Assembly (NCBI RefSeq): GCF_021390155.1
Contig: NZ_CP089985.1
Location: 1,313,001-1,377,000, forward strand
DNA length: 64,000 nucleotides
Direction of reading: 5' to 3'
From: Pseudomonas sp. HN11
GTDB taxonomy: Bacteria; Pseudomonadota; Gammaproteobacteria; Pseudomonadales; Pseudomonadaceae
Shown: in pieces, positions 1 to 64,000 of the stretch
Layout of the letters: each line of letters begins with the position of its first letter
How positions within the stretch are numbered: the stretch's first letter is position 1
Notes under the pieces: model-generated
Told to the model about the DNA's origin: nothing
Seen by the model: the letters and a program-made list of their open reading frames with translations, nothing else
The model's database searches: none
Position numbers and translations under genes: made by a program

Positions 1-860
1 CCAAGCCGTTCGAAACCCACCATAACGCGCTGGACATGGAAATGTTCCTGCGTATCGCGCCGGAGCTGTACCTCAAGCGCCTGGTGGTTGGCGGCTTCGA
101 AAAAGTGTTCGAGATCAACCGCAACTTCCGTAACGAAGGCGTTTCGACGCGTCACAATCCAGAATTCACCATGTTGGAGTTCTACCAGGCCTACGCCGAC
201 TACGAAGACAACATGGACCTGACCGAAGAACTGTTCCGCGAACTGGCGCAGTTGGTCCTGGGCAGCACTGACGTGCCGTACGGCGACAAGGTATTCCACT
301 TCGGCGAGCCATTCGTGCGTCTGTCGGTGTTCGACTCGATCCTCAAGTACAACCCCGAGCTGACCGCCGATGACCTGAACGACATCGACAAGGCCCGCGC
401 CATCGCCAAGAAAGCCGGCGCCAAGGTGCTGGGTTTCGAAGGCCTGGGCAAACTGCAGGTGATGATTTTCGAGGAGCTGGTTGAGCACAAGCTGGAGCAG
501 CCACACTTCATTACCCAGTACCCGTTCGAAGTGTCGCCGCTGGCCCGTCGCAACGACGACAACCCGAACGTCACCGACCGTTTCGAGCTGTTCATCGGTG
601 GCCGCGAAATCGCCAACGCCTACTCCGAGTTGAACGACGCGCAAGACCAGGCCGAGCGCTTCATGGCCCAGGTGGCCGACAAAGACGCCGGCGACGACGA
701 AGCCATGCACTACGACGCAGACTTCGTGCGTGCCCTGGAATACGGCATGCCGCCGACGGCCGGTGAAGGTATCGGCATCGACCGCCTGGTGATGTTGTTG
801 ACAGACTCGCCGTCGATCCGCGACGTGATCTTGTTTCCGCACATGCGGCCACAAGCGTAA
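1..860 (+). CDS. lysS: Lysine--tRNA ligase, class II (3' part)
   Basis: C-terminal part of cytoplasmic LysRS, which charges tRNA-Lys. The 5' end lies before the window; the reading frame begins at base 3 ([20 protein letters not shown]). Class II motif 2 is seen as [15 protein letters not shown] and motif 3 as [12 protein letters not shown] near the C-terminus. The protein ends 5 residues after the conserved LFPHMRP, the usual end of bacterial LysRS. A strong intrinsic terminator follows 17 bases after the stop. Base use matches the neighbouring core genes. Identity is secure; only the missing N-terminal anticodon-binding part cannot be checked. Confidence 0.97.
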
Positions 861-876
861 CCGTAGCGAAATCCAG

Positions 877-903
877 AGCCGCCTTTTATAAGGCGGCTTT
901 TTT
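877..903 (+). terminator. Intrinsic terminator of lysS
   Basis: Perfect 9-bp stem AGCCGCCTT / AAGGCGGCT with a 4-base loop, followed by a run of six T. It ends lysS transcription before the separate TetR gene. Confidence 0.9.
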
Positions 904-966
904 ATGTGGCGTCTTTAAGCGTCAAGCAAACAGCGCCAGGTTTTGATCTATTCAAGGATGTGTGTC

Positions 967-1683
967 GTGAACCGCGTAACCGCTCAAGAAGGCGCCGCCG
1001 GCGTTGCCGCTGCCGTGGCTGAAAGCGTCCAGTACCAGGGCCGCAAGGCCAGTCGTCGGGGCAGCGAGCAGCGCAGGCAAGACATTCTCGATGCAGCCAT
1101 GCGCATTGTGGTTCGCGATGGCGTACGAGCCGTGCGCCATCGCGCGGTGGCGGCGGAGGCTGGGGTGCCATTGTCGGCCACCACCTACTATTTCAAAGAC
1201 ATCGATGATCTACTCACCGACACCTTCGCCCAATACGTCGAGCGAAGCGCCGCGTTCATGGGCAAGCTGTGGGTGCGCAACGAAGGCCTGCTGCGCGAGA
1301 TGGTCGCCTACGGTGACGGCAGCCCGCAGTCACGCTCGCAACTGGCCGATGACATTGCGCGGCTGACCGCTGATTACGTCTTGCGCCAACTGACCAACCG
1401 TCGTGAACACCTGATGGCCGAGCAGGCGTTTCGTCAGGAAGCCTTGCTCAACCCGCGCCTGGCCGAGTTGGTGCGTTCCCACCAGCAGATTCTGTTGCAG
1501 GGCACGGGGCAGTTTTTCCAGGTGCTGGGCTCCCGTGAGCCACGACAGGATGCCAAAGTGTTGACGGCGATAATCAGTCGGATGGAATATCAGGGCCTGC
1601 TGGGCGGCGCAGAGCCTCTGACCGGTGAAGAGATGCTTGAGATCCTCAAGCGTTACATGCATTTGGTGTTGGCCTCGGTCTGA
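967..1683 (+). CDS. TetR-family transcriptional regulator
   Basis: DNA-binding repressor of about 238 residues. The N-terminal helix-turn-helix spans roughly residues 35-80 (RQDILDAAMRIV, then VRHRAVAAEAGVP, LSATTYYFKD). The first 30 residues are a longer-than-usual tail. I chose GTG at 967 because AAGGA lies at 954-958, 8 bases upstream; ATG 958 and TTG 943 have no usable Shine-Dalgarno. The gene is followed after 16 bases by a lipoprotein gene, so the two are probably co-transcribed. In PAO1 the equivalent, from memory, is PA3699. Ligand and targets are unknown. Confidence 0.85.
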   Translation: MNRVTAQEGAAGVAAAVAESVQYQGRKASRRGSEQRRQDILDAAMRIVVRDGVRAVRHRAVAAEAGVPLSATTYYFKDIDDLLTDTFAQYVERSAAFMGKLWVRNEGLLREMVAYGDGSPQSRSQLADDIARLTADYVLRQLTNRREHLMAEQAFRQEALLNPRLAELVRSHQQILLQGTGQFFQVLGSREPRQDAKVLTAIISRMEYQGLLGGAEPLTGEEMLEILKRYMHLVLASV

Positions 1684-1699
1684 CACCGGGGGATGTCCA

Positions 1700-2248
1700 A
1701 TGAAAACCTGGCGTGTGGTGGTAACCGCTTTGTCGTTCCTGCTGCTCAGCGGTTGCCTGGTGACCTTCAAGGACCCGCTGCCGGCCCATGACGCCGCGCC
1801 ACAGGCGCTGCTGGGCCAATGGTCGAGCAAAAATGCCTGGGGCGAACCGCTCAACCTGCATATTACCGTCGTCGGTGAACACCGTTACAAAGCCGTGAGC
1901 TACCCTACAGCCAAGCCGGGCCAGCGTGATGAGTACCTGTTTACTGTTTCGCGCCATGGCAACCGTTGGTATCTGTCGGCGCCACTGCCGGCCAAACTGG
2001 GTGGCAACTTCATACTTGCCGGATTTGAGTTCGACAAAAAAGGCGAACTGGTGGTCTACAGCCTCGACCTTGAACAGATCCATCAAGCCATGGGCCAAAA
2101 GGCGTTGCACGGCAGTACGGTGGAAACCGTCGAAGGTGCTGGCGTATTGGTGGACAGCTCCTTGGACCAGGTGTTTGCCTACCTGGATGACCCTGCCAAC
2201 GCCGATGTATTCGTGGAAGTCGTGCGCTACCAGCGCGCGGGCAAATAA
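1700..2248 (+). CDS. Predicted lipoprotein, function unknown
   Basis: 182-residue protein starting MKTWRVVV. A signal peptide of about 18 residues ends in the lipobox LLSGC, with Cys19 as the lipidated residue. The next residues VTF carry no Asp at +2, so outer-membrane sorting by Lol is expected. The rest is beta-rich and has no motif I recognise. The start ATG at 1700 lies 16 bases after the TetR stop, and the next gene starts 21 bases downstream, so this looks like the middle gene of a short operon. No enzymatic role can be assigned. Confidence 0.8.
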   Translation: MKTWRVVVTALSFLLLSGCLVTFKDPLPAHDAAPQALLGQWSSKNAWGEPLNLHITVVGEHRYKAVSYPTAKPGQRDEYLFTVSRHGNRWYLSAPLPAKLGGNFILAGFEFDKKGELVVYSLDLEQIHQAMGQKALHGSTVETVEGAGVLVDSSLDQVFAYLDDPANADVFVEVVRYQRAGK

Positions 2249-2269
2249 CGTTTAAAGAGGAAGCACCGG

Positions 2270-3546
2270 GTGGACGATTACCAGCAGACGATACGCACCT
2301 TGTCTGATCGCATTGTGCTGGCGCAAACACCGATTCGCGTACTCGACGCCGTGAAGTGGGACGAGAACATTCGCCAGGGATTCCTCAAGGCCAAGGGCAG
2401 GGAAATGCCTGCAGTAGACCGCGATTACTACCTCAACCGGCCACTGTCATTCGACTCCAGCGCGGTGAAGCTGGAATTCCAGAACATCGAGCGCGACATC
2501 ACCCGTCGCCTTGGCCAGTTCAGCCCGGTGGGGCAGATCATGCGCCGCATGTGCAAGGAGTACCGCATGGTGGTGCGCATGCTTGAAGCGCGCGGTACCG
2601 AGGATTTCGGCCTGATCTCCCAGGAACTCTACGGCGCCGCCTCCGATGCGTTCCATGCCGGCGACCCGACCCTGGCCGACCTGGGCCTGATGCTGTCGGA
2701 CTATCTGAACAACATCGATGGCCGTGGCGACTTGAAGGATGAAGCCAAGACGCTCACCGCCAAGGACGCCGTCGCTCTGTTGCAAACACGCCTGAATAAA
2801 GTATTCGGCGAGGCTGAAGAAACCATCCGCGTGTTCGAGTCCGACGGTATTGTCGCCGACGCGGCGGCGGGCGCGGACTACATCAAGATCCGCGCCGACG
2901 CGATGTTCAACGACCGCGACGTGCGCGCCCTGGAAGTGCATGAAGGCCTGGTGCACGTAGGCACCACCCTCAACGGCCAGAACCAACCCATCTGCACCTT
3001 CCTGTCCAAGGGCCCGCCGTCGTCCACCGTGACCCAGGAAGGCTTGGCGATCCTGATGGAAATCATCACGTTTGCCTCCTACCCGAGTCGCCTGCGCAAG
3101 CTGACCAACCGCACGCGCGCCATCCATATGGTGGAGGAGGGGCCGACTTCCTGCAGGTGTTCGAGTTCTTCCGCGAGCAAGGCTTTGAGATGGCCGAAAG
3201 CTACGGCAATGCCAGTCGCGTATTCCGAGGGTCGGTGCCGACCGGTCTGCCGTTTACCAAAGACCTGTCCTACCTCAAGGGCTTTATCATGGTCTACAAC
3301 TACATCCAACTGGCCGTGCGCAAAGGCAAACTGGAACAAGTGCCCTTGCTGTTCTGCGGCAAGACCACCCTGGAAGACATGCGCACTCTGCGCCAACTGG
3401 TCGACGAAGGCCTGGTGGTGCCGCCCAAGTACCTGCCCGAGCAGTTCCGCGACATGAACGCATTGGCGGCATGGATGTGCTTCTCCAACTTCCTCAATCA
3501 CTTGAGTCTGGATCGGATCGAGGCGGATTACTCCAATATCCTTTGA
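2270..3546 (+). pseudogene. QEGLA-motif (DUF1704) putative metallopeptidase, frameshifted
   Basis: GTG start at 2270 behind AAAGAGGAAG (2254-2262). The first frame reads well up to HMVEEG (codons ending at 3142). The family sequence then continues (ADFLQVFEFFREQGFEMAES) in the -1 frame to the stop at 3546. One extra G in the run at 3139-3142 would restore a 425-residue protein. Motifs present are HEGLVH (HExxxH zinc-type) and TQEGLAILMEI, the QEGLA motif whose Glu would be a third ligand. The family includes MATCAP-type tyrosine carboxypeptidases; the bacterial substrate is unknown. As given, translation ends at 3457 with a wrong C-terminus. This may be a real inactivation or a homopolymer base-call error; the downstream half shows no other decay. 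Confidence 0.85.
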
Positions 3547-3560
3547 CGAAACCGGATTAA

Positions 3561-3654
3561 CCTGTGGGAGCGGGCTTGCTCGCGAAAGCGGTAGATCAGA
3601 TAGACATAAGTTGACTGACTCACTGCTTTCGCAAGCAAGCCCGGCCCACATGTG
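3561..3654. repeat. REP pair (BIME-like inverted repeat)
   Basis: Arms TGTGGGAGCGGGCTTGCTCG (from 3563, continuing CGAAAGC) and the inverted copy at 3625-3650 with core GCAAGCAAGCCC, separated by about 35 bases. This is the fluorescens-group REP type, placed after the QEGLA gene and before the hydrolase gene. A second pair of the same family is at 62661-62755. Confidence 0.85.
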
Positions 3655-3700
3655 AGTCTCTGAAAACTTAAAACTGCGAATAATAGCGAGGCTTCAACGG

Positions 3701-4606
3701 ATGAGAATCCTCGGCATTCTGTGCCTGCTACTCACATTGAACGGTTGCAGCTCACTGCTGTTTTACCCCGAGCCCGGCCTGCCGTTCACCCCGCAGAAAG
3801 CGCGCCTGCAGTACCGCGACGTCACCTTGACCACCGCAGACGGCGTAAAGCTCCACGCCTGGTGGTTGCCGGCCAAGGCCGGCGTGCCGCTCAAAGGCAC
3901 GGTGCTGCATTTGCACGGTAACGGCGGCAACCTGGCCTGGCACCTGGGCGGCAGTTGGTGGCTGCCCGAACAGGGCTACCAAGTGTTGCTGCTGGACTAT
4001 CGCGGTTATGGCTTGTCGGAAGGCAAACCGTCGTTGCCGGCGATCTACCAGGATGTGGACGCGGCGTTCAGTTGGATCGACAAGGCGCCCGAAACCCAGG
4101 GCCAGCCATTGATTGTGCTGGGCCAAAGCCTGGGTGGTGCGCTGGCCGTCCACTACCTGGCCGCCCACCCAGAGCGCCAATCCCAGCTCAAAGCATTGGT
4201 GCTGGATGGCGTGCCCGCCAGTTATCGTGATGTAGGACAATTCGCCCTGAGCACCTCCTGGTTAACATGGCCATTCCAGGTGCCCCTGTCCTGGCTGGTG
4301 CCGGACGGCGACAGTGCGATCTATGCCATGCCTCAGCTGACTAGCGTGCCGAAGCTGTTGTTCCACAGCCTGGATGACCCGATCGTGCCCGTGGCCAATG
4401 GCATTCGCCTGTACCAGGCCGCACCGCCGCCCAAGGTGCTGCAGTTGACCCGAGGCGGCCACGTGCAGACCTTTGCCGACAAGACCTGGCAAACCGTGAT
4501 GCTGCGCTACCTGGATGACCCGCAGCACTTCAACGGCCTGCGGCGGTTGGGCGAAATTCCGAACTACCCCACTCCTCACGTTGATTCATCAGAGAGCCCG
4601 CAATGA
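3701..4606 (+). CDS. Alpha/beta-hydrolase lipoprotein
   Basis: 301-residue envelope hydrolase. The signal peptide ends in the lipobox TLNGC (Cys16), so it is probably membrane-anchored and facing the periplasm. The hydrolase fold is shown by HLHGNGGNL (oxyanion loop, about residue 70), DYRGYGLSEG, the nucleophile elbow GQSLGG (Ser143), SLDDPIVP (acid region) and GGHVQTF (catalytic His). It resembles YfhR/BEM46-type serine hydrolases; the substrate is unknown. The stop overlaps the next ATG (ATGA), so the two are translationally coupled. The Shine-Dalgarno is weak. Confidence 0.85.
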   Translation: MRILGILCLLLTLNGCSSLLFYPEPGLPFTPQKARLQYRDVTLTTADGVKLHAWWLPAKAGVPLKGTVLHLHGNGGNLAWHLGGSWWLPEQGYQVLLLDYRGYGLSEGKPSLPAIYQDVDAAFSWIDKAPETQGQPLIVLGQSLGGALAVHYLAAHPERQSQLKALVLDGVPASYRDVGQFALSTSWLTWPFQVPLSWLVPDGDSAIYAMPQLTSVPKLLFHSLDDPIVPVANGIRLYQAAPPPKVLQLTRGGHVQTFADKTWQTVMLRYLDDPQHFNGLRRLGEIPNYPTPHVDSSESPQ

Positions 4607-4929
4607 GCGAAGAACGCAACATGATCCCGCTGATCCTCACCGGCATCGGCACTATCATCGGTACCGTCGGTTGCCTGTGGTACTACGGTTACCTGCACTT
4701 CGCCAAGCCGGAAGATGCGCTGTTGCTCAGCGATTTCACCCTGCTCAAGACGGTACCGGGAGAAGACTACAAGATCTCCCTGACGCCGGCCGCACAAGTG
4801 GCGCAGTGCGTGGATGGCGTGCTGGTGATGTTCGACACCGAGCAGAAAGGCTTGAGCGGTGTGCTGGTGGATAACAAAAAACAGGCGGTGCGGTGCGTGG
4901 GCCAGGAAACGTCACAGCTCCAGCAGTAA
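4603..4929 (+). CDS. Small single-pass membrane protein, function unknown
   Basis: 108 residues, start overlapping the hydrolase stop by 4 bases. One membrane segment at about residues 8-28 (PLILTGIGTIIGTVGCLWYY), then a soluble domain of about 75 residues with two Cys (QCVDG, RCVG). Met7 at 4621 is an alternative start. The coupling suggests it works with the hydrolase. A decayed second copy of this gene lies at 5330-5616. The family is unknown to me beyond conservation at this locus in Pseudomonas. Confidence 0.75.
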   Translation: MSEERNMIPLILTGIGTIIGTVGCLWYYGYLHFAKPEDALLLSDFTLLKTVPGEDYKISLTPAAQVAQCVDGVLVMFDTEQKGLSGVLVDNKKQAVRCVGQETSQLQQ

Positions 4930-4956
4930 TCCGAATGCACCGCGTGTGAAATATTT

Positions 4957-4984
4957 GGAACCGCTTTGCTTAACAGGCCACTCA
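4957..4984 (+). promoter_or_regulatory. Putative hrp box (HrpL-type ECF promoter), copy 1
   Basis: GGAACC at 4957-4962, 15 bases, then CCACTCA at 4978-4984. This fits exactly the HrpL consensus GGAACC-N15/16-CCACNNA of type III secretion genes in Pseudomonas. It lies 55 bases before the small gene at 5040. The block is duplicated at 5655. GGAAC-type -35 elements are shared by several ECF sigma factors, so the particular sigma factor is an inference. Confidence 0.65.
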
Positions 4985-5039
4985 ATGGTTTGTCAGCGTT
5001 CGTGGTGGGTAGGTGCGAACCGCCAACCAGGGGAGACTT

Positions 5040-5222
5040 ATGGTCAAGTTGGATGAGATAAGTGCGATAGAGAGGTGGGTGAAAATGTGCAGGACGCAGA
5101 GGCTGGTTGAAGCGCTTGACGAGGGCGCCGCCGAGCTTGCACAAAAGGACCTGAAGGAGCCGCGCAAAGAAAAGCCTGGATATGCAGGTTTCGAAAGCGA
5201 CGAGTCTCCGATCGAATACTAA
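5040..5222 (+). CDS. Small hypothetical protein downstream of hrp-type promoter
   Basis: 60 residues, MVKLDEISAIERWVKMC..., rich in charged residues. No signal peptide or membrane segment. The N-terminal half is probably helical; the C-terminus is acidic (ESDESPIEY). ATG at 5040 is preceded by GGGGAG (5030-5035) at 4 bases; a longer GTG start at 5013 lacks a ribosome-binding site. It sits 55 bases after an hrp-box match. Acidic residues at positions 5-6 argue against a classical type III export signal, so a chaperone-like or regulatory role is possible. No homologue is recognised. Confidence 0.55.
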   Translation: MVKLDEISAIERWVKMCRTQRLVEALDEGAAELAQKDLKEPRKEKPGYAGFESDESPIEY

Positions 5223-5257
5223 ATTTGAAAACACCACCGTTTCTGAGGGTCACAACG

Positions 5258-5286
5258 AAAAAACACCGCCTATCGAGGCGGGGGGC
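5258..5286 (-). terminator. Relic of the lptF-side terminator (unit 1)
   Basis: CCGCCT-atcg-AGGCGG stem preceded on the plus strand by AAAAAA, so the T run is kept for minus-strand reading. It is the positional equivalent of the intact hairpin at 6007-6035 and may still end transcription of the 5040 gene weakly. Confidence 0.55.
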
Positions 5287-5297
5287 ACTCCATTCGA

Positions 5298-5335
5298 TCA
5301 GTTAGCTACGGACAACCGTGGTTTGACCGGCTGAT
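5298..5335 (-). pseudogene. Relic of the 3' end of lptF
   Basis: Read on the minus strand this gives DQPVKPRLSVAN and a stop, against NDNQPVKPRSSMAN and a stop at the true lptF end (6048-6089). Homology ends abruptly at the GCTGAT shared with the membrane-protein gene. It therefore marks the junction of the tandem duplication, not a gene. Confidence 0.8.
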
Positions 5336-5616
5336 CCTCACCGGCATCGGCACTGTCGGCTGCCTGTGGTACTACGGCTACCTGCACTTTGCCAAACCCG
5401 AAGATACGCTGTTACAGCGACTTCACTCTGCTCAAGACCGTGCTGGGCGAAGACTACAAGGTGTCACTGACCCCGGCTGCCCAGGTGGCGCAGTGTGTCG
5501 AGGGTGTGCTGGTGATGTTTGGTACCGAATACAAAGGCTTGAGCGGCGTATTGGTGAATACCTAAAAGCAGGCTGTTCGCTGCATGGGGCAGGAAACGCC
5601 AAAACTGCGCGAGAGT
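5330..5616 (+). pseudogene. Decayed second copy of the small membrane protein gene
   Basis: Lacks the first codons and has no start. From LTGIGTVGCLWYYGYLHFAK it follows the gene at 4603 closely, with a 12-base deletion in the membrane segment. A 2-base deletion near 5411-5416 (CTGTTACAGC against CTGTTGCTCAGC) shifts the frame. After FTLLKTVLGEDYKVSLTP the frame recovers, but an in-frame TAA stands at 5563-5565 where the intact gene has a Lys codon. The end is disturbed by about 35 unrelated bases before the duplicated promoter block. It is clearly non-functional. Confidence 0.85.
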
Positions 5617-5654
5617 TCCTTCTCAAAAAAAATCGTCCAGCTCCAGAAATATTT

Positions 5655-5682
5655 GGAACGGTTTTGCGTAGGAAGCCACTGA
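5655..5682 (+). promoter_or_regulatory. Putative hrp box (HrpL-type ECF promoter), copy 2
   Basis: GGAACG at 5655-5660, 15 bases, then CCACTGA at 5676-5682. One mismatch to GGAACC-N15/16-CCACNNA, with the same spacing as copy 1. It lies 60 bases before the ATG at 5743. Retention of both half-sites while the neighbouring pseudogene decayed suggests the promoter is under selection. Confidence 0.55.
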
Positions 5683-5742
5683 ATGACTCGTCAGTGTGTT
5701 GCTGGCAGACAACTTACCTGTATCGATTTTGGGAGTATGAAT

Positions 5743-6003
5743 ATGTCTACAATAACGGGTGGAATTGCCCCAAGCTCCAGCTGGGGGGAAATGACCCAGA
5801 GCGCACAAAAGCTGGGCCAGGGTGGAGAGGAGGGTCAGCAAGGCGGCCAGGTAAAAGAGGAAGAGGCGAAGAAGATCATGGATATGGCTATGCAAGGCGC
5901 CGAGTCTAATCGTGCTATAGACCTCAGTAATATCGGTCTCAACGGCTCGGGGAAGGTGCCGGGCATCGACGACGACATCGGCCGTCAGATCTTCTTCTCC
6001 TGA
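5743..6003 (+). CDS. Small hypothetical protein, candidate type III secretion substrate
   Basis: 86 residues, MSTITGGIAPSSSWGEMTQS at the N-terminus. ATG 5743 has GGGAG at 5731-5735 with 7 bases spacing; ATG 5737 is too close. Ile at position 4, Ser at 2, 11-13 and 20, and no Asp or Glu in the first 12 residues match published composition rules for exported N-termini in P. syringae. A Gly/Gln-rich stretch (about 24-36) precedes a charged helix (KEEEAKKIMDMAMQG). No signal peptide, membrane segment or known domain. It is transcribed from an hrp-box match and closed by a strong bidirectional terminator. Secretion is an inference; the family is not recognised. Confidence 0.6.
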   Translation: MSTITGGIAPSSSWGEMTQSAQKLGQGGEEGQQGGQVKEEEAKKIMDMAMQGAESNRAIDLSNIGLNGSGKVPGIDDDIGRQIFFS

Positions 6004-6006
6004 TCG

Positions 6007-6035
6007 AAAAAACCCACCGAAAGGTGGGTTTTTTT
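6007..6035. terminator. Bidirectional terminator between the small gene and lptF
   Basis: Stem AACCCACC / GGTGGGTT with a GAAA loop, A tract before and T tract after. It serves both the plus-strand small gene and the minus-strand lptF. Confidence 0.9.
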
Positions 6036-6047
6036 ATGCAGCATCAA

Positions 6048-6833
6048 TCAGTTAGCCATGGAAGACCGTGGCTTGACCGGCTGATTGTCGTTGGAGATAG
6101 TCACTTCAACGCGGCGGTTCATCGCACGGCCCGAGACGCTGCCGTTGTCGGCAACCGGGTATTCCTTGCCGTAACCCTGGGTCACGATGCGCGAGATATC
6201 CACACCTTGTTGAGCCAGTGCGCGTTGTACGGAAGCCGCACGGCGCTCGGACAGGCTCTGGTTGTACGAATCGGAACCGGTGCTGTCGGTGTAGCCTTCA
6301 ACGATTACTTTACGGTCCGGGTTGTCGCGCAGGAACTGAGCCAGTTTGGTGATGTTCACCAGGCCGCTGGATTTCAGGTCGGACTTGTTAGTAGCGAACA
6401 GCACGTCACCAAACGTTACCAGGGTGCCGCGATCAGTCTGCTTGGCGTTCAGGCTGTCCTGCAGTTGCTTGATCTGTGCATCACGGGCGTCCAGCAGGGC
6501 GCGGGCACGTTCGTCGCCGGCGTTTTTCAGCTTGGCTTCGGATTCGCGCAGCACGATAGTGTCTTTGGCCACTTCAACGCGCTGGTTGGTCAGGTAGGCC
6601 AGCTGGTCGACTTTCTTCTCGTCTTCTTTGTCGCGATAGGCCTTGTCAGCCTTGTCCAGCCATTCGCTGGCGTCCTTGGTTTCCAGTGCCGCCAGCTTGG
6701 TGGCTTGCGGGTTGGTTTGCAGGGCCGAGAAGTTGGTCCGTGCGTTTTCCAGGTTCGCGTTCGGCGGGGTGGAGCAGGCCGCCAGGGCAACGCTCATCGC
6801 CAGCAGGGCAGGGATCATCAATTGTTTACGCAT
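6048..6833 (-). CDS. lptF: OmpA-family lipoprotein, LptF-like
   Basis: 261-residue outer-membrane lipoprotein. Signal peptide with lipobox ALAAC (Cys20); a helical middle region (about 25-135); then an OmpA-type peptidoglycan-binding domain at about 140-250 with TDSTGSDSYNQSLSERRA and GRAMNRRVEV. Length and gene order match lipotoxin F (PA3692) of P. aeruginosa, an AlgU-dependent surface protein linked to envelope stress survival. It is the second gene of an operon with the lipoprotein starting at 7314. Its last 12 codons are copied as a relic at 5298-5335. Confidence 0.85.
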   Translation of the reverse strand: MRKQLMIPALLAMSVALAACSTPPNANLENARTNFSALQTNPQATKLAALETKDASEWLDKADKAYRDKEDEKKVDQLAYLTNQRVEVAKDTIVLRESEAKLKNAGDERARALLDARDAQIKQLQDSLNAKQTDRGTLVTFGDVLFATNKSDLKSSGLVNITKLAQFLRDNPDRKVIVEGYTDSTGSDSYNQSLSERRAASVQRALAQQGVDISRIVTQGYGKEYPVADNGSVSGRAMNRRVEVTISNDNQPVKPRSSMAN

Positions 6834-6888
6834 AGTCGTGTCGTCCTTTCAATTCGATATCAGGTGCGTTGCAGTCACAGGAAGCGTC

Positions 6889-7314
6889 TTACTTCTGCTG
6901 GATAGCAGCCGGACGCATGCCTTCCTTACGCAGCTCTTCAACGGCTTTCTGGGAGTCCTTCACAGCCTGTTGAGCCTTGGCGGCCTGAGCCTTGCGCTCT
7001 GCGACGCGAGCGTCCCACTCGGCTTGTTCAGCCAACTGGCGAGCTTTGTCGTAGTTCTTGTCGTGCATGGCAATTTCGGCTTCTTTGAGCTTGTCTTGCG
7101 CCGCCTTCATTTCCACCGCTGCGTACTCAGTACCGCCGGCGCTGACCGCGCTGTTGACTGCGGACTGGGTGACCGCGTACTGCTCGGTCGGAGGATTGCC
7201 GGCGCAGCCCGCCAGAACGAAGCTGGTGCCGATTGCCAGCGCGGCCAATTTGAGCCCGCGCAGGTGGTTAAACGAGGATTTGGCAGTGCTGGTCTTCATC
7301 GTCTTCAACTCCAT
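6889..7314 (-). CDS. DUF4398-type lipoprotein, partner of lptF
   Basis: 141 residues. Lipobox VLAGC with Cys37, then a mostly helical, Ala/Lys/Glu-rich chain with likely coiled coil (about 60-135, such as KAQAAKAQQAVKDSQKAVEE). ATG 7314 has CAGGAG 7 bases upstream; ATG 7299 (MKTSTAKSS) with GGAG is a second possibility and gives a more usual signal peptide. It lies 55 bases upstream of lptF on the same strand (PA3691-PA3692 arrangement). It probably spans or lines the periplasm next to peptidoglycan; no enzymatic motif. Confidence 0.8.
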   Translation of the reverse strand: MELKTMKTSTAKSSFNHLRGLKLAALAIGTSFVLAGCAGNPPTEQYAVTQSAVNSAVSAGGTEYAAVEMKAAQDKLKEAEIAMHDKNYDKARQLAEQAEWDARVAERKAQAAKAQQAVKDSQKAVEELRKEGMRPAAIQQK

Positions 7315-7427
7315 TGGATAACTCCTGAAAAACATCAAAATCCATGTCACTGGTCTGCGGCGGCGGGCTTGGCACTGATGCACAAATTGCCCTTTAAAAC
7401 GACCGTTCCAAGTGATGGCTTACTGGC

Positions 7428-7455
7428 TGTGACCGGAGGCTTTTTTCAAAAGTTC
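7428..7455 (-). promoter_or_regulatory. Possible AlgU (sigma-22) promoter of the lptF operon
   Basis: On the minus strand GAACTT (7455-7450), 17 bases, then TCACA (7432-7428). The -35 is a perfect match to AlgU/RpoE promoters; the -10 matches only TC..A of TCtgA. It lies about 114 bases upstream of the first start codon. lptF of P. aeruginosa is known to be AlgU-dependent, which supports the call. Confidence 0.5.
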
Positions 7456-7540
7456 AGAGAAGATGGCGATTTGCCTAAAAAAATATCTGACTGGTTGGTC
7501 AGTTTAAAAAGTTGGAACTTCTGCGTTGCGCAGCGGTACG

Positions 7541-7562
7541 CCGGGCCCATAAAAGGGCCCGG
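7541..7562 (-). terminator. GC hairpin after the 7587-7931 gene
   Basis: Perfect 8-bp stem CCGGGCCC / GGGCCCGG with loop ATAAAA, 25 bases past the stop of the minus-strand gene. No T run follows, so termination is uncertain. Confidence 0.45.
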
Positions 7563-7586
7563 AATACGGGACTTGGGTGGAAGATG

Positions 7587-7931
7587 TCAGTGTTTCTGTT
7601 CGTCGCCGCTGGTTGATAAATCATGCAGATAGCGGCGCGACAGCGTCAGGAAGCGTGGGGTGGGTCCCACATCTTCGTACAGCGGATCGCCTTCTTCATC
7701 GGTCGCAATCACCTGTTGTCCCTTGATGTAGGGGAAGCTGGCTTCCAGCTCTTCCAGGGCTGCGCCGATCAACTCACCGAGCAATTCTTCGGGGTGGCGT
7801 TTCGGATACATTTCGGTAATGGCCGCCAGCCGCGCGGCGGACTCCATATCCAAGTGGATGGCGTACTCGGTCTTGGTCAAGCGACCCTTGGCGTTCTCTT
7901 CCCAATGCTGGGCCAGTTCTCGAATTTTCAT
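7587..7931 (-). CDS. Conserved hypothetical protein (PA3688-like)
   Basis: 114 residues, start ATG 7931 (MKIRELAQHWEENAKG). The first 70 residues are helical, with TKTEYAIHLDMESAARLAAI resembling a short ribbon-helix-helix-like segment. The C-terminus is more acidic and ends LSTSGDEQKH. No signal peptide or membrane segment. It is divergent from ppc. The small acidic protein is conserved at this place in Pseudomonas genomes as I recall them; its function is unknown. Confidence 0.75.
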   Translation of the reverse strand: MKIRELAQHWEENAKGRLTKTEYAIHLDMESAARLAAITEMYPKRHPEELLGELIGAALEELEASFPYIKGQQVIATDEEGDPLYEDVGPTPRFLTLSRRYLHDLSTSGDEQKH

Positions 7932-8116
7932 GGCAGCCTCAATGAAGCCCGCGATGGCAGGCGATGATGAGTGTCCAGTCGCGCGCATGGATAAACACAG
8001 GCGACTCACTGTTGAGACTAGCTGCAACTCACAAGGTTTAAAGTCTTGTCATAAATGGGCGCTGGCGGCACTCTGGCAAACCTGCGCGTCCCGGATTTCT
8101 GGCTGGAGATTGGCTG

Positions 8117-10744
8117 ATGAGTGATATCGATGCACGCTTGCGTGAGGATGTTCACCTGCTGGGTGAGCTGTTGGGCAACACCATTCGAGAGCAGTACGGC
8201 GATGATTTCCTCGATAAGATCGAGCAGATCCGCAAAGGCGCCAAGGCTGACCGACGGGGTGCTGGGGATGAGCTGAGCACTAGTCTGAATCAGTTGCAGG
8301 AAAACGAACTGCTGCCTGTGGCCCGAGCCTTCAATCAGTTCCTCAACCTGGCCAATATTGCCGAGCAGTACCAACTGATCCACCGGCGCGATGAGTCGCA
8401 GCCGGCACCGTTCGAGTCCCGCGTATTGCCCGAGTTGCTGGCGCGCCTTCAAAGCGAAGGCCACAGCAACGAATCCCTGGCCCGCCAGTTGGGGCGCCTG
8501 GAGATCGAACTGGTCCTCACCGCCCACCCCACTGAGGTGGCGCGCCGCACCTTGATTCAGAAATACGATGCCATCGCTGCCCAATTGGCGGCGCAGGATC
8601 ACCGCGACCTCACTACCGCAGAACGCGAGCAGATCCGCCAGCGGCTGCAACGCCTGATCGCCGAAGCCTGGCACACTGAGGAAATACGCCGCACCCGGCC
8701 CACGCCGGTGGACGAAGCCAAGTGGGGCTTTGCGGTGATCGAGCACTCGCTGTGGCACGCAATCCCTAATTATCTGCGCAAGGCTGACCAGGCGCTGCAC
8801 GCCGCCACCGGCTTGCGCTTGCCCCTGGAAGCGGCGCCGATCCGCTTTGCGTCGTGGATGGGCGGCGACCGTGACGGCAACCCGAATGTCACCGCGCCGG
8901 TCACCCGTGAAGTGCTGTTGTTGGCGCGTTGGATGGCCGCCGACCTCTACCTTCGCGATATCGACCAACTGGCCTCCGAGCTGTCGATGCAGCAAGCCAG
9001 CCCGGCGTTGCAGGCCAAGGTCGGTGATAGCGTCGAGCCTTATCGCGCCTTGCTCAAGCAGCTACGCGAACGCCTGCGGGCCACTCGCCAATGGGCACAC
9101 ACCGCGTTGAGCAGCAACACACCGGCGTCGGCCGAGGTGTTGCAGAACAACCGCGATCTGCTGGAGCCGCTGGAGCTGTGTTACCAGTCGTTGCACGAAT
9201 GCGGCATGGGCGTGATCGCCGATGGCCCGTTGCTCGACTGCCTGCGTCGGGCGGTGACCTTCGGTTTGTTCCTGGTACGGCTGGATGTTCGCCAGGACTC
9301 CAGTCGCCATTCGGCGGCCATGACTGAAATCACCGACTACCTGGGCCTGGGGCGTTACGAGGATTGGGACGAAGAGGCGCGCATCAGCTTCCTGATGAAC
9401 GAGCTGGCCAGTCGTCGACCGCTGCTGCCGGGCTATTTCAAACCGTCGGCGGACACGGCCGAGGTGCTCAACACCTGTAAGGAAGTCGCCGCTGCACCCG
9501 CCGCATCCCTGGGTTCGTATGTCATCTCCATGGCCGGTGCTGCGTCGGACGTGCTGGCGGTGCAGCTGTTGCTTAAAGAGTCGGGCGTACAGCGGCCGAT
9601 GCGTGTAGTGCCGCTGTTCGAAACCCTCGCCGACCTGGACAACGCCGGCCCTGTGATCGAGCAGCTGTTGCTGTTGCCGGGCTATCGCGCGCGTTTGCAG
9701 GGTCCGCAGGAAGTGATGATCGGCTACTCGGATTCGGCCAAGGATGCCGGCACCACCGCCGCTGCCTGGGCGCAGTACCGGGCGCAGGAACGCTTGGTGG
9801 ATATCTGCCGCGAGCAACAGGTGGAACTGTTGTTGTTCCACGGTCGCGGTGGCACCGTCGGCCGTGGCGGCGGCCCGGCTCACGCGGCGATCCTGTCGCA
9901 GCCACCGGGCTCGGTGGCGGGGCGGTTCCGCACCACCGAACAGGGCGAGATGATCCGCTTCAAGTTCGGCCTGCCGGATATCGCCGAGCAGAACCTCAAT
10001 CTCTATCTGGCTGCGGTATTGGAAGCGACCCTGTTGCCACCGCCGCCGCCCGAGCCGGCCTGGCGCCATTTGATGGATGAATTGGCGGCAGATGGTGTCA
10101 GCGCTTACCGCGCAGTGGTGCGGGAAAATCCGCAGTTCGTCGAGTATTTCCGCCAGTCCACCCCGGAACAGGAGCTGGGTCGCTTGCCCCTGGGCAGTCG
10201 ACCGGCCAAGCGTCGCGCGGGAGGAATAGAAAGTCTGCGTGCTATTCCGTGGATTTTCGGCTGGACCCAGACTCGCCTGATGTTGCCGGCCTGGCTCGGC
10301 TGGGAAGCGGCGCTGAGCAAGGCCCTGGAGCGCGGCGAAGGCGAATTGCTGGGGCAGATGCGCGAGCAGTGGCCGTTCTTCCGTACCCGCATCGATATGC
10401 TGGAGATGGTGCTGGCCAAGGCCGATGCCGATATCGCCCGCCTATATGACGAGCGCCTGGTGCAGCCTGACCTGCTGCCATTGGGTAAGCACTTGCGCGA
10501 CCTATTGTCGCAGGCGTGCAGCGTGGTGCTTGGCCTGACCGGGCAGTCGCAACTGCTGGCTCACAGCCCAGACACTCTGGAGTTCATCCGCCTGCGTAAC
10601 ACCTACCTCGACCCCTTGCACCTGCTGCAAGCCGAGTTGCTGGCGCGCTCACGCCAGCAGGAAGCGGCACAGGACAGCCCTCTGGAACAGGCGCTGCTGG
10701 TCTCCGTGGCCGGTATTGCCGCCGGTCTGCGCAACACCGGCTAA
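8117..10744 (+). CDS. ppc: Phosphoenolpyruvate carboxylase
   Basis: 875 residues. Makes oxaloacetate from PEP and bicarbonate, refilling the citric acid cycle. Catalytic motifs are present: [13 protein letters not shown] (active His), [24 protein letters not shown] (PEP/bicarbonate loop), [12 protein letters not shown], and the C-terminal RNTG characteristic of bacterial PEPC. ATG 8117 follows a weak ribosome site. Divergent from the 7587-7931 gene and followed by a hairpin at 10787-10808. Length equals the family norm (about 880). Confidence 0.98.
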
Positions 10745-10786
10745 GATTTTTTGCGTGTTCTCAATGGCTTGCGGATAAACCGCACC

Positions 10787-10808
10787 GGCCGCCCTGAAAA
10801 GGGCGGTC
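10787..10808 (+). terminator. Hairpin after ppc
   Basis: Stem GGCCGCCCT / AGGGCGGTC (one G-T pair) with loop GAAA. Only a weak T stretch follows. The rest of 10745-11026 holds the adk leader; no gene seen. Confidence 0.55.
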
Positions 10809-10903
10809 GGCGTTTACGGGGCTGGGTTGCACTCAGGCACATCCCTACCTATGACGTAAGCGCTGCGCGGGTTCCTGCGACTTTTGGCGGCTTGTGTGGT
10901 TAA

Positions 10904-11674
<771 letters not shown>

Positions 11675-11696
11675 TCCCTCGACGGGCTTCACGGAT

Positions 11697-11725
11697 AACG
11701 GCCCGCTTGCGGGCCGTTGTTGTTT
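11697..11725 (+). terminator. Intrinsic terminator of adk
   Basis: Stem AACGGCCCG / CGGGCCGTT with a 4-base loop and a following GTTGTTT tract. Confidence 0.8.
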
Positions 11726-11763
11726 ATACTGGCGCACTTTTTTTCGACTGGACACCCACACCG

Positions 11764-12450
11764 ATGAGCACCCTGCTGGCCCTGGACACCGCGACTGAAG
11801 CTTGCTCCGTTGCCCTGCTGCACGATGGCAAGGTAACGAGCCACTACGAGGTGATCCCGCGCCTGCATGCGCAGAAGCTGTTGCCGATGATCAAGCAACT
11901 GCTGGAAGACGCCGGCACTACGCTGGCAGCGGTGGATGCCATCGCGTTTGGCCGTGGGCCGGGTGCGTTCACCGGTGTACGCATTGCCATTGGTGTGGTG
12001 CAGGGATTGGCATTTGCGTTGGAGCGCCCGGTATTGCCGGTGTCCAACCTGGCTGTGCTGGCCCAGCGCGCCTTGCGTGAGCACGGTGCCCGTCAGGTTG
12101 CGGCAGCCATCGATGCGCGCATGGATGAAGTGTATTGGGGTTGCTACCGCGAAACGGCAGGCGAGATGCGCCTGGTGGGCGTGGAAGCTGTGCAACCGCC
12201 GGAGTCATCGGTGTTGCCGGACGATGTCAGCGGTGATTGGTTCGGTGCTGGCACCGGTTGGGGGTATGGCAAGCGCATCGCTGTGCCGTTGATTGGCCAG
12301 GATGCTGCGATGTTGCCGCATGCTGAAGACCTGTTGGCCCTCGCGCGCTTCGCATTCGAACGGGGAGAGGCGATTGCTGCAGACCAAGCAGCACCTGTCT
12401 ACCTACGCGATAAAGTCGCGCAGACCAAGGCCGAACGCGGGATTATTTGA
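11764..12450 (+). CDS. tsaB: tRNA t6A37 synthesis factor TsaB
   Basis: 228 residues. Partner of TsaD and TsaE in threonylcarbamoyl transfer to A37 of ANN-decoding tRNAs. ASKHA fold signature LLALDTATEACSVAL at the N-terminus and FGRGPGAFTGVRIAIG (residues about 63-78), both diagnostic for TsaB. ATG 11764 is chosen to give the usual MSTLLALDT start. A terminator-like hairpin follows at 12472-12506. No odd features. Confidence 0.95.
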   Translation: MSTLLALDTATEACSVALLHDGKVTSHYEVIPRLHAQKLLPMIKQLLEDAGTTLAAVDAIAFGRGPGAFTGVRIAIGVVQGLAFALERPVLPVSNLAVLAQRALREHGARQVAAAIDARMDEVYWGCYRETAGEMRLVGVEAVQPPESSVLPDDVSGDWFGAGTGWGYGKRIAVPLIGQDAAMLPHAEDLLALARFAFERGEAIAADQAAPVYLRDKVAQTKAERGII

Positions 12451-12471
12451 CGTCAAAAGTGATGGCAATTT

Positions 12472-12511
12472 GGGGCTAAATTCACCAATCGTCAGAATTT
12501 GGCCCCGGTTT
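12472..12511 (+). terminator. Terminator-like hairpin after tsaB
   Basis: GGGGCTAAATT (12472-12482) pairs with AATTTGGCCCC (12496-12506) with one wobble; GGTTTT follows. Confidence 0.6.
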
Positions 12512-12610
12512 TAAACCTTTTTCAAATTATGTGTTCTAGTTATCACCAGAGCATTTGCGCACCACGGATGATGCTGCCAAAATGCCATTACTGATAGCGA
12601 GTTCGCGCCT

Positions 12611-12901
12611 ATGCGTATCGATGGCTTTTCCTCACAGTCCTACCCAATCAAGCGCAAGCCGCGTAAGGCAAACGTCACGGTAGACGGGTCCGTCGAGGAT
12701 TCGCCGGACTTCATCGAGGTCCAGTCCGACGCGCAGGCCAACGCTCAAGCACGTATCAGTGGTCTTCCCGCCCGTCAGCAAGACATGGTCTTCCCACGCT
12801 CCATGAGCAAAAGCGTTGCCACCGCCTTGGCCAGCTACCTGACCACCGCCGGTTTTGTCGAATGGGATATGGAAGTGTTGGGTCTCGACATCCACATCTG
12901 A
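12611..12901 (+). CDS. Conserved small hypothetical protein
   Basis: 96 residues beginning MRIDGFSSQSYPIKRKPRK. The N-terminal half is polar and probably flexible; the middle has SDAQANAQARISGLPARQQ; the C-terminal 40 residues look folded (SKSVATALASYLTTAGFVEW, then DMEVLGLDIHI). No signal peptide. Its stop overlaps the next start by one base (TGATG), so it is coupled to the DUF72 gene. The N-terminus resembles short Pseudomonas proteins of unknown function near tsaB (PA3684 position, from memory). Confidence 0.75.
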   Translation: MRIDGFSSQSYPIKRKPRKANVTVDGSVEDSPDFIEVQSDAQANAQARISGLPARQQDMVFPRSMSKSVATALASYLTTAGFVEWDMEVLGLDIHI

Positions 12902-13761
12902 TGCGTCTGCCTTACTACCTCGGTTGCCCGTCCTGGAGCGAAAACGCCTGGCGCGAGTACCTGTACCCCGCCGATGCCCGTTCCAGCGATTACCTCGCGC
13001 TCTACTCCCAGGTCTTCAACGCCGTTGAAGGCAACACCACGTTCTATGCCCGACCTTCGGCCGCCACGGTGCAACGCTGGGCTGAAATCATGCCTGACGA
13101 TTTCCGTTTCACGGCCAAGTTTCCCGGTGATATCAGCCACAGCGGCAACCTGATTGAGCAGCTACCGGCAGCAGAAAGCTTCGTGGGACTGATGAGTCCC
13201 TTGGGGGCACGCGTATCGCCGCTGTGGTTGCAGTTGCCCGCGACGTTCACGCCGCAGCGGCTGGGGGAGTTGGCAGGCTTCATTGATGGTTTGGAGCGGC
13301 CCATGGCGGTGGAAGTGCGTCATTCGGAGTTCTTCGCCAAAGGCGACGCCGAGCGCATGCTTAACCGCTTGTTACGCGACCGGGGTGTGGAGCGTATCTG
13401 CCTGGACCCGCGTGCGTTGTTCAGTTGCACGTCGACATCGGCCGCCGTACTGCACGCCCAATCGAAAAAGCCCAAGGTGCCACCGCGGCCAGCGGCGTTG
13501 ACGCAGTTTCCCCAAGTGCGTTTTATCGGTCATCCCGAACTGCAAGCCAACGACCCGTTCCTGGCGCCGTGGGTGGAAAAAGTCGCCGGTTGGATCGAAG
13601 AAGGCCGCACCCCCTACGTGTTCCTGCACACCTCGGATAATCGCCTGGCCGCGCAGCTGGCGCTGCGTTTTCACGATCAGTTGATGGCGCGTCTACCGGG
13701 CCTGCCCCCATTGCCTGTGTTGGATCGTGCCCCCGCCGTGGAGCAACTGGGGTTACTCTAG
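12901..13761 (+). CDS. DUF72 (YecE-like) protein
   Basis: 286 residues, a TIM-barrel-like fold family. Family signatures are LGCPSWSENAWREYLYP near the start, FNAVEGNTTFYARPS, FRFTAKFPGDISH and AVEVRHSEFF. No biochemical function is established for DUF72. ATG 12901 overlaps the previous stop. It is spaced 26 bases from the next gene, so the three genes may be one transcript. Confidence 0.9.
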   Translation: MRLPYYLGCPSWSENAWREYLYPADARSSDYLALYSQVFNAVEGNTTFYARPSAATVQRWAEIMPDDFRFTAKFPGDISHSGNLIEQLPAAESFVGLMSPLGARVSPLWLQLPATFTPQRLGELAGFIDGLERPMAVEVRHSEFFAKGDAERMLNRLLRDRGVERICLDPRALFSCTSTSAAVLHAQSKKPKVPPRPAALTQFPQVRFIGHPELQANDPFLAPWVEKVAGWIEEGRTPYVFLHTSDNRLAAQLALRFHDQLMARLPGLPPLPVLDRAPAVEQLGLL

Positions 13762-13787
13762 GACTCTTTTTCCGCCAGGAGCCTGAC

Positions 13788-14615
13788 ATGGATGCCCAAA
13801 CCCTTCGCGCCAAAACCTTCAAGGCCTTGCACGAGCGGGACCGCGCATTCGTGATGCCCAACCCGTGGGATGCCGGCTCCGCTGTGATGTTGGCCAGCCT
13901 GGGGTTTGAAGCCCTCGCCACCACCAGTGCGGGCTATGCGTTCAGCCTGGCGCGCCCGGATGCGGAAGGGGCGTTGTCCCTGGAAGACACCTTGATCAAC
14001 GCCGGCATGATTGCCAAGGCCACGGCGTTGCCGGTAGCAGCTGACCTGGAAAACGGTTTCAGCGACACCCCTGAAGGCTGCGCCCAGACCATCTTGCGTG
14101 CCGCCGCCACGGGTATCGTCGGCGGCTCCATCGAAGACGCCACGGGCATTGGCGCTGACCCGATCTATCCCTTCGACCTGTCCGTCGAACGCGTCGAAGC
14201 CGCGGTGGCTGCCGCGCGCAGCCTGCCATTCCCGTTCACCCTGACGGCCCGCGCGGAAAATCTCCTGCATGGTCGCCTGGATTTGCCCGACACCATCCGC
14301 CGCCTGCAAGCCTACGCCGAAGCCGGTGCCGACGTGTTGTATGCGCCAGCACTGCGCAGTGCCGAGGAAGTGCTGGCGGTGGTCAAGGCGGTGGCGCCCA
14401 AGCCGGTGAACGTGTTGATGTCTGGTGGCTTGAACCTTAGTGTCGTGCAGCTCAGTGCGATGGGCGTGCGGCGGATCAGCGTCGGTTCGGCCCTGGCGTT
14501 GGCCGCCTATGGCGAGTTCTATCGCGCGGCACAGGAAGTGTATGAACTGGGCACCTTCACCTTTACCGAGCGCAAGATGCCATTCAGCCAGGCCAACCAG
14601 TTCTTCAAGGATTAA
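13788..14615 (+). CDS. Isocitrate lyase/PEP mutase superfamily enzyme
   Basis: 275 residues. Barrel enzyme with superfamily signatures MPNPWDAGSA, ADLENGFSD (metal Asp), GSIEDATG and LTARAENLL. The Cys-containing KKCGH loop of isocitrate lyase is absent, so it is more like the oxaloacetate decarboxylase or carboxyphosphonoenolpyruvate-mutase-like branch. The substrate cannot be set from sequence alone. GCCAGGAGCC precedes ATG 13788. The next gene begins 3 bases after its stop. Confidence 0.85.
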   Translation: MDAQTLRAKTFKALHERDRAFVMPNPWDAGSAVMLASLGFEALATTSAGYAFSLARPDAEGALSLEDTLINAGMIAKATALPVAADLENGFSDTPEGCAQTILRAAATGIVGGSIEDATGIGADPIYPFDLSVERVEAAVAAARSLPFPFTLTARAENLLHGRLDLPDTIRRLQAYAEAGADVLYAPALRSAEEVLAVVKAVAPKPVNVLMSGGLNLSVVQLSAMGVRRISVGSALALAAYGEFYRAAQEVYELGTFTFTERKMPFSQANQFFKD

Positions 14616-14618
14616 GGG

Positions 14619-15317
14619 GTGCGTTTTTTCAAAGTAACAAGCGTGCTGCTGATCCTGGCCGGCGCCTGTGCCTTTGGCGTCTGGCGTGGTTGGGTGCCGC
14701 TGCCGGCCGATTGGAACCCGTGGGCCCCGTTGGATGTGCGCGCCAGTCCGAACCTGTTGACGCGCTACAAGCTGGGCCGCCTGCAGGATGATCCAGCGCT
14801 GTGCGACCAGGTGCTGGAAACCTCAGGCCTGCGTGTCAGCCACCAAGCCGATACGCCCGCCGATGCCCCGTGTCCGCTACGCAATACTTTGCGCGTTCAG
14901 GGGGCGGCGGTTGGGCTGAGCAGCAGTTTTCTCGCCAGTTGCCCACTGGCGGTGGCGTTTGCCCTCTTTGAACGTCACAGCCTGCAACCGGCGGCCCGGG
15001 CGGTATTCGGCCAGGCGGTGACACGGGTCGATCACCTGGGTAGCTTTGCCTGTCGCAATGTCTATAACCGTGCCGAGGGGCGACTCAGCCAGCATGCGTC
15101 GGCCAATGCGCTGGACGTCGCCGGTTTCCGCCTGGCGGACGGGCGCAGTATCAGCGTGCTCAAGGATTGGCCGGGAGAGGGCGATAAGGCGCGGTTCCTG
15201 CGTCAGGTCCGCGACAGTGCCTGCGATGATTTCAACGTGGTGCTGAGCCCGGACTACAACGCCGCGCACCGCAACCATTTCCATCTGGATATGGGGCGTT
15301 GGTGGGTGTGTCGCTGA
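14619..15317 (+). CDS. Extensin-like (M15-related) envelope protein
   Basis: 232 residues with an N-terminal membrane anchor or signal (about residues 6-25). The C-terminal domain is the extensin-like C family: FACRNVYNRAEGRLSQHASA, NALDVAGFRL and HRNHFHLDMG, a His/Asp/His set resembling the zinc site of M15 peptidoglycan peptidases. Cys pairs may form disulfides in the periplasm. The GTG start at 14619 directly abuts AAGGGG, leaving almost no spacing, so translation probably depends on coupling to the gene before it (stop 14615). Confidence 0.8.
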   Translation: MRFFKVTSVLLILAGACAFGVWRGWVPLPADWNPWAPLDVRASPNLLTRYKLGRLQDDPALCDQVLETSGLRVSHQADTPADAPCPLRNTLRVQGAAVGLSSSFLASCPLAVAFALFERHSLQPAARAVFGQAVTRVDHLGSFACRNVYNRAEGRLSQHASANALDVAGFRLADGRSISVLKDWPGEGDKARFLRQVRDSACDDFNVVLSPDYNAAHRNHFHLDMGRWWVCR

Positions 15318-15320
15318 GTA

Positions 15321-15941
15321 TCAGGCGGCCAGGCGCAGGTTCTGGGTGACCAGCGGGCGCGCCCAGTAGTAGTCGAAATCGAGTGCTTTTTGCTGCGCGA
15401 CCAGCTCTTCGGTCGGGTACGGCGTGGCGGCTGGCGGCAGCAGGTCCAGTTCGAATTCGGCGATGGGCAGGTGCAGAGGACGTGGCTCCGGCGCCGGGCC
15501 AGGCTCTGGCAACGGTTGGCCGGCGGTGAGCACAATCGGGCGGACCCAACCGCTTTCGAAGTTCTGCTGGCGTTGCTGGGCGACGATTTCTTCTTCCGGG
15601 AACGGCGTGGCGGCCGGTGGCAGCAGCTCGGTTTCGAACTCGGCGATTGGCAGGAACAGCGGTTCCGGCGGGGCGATTTCGGTGTCTTTCACGTCGCACT
15701 CACGCTGGGTGAGGATCTGCGACAGCAGGTCGGCGCCGGCGCTGGGCTCCACCGCTGGGTCCGCCGGTGCCTGCGCCTGCACGGCGAGCGCGTCCGGCGT
15801 ATCGCCGAGCTGCTCGGCCAATGCACGGGCGAAGAAGTCCTGCCACACATGACTCACCCCGGCCAGCGCTTGGGTGTTGCGCAGGCCGTAGTGGTTGTGG
15901 GTCGGCAGTACACCGATGGTTAGGGGAAGAATGTCTGACAT
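15321..15941 (-). CDS. Unknown protein with an internal tandem repeat
   Basis: 206 residues, start ATG 15941 (MSDILPLTIGVLPTHNHYGL). The N-terminal 45 residues are a separate region. Two copies of a unit of about 45 residues follow, offset by 61: LPIAEFE (97-103; 158-164), LLPPAATP (106-113; 167-174), VAQQ (120-123; 181-184) and W-V/A-RP (132; 193). A Pro-rich linker (QPLPEPGPAPEPRP) separates them. No signal peptide or membrane segment. Convergent with the extensin-like gene and divergent from rsmJ. Family unknown to me; the position corresponds to PA3681 from memory. Confidence 0.75.
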   Translation of the reverse strand: MSDILPLTIGVLPTHNHYGLRNTQALAGVSHVWQDFFARALAEQLGDTPDALAVQAQAPADPAVEPSAGADLLSQILTQRECDVKDTEIAPPEPLFLPIAEFETELLPPAATPFPEEEIVAQQRQQNFESGWVRPIVLTAGQPLPEPGPAPEPRPLHLPIAEFELDLLPPAATPYPTEELVAQQKALDFDYYWARPLVTQNLRLAA

Positions 15942-16037
15942 TTTTCTCGGTCGACGCTCAGCTCTGGCAAAATACCTGACTGTTGTTTTTATCGGCCGGT
16001 ATTTGCCGATCCTTAATATTTTTGAGCGTAGCGATTG

Positions 16038-16820
16038 ATGAGCGAACAACCAGCGGCCTGCCGCATCCAGGTCGAGGCCTTGGGCGACGGTTTCAAGGAC
16101 CGTGCCGAGCAGTGGGCGTCTCTGTTGGGGCTGCCGTTGCAGGTGGCGGATGCGGACTTTTCCCTGCAAGTCGGGGAACATGGCCTACAGCTGCAACAGC
16201 TCGGGCCTGATGCGCCTGGGCCGGTGCGAGTGGACTTTGTCGAAGGTGGCGCGGCGCATCGGCGTTTGTATGGCGGTGGTAGCGGGCAGATGATCGCCAA
16301 GGCCGTGGGTATTGCCCAAGGCGTGCGCCCACGGGTGTTGGACGCTACGGCCGGGTTGGGCAAGGATGCCTTCGTACTGGCCAGCCTGGGCTGCGAGATG
16401 AGCCTGATCGAGCGCCAGCCGCTGATCGGCGCCTTGCTTGAAGATGGGTTGGCGCGTGGCGCGGATGATTTCGAGGTGGCACCGATCGTGGCGCGCATGC
16501 AGTTGCTCAAAGGCAACTCCATCGACGTGATGCGCAACTGGGAGGGCGAGCCGCCCCAGGTGATCTATCTTGACCCGATGTTCCCTCACCGTGAGAAAAC
16601 CGCCTTGGTGAAGAAGGAAATGCGCCTGTTCCGGCCGCTGGTGGGGGATGATCCAGACGCGCCGGCGCTGCTGGCCGCCGCCCTGGCCCTGGCCAGTCAC
16701 CGCGTGGTGGTCAAGCGCCCGCGCAAGGCGCCGTGCATTGAAGGGCCCAAGCCGAGCCATGCGCTGGATGGCAAATCCAGTCGCTATGACATCTATCCGA
16801 AAAAAGCGCTCAAGTTTTAA
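16038..16820 (+). CDS. rsmJ: 16S rRNA (guanine-1516-N2)-methyltransferase
   Basis: 260 residues. Methylates G1516 of 16S rRNA using S-adenosylmethionine. SAM motif [20 protein letters not shown] and the catalytic-like loop YLDPMFPHR are typical for RsmJ, as is the C-terminal [15 protein letters not shown] 16038 is chosen over an adjoining TTG. Divergent from the repeat-containing protein; its stop lies at the start of a repeat at 16819. Confidence 0.95.
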
Positions 16821-16884
16821 GCTGCAAGCTGCAAGCAAAAGCGCTTTCAACTTGCAGCTTGCCGCTAACCACTTGCCGCTGCCT
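16819..16884. repeat. AAGCTGCAAG intergenic inverted repeat, copy 1
   Basis: Perfect 10-bp arms AAGCTGCAAG (16819-16828) and CTTGCAGCTT (16851-16860), plus side copies ACTTGCCGCTGCC. It lies between the convergent rsmJ and mexL-like genes and overlaps the last bases of mexL. The same family occurs at 26938 and, degenerate, at 32246. Confidence 0.75.
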
Positions 16885-17518
16885 CCCTCCTATACGCCCG
16901 CATAAACAACCCCACCACCTCCTGCACATGTTCTTCGGCGGCTTCTTCACTCAGTTGCCCGCCGCAGCCGTACAGCAAGCAGAAATTCGCCGTGCCCTTG
17001 AGCAGGCAAAAGAAGTGTTCGGCGGCCGTAAAGGGTTTGTCGATGCTCAGCGCGCCGCTCTGGTCGATCTTGCCGAGCAGGCGCTCCATGCCTTGCAGCA
17101 TGCGCATGGGCCCTGCCTCGAAGAAGATCTGCGAGAGTTTCACGTCCTGATTGCCGGTCGTCATCATCAGGCGATGCAGGTTGACCGACTCTTCGCTGTT
17201 GATCAGGCGATGAAACCCCCGCGCGATGTTCAGCAACACCGTCTGCACAGGCATACCTGCGGGCAGCTCGAAGTACATCACCGGCAACTGTTCTTCGCAC
17301 TTGGCCACCACGGCGGCGGTGAATAACGTCTCTTTGTCGTTGAAGTGGCTGTAGACGGTCAGCTTCGACACGCCGGCTTCCAGTGCCACCGCGTCCATGC
17401 TGGTACTGGCGTAGCCGTTGCTCAAAAACAGAATTTTTGCTGCTTCGAGGATCGCCTGGCGTTTTGCCATGTCCTTTGGACGCCCGGGGCTATTGGTGAT
17501 TACAGGATTGTCGGACAT
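16865..17518 (-). CDS. mexL: TetR-family repressor of the efflux operon, MexL-like
   Basis: 217 residues. Helix-turn-helix at about 20-65 (MAKRQAILEAAKILFLSNGY, TSMDAVALEAGVSKLTVYSHF). ATG 17518 has AAAGG 6 bases upstream; a GTG two codons earlier is less likely. Divergent from an RND operon, with a palindromic operator between. Gene order next to rsmJ matches mexL-mexJK (PA3678-PA3676) in P. aeruginosa, where MexL represses mexJK and itself. The ligand is unknown. The stop lies inside the AAGCTGCAAG repeat, so the last residues are encoded by repeat DNA. Confidence 0.8.
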   Translation of the reverse strand: MSDNPVITNSPGRPKDMAKRQAILEAAKILFLSNGYASTSMDAVALEAGVSKLTVYSHFNDKETLFTAAVVAKCEEQLPVMYFELPAGMPVQTVLLNIARGFHRLINSEESVNLHRLMMTTGNQDVKLSQIFFEAGPMRMLQGMERLLGKIDQSGALSIDKPFTAAEHFFCLLKGTANFCLLYGCGGQLSEEAAEEHVQEVVGLFMRAYRREAAASG

Positions 17519-17536
17519 TTTCACCTTTAATACTGG

Positions 17537-17572
17537 ACTGGTGAGTTTGGTATTAATAACATACCCACCAGT
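17537..17572. promoter_or_regulatory. Operator palindrome between mexL and mexJ
   Basis: ACTGGTGAGT (17537-17546) and ACCCACCAGT (17563-17572) form an inverted repeat with 9 of 10 matching positions and a 16-base AT-rich centre containing ATTAAT. It lies in the 93-base divergent promoter region, where a TetR dimer pair would shut both promoters. Confidence 0.7.
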
Positions 17573-17611
17573 ATAATTATTCCTAGCTCTATTTGCGAAA
17601 GGTCCTACAGC

Positions 17612-18712
17612 ATGCGCAGCACTTTCCTGCCCTTTGCGTTGCCTCTCAGCCTGGTCTTCCTATTAGCCGCCTGCGGCCATGAAGAAGCGGCGCAGACGAC
17701 CATTCGTCCGGCCATGGTGGTGCAGCCACAGCTGTCGTCGCAGTCGGCAGACAGCTACCCCGGTGAAGTGCGCGCCCGCTATGAACCTGACCTGGCCTTT
17801 CGCATCGCAGGCAAAGTCAGCAAGCGCCTCGTGGAGGAGGGCGAGCGGGTCAAGGCCAACCAGCCACTCGCCGAACTTGACCCCCAGGACGTGCGCCTGC
17901 AATTGGAAGCCACCCGCGCCCAAGTTGCCGCCGCCGAGGCCAACTTGAGCCTGGTGCGTGCCGAGCGGGATCGCTACAAGACCCTGATGGACCGTCAGAT
18001 GGTCAGCCGCTCCCAGTACGATAATTCCGAAAACCTCTACCGGTCCGGCGAAGCACGTCTTAAACAAATCAAGGCCGAGTTCGACGTGGCCAGCAACCAG
18101 GCCGGTTATGCCGTGTTGCGTGCGCCCCACGACGGTGTGGTGGCCAAGCGTGCGGTGGAAGTCGGCCAGGTGGTATCTGCCGGCCAGACCGTATTCACCC
18201 TGGCCACAGATGGCGAGCGCGAAGTGCTCATCAGCCTGCCGGAGCAGGGCTTTGGCCGCTTCAAGATCGGTCAGCCGGTGTCGGTTGAGTTGTGGAGCCA
18301 GCCCGATCAGCGCTTCAGCGGGCGTATTCGTGAACTGTCACCGGCAGCCGATCCGAAATCTCGCACGTTCGCGGCTCGTGTGGCGTTCACCGGCGGCAAG
18401 GTCCCGGCCGAACTGGGCCAGAGCGCTCGTGTATTCATACAAGCCGATGGGCTTATTCCACTGTCGGTACCGTTGTCTGCCCTCAGTGCGGAGAATGGTG
18501 CGTCCTACGTCTGGCGTGTACAGCCGAACAACACCCTCAAACGCACACCCGTCAGGATTGGCGCTTTTGGTGAAAAAACCGTCCCGGTACTGGAAGGTTT
18601 GAACCCGACCGACTGGGTCATCGCTGCGGGTGTGCATGTGCTTCACGAGGGCCAGCAAGTGCGCCCGGTGGATCGCTCCAACCGTGTGGTGAATCTGGCG
18701 GCCAAGGAGTAG
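17612..18712 (+). CDS. mexJ: RND efflux membrane-fusion lipoprotein, MexJ-like
   Basis: 366 residues. Lipobox LLAAC with Cys21 anchors it in the inner membrane. Barrel-sandwich halves (KVSKRLVEEGERVKANQPLA and RAPHDGVVAKRAVEVGQVV) surround an alpha hairpin of about 90-150; then beta-barrel and proximal domains. It bridges the inner-membrane pump and an outer-membrane channel. GAAAGGT precedes ATG 17612; the pump gene follows after 6 bases. In P. aeruginosa MexJK uses OprM or OpmH encoded elsewhere; no channel gene is present here either. Confidence 0.85.
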   Translation: MRSTFLPFALPLSLVFLLAACGHEEAAQTTIRPAMVVQPQLSSQSADSYPGEVRARYEPDLAFRIAGKVSKRLVEEGERVKANQPLAELDPQDVRLQLEATRAQVAAAEANLSLVRAERDRYKTLMDRQMVSRSQYDNSENLYRSGEARLKQIKAEFDVASNQAGYAVLRAPHDGVVAKRAVEVGQVVSAGQTVFTLATDGEREVLISLPEQGFGRFKIGQPVSVELWSQPDQRFSGRIRELSPAADPKSRTFAARVAFTGGKVPAELGQSARVFIQADGLIPLSVPLSALSAENGASYVWRVQPNNTLKRTPVRIGAFGEKTVPVLEGLNPTDWVIAAGVHVLHEGQQVRPVDRSNRVVNLAAKE

Positions 18713-18718
18713 TCCCCG

Positions 18719-21700
18719 ATGGGTTTCAATCTTTCCGAATGGGCGTTGCGTAATCGCCAGATCGTCCTGTTCCTGATGATCCTGCTGGCAGTGGTTGGCA
18801 CCTTGTCCTACTCCAAACTGGGACAAAGCGAAGACCCGCCGTTCACCTTCAAGGCCATGGTGATCAAGACCAACTGGCCCGGCGCCACGGCCCAGGAAGT
18901 ATCGCGGCAAGTCACCGAACGCATTGAGAAAAAACTCATGGAGACCGGTGAGTACGAACGCATCGTCTCGTTCTCGCGCCCCGGCGAATCCCAGGTCACC
19001 TTCATGGCCCGAGATTCCATGCATTCGGCGCAAATTCCTGAGCTGTGGTATCAGGTGCGCAAGAAGATCAGCGATATCCGCCAGACCTTGCCGCCGGATA
19101 TCCAGGGGCCGTTTTTCAACGATGAATTCGGCACCACCTTCGGCAACATCTACGCCCTGACCGGCGACGGTTTTGATTACGCCGTGCTCAAGGACTACGC
19201 CGATCGTATCCAGATTCAGCTGCAGCGCGTGACGGACGTGGGCAAGGTCGAGTTGCTTGGCCAACAGGATGAGAAAGTCTGGATAGAACTGTCCAACCTC
19301 AAGCTGGCCACTCTTGGCCTGCCTTTGGCAGCGGTGCAGCAGGCGTTGCAGGAACAGAACGCGGTCTCCACCGCCGGCTTCTTTGAAACGCCGAGCGAGC
19401 GCGTGCAATTGCGGGTGTCGGGTAACTTCAAGACCGTGGAAGAGATCCGCAACTTCCCGATACGCGTGGGAGACCGTACCTTCCGCATCGGCGACGTAGC
19501 CGACATCCACCGTGGCTTCAACGACCCGCCGGCACCACGCATGCGCTACATGGGTGAGGATGCGATCGGCCTGGCCGTGGCCATGCGGGATGGCGGCGAT
19601 ATCTTGGTATTGGGCAAAGCCCTGGAAGGTGAGTTCGCACGCCTGCAGAAGAACCTTCCGGCCGGCATGGAGCTGCGCAAGGTGTCGGACCAACCGGCGG
19701 CGGTGAAAACCAGCGTCGGCGAATTCGTACAGGTACTGGCCGAAGCACTGGCCATCGTGTTGCTGGTGAGTTTCTTCTCCCTCGGTGTGCGTACCGGCAT
19801 GGTGGTGGCCTTGGCAATTCCGCTGGTGCTGGCGATGACGTTTGCCTCCATGTATTACCTCGGCATTGGTCTGCATAAGATTTCTCTTGGCGCCTTGGTT
19901 CTGGCCCTGGGCCTGCTGGTGGACGACGCGATCATCGCCGTGGAAATGATGGCGATCAAAATGGAGCAGGGCTACGATCGGCTCAAGGCCGCCAGTTTTG
20001 CCTGGACCAGCACCGCGTTCCCGATGCTCACCGGTACGCTGATCACCGCAGCAGGCTTCTTGCCGATTGCCACGGCGCAATCGAGTACCGGTGAATACAC
20101 CCGGTCGATCTTTCAAGTGGTGACCATTGCGTTACTCGCCTCCTGGGTGGCTGCGGTGGTGTTCGTGCCCTACCTGGGGGAAAAGCTCCTGCCGGACCTG
20201 GCGAAAATTCATGCTGCCAAGCACGGCACCGATGGGCCTGATCCCTACGGCACACCCTTCTACCTGCGCGTAAGACGCTTAGTGGAGTGGTGTGTGCGTC
20301 GGCGTAAAACGGTGATCGTCTTGACCTTGCTGCTGTTTATCGGCTCGGTGGCGCTGTTCCGTTTTGTGCCGCAACAGTTCTTTCCGGCTTCCGGCCGCCT
20401 GGAGCTGATGGTGGATCTGAAGCTGGCAGAAGGTGCGTCGTTGAGCAACACCGCCGACCAGGTCAAGCGTCTGGAGGCCTTGCTCAAGGAGCATGCGGGT
20501 ATCGACAACTATGTGGCCTATGTCGGCACCGGTTCGCCGCGTTTCTATCTTCCTCTGGATCAGCAACTGCCGGCTGCCAGCTTCGCGCAGTTTGTTGTCC
20601 TGGCCAACACCATCAAGGAACGCGAAAGCCTGCGCACCTGGCTGATCGAAACCCTCAACGAACAATTCCCTGATTTGCGCTCGAGGGTGACCCGCCTGGA
20701 AAACGGCCCGCCTGTGGGCTATCCGGTGCAGTTCCGCGTGACGGGCGAACACATCGAAGAAGTCCGCGCCCTCGCACGGAAAGTGGCGGCCAAGGTTCGC
20801 GAAAATACCCACGTGGTCAACGTGCATCTGGATTGGGAGGAGCCGAGCAAGATCGTCTACCTCAATATCGATCAGGACCGCGCCCGCGCGCTCGGCGTGA
20901 GCACGGCCAATCTGTCGAAATTCCTGCAGCGCTCGTTGACCGGTTCCAGTGTCAGCCAATACCGCGAGGACAACGAGTTGATCGAGATCCTCCTGCGCGG
21001 AACGGTGCATGAGCGCACTGAGCTGTCGTTGCTGCCCAGCCTGGCAGTGCCTACGGACAATGGCAAAAGCGTAGCGTTATCGCAGATCGCCACCCTTGAG
21101 TACGGTTTCGAGGAGGGCATCATCTGGCACCGTAACCGTCTACCCACGGTGACCGTCCGCGCCGACATTTATGGCAAGGATCAGCCGGCGACGCTGGTCC
21201 AGCAGATTCTGCCGACCCTTGAAGGCGTGCGCGCCGAGCTGCCGGATGGCTACCTGCTGGACGTGGGCGGTACTGTCGAGGACTCAACCCGTGGCCAGAA
21301 CTCGGTAAAAGCCGGCGTGCCGCTGTTTATCGTGGTGGTGTTAACGTTACTCATGCTGCAACTGCGCAGTTTCTCACGCACCGCCATGGTGTTTCTGACG
21401 GCGCCGCTGGGCTTGATTGGTGTGACGCTGTTCCTGCTGGTCTTCCGCCAGCCCTTCGGTTTCGTGGCCATGCTGGGGACCATTGCACTGTCGGGGATGA
21501 TCATGCGTAACTCGGTGATCCTGGTGGACCAGATCGAGCAGGACATCAAGGCAGGTCTGGCGCCCTGGCAGGCGATTATCGAAGCCACGGTCCGACGCTT
21601 CCGCCCGATCGTGCTGACAGCCCTTGCCGCTGTGCTGGCGATGATCCCGTTGTCACGCAGTGTGTTTTTCGGCCCGATGGCCGTGGCGATCATGGGCGGG

Positions 21701-21784
21701 TTGATTGTGGCGACGGCGCTGACCCTATTGTTCTTGCCGGCCCTGTATGCTTCGTGGTTCCGAGTGAGGAAGGACGTCGCGTAA
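18719..21784 (+). CDS. mexK: RND multidrug efflux pump, MexK-like
   Basis: 1021 residues, HAE1-type inner-membrane proton antiporter. First membrane segment QIVLFLMILLAVVGTLSY at residues 14-31, a large periplasmic porter domain, and LVDDAIIAVEMM in TM4 with the Asp pair needed for proton relay. A second porter/TM half ends with the PLSRSVFFGPMAVAIMGG region. Same length class as MexK (about 1025). Expected substrates by analogy are triclosan, macrolides and tetracycline; substrate range here is inferred. A LysE-type gene starts 2 bases after the stop. Confidence 0.88.
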   Translation: MGFNLSEWALRNRQIVLFLMILLAVVGTLSYSKLGQSEDPPFTFKAMVIKTNWPGATAQEVSRQVTERIEKKLMETGEYERIVSFSRPGESQVTFMARDSMHSAQIPELWYQVRKKISDIRQTLPPDIQGPFFNDEFGTTFGNIYALTGDGFDYAVLKDYADRIQIQLQRVTDVGKVELLGQQDEKVWIELSNLKLATLGLPLAAVQQALQEQNAVSTAGFFETPSERVQLRVSGNFKTVEEIRNFPIRVGDRTFRIGDVADIHRGFNDPPAPRMRYMGEDAIGLAVAMRDGGDILVLGKALEGEFARLQKNLPAGMELRKVSDQPAAVKTSVGEFVQVLAEALAIVLLVSFFSLGVRTGMVVALAIPLVLAMTFASMYYLGIGLHKISLGALVLALGLLVDDAIIAVEMMAIKMEQGYDRLKAASFAWTSTAFPMLTGTLITAAGFLPIATAQSSTGEYTRSIFQVVTIALLASWVAAVVFVPYLGEKLLPDLAKIHAAKHGTDGPDPYGTPFYLRVRRLVEWCVRRRKTVIVLTLLLFIGSVALFRFVPQQFFPASGRLELMVDLKLAEGASLSNTADQVKRLEALLKEHAGIDNYVAYVGTGSPRFYLPLDQQLPAASFAQFVVLANTIKERESLRTWLIETLNEQFPDLRSRVTRLENGPPVGYPVQFRVTGEHIEEVRALARKVAAKVRENTHVVNVHLDWEEPSKIVYLNIDQDRARALGVSTANLSKFLQRSLTGSSVSQYREDNELIEILLRGTVHERTELSLLPSLAVPTDNGKSVALSQIATLEYGFEEGIIWHRNRLPTVTVRADIYGKDQPATLVQQILPTLEGVRAELPDGYLLDVGGTVEDSTRGQNSVKAGVPLFIVVVLTLLMLQLRSFSRTAMVFLTAPLGLIGVTLFLLVFRQPFGFVAMLGTIALSGMIMRNSVILVDQIEQDIKAGLAPWQAIIEATVRRFRPIVLTALAAVLAMIPLSRSVFFGPMAVAIMGGLIVATALTLLFLPALYASWFRVRKDVA

Positions 21785-21786
21785 TC

Positions 21787-22380
21787 ATGCTGGCCACCGT
21801 TTCAGCCCTGATGTTGTTGTTGCTTGCCCCAGGTCCGACCAACACCCTGCTGTTTCGCTCCGGGGTGTTGTTCGGCTTTCGGGCGTCCTGGATGCTGGCG
21901 TTTATCGAGTGCCTGGCTTACCTGTTGCAGGTCTCTGCGTGGGGCGTGGCGTTGTTGTATTTGGCCACGTATTCACCGTGGGCGCTCAAGGCTACGCAGT
22001 TGGTAGCGGCGTGTTACCTGTTGCATGTCTCGTACACACTTTGGCAGTCCAAGAACAGCGTCGCTGACCGCGAGGGCGACCGATTTTCCGGCGTGTATTT
22101 CTTCTGGTTGACGGTCATGAATCCCAAGGGCTTGCTGATTGTTTCGTTTATCGCGCCGATGACGGCATTTGCTTCGTTAAAGGGGTATGCCGAATTCATG
22201 GCCACACTGGCATTGGTAGTGATACCGGTCGGGTCTGCGTGGATCTTATTGGGCAGTCGATTCGAGGGGATTCAAAAGGCCTGGCTGACGCCCCTTAAGA
22301 TCAACCGGGCAACTTCCGTGGTCATCTGCTGTTTTGCCACACTCATGATGGGGCGGTGGGTGGATTCGGTTTTTCACTGA
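21787..22380 (+). CDS. LysE/RhtB-family exporter
   Basis: 197 residues, about six membrane helices. The family N-terminus is seen as LLLLAPGPTNTLLFRSGV, and the middle has FFWLTVMNPKGLLI, the Asn-Pro-Lys signature of LysE/RhtB amino-acid exporters. It starts 2 bases after mexK, so it probably shares the mexJK transcript and MexL control. The substrate is unknown. No terminator immediately follows; 22381-22526 has no other gene. Confidence 0.85.
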   Translation: MLATVSALMLLLLAPGPTNTLLFRSGVLFGFRASWMLAFIECLAYLLQVSAWGVALLYLATYSPWALKATQLVAACYLLHVSYTLWQSKNSVADREGDRFSGVYFFWLTVMNPKGLLIVSFIAPMTAFASLKGYAEFMATLALVVIPVGSAWILLGSRFEGIQKAWLTPLKINRATSVVICCFATLMMGRWVDSVFH

Positions 22381-22526
22381 CCATAATTTACACGCGGAGG
22401 TAAATGAGCGCCGGGGCGTAGGGAACGTCTGTAGTTTTCACTCCACTCAGATTTGCCTGATAGACAGGCGTACGGCTTCGCGGCTGCGCGGGTCGTACTC
22501 ATTTCAATCAACGTATGGAGTGTCAG

Positions 22527-22772
22527 ATGTCTATTTTTTCCGCCATCCTGGAGTTTAAGCGTGGGATTTTCGAAGCTCTTTTTGGCAATAACCCCACTAG
22601 CGGTGGAACTTGGCCCGCGCGACCGCAGCAGACTGTCGATTCACATCGGCCGGCTTTTGGCAATTTCCGGCCTTTCAAGCCCGTCCACGGTCGTCCCCAT
22701 TCCCACACGTATTCCCATACGCGATACGAGTATCCGTTACCGAGTAGGCCTTTGTTTACGATGCAGCGCTAA
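22527..22772 (+). CDS. Small His-rich hypothetical protein
   Basis: 81 residues, MSIFSAILEFKRGIFEALFG at the N-terminus (an amphipathic helix). The tail is rich in Pro, Arg, His and aromatic residues (VHGRPHSHTYSHTRYEY). ATG 22527 has GGAG at 22517-22520, 6 bases away; an ATG at 22515 lacks such a site. An overlapping frame is also open, so coding status rests on the start signal. A perfect hairpin lies just after (22790-22827). No family recognised; membrane-surface attachment or metal binding is only a guess. Confidence 0.45.
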   Translation: MSIFSAILEFKRGIFEALFGNNPTSGGTWPARPQQTVDSHRPAFGNFRPFKPVHGRPHSHTYSHTRYEYPLPSRPLFTMQR

Positions 22773-22789
22773 AGGACTAGCGTAGGACG

Positions 22790-22827
22790 ACTGCGCCAAA
22801 GTGCCTGAAAAGCGACTTTGGCGCAGT
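22790..22827. terminator. Perfect 13-bp hairpin
   Basis: ACTGCGCCAAAGT (22790-22802) and ACTTTGGCGCAGT (22815-22827), a 12-base loop. No T run, but it sits between two convergent genes and probably serves both as a terminator or RNA-stabilising stem. Confidence 0.55.
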
Positions 22828-22852
22828 GGTTCAAGGGTGCACCTGTGAGGGC

Positions 22853-23542
22853 TTACAGCGCACCAAACACTTTTTTCGCCAAACTGGTGGCCGCCGCCGC
22901 CGGGTTCTCGCGAATGGTCTCTTCCTGCTTCGCAATCATCTTGAACAAACCGTCCAGCGCTTGTTCGGTCACGTAGTTCTCGACGTTGGCGCTCTTGGCG
23001 TCCACTGCGCCAAAGGCTGCGGCCTTGCCGGCCAGGGCGTTGTATTGCTGGGCTACGCCGACCTTGTCGGTAGCCGCTTTGACGATCGGCAGGAACTTGG
23101 CGCGGATTTGCTCGCGACTGCTTTTGTTCAGGTACTGGGTGGCCGAGTCCTGGCCACCGCTGAGGATGCCCTTGGCGTCTGTCACGCTCATGTTTTTCAC
23201 GGCATTTACGAGGATTGGCTGAGCCTGGGTCACGGCAGTTTCGGCGGCCTTGTTCATGCTGGTTTCCAGCTGGGTGACCTGGTCACCCATGCCAAACATT
23301 TTCAGTTTGTCGGCGACTTTGCCCAGCTTGCCAGGCAGGCCGATCTTCACTTCCGGGTTGTTGCTGAAACCACCGGGTACACCCAGTTGCTTCACAGCGA
23401 TCTGCGCGCCTTGGGTCAGGGCATCCTTGAGGCCGCCACTGGCGTCGCCCTGAGACAGGCTGCTGAGGTCCAGGGCCATGGCGTGGGCACCGAATACCAG
23501 GCCGGCACACAGGGCAGTAAAGCGAAGGGAGTTACGGAGCAT
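22853..23542 (-). CDS. DUF4197 periplasmic protein
   Basis: 229 residues. A cleavable signal peptide of about 23 residues (ALCAGLVFGAHAMA, cut after AMA) predicts a periplasmic protein. The body is helical with LSSLSQGDASGGLKDALTQG and YVTEQALDGLFKMIAKQEE, typical of DUF4197. Function unknown. Located 39 bases downstream of the YbaY-like gene on the same strand; plsB, YbaY and DUF4197 may form one transcript. Confidence 0.85.
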   Translation of the reverse strand: MLRNSLRFTALCAGLVFGAHAMALDLSSLSQGDASGGLKDALTQGAQIAVKQLGVPGGFSNNPEVKIGLPGKLGKVADKLKMFGMGDQVTQLETSMNKAAETAVTQAQPILVNAVKNMSVTDAKGILSGGQDSATQYLNKSSREQIRAKFLPIVKAATDKVGVAQQYNALAGKAAAFGAVDAKSANVENYVTEQALDGLFKMIAKQEETIRENPAAAATSLAKKVFGAL

Positions 23543-23581
23543 GGGCGCTTCCTTTTGATCGGGCTTATGTTCTAGAGGCGA

Positions 23582-23983
23582 TTAGTGGGCCGCGGCATCA
23601 ACGCGCAGGCGCAAGGGTTGCGGGTCTTGACCATTGAGCTGCACAGCGTGCCGTTCAGTGGTAATAAACAGTAGCTTGCCATCCAGTTCGATGCGAGCAC
23701 TCACCGAATAACTGTGGCCGGGTTTGACTTGCGCCGGATCGTAGCTCAGGTGGAACGGCAGCGGCACCTGCCCTTTGACCGGGCCTTTCTGTTCGGCCAG
23801 GGTGACGGCCGGGGCGTCCATCAACGACACATCTTGCAGGGTGACGCTCAAGGTCGCGGTCGGTGGCAGGGCGATACGTTGCAAGTAGAACACCTCACCA
23901 TCGAGGCTGGCCTTGGGCGTGGGGCTCATGGATTGGCAGGCTCCGAGCAGGGCAGTGAGGCCCAGGAGGATGATCTTTTTCAT
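23582..23983 (-). CDS. YbaY-family lipoprotein
   Basis: 133 residues. Lipobox LLGAC (Cys16). The body matches the YbaY/lipoprotein-chaperone-related beta-sandwich: LPPTATLSVTLQDVSLMDAP, GQVPLPFHLSYDPAQ, YSVSARIELDGKLLF. AAGGAG stands 8 bases before ATG 23983. Located 51 bases downstream of plsB. Function not established. Confidence 0.85.
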   Translation of the reverse strand: MKKIILLGLTALLGACQSMSPTPKASLDGEVFYLQRIALPPTATLSVTLQDVSLMDAPAVTLAEQKGPVKGQVPLPFHLSYDPAQVKPGHSYSVSARIELDGKLLFITTERHAVQLNGQDPQPLRLRVDAAAH

Positions 23984-24034
23984 GGTGTTGCTCCTTTTCA
24001 ACGGCGCCGACATCCCACCGGCGCCTTCTTAAAT

Positions 24035-26539
24035 CTAGCGGGTTTCTTCTGGTTCAACCGGTGCTTCTGCTGCCCCATCAACCCGATGCAACGCTACTTG
24101 CCGGATCGACAGGCGGATATCCGCCGGTAACACACGCTTGGCCGCGCCTTCGGCCAGCTCACCGAGCAGGTCGTGGTAGCTCAGCTTGCCGGCCTCATCG
24201 CGGCGCAGCACATCTTGCTCCAGCAATGTCTGGATGAAATGTCGGAAAAGGCTTTTGTCGAAGAATTCCGGGGCATTGAGGCCATGCAGGATCGACAGGC
24301 GCTGGGCCATGATCGTGCACAGGTCTTCCAGCTCTTCGGCGCTGATGCTGTTCTGGCCGCTGTTGAGCAGCAGCGAAATCGCCATGTAGAAGCGTTGCAG
24401 GGTCTGGGCGATGCTCTTGGACAGCAGCGTCAGCAACACAAAGTGCCGCGAGCTTGGCGCCGGGCGCAGGTACACGTTGTTTTCAAAGCGCAGCAGCCCT
24501 TGCTCGACAAAGGCCTCCAGCCATTGGTCGATCACCGTGTCCAGCTCCTCCAGCGACCAGCGAATGAACAGCTCCGATTGCAGGTACGGATACAGCGCGT
24601 GGGTATAGCGCAGGATCTGGTCGCGGCTCATCCGAGAGCTGCTCTGAAAGAAGCTCGCCAGCAGCGCCGGCAGGGCAAAGATGTGCAGCACGTTGTTGCG
24701 GTAATAGGTCATCAGGACGGCGTTCTGCTCGTCCAGGTACAAAATCTTGCCGAGTGCATCACTCTGTTCCGACAGCAGGTCCATGTCCTTGACGTGCTTG
24801 ATCAGCGACAGACCATCGCCTTCGGGTAGCGTGGTGTGAGGTGAATAGGGCACGCGGCGCAGCAACGCCAGGTACAGGTCCAGCTGGCGCGCCATGGCTT
24901 GTTCATCCAAGGCCAGGCGGGTGGTGGACAACAGTGCCAGGGCCACCAGGTTCACCGGGTTTACCGCCGCCGCTTCGTTCAAGTGGCGCGCCACCTGTTC
25001 GCCGAGACGGTTGGTGGTTTCGTTGAGCCAGGCCGGCTTGTAATTCGGACCCAGTTCCTGTGTGCGCCAGCCAGGCTGTTCGCTGTCGAGGAATTCGGCC
25101 AGCTTGATCGGCTCGCCGAAGTTGACCGCGACCTGGCCAAAACGCTGCTTGAGCGCGCCGACCACTTTGAAAATATCGAAAATCGACTCTTTCTTCTTGC
25201 TCGCGCCGCGCAGCTCGCCGAGGTAAGTGCGGCCTTCGAGTACGCGCTCATAGCCGATATACACCGGCACAAACACGATCGGCATGCGCGAAGAACGCAG
25301 GAAACTGCGCAGGGTAATCGCGAGCATCCCGGTCTTCGGTTGCAGCATGCGCCCGGTGCGCGAGCGTCCGCCTTCGACGAAATACTCCACCGGGAAGCCC
25401 TTGGTAAACAAGGTATGCAGGTATTCGTTGAACACTGAGGTGTACAGCGGGTTGCCCTTGAAGGTGCGGCGCATGAAAAACGCACCGCCACGGCGCAGCA
25501 GGCTACCGATGACCGGCATGTTCAAGTTGATCCCGGCGGCGATGTGCGGTGGGGTCAGGCCATTTTTAAACAGCAGGTAGGACAGCAGCAGGTAGTCGAT
25601 GTGACTGCGGTGGCAAGGCACGTAGATCACCTCGTAACCTTGGGCAACTTTTTGCACACCTTCGATGTTGTTGACCTTGATGCCGTCGTAGATCTTGTTC
25701 CAGAACCAGCTGAGCACCACCTCGAGGAAGCGAATTGCGGTGTAAGTGTAATCCGAGGCGATCTCATTGCCGTAGCGCAGGGCCTGGGCTTTGGCTTTCT
25801 CTGGGCTGATTTTTTCCCGTTCGGCCTCATCGGCGATGGCCTGGCGCACCAGCGGCATGTTGACCAGTCCCTTCACCAGGTTGCGGCGGTGTGACAGATC
25901 GGGACCGATGACTGCCGTCTTCAGGTTACGAAAGTGCACGCGCAGGATGCGTTGGGCCATGCGCACGGTGCGTTCGTGGCCTTTATTGTGCTCGATCAAT
26001 TCACGCAGGTTGATAGGCGCAGAGAATTGCACCCGGGTCTTGCGACCGAGGATCAGGATGCTCAACAGGCGGCGCAGACGCCCGGTGACCGCCCAACTGT
26101 CGGCAAATAACAGCTTCCACGGGCTGGACTCACTCTCGGGGGATTGGCCCCAGAACACGCTCACGGGAATGATTTGTGCATGCTCTTCGGCGTGCTCGCT
26201 GAGGGCGTGGACCAGTCGGGTCAGTGTGGGCGGCGCGCCGCGCTTGTCCTGGCGGCCAAGCCAGTCCGGCTCCGGCGTCAGGTAGAAGAACGCCGCAGGC
26301 TCCATCAACGGGCCGACCGATACCGGCAGCACCGGGCGCGGCAGGCCAGCCTTGGTGCACTCGGCGTCGACCACGGCCAATTCGGTGAGGGAGGGCGATT
26401 GCAGGACGTAGAACACCGGCCGGCTGCGGTCCAGGTTAAGGGTCAGGGACGACTGGTTGATCGTCTCCGAGCGAACCCAGAGGTACAACAGTCGGCGCAA
26501 GGTGCCGAACACTAGACGGCGGAACGGGGAGCGGGTCAT
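24035..26539 (-). CDS. plsB: Glycerol-3-phosphate 1-O-acyltransferase
   Basis: 834 residues. First step of phospholipid synthesis at the inner membrane, using acyl-ACP or acyl-CoA. Acyltransferase motifs are HX4D ([16 protein letters not shown], about residue 305), [19 protein letters not shown] and the VPVYIGYE proline motif. Length fits PlsB (about 807-834). Start ATG 26539. Upstream lies the divergent cold-shock gene. Confidence 0.97.
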
Positions 26540-26639
26540 AGGCGTGCTGCTTCAAGTGGAAAAAACCGAGCAGGCGCTCGGGCGGGTAGTGTGCCGTATT
26601 CGCCGAAAATCGGCAAAAAAGCAGCGATGTAAACTTGAG

Positions 26640-26667
26640 TTGATCGTTTTTGAGCCTGTCTTATACT
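26640..26667 (+). promoter_or_regulatory. Sigma-70 promoter of the cold-shock gene
   Basis: TTGATC (26640-26645), 16 bases, TATACT (26662-26667). This predicts a leader of about 50 bases before ATG 26722. Confidence 0.65.
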
Positions 26668-26721
26668 CGGCAGTTCAATGCGAGCGACTCAACAATAAAA
26701 ATGCATGTGGGAGTTAGACAG

Positions 26722-26931
26722 ATGGCAACGCGTGAAACCGGTAATGTGAAGTGGTTCAACGATGCAAAGGGCTATGGGTTTATCCAGCGCGAAGACGGCA
26801 AGGATGTGTTTGTGCACTACCGCGCCATTCGCGGTGAGGGCCATCGTTCTTTGGCCGAGGGCCAGCAGGTAGAATACGCCGTGGTGACCGGCGAGAAGGG
26901 GTTGCAGGCGGAGGATGTGGTCGGTCTGTGA
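26722..26931 (+). CDS. Cold-shock domain protein (CspA family)
   Basis: 69 residues, one OB-fold nucleic-acid-binding domain. [14 protein letters not shown] (RNP1) and DVFVHYRAI (RNP2) are intact. GGGAG 8 bases before ATG 26722. Acts as RNA chaperone or single-stranded nucleic-acid binder. From memory the PAO1 counterpart is PA1159, with the next genes corresponding to PA1160-PA1163. Whether it is cold-induced cannot be told from this sequence. Confidence 0.95.
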
Positions 26932-26937
26932 GGTCGA

Positions 26938-27007
26938 GCTGCAAGCTGCAAGCGGCAAGCTGCAAGTCAAACACTTGTAGCTTGCAGCTTGAAACTTGCC
27001 GCTGCCT
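26938..27007. repeat. AAGCTGCAAG intergenic inverted repeat, copy 2
   Basis: AGCTGCAAGCTGCAAGC followed by GGCAAGCTGCAAGT, then inverted copies ACTTGTAGCTTGCAGCTTGA and ACTTGCCGCTGCC. Placed between the convergent cold-shock gene and the 27007-27384 gene. Same family as 16819-16884. Confidence 0.75.
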
Positions 27008-27384
27008 TAAGCTGTTTTCCAGGTGATCTGCTCTTCACCGTCTTCGCTGATCCGAATCCAGGTGTCGGCGCTTTCTTCGCCTTCTTCCTCAACCCAAGTC
27101 CCCGGTGCACACCGCACTTCCACGTTCAGCGCGGCAAACGCGGCGCGGGCGCAGGCGATGTCGTCGTCCCACGGGGTCTGGTCACTTTCCAGGTACAGGC
27201 TGTTCCATTTTCCTACGGCTTTCGGCAGCCAGGTGACGGGCACATTGCCGGCCTTGCACTTGTAGGTCTGGCCTTTCTGGACCCAGTCGCTGCACGGACC
27301 CAGGGCGGCGCCCAGCCAGGCGGCGATGGCCTTGTGGTCGACGTCGGCGTCCTTCAGGTAAATCTCGATATCGGGTTGGCGCAT
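27007..27384 (-). CDS. Conserved hypothetical protein (PA1160-like)
   Basis: 125 residues starting MRQPDIEIYLKDADVDHKAI. Acidic, no signal or membrane segment. Trp-rich C-terminus (PGTWVEEEGEESADTWIRIS). GAGGAA lies 6 bases before ATG 27384. It lies 54 bases downstream of rlmA on the same strand, at the end of the ndvB-dapE-rlmA series. Conserved next to rlmA in Pseudomonas as I recall; the function is unknown. Confidence 0.8.
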   Translation of the reverse strand: MRQPDIEIYLKDADVDHKAIAAWLGAALGPCSDWVQKGQTYKCKAGNVPVTWLPKAVGKWNSLYLESDQTPWDDDIACARAAFAALNVEVRCAPGTWVEEEGEESADTWIRISEDGEEQITWKTA

Positions 27385-27438
27385 GGATGTTCCTCGTTGC
27401 GGGATTCGAAAATCCATTCGCGGATACTGGACAGTCAG

Positions 27439-28248
27439 TTATTGAAGCACGAAATAGTCGTAGCGCATCGACACAGTGACCACCAGCGGCTCGGCCGCCT
27501 CGATCACCTGTGCACGGCGCTCGGCACTGGCGCGCCAGCCGTGGGGTGTCATGGCCAGCAGGTTGGCGCGGTCTTGGGGCTCGGCCAGGCTCAGGCTGAA
27601 CGCCAGCGTCTCGCTGTGCGCCAGGCTCATGCCGTCCGGCACCAGGGCCAGGTGCTTGTCGTCGGTGTACTCGCGCACTTCGTCGTACAAGCGCTCGCGC
27701 AGCTCCATGAGGTGGCCGCTGGTCGGGCCGACTTTCATTAACCCACCGCCGGGGCTGAGCAGGCGCTTGGCCTCTTCCCAGTCCAATGGGCTGAACACGC
27801 TGGAGAGAAACTGGCAGCTGCCTGACGACAACGGCACACGGGCCATGCTCGCGATCAGCCAGGTCAGCGCCGGAGTGCGCTTGCAGGCACGCTTGACTGC
27901 TTCCTTGGAGATATCCAGCGCGTAGCCATCGGCGTGGGGCAGGGCGTCGGCGATCTGCGCGGTGTAGTAACCTTCGCCACAGCCGATGTCGACCCAGTGC
28001 GCCGGGGCACGTTCTGCGGCCAGTTCGGCCAGGCGCTTGGCCACTGGGGCGTAGTGCCCGGCGTTGAGGAAGTCGCGGCGCGCTTCCACCATCGCCAGGT
28101 TATCGCCCGGGTCGCGGCTGTTCTTGTGCTGCACCGGCAACAGGTTCAGGTAGCCCTGGCGTGCGCGGTCGAAACGGTGTCCGGCCGGGCACGCCACGCC
28201 ATTGTCCACCGCGTTCAGCGGGGCGCTGCAAAGGGGGCAGGCGAGCAT
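27439..28248 (-). CDS. rlmA: 23S rRNA (guanine-745-N1)-methyltransferase type protein
   Basis: 269 residues. An N-terminal zinc finger CPLC...CPAGH (residues 4-24) and a SAM-binding domain (WVDIGCGEGYYTAQIA, YALDISKEAV), the architecture of RlmA, which methylates 23S rRNA G745. ATG 28248 overlaps the dapE stop by one base, so translation is coupled. Confidence 0.9.
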   Translation of the reverse strand: MLACPLCSAPLNAVDNGVACPAGHRFDRARQGYLNLLPVQHKNSRDPGDNLAMVEARRDFLNAGHYAPVAKRLAELAAERAPAHWVDIGCGEGYYTAQIADALPHADGYALDISKEAVKRACKRTPALTWLIASMARVPLSSGSCQFLSSVFSPLDWEEAKRLLSPGGGLMKVGPTSGHLMELRERLYDEVREYTDDKHLALVPDGMSLAHSETLAFSLSLAEPQDRANLLAMTPHGWRASAERRAQVIEAAEPLVVTVSMRYDYFVLQ

Positions 28249-29399
28249 CAGGCGAGCAACTTGATCAGGGTCTGGTAGTAGATTTCGGTCAGCACATCGA
28301 GGTCGCTGGCGAGGATGCGCTCGTTGACCTGGTGGATCGTCGCGTTGACCGGGCCCAGCTCGACCACTTGGGTACCCAATGTGGCGATGAAACGCCCATC
28401 GGAAGTACCACCGCTGGTGGACGCCTGGGTCTCGCGACCGGTGATCGCCTTGATGCTGGCCGAGACCGCATCCAGCAACGCGCCCGGTTCGGTGAGGAAC
28501 GGCAGGCCCGACAACGCCCACTCCACGTGCCAGTCCAGGCCGTGTTTATCGAGGATCGCCGCAACGCGCTGCTGCAGGCCTTCGACGGTGGACTCGGTGG
28601 AGAAGCGGAAGTTGAACACCGCCGTCAGGTCACCGGGGATCACATTGGTCGCGCCGGTGCCGGAATTGAGGTTGGATATCTGGAAACTGGTCGGCGGGAA
28701 GAAGGTGTTGCCGTCGTCCCAGTGCTCAGCGGCTAATTCGGCCAGGGCCGGCGCAGCCAAGTGGATCGGATTCTTCGCCAGGTGCGGGTAGGCCACGTGG
28801 CCTTGTACGCCGCGCACGGTCAGGGTGGCGCCGAGGGAGCCGCGGCGGCCGTTCTTGACCACGTCGCCCACCAGGGTGGTGCTCGACGGTTCGCCGACGA
28901 TGCACCAGTCCAGGCGCTCCTTGCGCGCGGCCAGGCGTTCGATCACGGCCTTGGTGCCGTGGTGCGCCGGACCTTCTTCATCGCTGGTGATCAGGAAGGC
29001 TACCGAGCCCTTGTGATCTGGGTAGTCGGTGACAAAACGCTCCGACGCCACCAGCATCGCCGCCAGGCTGCCTTTCATGTCCGCCGCGCCACGGCCGCAG
29101 AGCATGCCGTTTTCATCGATCAACGCGTCGAACGGGTCGTTCTGCCAGGCCTGCACCGGGCCGGTCGGCACCACGTCGGTGTGGCCGGCAAAACACAGCA
29201 CGGGACCGTCATGCTTGCCGTGGGTGGCCCAGAAGTTGTCCACGTCTTCGATGCGCATCGGCTCCAGCGCAAACCCGGCGTCGCCCAGGCGCTGCATCAT
29301 CAGCTTCTGGCAGTCGGCGTCGATCGGCGTGACCGACGGGCGACGGATCAGGTCGATGGCAAGTTGAAGGGTCGGCGAAAGGTCGGCATGGGCCGTCAT
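28248..29399 (-). CDS. dapE: Succinyl-diaminopimelate desuccinylase
   Basis: 383 residues, M20 zinc hydrolase. Releases LL-diaminopimelate for lysine and peptidoglycan. Metal motifs are [12 protein letters not shown] (His), [13 protein letters not shown] (Asp) and [13 protein letters not shown] (Glu pair), then the dimerisation domain and [13 protein letters not shown] precedes ATG 29399. Together with dapD and dapC nearby it covers three steps of the succinylase branch. Confidence 0.97.
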
Positions 29400-29508
29400 G
29401 GGGGAACTCCGGAGCTTTTATAAATGAGCAGGCAAGGCACACAAAACGGCCGTTATCTTATAGCAAAACGGCGGCCAGAGGCCGCCGTTTAGTGCATTGC
29501 GCGAGTTT

Positions 29509-32100
29509 TTACGCAGCCGGTGCGGGTTCCGCTGCTGCCGACGGTTTCGGCAGCGAAGACAGGAACGCCATGATCAGCGCCGCCACGTACGGCAGCGACT
29601 GCACCAGCAGCATCACCACCCAGAAGCGGATGTCATTGCTCGGCAGGCCCTGCACCAGGTAGATCCCCAGCGCCGCGCCCCACAACAGCAACATGATGAA
29701 CATCTCTTCGCGGGCTTCGGAAATTGCGACCCAGAAGCCGTGGTTATCCGCGTTTTTCGGTGTACGAAAGAACGGAATACTGGTGGTGAAGAAGCCATAC
29801 AGCACCGCCTTGGCGATGGTATGCGACAACGCCAGACCGGCCAGGGCCGCACAGAACGCATCTTTCAAATTCACGCCTACCGCGCGACGGTAGAGGAAGA
29901 TGATCTTGCCCACCTTGAACACAAACAACGCCAACGGCGGGATCGCGAAAATCAGCAGGGGCGGGTCAACCCGCGTCGGCACGATGATCATCGCCGCCGA
30001 CCACAACAGCGCGCCCACGGTGAAGAAGATGTTCATGCCATCGGCCACCCACGGTAACCAGCCCGCGAGGAAGTGGTAGCGCTGACCACGGGTCAGCTCG
30101 GTGTCCTTGCCGCGCAGCAGGCTGGCAGTGTGACGCTTGATGATCTGGATCGCGCCATAGGCCCAGCGGAAACGCTGTTTCTTGAAGTCAATGAAGGTAT
30201 CCGGCATCAGGCCTTTGCCGTAGCTGTCGTGGTAGTACGCCGCCGACAGGCCTTTCTCGAATACCCGTAGGCCCAATTCAGCGTCTTCGCAGATGCACCA
30301 GTCGGCCCAGCCCAGTTCTTCGAGCACCGAGCGACGGGTCATGGTCATGGTGCCGTGCTGGATGATCGCGTCACGGTCGTTGCGGGTGACCATGCCGATA
30401 TGGAAGAAGCCCTTGTATTCCGCATAGCAGAGCTTTTTGAAGGTGCTTTCGTTCTGGTCGCGATAATCCTGCGGCGACTGCACCACGGCGATTTTCGGGT
30501 CGGCGAAGTGCGGCACCATGTGCTTGAGCCAGTTAGGCGATACGCAGTAGTCGGAGTCGATCACCGCGATCACTTCGGCATCCTTGGCGGTGTGCGGGAT
30601 CAGGTAGTTCAGCGCGCCACCCTTGAAACCGGCCAGGGGCGCGACGTGGAAGAACTTGAAGCGCGGGCCTAGGGTTTCGCAGTAATCGCGCACCGGTTCC
30701 CACACGGCCGGATCCTTGGTGTTGTTGTCGATGATCAGGACTTCGTAGTCCGGGTAATCGAGGGCGGCCAGGGCATCGAGGGTCTGTTTGACCATCTCAG
30801 GTGGCTCGTTGTAGCACGGCACGTGGATCGACACTTTCGGGCGGTAGTCCGAATCCCCTTCAACCGGCAGGAATTCACGTCGACGCTTGTGGGTCCACAC
30901 CGCTTCCGCCAGTTCGTGGGCTTCGGTCAGCAACACGATAAACACACCCAGGGCGCCGAGGGCGAGAAGGATGCCCACGGTGACACTGAACCAGGTGCTG
31001 TATTGCTGGCTGTAGTCGTAGCCGATCCATACCAGCACCGAACCGCAGAGAAACGCGATAAAGGTCAGGAAGGTGCGGCCACGCTGGCGCAGGGCCGAGC
31101 CGTCGATCATCAACAGGGTCAGGGACAACAGCGCAAGCACCACCGAACCGATGGCCAGCACGCGCCATTGCGGGATCGCGACCACCGGCCCTTCAAAGTT
31201 GAATTTCTGCTGGCGTGCGGCGTTGTACACGCCCCAGTAAGCGCCCGCCGAGCCTTCGTCGCTGACTTTCCACGGCTGGTCGAAGGCCTCGATCACGAAG
31301 TAGTTGAAGCCCTGGCGGTTCAGCTTGTTCACCAGCGTACGCAGGTAAATCGCCTGGTCAGCCGGGGAAGTTTCGTTACCACCGCGCATGCGGCCGTTGC
31401 TCGGCCAGCCCACTTCCGACAGCAGCAGGGGCTTTTTCGGGAACAGTTTCTTCAGGTCACGGGCGCGATCGAGTACGTACTGGCCGGCCTTATCCATCGG
31501 GATGTATTCCCAGAACGGCAGGATGTGCGCGGCGATCAGATCGACGTGCTTGGCCAGTTGCGGGTTCTTTTCCCAGATGTGCCATTGCTCGGAGGTGGTC
31601 ACCGGCACTTTCACGGCGCCGCGCACGCGGTCCAGGAGCACCATCAGGGCTTCAGGGGTGATTTCTTCACGGAACAGCGCTTCGTTACCGACCACCACCC
31701 GCACGACACTGCGCGAGCTGTTGGCGATTTCGATGGCGCGCTGGATTTCCCGCTCGTTGCGCTCAAGGTCCGGGCTGATCCAGATCCCCAGCGTCACGCG
31801 CAGGCCGAACTCTTCCGCCAGCTTGGGGATATCCCCCAGGGTGCCGTCGACCGAGTAGGTACGGATGTTGTCCGTCAGCTTGCTCATGATCTCGAGGTCG
31901 CGACGCATCTGGTCGTCGGTCGGGTACTGGTCTTTCTGCGGGTACTGGCCCTGCTGGAATGGCGAGTAGGAAAAGCCGGAGATCTGTTCAGGCCAGTTGG
32001 GGGTGGTGACCGGGCGGTTGATCAGCGCCCAGAAGCCGGTGAACAGCGCGGCGATTGCCAGCACGATCACCAGGTTGAGTCCAAATTTACGCGATGCCAT
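29509..32100 (-). CDS. ndvB: Membrane glucosyltransferase with GH17-like domain, NdvB-like
   Basis: 863 residues. Order: N-terminal membrane helix (about 9-29); periplasmic GH17-like domain (about 40-320) with VVGNEALFREE and LLSEVGWPSNG, both family glutamates present; membrane segments (about 325-430); GT2 domain with VSIHVPCYNEPP, VIDSDYC, CEDAELG and KKQRFRWAYG (the D, DxD, ED, QxxRW set); then further membrane helices. This architecture and the place after dapE and rlmA match ndvB of P. aeruginosa, which makes periplasmic cyclic beta-1,3-glucans. ATG 32100 is chosen because the upstream in-frame stretch is Arg-rich and unlike protein. Product identity is inferred. Confidence 0.85.
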   Translation of the reverse strand: MASRKFGLNLVIVLAIAALFTGFWALINRPVTTPNWPEQISGFSYSPFQQGQYPQKDQYPTDDQMRRDLEIMSKLTDNIRTYSVDGTLGDIPKLAEEFGLRVTLGIWISPDLERNEREIQRAIEIANSSRSVVRVVVGNEALFREEITPEALMVLLDRVRGAVKVPVTTSEQWHIWEKNPQLAKHVDLIAAHILPFWEYIPMDKAGQYVLDRARDLKKLFPKKPLLLSEVGWPSNGRMRGGNETSPADQAIYLRTLVNKLNRQGFNYFVIEAFDQPWKVSDEGSAGAYWGVYNAARQQKFNFEGPVVAIPQWRVLAIGSVVLALLSLTLLMIDGSALRQRGRTFLTFIAFLCGSVLVWIGYDYSQQYSTWFSVTVGILLALGALGVFIVLLTEAHELAEAVWTHKRRREFLPVEGDSDYRPKVSIHVPCYNEPPEMVKQTLDALAALDYPDYEVLIIDNNTKDPAVWEPVRDYCETLGPRFKFFHVAPLAGFKGGALNYLIPHTAKDAEVIAVIDSDYCVSPNWLKHMVPHFADPKIAVVQSPQDYRDQNESTFKKLCYAEYKGFFHIGMVTRNDRDAIIQHGTMTMTRRSVLEELGWADWCICEDAELGLRVFEKGLSAAYYHDSYGKGLMPDTFIDFKKQRFRWAYGAIQIIKRHTASLLRGKDTELTRGQRYHFLAGWLPWVADGMNIFFTVGALLWSAAMIIVPTRVDPPLLIFAIPPLALFVFKVGKIIFLYRRAVGVNLKDAFCAALAGLALSHTIAKAVLYGFFTTSIPFFRTPKNADNHGFWVAISEAREEMFIMLLLWGAALGIYLVQGLPSNDIRFWVVMLLVQSLPYVAALIMAFLSSLPKPSAAAEPAPAA

Positions 32101-32245
32101 GGCTATTTCGGGTTCCAAAGGGTGTGGAACGAAAAGAGGTGTCGGCCTGCGCCGAACGGCGCGCATCCTACACCGGCCCTTCCCTGACCGTACAGCAAGC
32201 AGAGAAAAACCGGACATTAGTCCGTGAAAGACCATCTAAGTTCTT

Positions 32246-32280
32246 TACTTGTAGCTTGTCGCTTCGAACTTGTCGCTACG
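32246..32280. repeat. Degenerate AAGCTGCAAG-family repeat, copy 3
   Basis: ACTTGTAGCTTGTCGCTTCG followed by AACTTGTCGCTACG, a shorter and diverged relative of the repeats at 16819 and 26938. It lies between the divergent ndvB and tcdA genes. Confidence 0.55.
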
Positions 32281-32317
32281 TAGTCCATAATGCGCGCCGG
32301 TTTTTGGGGTAATGGTC

Positions 32318-33127
32318 ATGAGCACAGAAGATCCGCGGTTTGCAGGCGTCGCCCGCTTGTATGGCATTGAAGGCCTGGAACGCTTGAAAGCAGCCCATGT
32401 GGCGATCGTCGGCGTTGGCGGCGTGGGCTCGTGGGCGGCGGAAGCCATGACCCGTTGCGGGGTGGGTGAGATTTCGCTGTTTGACCTGGACGACGTCTGC
32501 GTCAGCAACAGCAACCGCCAGTTGCACGCCCTGGACAGCACCGTGGGCAAGCCCAAGGTCGAGGTGATGGCGGATCGCCTGCGCGGCATCAACCCGGATT
32601 GCACCGTTCATGCAGTGGCCGATTTTGTGACCCGCGACACCATGGCCGAATACATCACGCCGGACATCGACTGCGTGATTGACTGCATCGACGCGGTCAA
32701 CGCCAAGGCCGCGCTGATCGCCTGGTGCAAGCGCCGCAAGATCCAGATCATCACCACCGGCGGCGCCGGCGGGCAGATCGACCCGACGCTGATCCAGGTC
32801 TGCGACCTGAACCGCACGTTCAATGACCCCCTGGCGTCGAAAGTGCGTTCCACCCTGCGCCGCGACTACAACTTCTCGCGCACCGTGACCCGCCATTACA
32901 GCGTGCCGTGTGTGTTCTCCACCGAACAGCTGCGCTATCCCAAGCCGGACGGCAGCATTTGTTTGCAGAAGAGTTTTGTCGGGGATGGCGTGAAGCTGGA
33001 CTGCGCGGGCGGGTTTGGCGCGGTGATGATGGTCACGGCCACGTTCGGCATGGTCGCGGCGACCAAGGCGGTGGACAAGATTGTGGCTGGGGTGCGCAGG
33101 CCGTCGGAGCGCGCCAAACCCACTTAA
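32318..33127 (+). CDS. tcdA: tRNA cyclic-t6A37 synthase TcdA
   Basis: 269 residues, E1-like ATP-dependent dehydratase converting t6A37 to cyclic t6A. Nucleotide motif VAIVGVGGVGSWAAEAMTR, FDLDDVCVSNSNRQ, and CIDAVNAKAALIAWC. GGGGT is 7 bases before ATG 32318; ATG 32312 is too near. It is convergent with csdE-csdA, which in E. coli form the csdA-csdE-tcdA set supplying sulfur and assisting TcdA. tsaB, an earlier step of the same modification, lies at 11764. Confidence 0.93.
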   Translation: MSTEDPRFAGVARLYGIEGLERLKAAHVAIVGVGGVGSWAAEAMTRCGVGEISLFDLDDVCVSNSNRQLHALDSTVGKPKVEVMADRLRGINPDCTVHAVADFVTRDTMAEYITPDIDCVIDCIDAVNAKAALIAWCKRRKIQIITTGGAGGQIDPTLIQVCDLNRTFNDPLASKVRSTLRRDYNFSRTVTRHYSVPCVFSTEQLRYPKPDGSICLQKSFVGDGVKLDCAGGFGAVMMVTATFGMVAATKAVDKIVAGVRRPSERAKPT

Positions 33128-33150
33128 ATTTCACTGCTGAACATAGATCG

Positions 33151-33180
33151 AAATGTGGGAGCAAGCGCGCTCCCACATTT
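33151..33180. terminator. REP-derived hairpin between tcdA and csdE
   Basis: AAATGTGGGAGC / GCTCCCACATTT, a perfect 12-bp stem with a 6-base loop, A and T ends on both sides. It can terminate both convergent genes; the GTGGGAGC core is that of the local REP family. Confidence 0.8.
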
Positions 33181-33592
33181 AGTTCTGCGAACGGCTTAGT
33201 TGCCGCATGCGCTGCAAGACCGCATTCAGGCCATTGCTGCGCGACGGTGACAGTTGGCGGGAAAGCCCCAACTGCGCGAACCAATCCGGCAAGTCCACCG
33301 CCTGCAACTCAGCTGCCGACAACCCATTGACCCGCGCCAGCAGCAACGCCACCAACCCACGAATCATCCGTGCATCACTGCTGGCGGCGAACTGCCAGTG
33401 CCCATCGTGCAATTGCCCGACCAGCCACACCAGGCTTTCGCAGCCCTGTACGAGATTGGCGTCGACTTTATCCTCATCGGACAGGGCGGGCAGACGCTCG
33501 CCCCATTGCATCAGCATCCGCGCGCGCTGCTCCCAACCGCCGACGGCCTGGAAGGCGTCAAGCGCGGCGACTGCATCCACCGGCAGGCTCAT
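33179..33592 (-). CDS. csdE: SufE/CsdE-type sulfur acceptor
   Basis: 137 residues. Accepts persulfide sulfur from the cysteine desulfurase encoded just upstream. The acceptor Cys lies in VQGCESLVWL (about residue 51), followed by DARMIRGLVALLL, both SufE family hallmarks. Its ATG overlaps the csdA stop by 4 bases. The stop abuts the terminator hairpin. Confidence 0.92.
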   Translation of the reverse strand: MSLPVDAVAALDAFQAVGGWEQRARMLMQWGERLPALSDEDKVDANLVQGCESLVWLVGQLHDGHWQFAASSDARMIRGLVALLLARVNGLSAAELQAVDLPDWFAQLGLSRQLSPSRSNGLNAVLQRMRQLSRSQN

Positions 33593-34794
33593 CGCAACAT
33601 ATCCAAGGCCTGGTCCAGCGCTTCGAAGAAGCGCTCCAGGTCATCGGAGTCGTTATACAGCGCCAGGGACACACGAATCGCCCCCGACAGATGCATCGCC
33701 TTGAGCAACGGCATGGCGCAGTGATGCCCGGCGCGCACGGCAATGCCTTGCTCGGCGAGCAGGTGCGCAAGGTCGGCGTTATGCACGCCTTCGACCACAA
33801 AACTGGCCAGCGCCACCTGCGGCGAACCCAGCACCCGCACGCCGTTGCGTGCCTTGAGCCCACGCAACAGGTAGTCATGCAGCGCCGTTTCATGGGCGAC
33901 GACCGCGTTCTGATCCAGCGAGCTCAAGTAATCCAGGCTGGCACCCAGGCCGATCACGCTCGCAATCGGCGGTGTACCCGCTTCAAAACCTAATGGCGCC
34001 GGGCGGAAACTGGCGCTCTGGTAGTCAGCCTGTTGCACCATCTCGCCGCCAAACTGCCAGTGGCGCAAGTGATGCAGGGCGTCATTGCGCCCAAACAGCA
34101 CGCCGACGCCGTCCGGGCCGTACAGTTTGTGGCTGGAAAATACATAGAAGTCGCAGCCCATGGCCTGCACGTCGTGCCGGCCATGGACGATGCCTTGGGC
34201 GCCGTCGACCACGGTCAGGGCACCGTGTGGCTGGGCCAGCGCGAGCAGAGCCTCCAGCGGCTGCCAGGCCCCGAGCACGTTGGACAGCTGGCTCACTGCC
34301 AGCAGGCGCGTGCGTGGGCCGATCAACTCGGCGGCGGCTTGCAGGTCGATCACGCCTTCCCCGCCAAGTGGCAGTACCACCAGGGTCAACGAGCGACGTT
34401 TGGCCAACTGCTGCCACGGCAACAGGTTGGCGTGGTGTTCCAGGGCGCTGATGACAATCTCATCGCCCGCATTGAATAAGTGCTCAAGGCCATAGGCCAG
34501 GAGGTTCAGCGCAGACGTCGCGCCATGGGTGAACACGATCTGCCCGCTGTCGCCTGCATTCAACCACTGCGCGACCTTGCTGCGGCTGTCTTCAAACGCC
34601 TGGGTCGCATGGGCGCCTGGCAAATGCTGGGCACGGTGCACATTGGCTGCGCCGTTGGCGTAGTAATGGCTGATGGCATCCAGCAAGGCCTGGGGTTTTT
34701 GCGTGGTGGCGGCGTTGTCCAGGTACGTCTGGTCTTGCCGTTGCAGGGTGGCGATGGCCGGAAAGTCGGCGCGCCAGGGGGAGGGCACTAGCAT
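33589..34794 (-). CDS. csdA: Cysteine desulfurase, group II (CsdA/SufS type)
   Basis: 401 residues, PLP enzyme releasing sulfur from cysteine. TYLDNAATTQKP at the N-terminus, PLP lysine in FSSHKLYGPDG, active cysteine in VRAGHHCAMPLL. ATG 34794 is chosen; a TTG three codons upstream is possible. Followed by csdE with overlapping stop and start, and by the tcdA partner in convergent orientation. Upstream dapD is 64 bases away with a weak GC stem between. Confidence 0.92.
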   Translation of the reverse strand: MLVPSPWRADFPAIATLQRQDQTYLDNAATTQKPQALLDAISHYYANGAANVHRAQHLPGAHATQAFEDSRSKVAQWLNAGDSGQIVFTHGATSALNLLAYGLEHLFNAGDEIVISALEHHANLLPWQQLAKRRSLTLVVLPLGGEGVIDLQAAAELIGPRTRLLAVSQLSNVLGAWQPLEALLALAQPHGALTVVDGAQGIVHGRHDVQAMGCDFYVFSSHKLYGPDGVGVLFGRNDALHHLRHWQFGGEMVQQADYQSASFRPAPLGFEAGTPPIASVIGLGASLDYLSSLDQNAVVAHETALHDYLLRGLKARNGVRVLGSPQVALASFVVEGVHNADLAHLLAEQGIAVRAGHHCAMPLLKAMHLSGAIRVSLALYNDSDDLERFFEALDQALDMLR

Positions 34795-34858
34795 GGTGTT
34801 CAAGACTCGTATAAGCGAGCCCCAGGGTCGGGGCCCGCTAGTGGCATCGAGTGGCTGC

Positions 34859-35893
34859 TTAGTTGTGAGCGTGCAGCGCTTCGTTCAGTTCGATGGCCGA
34901 TTTGTGGGTTTTGCACTCCACGGCACCGGTCTCGGAGTTGCGGCGGAACAGCAGGTCCGGCTGGCCGGCCAGCTCACGCGCCTTGACCACCTTGACCAGT
35001 TGGTTCTGCTCGTCCAGCAGTGCGACCTTGGTGCCGGCGGTGACGTACAGGCCCGACTCCACGGTGTTGCGGTCGCCCAACGGGATGCCGATACCGGCGT
35101 TGGCGCCGATCAGGCAGCCTTCGCCGACCTTGATCACGATGTTGCCGCCGCCCGACAGGGTGCCCATGGTGGAGCAACCGCCGCCCAGGTCCGAGCCCTT
35201 GCCGACGAACACGCCCGCCGACACACGGCCTTCGATCATGCCCGGGCCTTCGGTACCGGCGTTGAAATTGACGAAACCTTCGTGCATCACGGTGGTGCCT
35301 TCGCCTACATACGCACCCAGGCGCAGACGCGCGGCGTCAGCGATACGCACGCCGCTCGGTACCACGTAGTCGGTCATTTTCGGGAACTTGTCCACCGAGA
35401 ACACTTCCAGCAGCTCGCCACGCAGGCGGGCTTCCAATTGGCGCTCGGCCAGTTCGTTGATGTCGATCGCGCCCTGGCTGGTCCAGGCCACGTTCGGCAA
35501 TTGTGGAAACACGCCGGCCAGGCTCAGGCCATGCGGCTTGACCAGTCGATGGGACAGCAGGTGCAGCTTGAGGTAGGCCTCAGGCGTGGAGGTCAGTGCG
35601 GCGTCTTCGGCCAGCAGGGTGGCGACCAGCGGCGTGTGGCTTTCGGCCAGGCGATTGAGCAGCGCGGCTTGGGTCGCGTCGACATTCTTGAGCGCATCAG
35701 CCAGTTGCAGCGCTTGGCTGATGGTAAAGGTGATCGCCTGGTTGCCTTCGGTATAACCCAGGATCGGTGCGATCGCCGCGACGATTTCAGCCGATGGGTT
35801 AAGCAACGGTTGTGCGTAAAACACTTCCAGCCAAGCACCTTGGCGGTTCTGAGTGCCGACGCCGAAGCCCAGGCTGAACAGGGAATGGGACAT
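34859..35893 (-). CDS. dapD: Tetrahydrodipicolinate N-succinyltransferase
   Basis: 344 residues, the long Pseudomonas form. Adds succinate from succinyl-CoA in lysine/diaminopimelate synthesis. The left-handed beta-helix is visible as hexapeptide repeats (GKGSDLGGGCSTMGTLSGGG, GEGCLIGANAGIGIPLGDRN), and the N-terminal domain as HSLFSLGFGVGTQN. Start ATG 35893. The following csdA may be co-transcribed. Confidence 0.96.
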   Translation of the reverse strand: MSHSLFSLGFGVGTQNRQGAWLEVFYAQPLLNPSAEIVAAIAPILGYTEGNQAITFTISQALQLADALKNVDATQAALLNRLAESHTPLVATLLAEDAALTSTPEAYLKLHLLSHRLVKPHGLSLAGVFPQLPNVAWTSQGAIDINELAERQLEARLRGELLEVFSVDKFPKMTDYVVPSGVRIADAARLRLGAYVGEGTTVMHEGFVNFNAGTEGPGMIEGRVSAGVFVGKGSDLGGGCSTMGTLSGGGNIVIKVGEGCLIGANAGIGIPLGDRNTVESGLYVTAGTKVALLDEQNQLVKVVKARELAGQPDLLFRRNSETGAVECKTHKSAIELNEALHAHN

Positions 35894-35926
35894 GCTGTTA
35901 CCTCTACAAAAATGGTAAGGGCTGGC

Positions 35927-36289
35927 CTACTTGAGGGCCGCCGAATAACTATCTGGCTTGAAGCCAATCAGGGTTCTGTCGCCGAGATCAAGCACCGGGC
36001 GCTTGATCATCGAAGGTTGTGCGAGCATCAATTCAATGGCTTTCGACTGATCGAGATCGGCTTTGCGTTCGTCTTCGAGTTTGCGAAAGGTGGTGCCCGC
36101 ACGGTTCAAAACCACCTGCCAACCGTGCTCGTTGCACCATTGGGTCAAGTGTTCGCGGTCGATACCGGCCGTTTTGTAATCGTGGAACTCATAGTTGACG
36201 CCGTGCTCATCGAGCCAGGTGCGCGCCTTTTTCATGGTGTCGCAGGCTTTGATGCCGAAAAGGTGCAACGTTTTGCTTGAAACGGTCAA
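35927..36289 (-). CDS. ArsC/Spx-like thioredoxin-fold reductase (YffB type)
   Basis: 120 residues. LFGIKACDTMKKARTWLDEH holds the single Cys of the ArsC/Spx superfamily; RPVLDLGDRTLIGF is the second family motif. A TTG start at 36289 with GGGGG 7 bases upstream is used; an internal TTG seven codons later would give the shorter form common in relatives. It is 33 bases upstream of dapD. It is not a proven arsenate reductase: the extra Cys of classical ArsC is missing. Confidence 0.85.
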   Translation of the reverse strand: MTVSSKTLHLFGIKACDTMKKARTWLDEHGVNYEFHDYKTAGIDREHLTQWCNEHGWQVVLNRAGTTFRKLEDERKADLDQSKAIELMLAQPSMIKRPVLDLGDRTLIGFKPDSYSAALK

Positions 36290-36503
36290 GGAATTGCCCC
36301 CTTTTGGACCAAGTGGAAACGAAAGGTCACGGATTATGCCATGACCAGCGGGCTGTTGCCCCTCGTCATGCTGGCGTGCGACTTATGTGCAAAAGCCACC
36401 CGGCAGCATAGGTGAGTAACATAGCCGGGTAATATGGCACTTCAACGGCCAGTTGTTGCCCCATGTGTGTCGTTGCGAGTCGATTGTCCGGGAATCCCGT
36501 TTT

Positions 36504-38147
36504 ATGCAAACCGCCTACACCGTTCTTATCCTGCTGATGCTGGTCAGCGTATCGCGTCTCGTCGGGCGTGTGATTCCCCTGCCGTTGCCCTTGGTGCAGA
36601 TTGCCGCCGGCGCCTTGCTGGCCTGGCCCACGCTGGGGCTGCATGTGGCGCTGGACCCGGAGTTGTTCCTGTTTCTGTTCCTGCCGCCGCTGCTGTTCTC
36701 CGATGGTTGGCGCATGCCCAAGCGCGAATTGTGGCGCCTGCGTGGTCCGATCCTGACCTTGGCGGTGGGGCTGGTGCTGTTCACGGTGGTGGGGGCTGGT
36801 TATTTCATCCATTGGATATTGCCTACGATCCCGCTGCCGGTTGCCTTCGCCTTGGCAGCCGTTTTGTCACCGACGGATGCTGTGGCGGTATCGGCGATTT
36901 CCCAGAATCGTCTCCCGACGCCCTTGATGCATATGCTCCAGGGCGAGGCCTTGATGAACGATGCGTCGGGCCTGGTGACGTTCAAATTTGCCTTGGCGGC
37001 GGCGTTGACCGGAGTGTTTTCCCTGGCCGATGCCAGCTTGACCTTTGTGTTGGTCGCTGTCGGTGGCTTGGCCGTTGGCGTGGCCCTGAGCTGGCTGGTC
37101 GGCCGACTGCGCGCCTGGATGATCGCCCGTGGCTGGGATGACCCGGCAACCCATGTGGTGTTCATGTTGTTGCTGCCATTTGCCGCCTATGTACTGGCCG
37201 AGCGCCTGGGCGCCTCGGGCATTCTGTCGGCGGTCGCCGCAGGCATGATGCAAAGCTGGCTTGATCTGCTGCCACGCCAGACCAGCACGCGCTTGCTCAA
37301 CCGCAGCGTCTGGTCGCTGCTGGAGTTTGCCTTCAACGGCCTGATCTTCCTGCTGCTGGGCCTGCAACTGCCGGACATCATCAAGGCCGTGGTCAGTCAC
37401 GAGACAACGCTATGGCCGACCCTGTTTTATCGCTGTCTGGATGTGATTGCGATCTTCCTGGTGTTGGTGGTGCTGCGTTTTATCTGGGTGCAGAGCATCT
37501 GGCGGCTGTCAGGCCTGTTACGCAGACTTCGTGGGAAAAGCGAGCTGACGCTGGTGCCGACCGCCCGTTCCTGCTGGCTGCTGACTGTTGGCGGCGTACG
37601 CGGTGCGGTGACGTTGGCCGGTGTCATGTCGGTGCCTTTGCTGCTGGCGCCGGGCCAGGACTTTCCCGAGCGCGACCTGCTGATATTCATCGCGGCAGGC
37701 GTGATCCTGCTGTCGCTGATCGCCGCGTGCATCGCCCTACCGTTGTTGTTGCGCGGGATTGAAAAGGGTCCGGACGAGAAACGCCATAAAGAGGTCCGCG
37801 AGGCCTGGAAAAAAACGGCCGTCGCTGCGATCCATGCGCTGGAAACAGAAGAGCCCGCTGAACCCGAAAGCCAGGACGCCGCCCAGGCCGCACTTGCCAC
37901 TGAGCTTAAGGCACGGCTGATGTCGGAATATCGCCATCAATTGGAGGTGTTCAACGATTCGGCCGAAGCCCAGGCGCTGGCGCGGCAGATGGACCTGCTT
38001 GAGCGCAAATTGCGCCTCAAGGCCCTGCGGGCGCAGCGCCTTGAGTTGTATAGCCTGAGCCGTCATCACCAGATTGGTGATGACGTGTTGAGAGAGGTGT
38101 TGGCGGATCTGGATATGAGTGAGGCGAATCTGGGTCAGGTGAAATGA
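36504..38147 (+). CDS. Sodium/proton antiporter, CPA1 family
   Basis: 547 residues. About 12 membrane helices up to residue 420, then a long cytoplasmic, charged and probably coiled-coil tail (about 425-547). Ion-site motifs are VLSPTDAVAVSAI and GEALMNDASGLV (the Asn-Asp pair typical of electroneutral CPA1 exchangers), and GGVRGAVTLAGV. GGGA lies 10 bases before ATG 36504. Role: pH and sodium balance; ion preference unknown. Convergent with dapC, 12 bases apart. Confidence 0.9.
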   Translation: MQTAYTVLILLMLVSVSRLVGRVIPLPLPLVQIAAGALLAWPTLGLHVALDPELFLFLFLPPLLFSDGWRMPKRELWRLRGPILTLAVGLVLFTVVGAGYFIHWILPTIPLPVAFALAAVLSPTDAVAVSAISQNRLPTPLMHMLQGEALMNDASGLVTFKFALAAALTGVFSLADASLTFVLVAVGGLAVGVALSWLVGRLRAWMIARGWDDPATHVVFMLLLPFAAYVLAERLGASGILSAVAAGMMQSWLDLLPRQTSTRLLNRSVWSLLEFAFNGLIFLLLGLQLPDIIKAVVSHETTLWPTLFYRCLDVIAIFLVLVVLRFIWVQSIWRLSGLLRRLRGKSELTLVPTARSCWLLTVGGVRGAVTLAGVMSVPLLLAPGQDFPERDLLIFIAAGVILLSLIAACIALPLLLRGIEKGPDEKRHKEVREAWKKTAVAAIHALETEEPAEPESQDAAQAALATELKARLMSEYRHQLEVFNDSAEAQALARQMDLLERKLRLKALRAQRLELYSLSRHHQIGDDVLREVLADLDMSEANLGQVK

Positions 38148-38159
38148 CCCTCAAGCCCG

Positions 38160-39359
38160 TTAGCGGCGACGCTGAATAAAATCGCGAATCCGCTCAGCCG
38201 CTTCCACACACTCGGCCAGTGGCGCAACCAGCGCCATACGCACGCGTCCGGCGCCGGGGTTGACGCCATCCACTTCCCGCGACAGATACGAGCCCGGCAC
38301 CACCGTCACGTGTTCTTCCACGAACAGATCGCGGCAAAACGCGGCATCGTCGCCGTTCACATTCGGCCACAGGTAGAAGCCGCCGTCCGGGCTCTGCACA
38401 TCCAGCACCGGCTTGAGAATCGCCAGCACCGCCTCGAATTTCTCGCGATACAGGTCACGGTTGGCGTGCACGTGGGCTTCGTCCTGCCAGGCAGCGATGC
38501 TCGCCAGCTGGGTTTGCACCGGCATCGCACAGCCGTGGTAGGTGCGGTACAGCAGGAACGCCTTGAGGATGTCCGCGTCGCCGGCCACAAAGCCCGAGCG
38601 CAGGCCGGGCAGGTTTGAACGCTTGGACAGGCTGTGGAACACCACGCAACGCTTGAAGTCCTGGCGACCCAGTTCGACACAGGCGCTCAGCAGGCCGGGC
38701 GGCGGGGTTTGTTCGTCGAAGTACAGCTCGCTGTAGCACTCGTCTGCGGCGATGACGAAGTCATATTCGTCGGCCAGGGCGACGAGTTTTTTCAGGGTGT
38801 CGATCGGGATCAGTGCGCCGGTCGGGTTGCCCGGGGAGCACAGGAACAGGATCTGGCAGCGCTTCCAGATGTCCGGCGACACTGCGTCGAAATCCGGGTT
38901 GAAGCCGTTGTCATCCAGGCACGGGAGGTAGTGCGGCTTGGCCCCGGCCAGGAACGCGGCGCCTTCGTAGATCTGGTAGAACGGGTTCGGGCTCACCACC
39001 AGCGCGTCGTCGCCACGGTTGACCACGGTCTGGGTGAAGGCGAACAGCGCTTCGCGGGTGCCGTTGACCGGCAGGATATTGCGCGCCGGGTCGAGCCAGC
39101 CCTTGGGCACGTTGAAGCGACGTTCACACCAGGCGCCGATGGCTTCGCGCAGGGCCGGGATGCCCAGGGTGGTCGGGTAAACGGCCATCTGGTCGAGGTT
39201 GTTGCTCAACGCTTCGGCCACGAACGTCGGGGATTTGTGCTTAGGCTCGCCGATGGACAGCGCGATTGGGCGTTTATCCGGATTCGGCGTGACGCTGCCC
39301 AGCAGGGCGCGCAGTTTCTCGAACGGGTAGGGCTGTAGCTGGTTCAGGGCGTTGTTCAT
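38160..39359 (-). CDS. dapC: Succinyldiaminopimelate transaminase
   Basis: 399 residues, class I/II PLP aminotransferase. PLP lysine in HSLSKRSNLPGLRSGF, plus PNPFYQIYEGA, CSPGNPTGALI and GRVRMALVAP. It makes N-succinyl-LL-diaminopimelate between DapD and DapE. Located 43 bases after glnD on the same strand, third gene of map-glnD-dapC, the order known for Pseudomonas dapC. Confidence 0.94.
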   Translation of the reverse strand: MNNALNQLQPYPFEKLRALLGSVTPNPDKRPIALSIGEPKHKSPTFVAEALSNNLDQMAVYPTTLGIPALREAIGAWCERRFNVPKGWLDPARNILPVNGTREALFAFTQTVVNRGDDALVVSPNPFYQIYEGAAFLAGAKPHYLPCLDDNGFNPDFDAVSPDIWKRCQILFLCSPGNPTGALIPIDTLKKLVALADEYDFVIAADECYSELYFDEQTPPPGLLSACVELGRQDFKRCVVFHSLSKRSNLPGLRSGFVAGDADILKAFLLYRTYHGCAMPVQTQLASIAAWQDEAHVHANRDLYREKFEAVLAILKPVLDVQSPDGGFYLWPNVNGDDAAFCRDLFVEEHVTVVPGSYLSREVDGVNPGAGRVRMALVAPLAECVEAAERIRDFIQRRR

Positions 39360-39402
39360 CGGTGGATCTCGTGCAAGGCGTTAAAAACTGGGGCGGCGCT
39401 TT

Positions 39403-42105
39403 TCAAATGGTCAGGCGTGTCAGCTCGACGCCGGGTTCCTGGGTGACGCTCAACTGCTGGACGATGGCTTCCTGCAACCGCAGGCACAGTTCCGGGTCGG
39501 ACAGCGGCTGGTTGTCGGCATCGGTGATGAAAAATACGTCTTCCACGCGCTCGCCGAGGGTCGCAATCTTGGCGTTCTGCAACGACAGGTCGAACTCCAG
39601 GAAAATCCCGCCGATACGGGCCAACAGACCTGGACGGTCCGGGGCGCTCAGTTCCAGCACCGTCACCGGCCGCTGGGCGTCGTTGGAAATGGTCACCTGG
39701 GGCGCAAACGCAAAGTGCTTGAGTTGGCGCGGCACTCGACGCTGGATGATGGTCGGGTAGTCGTCAGGGTTGCGCAGGGCCTCGGTCAGGCCTTCGCGGA
39801 TCTTTTTCACCCGTGCCGGGTTGTCACCAATCGAGTCGCCATCGGTGTCGAGCACGATATAGGTGTCGAGGGTGAACTGGCTGCTGGAGGTGATGACCCG
39901 TGCGTCATGGATGTTCAGGTTGAGCTGGTCCATGGCCGCCACGGTCACGGCGAAGAAGTCGTGCTGGTCCGGCGCGTAGATGAAGATCTGCGTGCCGCCT
40001 TCGAATTCGCGCTGGGTGGTTTCCTTGATCAGCACCAGCGGGCCGCCATCGGCGGGCTGTTGCAGGATCGCGTCGGTGTGCCAGGCCACGTCGCCAGCAG
40101 TGTGGCGCAGGAAATAATCGTCACCCAGTTGCGACCACAGTTGCTCGACATCGTCCGGGTCGTTACCGCCGCGCACCAGGATATCCAGAGCGGCGCTCTG
40201 GGTGCGGCGGATCTGCTCTTCGCGGTCCACCGGGTTTTCCAGGCCACGGCGCAAGGCGCGCTTGGTCTCGGTGTAGAGCTGGCGCAACAGGCTAGCGCGC
40301 CACGAGTTCCACAGGGTCGGGTTGGTGGCGTTGATGTCGGAAACGGTCAACACGTAGAGGTAGTCGAGGTGGGTTTCATCGCCGACAGTCTGCGCGAAAT
40401 CGTGGATCACCTGCGGGTCGGACAAATCCTTGCGCTGGGCGGTGGTCGACATCACCAAGTGGTTCTGTACCAGCCAGACGATCAGGCGGCTGTCCCAGAT
40501 GGGCAGTTGGTGGCGCTGGCAGAAGGCTTCGGCGTCAACCGCGCCGACTTCCGAGTGGTCGCCATGTCGACCCTTGCCAATGTCGTGATACAGACCCGCC
40601 AGGTAAATCAGCTCGGGTTTGGGCAATTTGGCCATGAGCTTGCTGGCCAGCGGAAATTTCTCTGACACCTGGGTGTACTGCAACTTGCGCAGGTGCTTGA
40701 TCAGGTTCAGGGTGTGGGCGTCCACGGTATAGATGTGGAACAGGTCGTGCTGCATCTGCCCGACGATAAAGCCGAATTCCGGCAGGTAGCGCCCGAGGAT
40801 GCCGTAACGGTTCATCCGACGCAGGTTGCGGTGGATACCGATCTTGCACTTGAACAGCTCGATGAACAGGCTGGTGTTGCGGATATCGTTGCGGAAATCG
40901 TCGTCGATCAGATGACGGTTTTCCCGCAGCAGGCGGATGGTGTCGGCGCGCACGCCTTTGATTTCCGGCTGCTGGGCCATCAGCACGAAGATTTCCAGCA
41001 TGGCGAACGGCGTGCGGCGGAACACGTTGTCGTTGCGCGCCTCGATATAGCCGTCATGCAGTTGGAAGCGTGCGTTGATCGGCTGCGGCGGTGCTTCGTC
41101 TTCGGGGGCCAGGATCACCTCTTCGAAGTGCTGGATGATCAGGTCGCTGAGCTGGGCAATGCTCATGACCACCCGGTAGTACTGCTGCATGAAGCTTTCG
41201 ATGCTGGTCTTCGCGTCTTCGCCTTCAAAGCCCAGCAGGGTGGCGATGGAGCGCTGGTGGTCGAACAGCAGGCGATCCTCGGAGCGCCCGGCGAGCATGT
41301 GCAGGGCGTAGCGTACCTTCCAGAGGAATTCCTGGGACGAGGCCAGCAGGGCGTTTTCACTCTCCACCAGGAACCCCTCGCCGGCCAGGGCGCGCAGGTT
41401 CAGGGTGCCGTACTGGCGACGGGCAACCCACAAAATCGTCTGGATATCCCGCAGGCCGCCAGGCGAGCCTTTGACGTTGGGTTCCAGGTTGTATTCAGTG
41501 TCGTTGTACTTGTGGTGCCGGGCCTTCTGCTCGGCGCGCTTGGCCAGGAAGAAGTCCTTGCTCGGCCACATGTGCGCGGTGCTGGTGACTTCGAGCATGC
41601 GCTGGCGCAGGCGCTCGGGGCCGGCAATGGTGCGACTTTCCATGAGGTTGGTGATGACGGTGAGATCGGCGCGGGCCTCTTCGGCGCACTCGTCGACCGA
41701 GCGCACGCTTTGGCCGACTTCCAGGCCGATGTCCCACAACAGTGTCAGAAAACGCTCGATGGAATCGCGAAAGATCTCATGGTCGGCGCTGTCCAGCAGG
41801 ATCAGCAGGTCAATGTCGGAATAGGGGTGCAGTTCGCCGCGCCCGTAGCCGCCGACCGCCACCAGGGCGATATCGGCGTCTTCACTCCAGTTGAACTGCT
41901 CCCAAGCCTTTTGCAGGATGTTATCGACGAACCAGGCGCGGTCCTCGATCAGCCGGCGAATGTCCCGGCCGCTGCGAAAGCGCTCGTCGAGCACCTCGCG
42001 GGCCTGGCGGATGGCCTTCTTGAACGCGGCGATAGGGCTCGCCTTCAGGGCCAGTTCGGCCTGGAACTGGCCACGGTCGAAGAGTTCGGGATCCACCTGG
42101 GGCAT
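39403..42105 (-). CDS. glnD: PII uridylyltransferase / uridylyl-removing enzyme
   Basis: 900 residues, the sensor of glutamine that modifies PII (GlnB/GlnK). Domains in order: nucleotidyltransferase with [19 protein letters not shown] (about 85-105); HD hydrolase with [19 protein letters not shown] (about 505-525); two ACT domains at the C-terminus ([40 protein letters not shown]). All catalytic motifs intact. Preceded by map (62 bases) and followed by dapC. Confidence 0.97.
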
Positions 42106-42167
42106 CGATCGGCTTTCCTTCTATCTGTCAGTCAGTCATTACACCGTTGGGAAAACCTGATCAGCCT

Positions 42168-42950
42168 TTACGCTGAAACGCGCGGGATCGTGTCGTCAGC
42201 GCGCAAGGTGAAGATCTCATAGCCGGTTTCGGTGACCAGCAGGGTGTGTTCCCACTGCGCCGAAAGCTTGCGGTCCTTGGTGATGGCGGTCCAGCCGTCG
42301 CCCAGCACCTTGGTGTCGGCCTTACCCTGATTGATCATCGGCTCGATGGTGAAGGTCATGCCCGCTTTCAGCTCCATGCCGGTGCCGGCGCGGCCGTAGT
42401 GCAGGATCTGCGGCTCTTCGTGGAACACGGTGCCGATACCGTGGCCGCAGAACTCGCGCACCACCGAGAAACCATTCTTTTCAGCGTGCTTCTGGATCAC
42501 TTCACCGATGTCGCCCAGTCGGCAGCCAGGCTTGACGATTTCGATGGCCTTGTACATGCATTCCTGGGTCACCTGGGACAGGCGCTCGGCCCAGACCGGC
42601 ACGGTGCCGACGTGGAACATGCGGCTGGTATCGCCGAAGTAGCGGTCTTTGATCACGGTGACGTCGATGTTCAGGGTATCGCCGTCCTTCAATGGCTTGT
42701 CACCGGGAATCCCGTGGCAGACTACGTGGTTGACCGAGGTGCAGATCGACTTGGGGAAGCCCTTGTAGTTCAGCGGCGCAGGGATGGCGCCCTGTACGTT
42801 GACTATATAGTCGTGGCAGATCTGGTTCAGGGTTTCGGTGGTGACGCCGGGCTTGACGTGTTCGGCGATCATTTCCAGCACGTCGGCAGCCAGTTTGCCG
42901 GCGATGCGCATGCCAGCGATGTCTTCGGCGGTTTTCAAGCTAACGGTCAT
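42168..42950 (-). CDS. map: Methionine aminopeptidase type I
   Basis: 260 residues. Removes initiator Met from nascent proteins. Metal and substrate residues are seen in HVVCHGIPGD (His), LNIDVTVIKDRYFGDTSR (two Asp), EFCGHGIGTVFHEEP (His), FTIEPMINQG (Glu) and QWEHTLLV (Glu). It is divergent from rpsB, the usual arrangement in gammaproteobacteria. First gene of map-glnD-dapC. Confidence 0.97.
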   Translation of the reverse strand: MTVSLKTAEDIAGMRIAGKLAADVLEMIAEHVKPGVTTETLNQICHDYIVNVQGAIPAPLNYKGFPKSICTSVNHVVCHGIPGDKPLKDGDTLNIDVTVIKDRYFGDTSRMFHVGTVPVWAERLSQVTQECMYKAIEIVKPGCRLGDIGEVIQKHAEKNGFSVVREFCGHGIGTVFHEEPQILHYGRAGTGMELKAGMTFTIEPMINQGKADTKVLGDGWTAITKDRKLSAQWEHTLLVTETGYEIFTLRADDTIPRVSA

Positions 42951-43190
42951 ACAGGCTCTCTCTAGCGCGACGCGCTGAAATCAATACGGTTTACGGGCGT
43001 GCGACAAAAGGTTACAGAATTCGCACAAGCCACAAAAAACGCGATTCTAACAGACGATGGCCTCAAATCATGAGCCTCTGATGATCGCTTCTCTCTATAA
43101 GGTAAGGCTATGTGGGCTCTATTCAAGGGGTTACACGAAAGCGGACTGCGGCAAAGGTGATTGCGTGTTCCGTTTTTGCCGATGCTGTGG

Positions 43191-43330
43191 TATAAAATGC
43201 GCCGCTTTCCGGGGATGCCCCGCAAAGCTTAAATCCACACACGTGTCGACACGATGACCTGGGTGCCGGAGGCCTTGATGCCGCTGGTTGGTCATTGGGA
43301 TACGTGGAGGCCAAACCCGACTTATCAAGG
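43191..43330 (+). ncRNA. rpsB leader region (t44/S2-leader-like) with promoter
   Basis: Between divergent map and rpsB (42951-43337). A -10 like TATAAA stands at 43191-43196; the -35 is unclear. The 140-base leader contains ACACGTGT and GTGTCGACAC self-complementary stretches and a GC-rich part ending in GTGGAGGCC before the AAGGAA ribosome site. Gammaproteobacterial rpsB leaders here are known as t44 and bind S2 for autoregulation. The assignment rests on position and partial pattern. The remaining 42951-43190 shows no gene. Confidence 0.45.
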
Positions 43331-43337
43331 AACTATC

Positions 43338-44075
43338 ATGTCCCAAGTCAACATGCGCGATATGCTGAAGGCCGGTGTGCACTTCGGTCACCAGACCCGT
43401 TACTGGAACCCGAAAATGGGTAAATACATTTTCGGCGCGCGTAACAAGATCCACATTATCAACCTTGAAAAAACCCTGCCAATGTTCAACGAAGCGCTGA
43501 CTTTCGTAGAGCGTCTGGCCCAGGGCAAAAACAAGATTCTGTTCGTCGGCACCAAGCGTTCCGCTGGCAAGATCGTTGCTGAAGAAGCAGCACGTTGCGG
43601 TTCGCCGTACGTCGATCACCGCTGGTTGGGTGGCATGCTGACCAACTTCAAAACCATCCGTGCTTCCATCAAGCGTCTGCGTGACCTTGAAGTACAAGCC
43701 GAAGACGGTACTTTCGCCAAGCTGACCAAGAAAGAAGCGCTGATGCGCTCCCGTGACCTGGAAAAGCTCGATCGTTCCCTGGGTGGTATCAAGGACATGG
43801 GCGGTCTGCCTGACGCACTGTTCGTTATCGACGTTGATCACGAGCGCATCGCGATCACCGAAGCCAACAAGCTGGGCATCCCTGTTATCGGCGTAGTCGA
43901 TACCAACAGCAGCCCGGAAGGCGTTGACTACATCATCCCAGGCAACGATGACGCAATCCGCGCTATCCAGCTGTACATGGGTTCGATGGCTGACGCTGTA
44001 ATCCGTGGTCGCAACCACGTTGCTGGTGGTACCGAGCAGTTCGTAGAAGAAGCTCCGGTAGCTGCCGCTGAGTAA
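43338..44075 (+). CDS. rpsB: 30S ribosomal protein S2
   Basis: 245 residues. [20 protein letters not shown], the universal N-terminus, then [20 protein letters not shown] and [20 protein letters not shown] precedes ATG 43338. Codon use is strongly biased, as in other highly expressed genes. Followed by a terminator that would let part of transcription continue to tsf. Confidence 0.98.
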
Positions 44076-44101
44076 TTGACGCCCTGGCGTTGACTCAGTA
44101 A

Positions 44102-44130
44102 GCAAAAAGGGGGCTTGGCCCCCTTTTTGC
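44102..44130 (+). terminator. Terminator/attenuator between rpsB and tsf
   Basis: GCAAAAAGGGGG (44102-44113) pairs with CCCCCTTTTTGC (44119-44130), loop of 5. Very stable and symmetric with a T run inside the right arm. The 191-base gap 44076-44266 has no other gene. Confidence 0.85.
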
Positions 44131-44266
44131 CACCTCGAAAACCGTTTGTATGCAGCGCAGCTACATCTTCTGTAACGTGCAGCGGCCTACAACGGAGATT
44201 CGGGAAGAATTGATCGCCCGTTTGATCGGGTGGAATGGTTGAAAACCTATCCAAGAGGATTTTGAA

Positions 44267-45130
44267 ATGGCAGAGATTACTGCAGCGTTGGTTAAAGAAC
44301 TGCGTGAGCGTACCGGCGAAGGCATGATGGATTGCAAAAAGGCCTTGACCAAGGCCGGCGGCGACATCGAAAAAGCCATCGACGACATGCGTGCCTCGGG
44401 CGCTATCAAGGCCGCCAAGAAAGCCGGCAACGTCGCTGCTGAAGGCGCGATCGCTCTGGTTGAAGACGGTAAAGCCGCCGTTCTGCTGGAAGTGAACTCG
44501 CAGACGGACTTCCTGGCTCTGCAAGACGACTTCAAGGCATTCGTTGCTGCCAGCGTCAAGAAAGCATTCGACGAGAAGCTGACTACTGTTGAGCCTCTGA
44601 TCGAAGCTCAGGAAGCTGATCGCCTGGTACTGGTGGGCAAGGTTGGCGAAAACGTCAACATCCGTCGCCTGACCCGCGTTGAAGGTGATGTTGTCGGTGG
44701 TTACCTGCACGGCAACAAGATCGGTGTAGCGGTTGTTCTGAAAGGCGGCGACGTCGAGCTGGCCAAAGACATCGCTATGCACGTTGCTGCTAGCAACCCT
44801 GAGTTCCTGCTGCCTTCGGAAGTTTCTGATGAAGCGATCGAGCGTGAAAAAGCGGTGTTCCTGCAGTTGAACGAAGAAAAAATCAAAGGCAAGCCAGAAA
44901 ACATTGTTGAGAATATGGTCAAGGGCCGTATCAGCAAGTTCCTGGCCGAAGCAAGCCTGGTTGAGCAGGCGTTCGTCAAGAACCCTGAAATCAAGGTTGG
45001 CGAACTGGCCAAGAAGGCCGGTGCTGAAATCGTTTCCTTCACCTACTACAAAGTAGGCGAAGGCATCGAGAAGCCGGTCGACAACTTCGCTGAAGAAGTT
45101 GCTGCCCAGCTGGCTGCCGCCAAGCAATAA
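44267..45130 (+). CDS. tsf: Elongation factor Ts
   Basis: 287 residues. Nucleotide-exchange factor of EF-Tu. MAEITAALVKELRERTGEGM with MDCKKAL, and LEVNSQTDFLALQDDF, which keeps the TDF core that enters EF-Tu; the usual following VAR is LAL as in other Pseudomonas. C-terminal coiled-coil motif EKPENIVENMVKGRISKFLAE-like region present. Highly biased codons. Terminator at 45155. Confidence 0.97.
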   Translation: MAEITAALVKELRERTGEGMMDCKKALTKAGGDIEKAIDDMRASGAIKAAKKAGNVAAEGAIALVEDGKAAVLLEVNSQTDFLALQDDFKAFVAASVKKAFDEKLTTVEPLIEAQEADRLVLVGKVGENVNIRRLTRVEGDVVGGYLHGNKIGVAVVLKGGDVELAKDIAMHVAASNPEFLLPSEVSDEAIEREKAVFLQLNEEKIKGKPENIVENMVKGRISKFLAEASLVEQAFVKNPEIKVGELAKKAGAEIVSFTYYKVGEGIEKPVDNFAEEVAAQLAAAKQ

Positions 45131-45154
45131 GACAGTTTTCAACTGTCGCCCAAG

Positions 45155-45187
45155 AGAGGCTGCCCGCTCACGCGCGCAGCCTCTTTT
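45155..45187 (+). terminator. Intrinsic terminator of tsf
   Basis: AGAGGCTGC / GCAGCCTCT stem with a 12-base loop and TTT after it. Confidence 0.8.
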
Positions 45188-45341
45188 CAAATGGGATGGC
45201 CGATTTTAATTGGCTTCCCTTTGGAACTGGCTTACAAAGCCATGTTCCGATGGCGCTGTAGCAGCGTCCAGCTAGAGTGAACGCAAGCCGTAAACGGCTC
45301 GCCAAGAATTTTTAAAAAATACGCCGCAGGAGAGATTCGCA

Positions 45342-46085
45342 ATGGCTCAGCAGGGCAGTGGTTATCAGGCTCGCTATAAACGCATTCTACTCAAGCTTAG
45401 CGGCGAGGCTCTGATGGGCTCGGAAGAGTTCGGGATCGATCCCAAGGTGCTCGACCGCATGGCGCTGGAAGTCGGCCAACTGGTCGGCATCGGCGTACAG
45501 GTCGGCCTGGTGATCGGCGGTGGCAACCTGTTCCGCGGGGCGGCACTGAGCGCCGCTGGCATGGATCGGGTCACGGGTGACCACATGGGCATGCTGGCCA
45601 CTGTGATGAACGCCCTGGCCATGCGTGACGCCCTGGAACGTGCCAACATCTCGGCTATCGTGATGTCGGCCATTTCCATGGTCGGCGTGACCGATCACTA
45701 CGATCGCCGCAAGGCCATGCGCCACCTCAACTCCAAGGAAGTGGTGATCTTTGCCGCCGGCACGGGTAACCCGTTCTTCACCACCGACTCCGCAGCCTGC
45801 CTGCGCGCCATCGAAATCGACGCTGATGTTGTGCTGAAGGCGACCAAGGTGGATGGCGTATACACTGCCGATCCATTCAAAGACCCGCATGCCGAGAAGT
45901 TCGATCATCTGACCTACGATGAAGTACTGGATCGCAAGCTGGGGGTGATGGACCTGACGGCTATCTGCCTGTGCCGCGACCATAAGATGCCGCTGCGCGT
46001 ATTTAACATGAACAAGCCCGGCGCCCTGCTGAATATCGTACACGGCGGCGCAGAAGGGACTCTGATCGAGGAAGGCCAACAATGA
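45342..46085 (+). CDS. pyrH: UMP kinase
   Basis: 247 residues, amino-acid-kinase fold. [37 protein letters not shown] and [17 protein letters not shown] are diagnostic. Makes UDP for nucleotide, peptidoglycan and LPS precursor supply. GGAGAG precedes ATG 45342. The stop overlaps the frr start by 4 bases. Confidence 0.98.
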
Positions 46086-46639
46086 TCAACGAAATCAAGA
46101 AAGACGCCCAAGCGCGTATGCAAAAATCCCTGGAATCCCTGAGCCACGCATTCGGCCAGATTCGTACCGGCAAGGCGCACCCGAGCATCCTGGGCAGCGT
46201 GATGGTGCCGTACTACGGTTCCGACACCCCGCTGAGCAGCGTGGCCAACGTCACCGTGAAAGACTCGCGCACCCTGCAGGTCGTGGCCTTTGAGCGCAAT
46301 ATGCTCGCGGCTGTCGACAAGGCCATCCAGAGCGCCGGCCTGAACCTCAACCCGACCAACCTGGGTGAGTTGCTGCTGATCTCCATGCCGGCCCTGACTG
46401 AAGAAACCCGCAAGGGCTTCACCAAGCAGGCACGCAGCGCAGCCGAAGATGCACGTGTTGCCGTGCGCAACATCCGCCGCGATGCTTTGGGTGACTTGAA
46501 GAAGCTGGTCAAGGACAAGGAAATCAGCGAAGACGAAGAGCGTCGCGCCACTGCTGATATCGACAAGCTGACCAAAGATGCTGAGGCCCAGATCACCAAG
46601 GCCACGGAAGAAAAAGAAAAGGACCTGATGGCCGTATAA
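46082..46639 (+). CDS. frr: Ribosome recycling factor
   Basis: 185 residues. Works with EF-G to split post-termination ribosomes. [14 protein letters not shown] and [20 protein letters not shown] are family signatures, as is [15 protein letters not shown]. Coupled to pyrH through an ATGA overlap; uppS starts 17 bases downstream. Confidence 0.98.
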
Positions 46640-46656
46640 GGGGTCAGGACGCCTTC

Positions 46657-47412
46657 ATGGAAAAGACCAAGCAGACTGTACCCTCTGTGGTGCCGCGCCA
46701 TGTCGCGATCATCATGGATGGGAATAATCGCTGGGCGAAGAAGCGCTTCATGCCGGGTGTTGCCGGGCATAAAGCGGGTGTCGATGCGGTACGGGCTGTG
46801 ATCGAGGTGTGCGCCGAGGCCAAGGTCGAGGTGTTGACCTTGTTTGCCTTCTCCAGTGAGAACTGGCAGCGGCCCGCCGAAGAAGTCAGTGCCTTGATGG
46901 ACCTGTTCTTCAAGGCCTTGCGTCGTGAGGCCAAGCGCCTCAATGACAACAACATCAGCCTGCGCATCATCGGCGATCGCTCACGCTTCCATCCCGAACT
47001 GCAGGCCGCCATGCGCGAAGCCGAAGCCATTACCGCTGGTAGCGACCGTTTTGTGCTGCAGATCGCCGCCAACTACGGTGGCCAGTGGGATATCGCTCAG
47101 GCCGCGCAACGCCTGGCGCGTGAAGTGCAGGCCGGTCATCTGCGGCCTGACGACATCACGCCTGAACTGTTGCAAACCTGCCTGGTGACCGGCGACCTGC
47201 CGTTGCCTGACTTGTGCATCCGTACCGGTGGTGAGCACCGCATCAGCAATTTCCTGTTGTGGCAGCTGGCCTACACCGAGCTGTACTTCTCCGACCTGTT
47301 CTGGCCGGACTTCAAACACGATGCCATGCGTAACGCACTGGCCGATTTCGCTTCCCGTCAGCGTCGCTTCGGTAAAACGAGCGAGCAGATCGAAGCTGGA
47401 GCCCGGGTTTAA
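46657..47412 (+). CDS. uppS: Undecaprenyl diphosphate synthase
   Basis: 251 residues, cis-prenyltransferase making the C55 lipid carrier. VAIIMDGNNRWAKKR (catalytic Asp and pyrophosphate loop), FAFSSENWQRP, DLCIRTGGEHRISNFLLWQ. The next gene starts directly after the stop. It feeds peptidoglycan and O-antigen synthesis. Confidence 0.98.
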   Translation: MEKTKQTVPSVVPRHVAIIMDGNNRWAKKRFMPGVAGHKAGVDAVRAVIEVCAEAKVEVLTLFAFSSENWQRPAEEVSALMDLFFKALRREAKRLNDNNISLRIIGDRSRFHPELQAAMREAEAITAGSDRFVLQIAANYGGQWDIAQAAQRLAREVQAGHLRPDDITPELLQTCLVTGDLPLPDLCIRTGGEHRISNFLLWQLAYTELYFSDLFWPDFKHDAMRNALADFASRQRRFGKTSEQIEAGARV

Positions 47413-48219
47413 ATGCTTAAACAACGAATCATCACAGCACTGATCCTGTTGCCGATCGCCTTGTGTGGGTTTTTCCTGCTCGAGGGTTCCGGTTTTGCGC
47501 TGTTTATCGGCCTGGTCGTCACCCTGGGTGCCTGGGAATGGGCGCGCCTGGCGGGTTTCAGCGCGCAATTGCCGCGTGTGGTGTATGCCGCTGTCGTGGC
47601 TGCCTTGGCGTTCCTCCTGTACATCCTGCCGGACATAGCACCCTGGGTGTTGGGGGCGGCGGTGTTGTGGTGGGCGCTGGCGACATTCCTGGTGTTGACC
47701 TATCCGGGCACCAGCGGCAAGTGGTCCAGTGTGGCCTGCAAGCTGGTGATTGGTTTGTTGATCCTGCTGCCGGCGTGGCAGGGGTTGGTGGAAATCAAGC
47801 GTTACCCCATGGGTAACTGGCTGATCCTGGCGGTCATGGTGCTGGTCTGGGGTGCTGATATCGGCGCCTACTTCGCAGGCAGAGCCTTCGGCAAGCGTAA
47901 GCTGGCACCCGCGGTCAGCCCCGGCAAGAGTTGGGAGGGCGTATATGGTGGCCTGGCGTTGACCCTGGTGATCGCACTGGTCGTCGGCGTTGTGCGTGGC
48001 TGGTCGGTGAAGGAAATCTTCCTCGCGCTGCTGGCCACGGCCATTGTCGTATTCATCTCGGTGGTGGGTGACCTTACCGAGAGCATGTTCAAGCGTCAGG
48101 CCGGGATCAAGGACAGCAGCAACCTGCTGCCGGGTCATGGCGGCGTGCTGGACCGTATCGACAGCCTGACTGCGGCCATCCCGATCTTCGCTGTGCTGCT
48201 GTGGATGACTGCTTCGTGA
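47413..48219 (+). CDS. cdsA: Phosphatidate cytidylyltransferase
   Basis: 268 residues, inner-membrane enzyme forming CDP-diacylglycerol. About eight membrane segments, first at [18 protein letters not shown]. Signature near the C-terminus: [20 protein letters not shown], then [16 protein letters not shown] 47413 begins right after uppS. The stop TGA overlaps the dxr GTG. Confidence 0.97.
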
Positions 48220-49406
48220 GCCGCCTGCAACAAGTCACCGTGCTGGGTGCAACCGGCTCCGTGGGGTTGAGTACCCTGGACGTGATTGCTCGTCACCCTG
48301 ATCGCTATCAAGTCTTCGCGCTCACCGGGTTCAGCCGGCTGAGTGAGCTGCTGGCGCTCTGCGTGCGTCATACGCCACGCTTCGCCGTGGTGCCTGAAGC
48401 CGTTGCGGCTCGGGGCTTGCAGGATGATCTGCGGGCGGCCGGGCTTGCCACTCAGGTATTGGTGGGGGAGGAGGGGTTGTGCCAGGTCTCGGCCGACGCC
48501 GAGGTGGATACCGTGGTCGCCGCTATCGTTGGCGCTGCGGGTTTGCGTCCGACCCTGTCCGCCGTCGATGCAGGCAAGAAGATCCTGCTGGCCAATAAAG
48601 AAGCGCTGGTCATGTCCGGTGCGCTCTTCATGCAGGCGGTACGTAAAAGTGGTGCGGTACTGCTGCCGCTGGACAGTGAGCACAACGCGATCTTCCAGTG
48701 CATGCCCAGTGACTATGCGCGTGGCCTGAGCCAGGTGGGCGTGCGCCGGATTCTGCTGACTGCCTCCGGCGGTCCGTTCCGGCAAACTCCCTTGGCTGAG
48801 CTTGAGCACGTATCGCCCGACCAGGCGTGCGCTCACCCCAACTGGTCCATGGGGCGCAAGATTTCCGTGGATTCGGCAAGCATGATGAACAAAGGGCTTG
48901 AGTTGATTGAGGCATGTTGGTTGTTCGATGCGCGTCCGGATCAGGTCGAGGTAGTGATTCACCCGCAAAGTGTGATTCATTCTCTGGTCGACTACGTGGA
49001 TGGGTCGGTTTTGGCTCAGTTGGGCAACCCCGATATGCGCACCCCGATCGCCAATGCCCTTGCCTGGCCGGAGCGGATCGATTCCGGCGTAGCGCCGTTG
49101 GATCTGTTCGCTGTAGCCCGCTTGGACTTTGAAGCGCCGGACGAGCAGCGTTTTCCTTGTCTGCGCCTGGCGCGGCAAGCTGCCGAGGCGGGCAACAGCG
49201 CGCCGGCGATGCTGAATGCGGCCAATGAAGTGGCTGTGGCGGCGTTTCTCGAACGGCGCATCCGCTTTCCGCAGATCGCGAGTATCATTGAGGACGTCCT
49301 GACGCTTGAGCCGGTCGTGGCGGTGAATGATCTGGGGGCGGTATTCGAAGCCGATACCAAGGCTCGGGCCCTGGCGGAACAATGGTTGAACCGCAACGCG
49401 CGTTAG
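48216..49406 (+). CDS. dxr: 1-deoxy-D-xylulose-5-phosphate reductoisomerase
   Basis: 396 residues, MEP-pathway enzyme making isoprenoid precursors used by UppS. NADPH motif [40 protein letters not shown], and the loop [23 protein letters not shown] start at 48216 inside the cdsA stop (GTGA) gives the normal N-terminus [11 protein letters not shown]. Confidence 0.97.
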
Positions 49407-49446
49407 CCTGATCTTCAGGCACTGGATTGGAATGCGGAGAAATTAG

Positions 49447-50799
49447 ATGAGTGCGCTTTACATGATTGTCGGCACCCTGGTTGCTCTGGGTGTGCTGGTT
49501 ACCTTCCACGAATTCGGCCACTTCTGGGTGGCGCGTCGTTGCGGCGTCAAGGTATTGCGCTTTTCGGTCGGTTTCGGCATGCCGCTGGTACGTTGGCACG
49601 ATCGCCGCGGCACCGAGTTCGTGATTGCGGCAATCCCGCTGGGTGGCTACGTCAAGATGCTCGATGAGCGTGAAGGCGAAGTTCCGGCGGATCAGTTGGA
49701 TCAGTCATTCAACCGCAAGACCGTTCGTCAGCGTATCGCCATCGTCGCCGCCGGACCGATCGCCAACTTTCTGTTGGCGATGGTGTTTTTCTGGGTCTTG
49801 GCCATGCTGGGCAGCCAGCAGGTGCGTCCGGTCATCGGCGCCGTCGAGTCGGAAAGTATTGCGGCCAAGGCCGGACTGGTCGCCGGGCAGGAAATTGTTT
49901 CCATTGATGGCGAACCCACCACAGGTTGGGGCGCGGTCAATTTGCAGTTGGTGCGTCGCCTGGGTGAAAGCGGCATCGTCAATATGGTGGTGCGCGAGCA
50001 GGATTCCAGCACCGAGACCCCGCGTGAGCTTGCCCTTGACCATTGGCTCAAGGGTGCCGACGAGCCTGATCCGATCAAGTCCCTGGGCATACGTCCATGG
50101 CGTCCGGCCCTGCCGCCGGTGCTCGCCGAGCTGGACCCGAAAGGTCCGGCCCAGGCTGCTGGTCTGAAAACCGGTGATCGTCTGCTGGCCCTCGACGGCC
50201 AGGCGCTGGGCGACTGGCAGCAAGTGGTCGACCTGGTACGTGTACGCCCTGATACCAAAATTGTGCTGAAAGTTGAGCGCGACGGTGCTCAAATCGACGT
50301 TCCCGTGGCCCTGTCCGTTCGCGGGGAAGCCAAGGCGGCCGGGGGTTACCTGGGGGCCGGGGTTAAAGGTGTCGATTGGCCGCCATCGATGCTTCGCGAG
50401 GTGAGCTTCGGGCCGTTGGCAGCGATTGGTGAGGGTGCAAAACGCACTTGGACCATGAGTGTGCTGACCCTCGAATCCCTCAAGAAAATGTTGTTCGGCG
50501 AGCTCTCGGTAAAAAACTTGAGTGGACCGATAACCATTGCTAAAGTGGCGGGCGCTTCTGCCCAGTCGGGTGTCGCGGATTTCCTGAATTTCCTGGCTTA
50601 TCTGAGTATCAGCCTGGGTGTTCTGAATTTGCTGCCCATTCCAGTATTGGATGGGGGGCATCTGTTGTTTTATCTGGTCGAGTGGGCGCGTGGTCGCCCC
50701 TTGTCGGATCGGGTGCAGGGTTGGGGGATACAGATCGGTATCAGTTTGGTGGTCGGGGTGATGTTATTAGCCCTGGTCAACGATCTGGGTCGACTGTAA
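49447..50799 (+). CDS. rseP: Site-2 intramembrane protease RseP
   Basis: 450 residues. Zinc protease that completes release of the AlgU/RpoE sigma factor by cutting MucA/RseA (MucP in P. aeruginosa). HExxH in VTFHEFGHFWVARR at about residue 20, two PDZ domains (about 115-300), second metal motif in PIPVLDGGHLLFY, several membrane helices. Follows dxr by 40 bases; a hairpin lies after it. The gene may tie to the AlgU-type promoter near lptF. Confidence 0.97.
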   Translation: MSALYMIVGTLVALGVLVTFHEFGHFWVARRCGVKVLRFSVGFGMPLVRWHDRRGTEFVIAAIPLGGYVKMLDEREGEVPADQLDQSFNRKTVRQRIAIVAAGPIANFLLAMVFFWVLAMLGSQQVRPVIGAVESESIAAKAGLVAGQEIVSIDGEPTTGWGAVNLQLVRRLGESGIVNMVVREQDSSTETPRELALDHWLKGADEPDPIKSLGIRPWRPALPPVLAELDPKGPAQAAGLKTGDRLLALDGQALGDWQQVVDLVRVRPDTKIVLKVERDGAQIDVPVALSVRGEAKAAGGYLGAGVKGVDWPPSMLREVSFGPLAAIGEGAKRTWTMSVLTLESLKKMLFGELSVKNLSGPITIAKVAGASAQSGVADFLNFLAYLSISLGVLNLLPIPVLDGGHLLFYLVEWARGRPLSDRVQGWGIQIGISLVVGVMLLALVNDLGRL

Positions 50800-50819
50800 C
50801 GCTTCGCTGAATTGCGAAT

Positions 50820-50844
50820 CTGCCGCATTTTGCGGCAGTTTGTT
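50820..50844 (+). terminator. Hairpin between rseP and bamA
   Basis: CTGCCGC / GCGGCAG with a short loop followed by TTTGTTT. Probably a partial terminator inside the long operon. Confidence 0.65.
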
Positions 50845-50873
50845 TATTGCCAGTTGGAATAAGAAAGGACTTC

Positions 50874-53261
50874 ATGAAACGTCTGCTGCTAACTGCGGTT
50901 CTCACCGTATTGATGATCGCCGAAGTTCACGCCGAGTCCTTCACCATCTCCGATATTCGCGTCAATGGCCTCCAGCGGGTTTCCGCGGGTAGCGTCTTTG
51001 GTGCCTTACCGTTGAACGTCGGTGAACAGGCTGATGACCGTCGCCTGGTGGAATCCACTCGTGCGCTGTTCAAAACCGGTTTCTTTCAAGACATCCAACT
51101 GGGTCGCGAAGGCAACGTCCTGGTCATCACCGTCGTCGAGCGACCTTCCGTCGCCAGCATCGAGATCGAAGGCAACAAGGCGATCTCGACTGAAGACTTG
51201 ATGAAGGGGCTGAAGCAATCCGGCCTTGCTGAGGGCGAGATCTTCCAGCGTGCCACCCTTGAAGGCGTGCGTAATGAGCTGCAGCGCCAGTACGTTGCCC
51301 AGGGCCGCTACTCCGCGACCGTGGAAACGGAAGTGGTGCCGCAGCCGCGTAACCGTGTCGGCCTCAAGGTCAACATCAATGAAGGCACTGTGGCGGCGAT
51401 TCAGCACATCAACGTGGTGGGTAACACCAAGTTCGCCGATGATGACCTTATCGACCTGTTCGAACTCAAGACAACCAACTGGTTGTCGTTCTTCAAGAAC
51501 GATGACAAATACGCCCGTGAAAAGCTGTCCGGTGACCTGGAGCGCCTGCGTTCCTACTACCTGGACCGTGGCTATATCAATATGGATATCGCTTCGACCC
51601 AGGTGTCCATCACCCCGGACAAGAAGCACGTCTACATCACCGTCAACGTCAACGAAGGCGAGAAGTACAAGGTTCGTGACGTGAAGCTGAGCGGCGACCT
51701 GAAAGTGCCTGAAGACCAGGTCAAGGCGCTGTTGCTGGTGCAGAAGGACCAAGTGTTCTCGCGCAAGCTGATGACCACTACTTCCGAACTGATCACCCGC
51801 CGCCTGGGTAACGAAGGCTACACCTTCGCCAACGTCAATGGCGTGCCAACTCCCCATGATGATGACCACACCGTGGACATCACCTTTGTGGTCGATCCAG
51901 GCAAGCGTGCCTACGTGAACCGTATCAACTTCCGTGGCAACACCAAGTCTGCGGACGAAGTGCTGCGTCGCGAAATGCGTCAGATGGAAGGTGGCTGGGC
52001 GTCGACTTACCTGATCGACCAGTCCAAGACCCGTCTTGAGCGTCTGGGCTTCTTCAAGGAAGTCAACGTCGAAACCCCGGCCGTACCGGGTGTGGATGAT
52101 CAGGTTGACGTGAACTATGCCGTGGAAGAACAAGCATCGGGCTCCATCACCGCCAGTGTCGGCTTCGCTCAGAGCGCCGGTCTGATCCTCGGTGGTTCGA
52201 TCACCCAGAACAACTTCCTGGGTACTGGTAACCGCGTTTCCATTGGCCTGACCCGAAGCGAATACCAGAGCCGATACAACTTCGGTTATACCGACCCCTA
52301 CTGGACTGCTGACGGTGTGAGCCTGGGCTACAACGCCTTCTACCGCACCACCGACTACAAAGACCTCGACGTAGACGTTGCAAGCTATGCGATCGACAGC
52401 CTCGGCGCCGGTGTGAACATCGGTTACCCGATCAGCGAGACTTCGCGTCTGACGTTCGGCTTGACTGCGCAACAGGATGAGATCAAGACCGGTGTGTACA
52501 CCGTGGACGAAATCTTTGACTTTACCCGTCGCGAAGGTGACAAGTTCCTGAACTTCAAGGCGTCTGCCGGCTGGTCCGAGTCGACCCTGAACAAAGGTGT
52601 GTTGGCGACCCGGGGACATTCCCAGAGCCTGACCCTGGAAACCACCACGCCGGGCAGTGACCTGTCGTTCTTCAAACTCGACTACCGTGGTCAGTTGTTC
52701 ACGCCTTTGAGCGACAACTACACCATGCGCCTGCACACTGAGCTGGGTTACGGCGATGGTTATGGCTCCACCAATGGTCTACCGTTCTACGAGAACTACT
52801 ACGCGGGTGGCTTCAACTCCGTACGTGGTTTCAAAGACAGCACCTTGGGCCCACGTGGTACTCCAAGCCGTGGTGTTGGCGTTACCGGTAACCAGGGCAC
52901 TGTAGTGGACTCCGATGACGATCCGCTGCCGTTCGGTGGTAACGTGTTGATCCAGGGTGGTGCGGAGATCCTGTTCCCGCTGCCATTCGTGAAAGATCAG
53001 CGTTCTCTGCGGACTTCGGTCTTCTGGGATGTGGGTAACGTGTTCGACTCCAAGTGCGAGCAGATTCGTAACCCGAGCGGCGTGAAGTCCAACACCCAGT
53101 GCAACGACGTGAGCCTGAGCAACCTGGCAAGCTCCGTGGGTGTGGGTGTGACCTGGGTGACTGCGCTTGGCCCATTGAGCTTTGCTCTGGCCATGCCGAT
53201 CAAGAAACCGGATAACGCTGAAACCCAGATTTTCCAATTCTCCCTCGGCCAGACGTTCTAA
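50874..53261 (+). CDS. bamA: Outer-membrane protein assembly factor BamA
   Basis: 795 residues (Opr86 type). Signal peptide ending IAEVHA/ES at about 20. Five POTRA domains (about 21-420), then a 16-strand barrel with the conserved GGFNSVRGFKD loop and the C-terminal outer-membrane signature ending in Phe (FSLGQTF). AAAGGA precedes ATG 50874. Forms the catalytic core of the BAM complex; the next gene encodes its chaperone Skp. Confidence 0.98.
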   Translation: MKRLLLTAVLTVLMIAEVHAESFTISDIRVNGLQRVSAGSVFGALPLNVGEQADDRRLVESTRALFKTGFFQDIQLGREGNVLVITVVERPSVASIEIEGNKAISTEDLMKGLKQSGLAEGEIFQRATLEGVRNELQRQYVAQGRYSATVETEVVPQPRNRVGLKVNINEGTVAAIQHINVVGNTKFADDDLIDLFELKTTNWLSFFKNDDKYAREKLSGDLERLRSYYLDRGYINMDIASTQVSITPDKKHVYITVNVNEGEKYKVRDVKLSGDLKVPEDQVKALLLVQKDQVFSRKLMTTTSELITRRLGNEGYTFANVNGVPTPHDDDHTVDITFVVDPGKRAYVNRINFRGNTKSADEVLRREMRQMEGGWASTYLIDQSKTRLERLGFFKEVNVETPAVPGVDDQVDVNYAVEEQASGSITASVGFAQSAGLILGGSITQNNFLGTGNRVSIGLTRSEYQSRYNFGYTDPYWTADGVSLGYNAFYRTTDYKDLDVDVASYAIDSLGAGVNIGYPISETSRLTFGLTAQQDEIKTGVYTVDEIFDFTRREGDKFLNFKASAGWSESTLNKGVLATRGHSQSLTLETTTPGSDLSFFKLDYRGQLFTPLSDNYTMRLHTELGYGDGYGSTNGLPFYENYYAGGFNSVRGFKDSTLGPRGTPSRGVGVTGNQGTVVDSDDDPLPFGGNVLIQGGAEILFPLPFVKDQRSLRTSVFWDVGNVFDSKCEQIRNPSGVKSNTQCNDVSLSNLASSVGVGVTWVTALGPLSFALAMPIKKPDNAETQIFQFSLGQTF

Positions 53262-53306
53262 GCGTCTGACCTAAGATAACGACAACGGATTCTGTAGGAG
53301 TACATC

Positions 53307-53810
53307 GTGCGTAAGTTGACTCAATTGGTACTGCTGGCAACCGTGCTGGTAGCGACCCCGGCCTTCGCCGAAATGAAAATTGCCGTGCTGAACTATCAGA
53401 TGGCCCTGCTGGAATCCGACGCGGCCAAGAAGTATGCCGTGGATGCCGAGAAGAAATTCGGTCCGCAACTGACCAAGCTCAAGACCCTGGAAAGCAGCGC
53501 CAAGGGCATCCAGGATCGTCTGGTAGCCGGTGGCGACAAGATGCAGCAAGGCGAGCGCGAGCGTCTGGAGCTTGAATTCAAGCAAAAGGCCCGTGACTAC
53601 CAGTTCCAGTCCAAGGAATTGAACGAAGCCAAGGCTGTTGCTGACCGTGAAATGCTGAAACAACTGAAGCCGAAACTCGACAGCGCTGTGGAAGAAGTCA
53701 TCAAGAAAGGTGCCTTTGACCTGGTGTTCGAGCGTGGCGCTGTGATCGACGTCAAGCCTCAATACGACATCACCCGTCAGGTGATCGAGCGCATGAACCA
53801 GCTGAAGTAA
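53307..53810 (+). CDS. skp: Periplasmic chaperone Skp/OmpH family
   Basis: 167 residues. Signal peptide cut after TPAFA (about residue 22). Long helical arms (KKFGPQLTKLKTLESSAKGI and onward) and the family start MKIAVLNYQMALLESDA. GTG 53307 is preceded by TAGGAG. Holds unfolded outer-membrane proteins on the way to BamA. lpxD starts 3 bases after the stop. Confidence 0.95.
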   Translation: MRKLTQLVLLATVLVATPAFAEMKIAVLNYQMALLESDAAKKYAVDAEKKFGPQLTKLKTLESSAKGIQDRLVAGGDKMQQGERERLELEFKQKARDYQFQSKELNEAKAVADREMLKQLKPKLDSAVEEVIKKGAFDLVFERGAVIDVKPQYDITRQVIERMNQLK

Positions 53811-53813
53811 GCC

Positions 53814-54869
53814 ATGACCGCGACTATCAGGCTCGGCGAGTTGGCCGAGTTCCTGGGGGCCACTTTACGTGGCTCCCCGGAGAAAGAAATCACTGGGCTA
53901 GCCACCTTGCAGGAGGCTGGCCCAGCTCAGTTGAGCTTCCTCGCAAACCCCCAATACCGTAAATACCTGATCGATTGCCAGGCCGCAGCCGTATTGCTGA
54001 AGGCCGATGATGCCGAGGGGTATGCGGGGGATGCGTTGGTGGTGGCCGATCCGTACCTCTCGTACGCGAAAGCGTCGCACCTGTTCGATCCGAAACCCAA
54101 GGCTGCCAGCGGTGTTCACCCGTCGGCGGTGATCGCCGATGATGCCCAGGTTGATCCTGCGGCCAGCGTCGGTCCTTTTGCGGTGATCGAGAGTGGTGCA
54201 CGCATTGCGGCCGGTGTAACGATCGGTGCTCATTGCTTTGTCGGTGCACGCTGCGAAATCGGCGCCGACGGTTGGCTCGCGCCTCGCGTGACCCTTTACC
54301 ACGATGTGCGTATCGGTGAGCGTGTGGTCATCCAATCGGGTGCCGTGATCGGGGGGGAAGGCTTCGGCTTTGCCAACGCCAAGGGCATCTGGAACAAGAT
54401 TGCCCAGGTCGGCGGCGTATTGATCGGTGACGATGTGGAAATCGGCGTGAACACCGCTGTCGATCGCGGGGCCCTGGCCGATACCGTGATCGGCAACGGC
54501 GTGAAGCTCGACAACCAGATCCAGATCGCCCACAACGTACAGATTGGCGATCACACCGCCATGGCGGCCTGTGTGGGTATCTCCGGCAGCACCAAGATCG
54601 GCAAGCATTGCATGCTCGCCGGGGGCGTCGGGCTGGTGGGGCATATCGATATTTGCGACAACGTCTTCATCACCGGCATGACCATGGTCACCCACTCGAT
54701 CACCGAGCCAGGGGCCTATTCTTCCGGTACCGCCATGCAGCCCGCGGCCGAGTGGCGCAAGAGTGCAGCACGATTGAGGCAGCTTGACGACATGGCTCGA
54801 CGCCTCAAACAGCTGGAAAAGCGTGTTGGGGACGTGACCCCTGGCGGTAATGCTTCATCAGAAGGCTGA
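53814..54869 (+). CDS. lpxD: UDP-3-O-acylglucosamine N-acyltransferase
   Basis: 351 residues. Third step of lipid A synthesis. N-terminal uridine-binding domain ([12 protein letters not shown]), left-handed beta-helix with hexapeptide repeats, active His in [20 protein letters not shown]-terminal helix ([19 protein letters not shown]). Close to skp, likely the same transcript. Confidence 0.97.
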
Positions 54870-54980
54870 TACCATTTCCATATCAAGTGTGCACAGCCGC
54901 TAGACTGCCTCCTTGATTTGCTAGCGGGGCGTGCGCTTAGTTCGCCCGCCCCCAATCTTTATTACAGGCTTCCCCCCGAA

Positions 54981-55421
54981 ATGATGGACATCAACGAGAT
55001 TCGCGAATACCTGCCTCACCGTTACCCGTTCCTGCTGGTGGATCGCGTAGTGGACCTCAACATCGAGGAAAAGCGCATTCGTGCCTACAAGAATGTCAGC
55101 ATCAACGAACCGTTCTTCAACGGTCACTTTCCCGCGCATCCCATCATGCCGGGCGTGTTGATCATTGAAGCAATGGCCCAGGCTGCCGGTATCCTTGGTT
55201 TCAAAATGCTCGACCTCAAGCCTGCCGACGGCACGCTCTACTATTTCGTGGGTTCCGACAAGTTGCGTTTCCGCAACCCGGTCACCCCGGGTGACCAGTT
55301 GATCCTGGAAGCCAAGTTCATCAGCTGCAAGCGTCAGATCTGGAAGTTCGAATGCCAGGCCTCGGTCGACGGCAAGCCGGTGTGCTCCGCCGAGATCATC
55401 TGTGCGGAACGCAAACTATGA
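54981..55421 (+). CDS. fabZ: 3-hydroxyacyl-ACP dehydratase FabZ
   Basis: 146 residues, hot-dog fold. [20 protein letters not shown] and the active [19 protein letters not shown] (His and Glu). Competes with LpxA for hydroxyacyl-ACP, so co-location balances fatty acid and lipid A synthesis. The first of two tandem ATGs is chosen. The stop overlaps the lpxA start (ATGA). Confidence 0.97.
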
Positions 55422-56194
55422 GTTTGATTGACCCTCGCGCAATCATCGATCCGTCGGCCGTTCTGGCCGCCGACGTTGAGGTCGGCCCTTGGTCGATCAT
55501 CGGCGCAGGTGTGGAAATCGGCGAGGGGACTGTCATCGGGCCGCACGTGATCCTCAAAGGTCCGACCCGCATTGGCAAACACAATCGCATCTACCAGTTC
55601 TCATCGGTAGGCGAAGACACCCCGGACATGAAGTACAAGGGTGAAGAGACGCGCCTGGTAATCGGTGATCACAACATCATCCGTGAAGGCGTGACCATTC
55701 ACCGTGGCACGGTGCAGGACCGGGCCGAGACCACCCTGGGTGATCACAACCTGGTCATGGCCTACGCGCACATCGGCCACGACAGCGTCATCGGCAACCA
55801 TTGCATCCTGGTCAACAACACTGCGTTGGCCGGGCATGTGCACGTTGACGATTGGGCGATCCTGTCCGGTTTCACCCTGGTGCATCAGTACTGCCATATC
55901 GGCGCTCACAGCTTTTCCGGCATGGGTACCGCCATTGGCAAGGATGTTCCGGCGTTCGTCACGGTTTTCGGCAACCCGGCTGAAGCGCGCAGCATGAACT
56001 TCGAAGGCATGCGCCGACGCGGTTTCAGCGAAGACGCCATCCATGCCCTACGCCGCGCCTACAAGGTGGTTTACCGCCAGGGGCTCACGGTAGAGCAGGC
56101 CTTGACCCAATTGTCCGAGCCGGCAGCGTTGTTCCCGGAAGTCGCGGTGTTCCGTGACTCGATCCAGGCGTCGACTCGCGGCATCACCCGCTGA
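55418..56194 (+). CDS. lpxA: UDP-N-acetylglucosamine acyltransferase
   Basis: 258 residues. First step of lipid A synthesis. Beta-helix repeats; active His121 in [13 protein letters not shown]. Met169 in [14 protein letters not shown] is the residue that in P. aeruginosa LpxA limits the acyl chain to C10, so 3-hydroxydecanoyl lipid A is expected. ATG 55418 overlaps the fabZ stop; lpxB begins 2 bases after its stop. Confidence 0.97.
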
Positions 56195-56196
56195 TC

Positions 56197-57336
56197 ATGG
56201 CCAATCTGCGTATCGCGCTGGTGGCCGGGGAAGCTTCCGGCGACATACTGGGCGCAGGTCTCATGCGGGCCCTCAAGGCCCAGCATCCGGCGATTGAATT
56301 TATTGGTGTCGGCGGCCCGCTGATGCAGGCTGAAGGGCTCACTTCCTACTTCCCCATGGAGCGTTTGTCGGTCATGGGGTTGGTCGAGGTGCTGGGTCGT
56401 TTGCGAGAGCTGCTGGCCCGCCGCAAACTGCTGATCCAGACCCTGATCGAAGAAAAGCCCGATGTGTTCATCGGCATCGATGCGCCGGACTTCACCCTCA
56501 ATATCGAACTCAAACTGCGCCAGGCCGGCATCAAGACTGTGCACTACGTCAGCCCGTCCGTGTGGGCATGGCGGCAGAAGCGCGTGCTCAAGATTCGCGA
56601 GGGCTGCGACCTGATGCTGACCTTGCTGCCGTTCGAGGCCAGGTTCTACGAAGAGAAAGGCGTGCCGGTACGGTTTGTCGGGCATACCCTGGCCGACACC
56701 ATTCCGTTGCAGGCTGACCGCGCCGCCGCGCGTGCCGAACTCGGCTTGCCCGACGGCCCGTTGGTCGCGCTGATGCCCGGCAGTCGTGGTGGTGAAGTCG
56801 GCCGCCTGGCCTCTGTATTCTTTGATGCCGCCGAGCGTCTGCAAGCGTTCAAGCCAGGCATACGTTTCGTGCTGCCTTGCGCGAGCCCGCAGCGTCGCGC
56901 GCAGATCGAAGCGATGCTGGAGGGCCACAACCTGCCGTTGACCCTGCTCGACGGCCAATCACACTTGGCCCTTGCGGCGTGTGATGCCGTGCTGATCGCT
57001 TCTGGCACGGCGACCCTGGAGGCCTTGTTGTACAAGCGCCCGATGGTCGTGGCCTACCGCCTCGCGCCGCTGACATTCTGGATTCTCAAGCGCATGGTCA
57101 AAAGCCCTTACATCTCCCTGCCGAACTTGCTGGCCCAGCGCCTGCTGGTGCCAGAGTTGTTGCAGGACGATGCAACGCCTGAGGCCCTCGCGCAAACTCT
57201 ACTACCCTTGATCGACGGCGGCGAAGAACAGACCCGAGGTTTCGACGATATCCATCGCATACTGCGCCGTGATGCCTCGAACCAAGCGGCGGACGCCGTG
57301 TTGACCTTGATCGGCCAGAAACAGGAAGTCTTATGA
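56197..57336 (+). CDS. lpxB: Lipid-A-disaccharide synthase
   Basis: 379 residues, GT19 glycosyltransferase joining UDP-diacylglucosamine and lipid [41 protein letters not shown] and [13 protein letters not shown] are diagnostic. Ends overlapping rnhB by 4 bases. Confidence 0.98.
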
Positions 57337-57965
57337 CGACGCAAATGGGCCTGGATTTCAGCCTGGTTGCCGAAGCCCACGAACTGGTCGCTGGTGTCGA
57401 CGAAGTCGGGCGTGGGCCTTTGTGCGGTGCCGTGGTCACGGCGGCGGTGATCCTCGATCCGAACCGCCCGATCCTCGGCCTCAACGACTCGAAGAAACTC
57501 ACTGAGGCGCGCCGCGAAAAGCTCTACGACGAGATCGTCGAAAAAGCCCTGAGCTGGCACATAGCCCGGGCTGAAGTCGAAGAAATCGACGAACTGAACA
57601 TTCTCCACGCCACCATGCTCGCGATGCAGCGTGCGGTTGAAGGCCTGCACATCACGCCAAAAATGGCGATGATCGATGGTAACCGTTGCCCGAAGCTGGC
57701 CATGCCTTCTGAGGCGGTGGTGAAGGGTGATAGCAAGGTACCTGCCATCGCAGCCGCCTCGATCCTGGCCAAAGTCAGCCGTGATCGTGAAATGGCCGCA
57801 TTCGAATTGATCTACCCCGGCTACGGCATTGGCGGGCATAAAGGCTATCCGACGCCCGTTCATCTGGAAGCCCTGGCTCGCCTGGGCCCGACGCCGATCC
57901 ATCGCCGCTCGTTCGCCCCGGTGCGCCAGGCTTATGAGTTGCGCGAGAGTCTCAGCGAGGTGTAG
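57333..57965 (+). CDS. rnhB: Ribonuclease HII
   Basis: 210 residues. Removes ribonucleotides from DNA. Acidic active-site residues in [14 protein letters not shown] (Asp-Glu), MIDGNRCP (Asp) and AKVSRDREM (Asp). ATG overlaps the lpxB stop; terminator after it. Confidence 0.97.
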
Positions 57966-57987
57966 TCGCGAGGCTGATGTTTTGCTC

Positions 57988-58018
57988 AAGGCCCGGTACA
58001 ATCCGGGCCTTGTTGTTT
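57988..58018 (+). terminator. Terminator after rnhB
   Basis: AAGGCCCGG / CCGGGCCTT with a 6-base loop, then TGTTGTTT. Closes the lpx-rnhB part; dnaE starts 19 bases later. Confidence 0.8.
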
Positions 58019-58037
58019 CCACGTATAAGAGATCACT

Positions 58038-61559
<3,522 letters not shown>

Positions 61560-61697
61560 CGGTCAGGTAGCCCTGCATAGCCTGATCTCGACTGAACATT
61601 TAATCTCGACCTAAACGCGCCTCTCCCTTAAGGTAGGGCGCGAATAGACAACCGGCTGGCCAGGCACTCCCTGGCCGTCGACCCAAGACGGACGCTT

Positions 61698-62645
61698 ATG
61701 AACCCGAATTTTCTTGATTTCGAACAGCCGATCGCTGACCTGCAAGCCAAGATCGAAGAACTGCGCCTGGTCGGCAATGACAATTCGCTGAATATCGGCG
61801 ATGAGATCGCTCGCCTGCAAGACAAGAGCAGCACGCTCACCGAAGACATCTTCGGCAAGCTGACCAGCTGGCAGATCGCGCGCCTGGCCCGCCACCCGCG
61901 CCGTCCGTACACCCTGGACTACATTCAGCACATTTTCACTGAGTTCGACGAACTGCACGGCGACCGCCATTTCTCCGACGACGCGGCCATCGTGGGCGGT
62001 ATCGCTCGCCTGGACGACCAGCCGGTAATGGTGATCGGTCACCAGAAAGGCCGTGAAGTGCGCGAGAAAGTGCGTCGCAACTTCGGCATGCCGCGTCCTG
62101 AAGGCTACCGCAAGGCTTGCCGCCTGATGGAAATGGCCGAGCGCTTCAAGATGCCGATCCTGACGTTCATCGACACCCCGGGTGCTTACCCAGGTATTGA
62201 CGCAGAAGAGCGCAACCAGAGCGAGGCGATCGCCTGGAATCTGCGCGTCATGGCCCGCCTGAAAACCCCGATCATTGCCACTGTGATTGGTGAAGGTGGT
62301 TCCGGCGGCGCTCTGGCCATCGGCGTCTGCGACCAGCTGAACATGCTGCAATACTCGACCTACGCGGTGATTTCGCCGGAAGGTTGCGCTTCGATCCTGT
62401 GGAAAACCGCCGAAAAAGCGCCGGACGCTGCCGAAGCCATGGGTATCACCGCCGATCGCCTCAAAGGCCTGGGTATCGTCGACAAAGTGATCGCGGAGCC
62501 ATTGGGCGGCGCCCATCGCGACCCGGCTGCCGCTGCTGCGACCATCCGCGCTGAACTGGGCTCGCAACTGGCGATGCTCAAGAAGCTCGATAACGAAGCG
62601 CTGCTGGCCCGTCGTTATGAGCGTCTGATGAGCTACGGTCTGTAA
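61698..62645 (+). CDS. accA: Acetyl-CoA carboxylase carboxyltransferase alpha
   Basis: 315 residues. With AccD transfers carboxyl from biotin to acetyl-CoA. N-terminal [20 protein letters not shown], then [39 protein letters not shown] and [18 protein letters not shown] 61698. A REP pair follows the stop. Confidence 0.98.
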
Positions 62646-62660
62646 GGCTACGCAGGATTA

Positions 62661-62755
62661 AATGTGGGGGCGGGCTTGCTCGCGAAGGCAGAGTGTCAGT
62701 CACTGAAGAGGTTGACCAATACACCGCCTTCGCGAGCAAGCCCGCTGCCACATTT
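62661..62755. repeat. REP pair (BIME-like inverted repeat)
   Basis: Left arm from 62661 (GGGCTTGCTCGCGAAGGC core) and right arm 62726-62755 (GCCTTCGCGAGCAAGCCCG core), about 36 bases between. Same family as 3561-3654; placed between accA and tilS. Confidence 0.85.
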
Positions 62756-62804
62756 GCCTTGTGTATGCTGAGTTATTGCATTCCAGAGAGTGGCGGTACT
62801 TTCC

Positions 62805-64000
62805 ATGAAGCCTTCCTTAGCCGCCAAGCTCCTGCACGTTCTGTCACCCTGGCGCAATGCTCCGGCCTGGCACGTCGCATTCTCGGGTGGACTTGATTCC
62901 ACCGTCCTGCTGCATCTCCTGGCCAGTCTGGCCAATACCGACACCCTACCGCCCATCAGCGCTGTCCATGTTCATCATGGCTTGCAAGCTGCCGCTGATG
63001 CGTGGCCCGCTCACTGTCAGTCGATTTGCGACGATCTGGGTGTTTCCCTGCGCGTTAAGCGCGTCCAGGTACACCCCGGCGCCAGTCTTGAGCGTGCTGC
63101 CCGCGAGGCGCGTTACCAGGCGTTTATCGAGGTGACCGGTGCAGGAGAGGTGCTACTGACGGGTCAGCATCGCGACGATCAGGCGGAAACCCTGTTGTTC
63201 CGCCTCCTGCGTGGGGCGGGGGTGCGGGGGGGGGCGGGAATGCCAGCACAGCGCCCATTGGCGACTGGCTACCTTGTGCGGCCTTTGTTGGATATCTCGC
63301 GGGCAGAGTTGGAAGCCTATGCCGGGGTGCATCAGCTCAACTGGATCGAGGATCCTTCCAACGCGGACTCGCAATTCTCCCGAAATTACCTGCGTCACCG
63401 CGTGCTTCCGATACTGGCGGAGCGTTGGCCCCAGGCAGCCTCGAGCCTGGCGCGCGCCGCCGAACACCTGAGTGAAGCCCAGGGCCTGCTGGATGAGCTG
63501 GCGCGGCAGGATCTGCAAGCGGCCGATCAACCTTCGCCGTTTCCCTGGTTGCACTTGCCTTCGTTGGTGCTTACGCCGCTGCGCGAGCTCTCCGATGCCC
63601 GTCAGCGCAATGCCCTGCGCCACTGGCTAACCCCTCTGACCCGGTTACCTGCCAGCGACCACTGGGCCAGCTGGTTATCCCTACGGGATGCCAAAGGCGA
63701 CGCACGGCCTTTGTGGCGACTGGCGGACGGTGATCTACACCGCAGCGGTGAGCGCATCTGGTGGTTGCCCTCCACTTGGTCGGAATTTTCCGACATGTCG
63801 GTGAGCTGGCCCGATCCGCAAAACCCACTAGAGTTACCCGGCAATGGCCAGGTGAAACTGGCGGGCAAGGTGCCTGGAGGTCCATTGGCGATCCGCTACC
63901 GCCGGGGCGGTGAAATTGTTGAGGTGTCCGGTCGAGGCCGGCGCGACTTGAAGCGCCTGCTTAACGAAAGTGGCCTGCCGGGTTGCGTCCGTGGCAGATT
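62805..64000 (+). CDS. tilS: tRNA(Ile)-lysidine synthetase (3' end outside window)
   Basis: At least 398 residues, open to the window end. Makes lysidine at C34 of tRNA-Ile(CAU). ATP-PPase P-loop AFSGGLDSTVLLHLLAS at about residue 26, VHVHHGLQAAADAW, TGQHRDDQAETLLFRLLRGA (HxxDDQxET). C-terminal tRNA-binding part present to GRGRRDLKRLLNESGLPG. A run of nine G at 63226-63234 codes for RGGAG where relatives have a hydrophobic residue after RG; the frame stays open. Confidence 0.95.
   Translation, partial: MKPSLAAKLLHVLSPWRNAPAWHVAFSGGLDSTVLLHLLASLANTDTLPPISAVHVHHGLQAAADAWPAHCQSICDDLGVSLRVKRVQVHPGASLERAAREARYQAFIEVTGAGEVLLTGQHRDDQAETLLFRLLRGAGVRGGAGMPAQRPLATGYLVRPLLDISRAELEAYAGVHQLNWIEDPSNADSQFSRNYLRHRVLPILAERWPQAASSLARAAEHLSEAQGLLDELARQDLQAADQPSPFPWLHLPSLVLTPLRELSDARQRNALRHWLTPLTRLPASDHWASWLSLRDAKGDARPLWRLADGDLHRSGERIWWLPSTWSEFSDMSVSWPDPQNPLELPGNGQVKLAGKVPGGPLAIRYRRGGEIVEVSGRGRRDLKRLLNESGLPGCVRGR

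Follow-up and report, generated by a model that had tools for sequence, protein, structure and literature searches.

We consider it probable that two conserved chromosomal loci of Pseudomonas sp. HN11 carry promoters read by RspL, that the small genes behind them are exchanged among relatives, and that the products are harpin-like substrates of the Rsp type III secretion system. The stretch analyzed, hereafter called the window, is 64,000 nucleotides long (1,313,001 to 1,377,000 of a 6.27-Mb single-contig genome). It belongs to the Pseudomonas fluorescens subgroup, as judged from a tree of its ompA-side flank in which it sits closest to P. simiae, P. canadensis, and P. reactans. In the proposed mechanism, RNA polymerase carrying RspL, an extracytoplasmic function (ECF) sigma factor of the HrpL type, would read the boxes and start transcription a few bases past CCACNNA. 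Each box would then yield a short transcript and one small protein, made together with the Rsp apparatus, exported by it, and possibly acting at the host interface. At slot 1, bounded by a PA3694-family gene and ompA, these core-gene walls and the promoter between them are conserved across the subgroup while the small gene is exchanged or diverges, and strains hold one or two box-gene units. The window would thus hold a native-like short type and a P. poae-like second unit that brought part of its flank. The products are predicted to be small, acidic, mostly Gly-rich, and Cys-poor.

A preliminary description of this DNA had reported two hrp-box-like sites of equal spacing, each 55 to 60 bases before a small gene with a good Shine-Dalgarno sequence, in a window free of type III secretion genes. 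Direct reading bears this out. The two sites have the same spacing and lie 698 bp apart in tandem units, the ATG follows after 55 nt (box 1) or 60 nt (box 2), both genes have GGGAG-type Shine-Dalgarno sequences, and the three PF00771 matches of the genome all fall outside the window. A further box, absent from that earlier list, brings the total to three boxes at two conserved loci (Table 1). Compared with the consensus GGAACC-N15/16-CCACNNA, box 1 is exact, and boxes 2 and 3 have G at position 6, as does the box before an rspA-like open reading frame (ORF) elsewhere in the genome. The ORF forming the right wall of slot 1 is one that we take to be of the OmpA family. For P0002, the ATG at 5683 was rejected as the start because it abuts box 2; the start at 5743 gives the 60-nt spacing known from relatives.

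Table 1. Features of slot 1 and slot 2 in the window (window coordinates)
Feature	Position	Strand	Basis
PA3694-family gene, intact, left wall of slot 1	4603..4929	+	NCBIfam NF053721, E 7e-37
hrp box 1, GGAACC-N15-CCACTCA	4957..4984	+	direct reading; exact box here in 62/62 subgroup loci
Small gene 1, P0001, 60 aa, "short" type	5040..5222	+	65% / 58% identity to L051 / L075 ORFs
42-bp remnant of an ompA 3' end, junction of the second unit	5294..5335	-	aligns to 6044-6085
PA3694-family gene, decayed second copy	5324..5610 (right end approximate)	+	local alignment
hrp box 2, GGAACG-N15-CCACTGA	5655..5682	+	direct reading, pattern scan
Small gene 2, P0002, 86 aa, divergent class A1	5743..6003	+	A1 profile; DNA nearest L109
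OmpA-family lipoprotein-like gene (presumed), right wall of slot 1	6048..6833	-	ORF; relatives by tblastn
hrp box 3, slot 2, GGAACG-N15-CCACTCA	22422..22449	+	pattern scan
Small gene 3, P0005, 81 aa	22527..22772	+	ORF begins 77 nt past box 3

Motif counts were rejected as evidence in their own right. Four matches to the 28-base pattern fall in the window, where 0.26 would be expected and none of 100 shuffles gave more than two. With a slightly looser pattern, the whole genome gives 54 matches against 84 for a reversed control and thus no enrichment. The motif alone therefore weighs little, and the case rests on conservation in relatives. When the surroundings of all 54 genome matches were inspected, many fell in long open frames, and about 19 preceded an ORF that by eye resembles a slot gene, rspJ or rspA, or a type III candidate rich in Ser and Pro. 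Two window matches were set aside: one at 29562 lies inside a 300-codon open frame on the opposite strand and is probably due to chance, and one at 47462 lies inside a 417-codon open frame.

Slot 1 was compared across 80 loci from named Pseudomonas, which the PA3694-family gene upstream of box 1 retrieved as the best matches among 393 relatives. An exact GGAAC-N15/16/17-CCACNNA box was present within 250 nt past the PA3694-family gene in 62 of the 80 loci (L049 to L110). The remaining 18, from cichorii, chlororaphis, fragi, lini, and other lineages, had no exact box within the same 250 nt. In 15 of these 18, those in which an OmpA-family gene was found, the gap between the PA3694-family gene and ompA measures 69 to 207 nt. 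Both strands of this gap were scanned in the box-positive loci, and boxes occurred on the plus strand only. Among 119 permuted motif pairs used as a control, the best was found in 16 loci (the same motif one base off), the next in 6, and the one after that in 1. The 62 loci contain 76 boxes, 74 of 28 bases and 2 of 29 bases, and 14 loci have two box-gene units. Half-sites are constant and spacers vary, with little information at most spacer positions. Position 6 is C in 67 of the 74 slot-1 boxes of 28 bases; G at this position, as in box 2, occurs in only one of the 74, that of L109 (P. poae). In two loci (L051:4324-5941 and L075:4324-5950), the P0001-type gene is followed by two more ORFs rich in NYGN-like repeats, the first of which is preceded in both by a near-box, GGAAC-N16-CCACTGC.

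The gene flanking slot 2 is presumably DUF4197-like, and an exact box was found within 1,500 nt to the left of this gene in 20 of 30 sampled subgroup genomes. The other 10 had no exact slot-2 box, which counts against our reading. In 18 of the 20, the box lies at 388 to 511 nt, as in the window; in L143 and L154 it occurs only near 1,200 nt. The ORF begins 79 to 85 nt past the box in 20 of 22 cases, and the ORFs fall by eye into at least five dissimilar types (that of L149 was probably taken in the wrong frame). P0005 has a homologue in 6 of 79 named genomes; in five of these the box is exact and lies in the corresponding position, and in the sixth it has one mismatch. Right after the box, P0005-like genes such as those of L129 and L130 have a TGCCTGATGGACAGGC-like leader, possibly a small hairpin.

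The preliminary description had made its promoter reading depend on an HrpL/RspL-like sigma factor in the genome and had proposed looking for a secretion cluster as well; both are present. RspL is encoded on the minus strand at 783525-784076, approximately 511 kb from the window edge; its 183 residues match ECF sigma structures. The gene adjoins an rsp/rsc type III cluster that has hrp boxes of its own. Divergent from rspL is rspJ, with the box GGAACC-N16-CCACACA at 784281; rspL is followed by rscV and further rsp/rsc genes; and the rspA-like ORF, of approximately 62 codons, has the box GGAACG-N15-CCACACA at 800642. The name rscV rests on a PF00771 match, the other rsp/rsc names on position, size, and the published cluster, as far as described in the sections available (PMC6647874). 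RspL and HrpL are reported to share 50% identity, and their similarity reaches 82.5% within region 4.2 (PMC2997014, in part). A sigma factor gene near 2,074,927 was rejected as HrpL since by eye a FecR-like ORF comes next. A second, unrelated type III export gene at 3791932-3794010, outside the window, is 41% identical to RscV and probably belongs to another type III secretion system.

RspL was found in all 61 box-positive genomes searched (L085 was left out) at 75 to 98% identity, in G270 over residues 81 to 180 only. An Rsp-type rscV of at least 80% was present in 59 of the 61, the gene being partial or interrupted in G264, G285, G289, and G304; G270 and G299 had no Rsp-type rscV at E 1e-130. 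In the 18 box-negative genomes, RspL-like matches reached 85% (L112), 66 to 67% (L121 and L124), and 47 to 48% (L111, L116, L125, and L127), and in the other 11 no more than 38%. Several genomes count against the RspL reading: L112 lacks a slot-1 box despite its RspL and rspJ box, L121 and L124 lack one despite RspL-like genes, G270 retains a slot-1 box and ORF alongside a truncated rspL, and G299 is without an Rsp-type rscV. The exact rspJ box was present in 29/29 scorable genomes of 31 given, box-negative L112 among them. The underlying table has 32 rows, those outside the 29 being L225 (contig end), L235 (truncated rspL), and L236 (same genome as L230); G256 was unscorable since its contig ends there. 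This co-occurrence supports RspL control but does not prove it, because the box-positive genomes are close relatives and not independent. The boxes had been described as orphan members of an HrpL/RspL regulon, and this assignment is well supported for RspL: the slot-1 box is conserved (62/62 subgroup loci), the genome encodes RspL and an Rsp cluster, and rspJ carries the same motif. Strain PA-4-7F (G270, locus L235) has an intact slot-1 box and ORF even though its rspL has lost the start and has no rspJ next to it, and even though no rscV was found. This strain is a natural type III secretion loss strain.

The small genes behind the slot-1 boxes turn over rapidly. A quick tree was built from 1,400 nt of the ompA side for 62 relatives and the window, and five cargo types, assigned by us, were mapped onto it. 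They require at least 25 changes, where 4 is the least possible and shuffled assignments average 34.9 (as low in 0 of 200). Thus, cargo tracks kinship in part, with fast turnover. The second unit of the window was also examined. It had been noted that both half-sites survive although the adjoining duplicated gene is decayed; the PA3694 copy is indeed decayed, but the unit is not a plain duplicate. Aligned over 4622-4999 and 5324-5697, the two units are identical in 293 of 390 columns, box included. From the PA3694 copy to the ATG, the second unit comes closest to L109 of P. poae, at 83% over 425 nt, with the next best at 77%. Its identity to the first unit is 75%, and the first unit in turn is nearest to L075 and L051 (88% over 440 nt). 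Gene 2 is also nearest to L109 by DNA; as proteins, L093 and L109 are level. The simplest reading is that the second unit would be a second allele from another lineage.

Composition and starts were surveyed in 76 slot-1 ORFs, leaving out the two of the window and keeping the wrong-frame second ORF of L082; at least two second ORFs, those of L072 and L082, were mis-chosen, and start statistics lean toward ATG with a Shine-Dalgarno sequence, which the ORF choice prefers. Harpins are Gly-rich, acidic proteins lacking Cys. Class A, the Gly-rich ORFs (50/76), comprises 70 to 127 aa with 17 to 35% Gly and an ATG 51 to 63 nt past the box; all 50 are free of Trp, 46 are free of Cys, and 49 have a pI below 6. 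Because it is Gly-rich and nearly always acidic and Cys-free, we regard class A as harpin-like. The other 26 ORFs are not Gly-rich and have 46 to 79 aa; 14 have GTG starts, many near 35 nt, and at least one is a wrong-frame pick. P0002 fits the harpin-like pattern (17% Gly, no Cys, pI 4.5), and P0001 does not (5% Gly, one Cys).

Class A1 and the short types share IxAIxxMLxMARxQ-like N-terminal and MPxxDxxRxI-like C-terminal stretches. An A1 profile built without P0002 scored all 12 short ORFs tested (12 of the 22 in A3 besides P0001) above all of their own shuffles, and we therefore treat A1 and the short types as one superfamily. A point to the contrary is that L051 did not rise above shuffles when scored with a profile of only the GTG-type class. 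P0001 is a clear member through its L051 and L075 relatives. P0002 scored 13.4 bits with the A1 profile, where none of 300 shuffles exceeded 9.8, and was not above shuffles with short-type profiles. Class A2 is alike in composition only, and its profile recognizes neither P0001 nor P0002.

By their point estimates, most pairs tested show coding selection. The dN/dS of P0001 with its L051 and L075 partners is 0.40 and 0.47, and the three P0001-type pairs range from 0.35 to 0.47; 12 of 13 other pairs range from 0.06 to 0.81, and one, with 15 differences, gives 1.39. In total, the ratio is below 1 in 15 of 16 pairs, a set that leaves out P0002, which has no close partner.

Neither P0001, P0002, nor P0005 matched a Pfam or NCBIfam family above its cutoff. 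Against Pfam, class A1 and the short types gave weak, scattered matches only, and class A2 gave scattered matches to 59 families, with a best E of 5.6e-5 and with many coiled-coil or low-complexity models among them. The listed Pfam matches of A1 and A3, and the first 25 of the 59 families listed for A2, include no harpin family. The NCBIfam search covered the window proteins and class A1, and A1 gave nothing convincing. Searched against 5.8 billion proteins, the A1 profile retrieved 46 entries (8000 candidates scored), including P0002, and every given name was "hypothetical protein." As single queries against the same proteins, P0001 and P0002 retrieved only themselves, and among 249 genomes drawn from the genus P0002 was found in its own genome only. 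Such ORFans can be placed by promoter and position.

Termini were scored in 77 of 78 ORFs, with the wrong-frame second ORF of L082 left out and P0002 taken in a longer, 106-aa reading. The N-terminal rule (at most one acidic residue in 12, with a small aliphatic residue or Pro at position 3 or 4) held for 59 of 77 slot-1 ORFs and 15 of 38 control ORFs; P0002 fits and P0001 fails. Export of the slot proteins by the Rsp apparatus is tentatively suggested by the harpin-like composition and the N-termini, and P0001 does not fit. A C-terminal [IV]x[FYW] occurs in 37 of 77 slot-1 ORFs, compared with a mean of 0.4 in shuffles, in related rows that are not independent cases. A hydrophobic-x-aromatic ending is common to many slot-1 and slot-2 ORFs of dissimilar types (e.g., window 5214-5219).

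A further explanation is that the boxes arose by chance, or that a local duplication copied a single match that has yet to be lost. In its favor, the two units stand in tandem at a 698-bp offset, and the pattern is not enriched genome-wide. We give this explanation next to no weight: it is already contradicted by the comparison, in which all 62 subgroup loci have the box, the other 18 lack it, and the spacers vary, and a local copy fits poorly with a second unit closer to P. poae (83%) than to its neighbor (75%). An ECF sigma factor other than RspL with a GGAAC -35 element might also read the boxes. The genome has 29 Sigma70 region-2 matches, many of ECF size, and G270 keeps its box despite a truncated rspL. 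Still, this is improbable, as CCACNNA at this spacing is the hrp box given in the available sections of PMC6647874, rspJ, next to rspL, has this motif in front of it in every scorable genome, and in 11 of the 18 box-negative genomes RspL-like matches do not exceed 38%.

Another rival, although unlikely, accepts RspL promoters and takes the slot proteins to be structural (e.g., a variable pilus or needle part) or to belong to the regulon without being secreted. In its favor, Hrp systems have small, variable pilus subunits. The WCS417 cluster appears, in the available description, without the needle gene rspA (PMC6647874), and P. syringae has variable HrpL-dependent genes that are not effectors (PMC3879358, in part). 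Set against this, the cluster of the present genome already contains an rspA-like ORF with a box, and a Gly content of 17 to 35% together with many dissimilar types, at slot 2 as well, would be a poor fit to a structural part. We prefer RspL promoters driving exchanged genes for harpin-like Rsp substrates.

The arrangement resembles the P. syringae HrpL regulon, as far as the available text of PMC3879358 describes it, in its ECF sigma factor, CCAC hrp box, genes outside the cluster, and gain and loss between strains. It differs in that P. syringae promoters erode and genes come and go, whereas here the promoter stays and the small gene changes type. Hypothetical genes predicted to depend on RspL have been listed for P. 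fluorescens A506, SS101, BG33R, WCS374, WCS417, and WH6 in the available parts of PMC3390384, PMC6647874, and PMC2997014. In these too, small hypothetical genes located outside the cluster follow an hrp box; unlike those genome-by-genome lists, the present loci have a fixed slot, a shared family, and cargo exchange. The WH6 box tabulated there for PFWH6_1252 is one base off the slot-1 boxes of L059 and L093, so a slot-1 member has probably been tabulated already. Within the portions of the literature searched, supplementary tables aside, we found neither a fixed slot whose cargo is swapped nor the slot-1 protein family described. Class A resembles harpins (HrpZ, HrpN, and similar proteins) in being Gly-rich, acidic, Cys-poor, and hrp-box driven. 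It differs in being shorter, in having no listed Pfam harpin match, and in its gene lying outside the cluster.

Type III functions in plant-beneficial pseudomonads "remain enigmatic" (PMC3390384, in part), and slot 1, with an RspL-type promoter and an unnamed protein family, is a concrete candidate for what these systems export. The clusters of WCS374 and WCS417 are described, in the sections available, as having no translocation gene such as rspZ (PMC6647874), which may leave room for a displaced helper protein. We tentatively suggest, and rate as possible though on balance doubtful, that the slots are fixed RspL promoter sites whose alleles are swapped between species by recombination in the walls, that slot 1 encodes a new hypervariable harpin-like superfamily filling in for translocation or helper proteins that were not found in the Rsp cluster, and that slot 2 does likewise with several dissimilar types. 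Elsewhere in the genome, clusters of exact boxes before Ser/Pro-rich ORFs (1970000-1974000 and 2078900-2083000) look like further members of the Rsp regulon.
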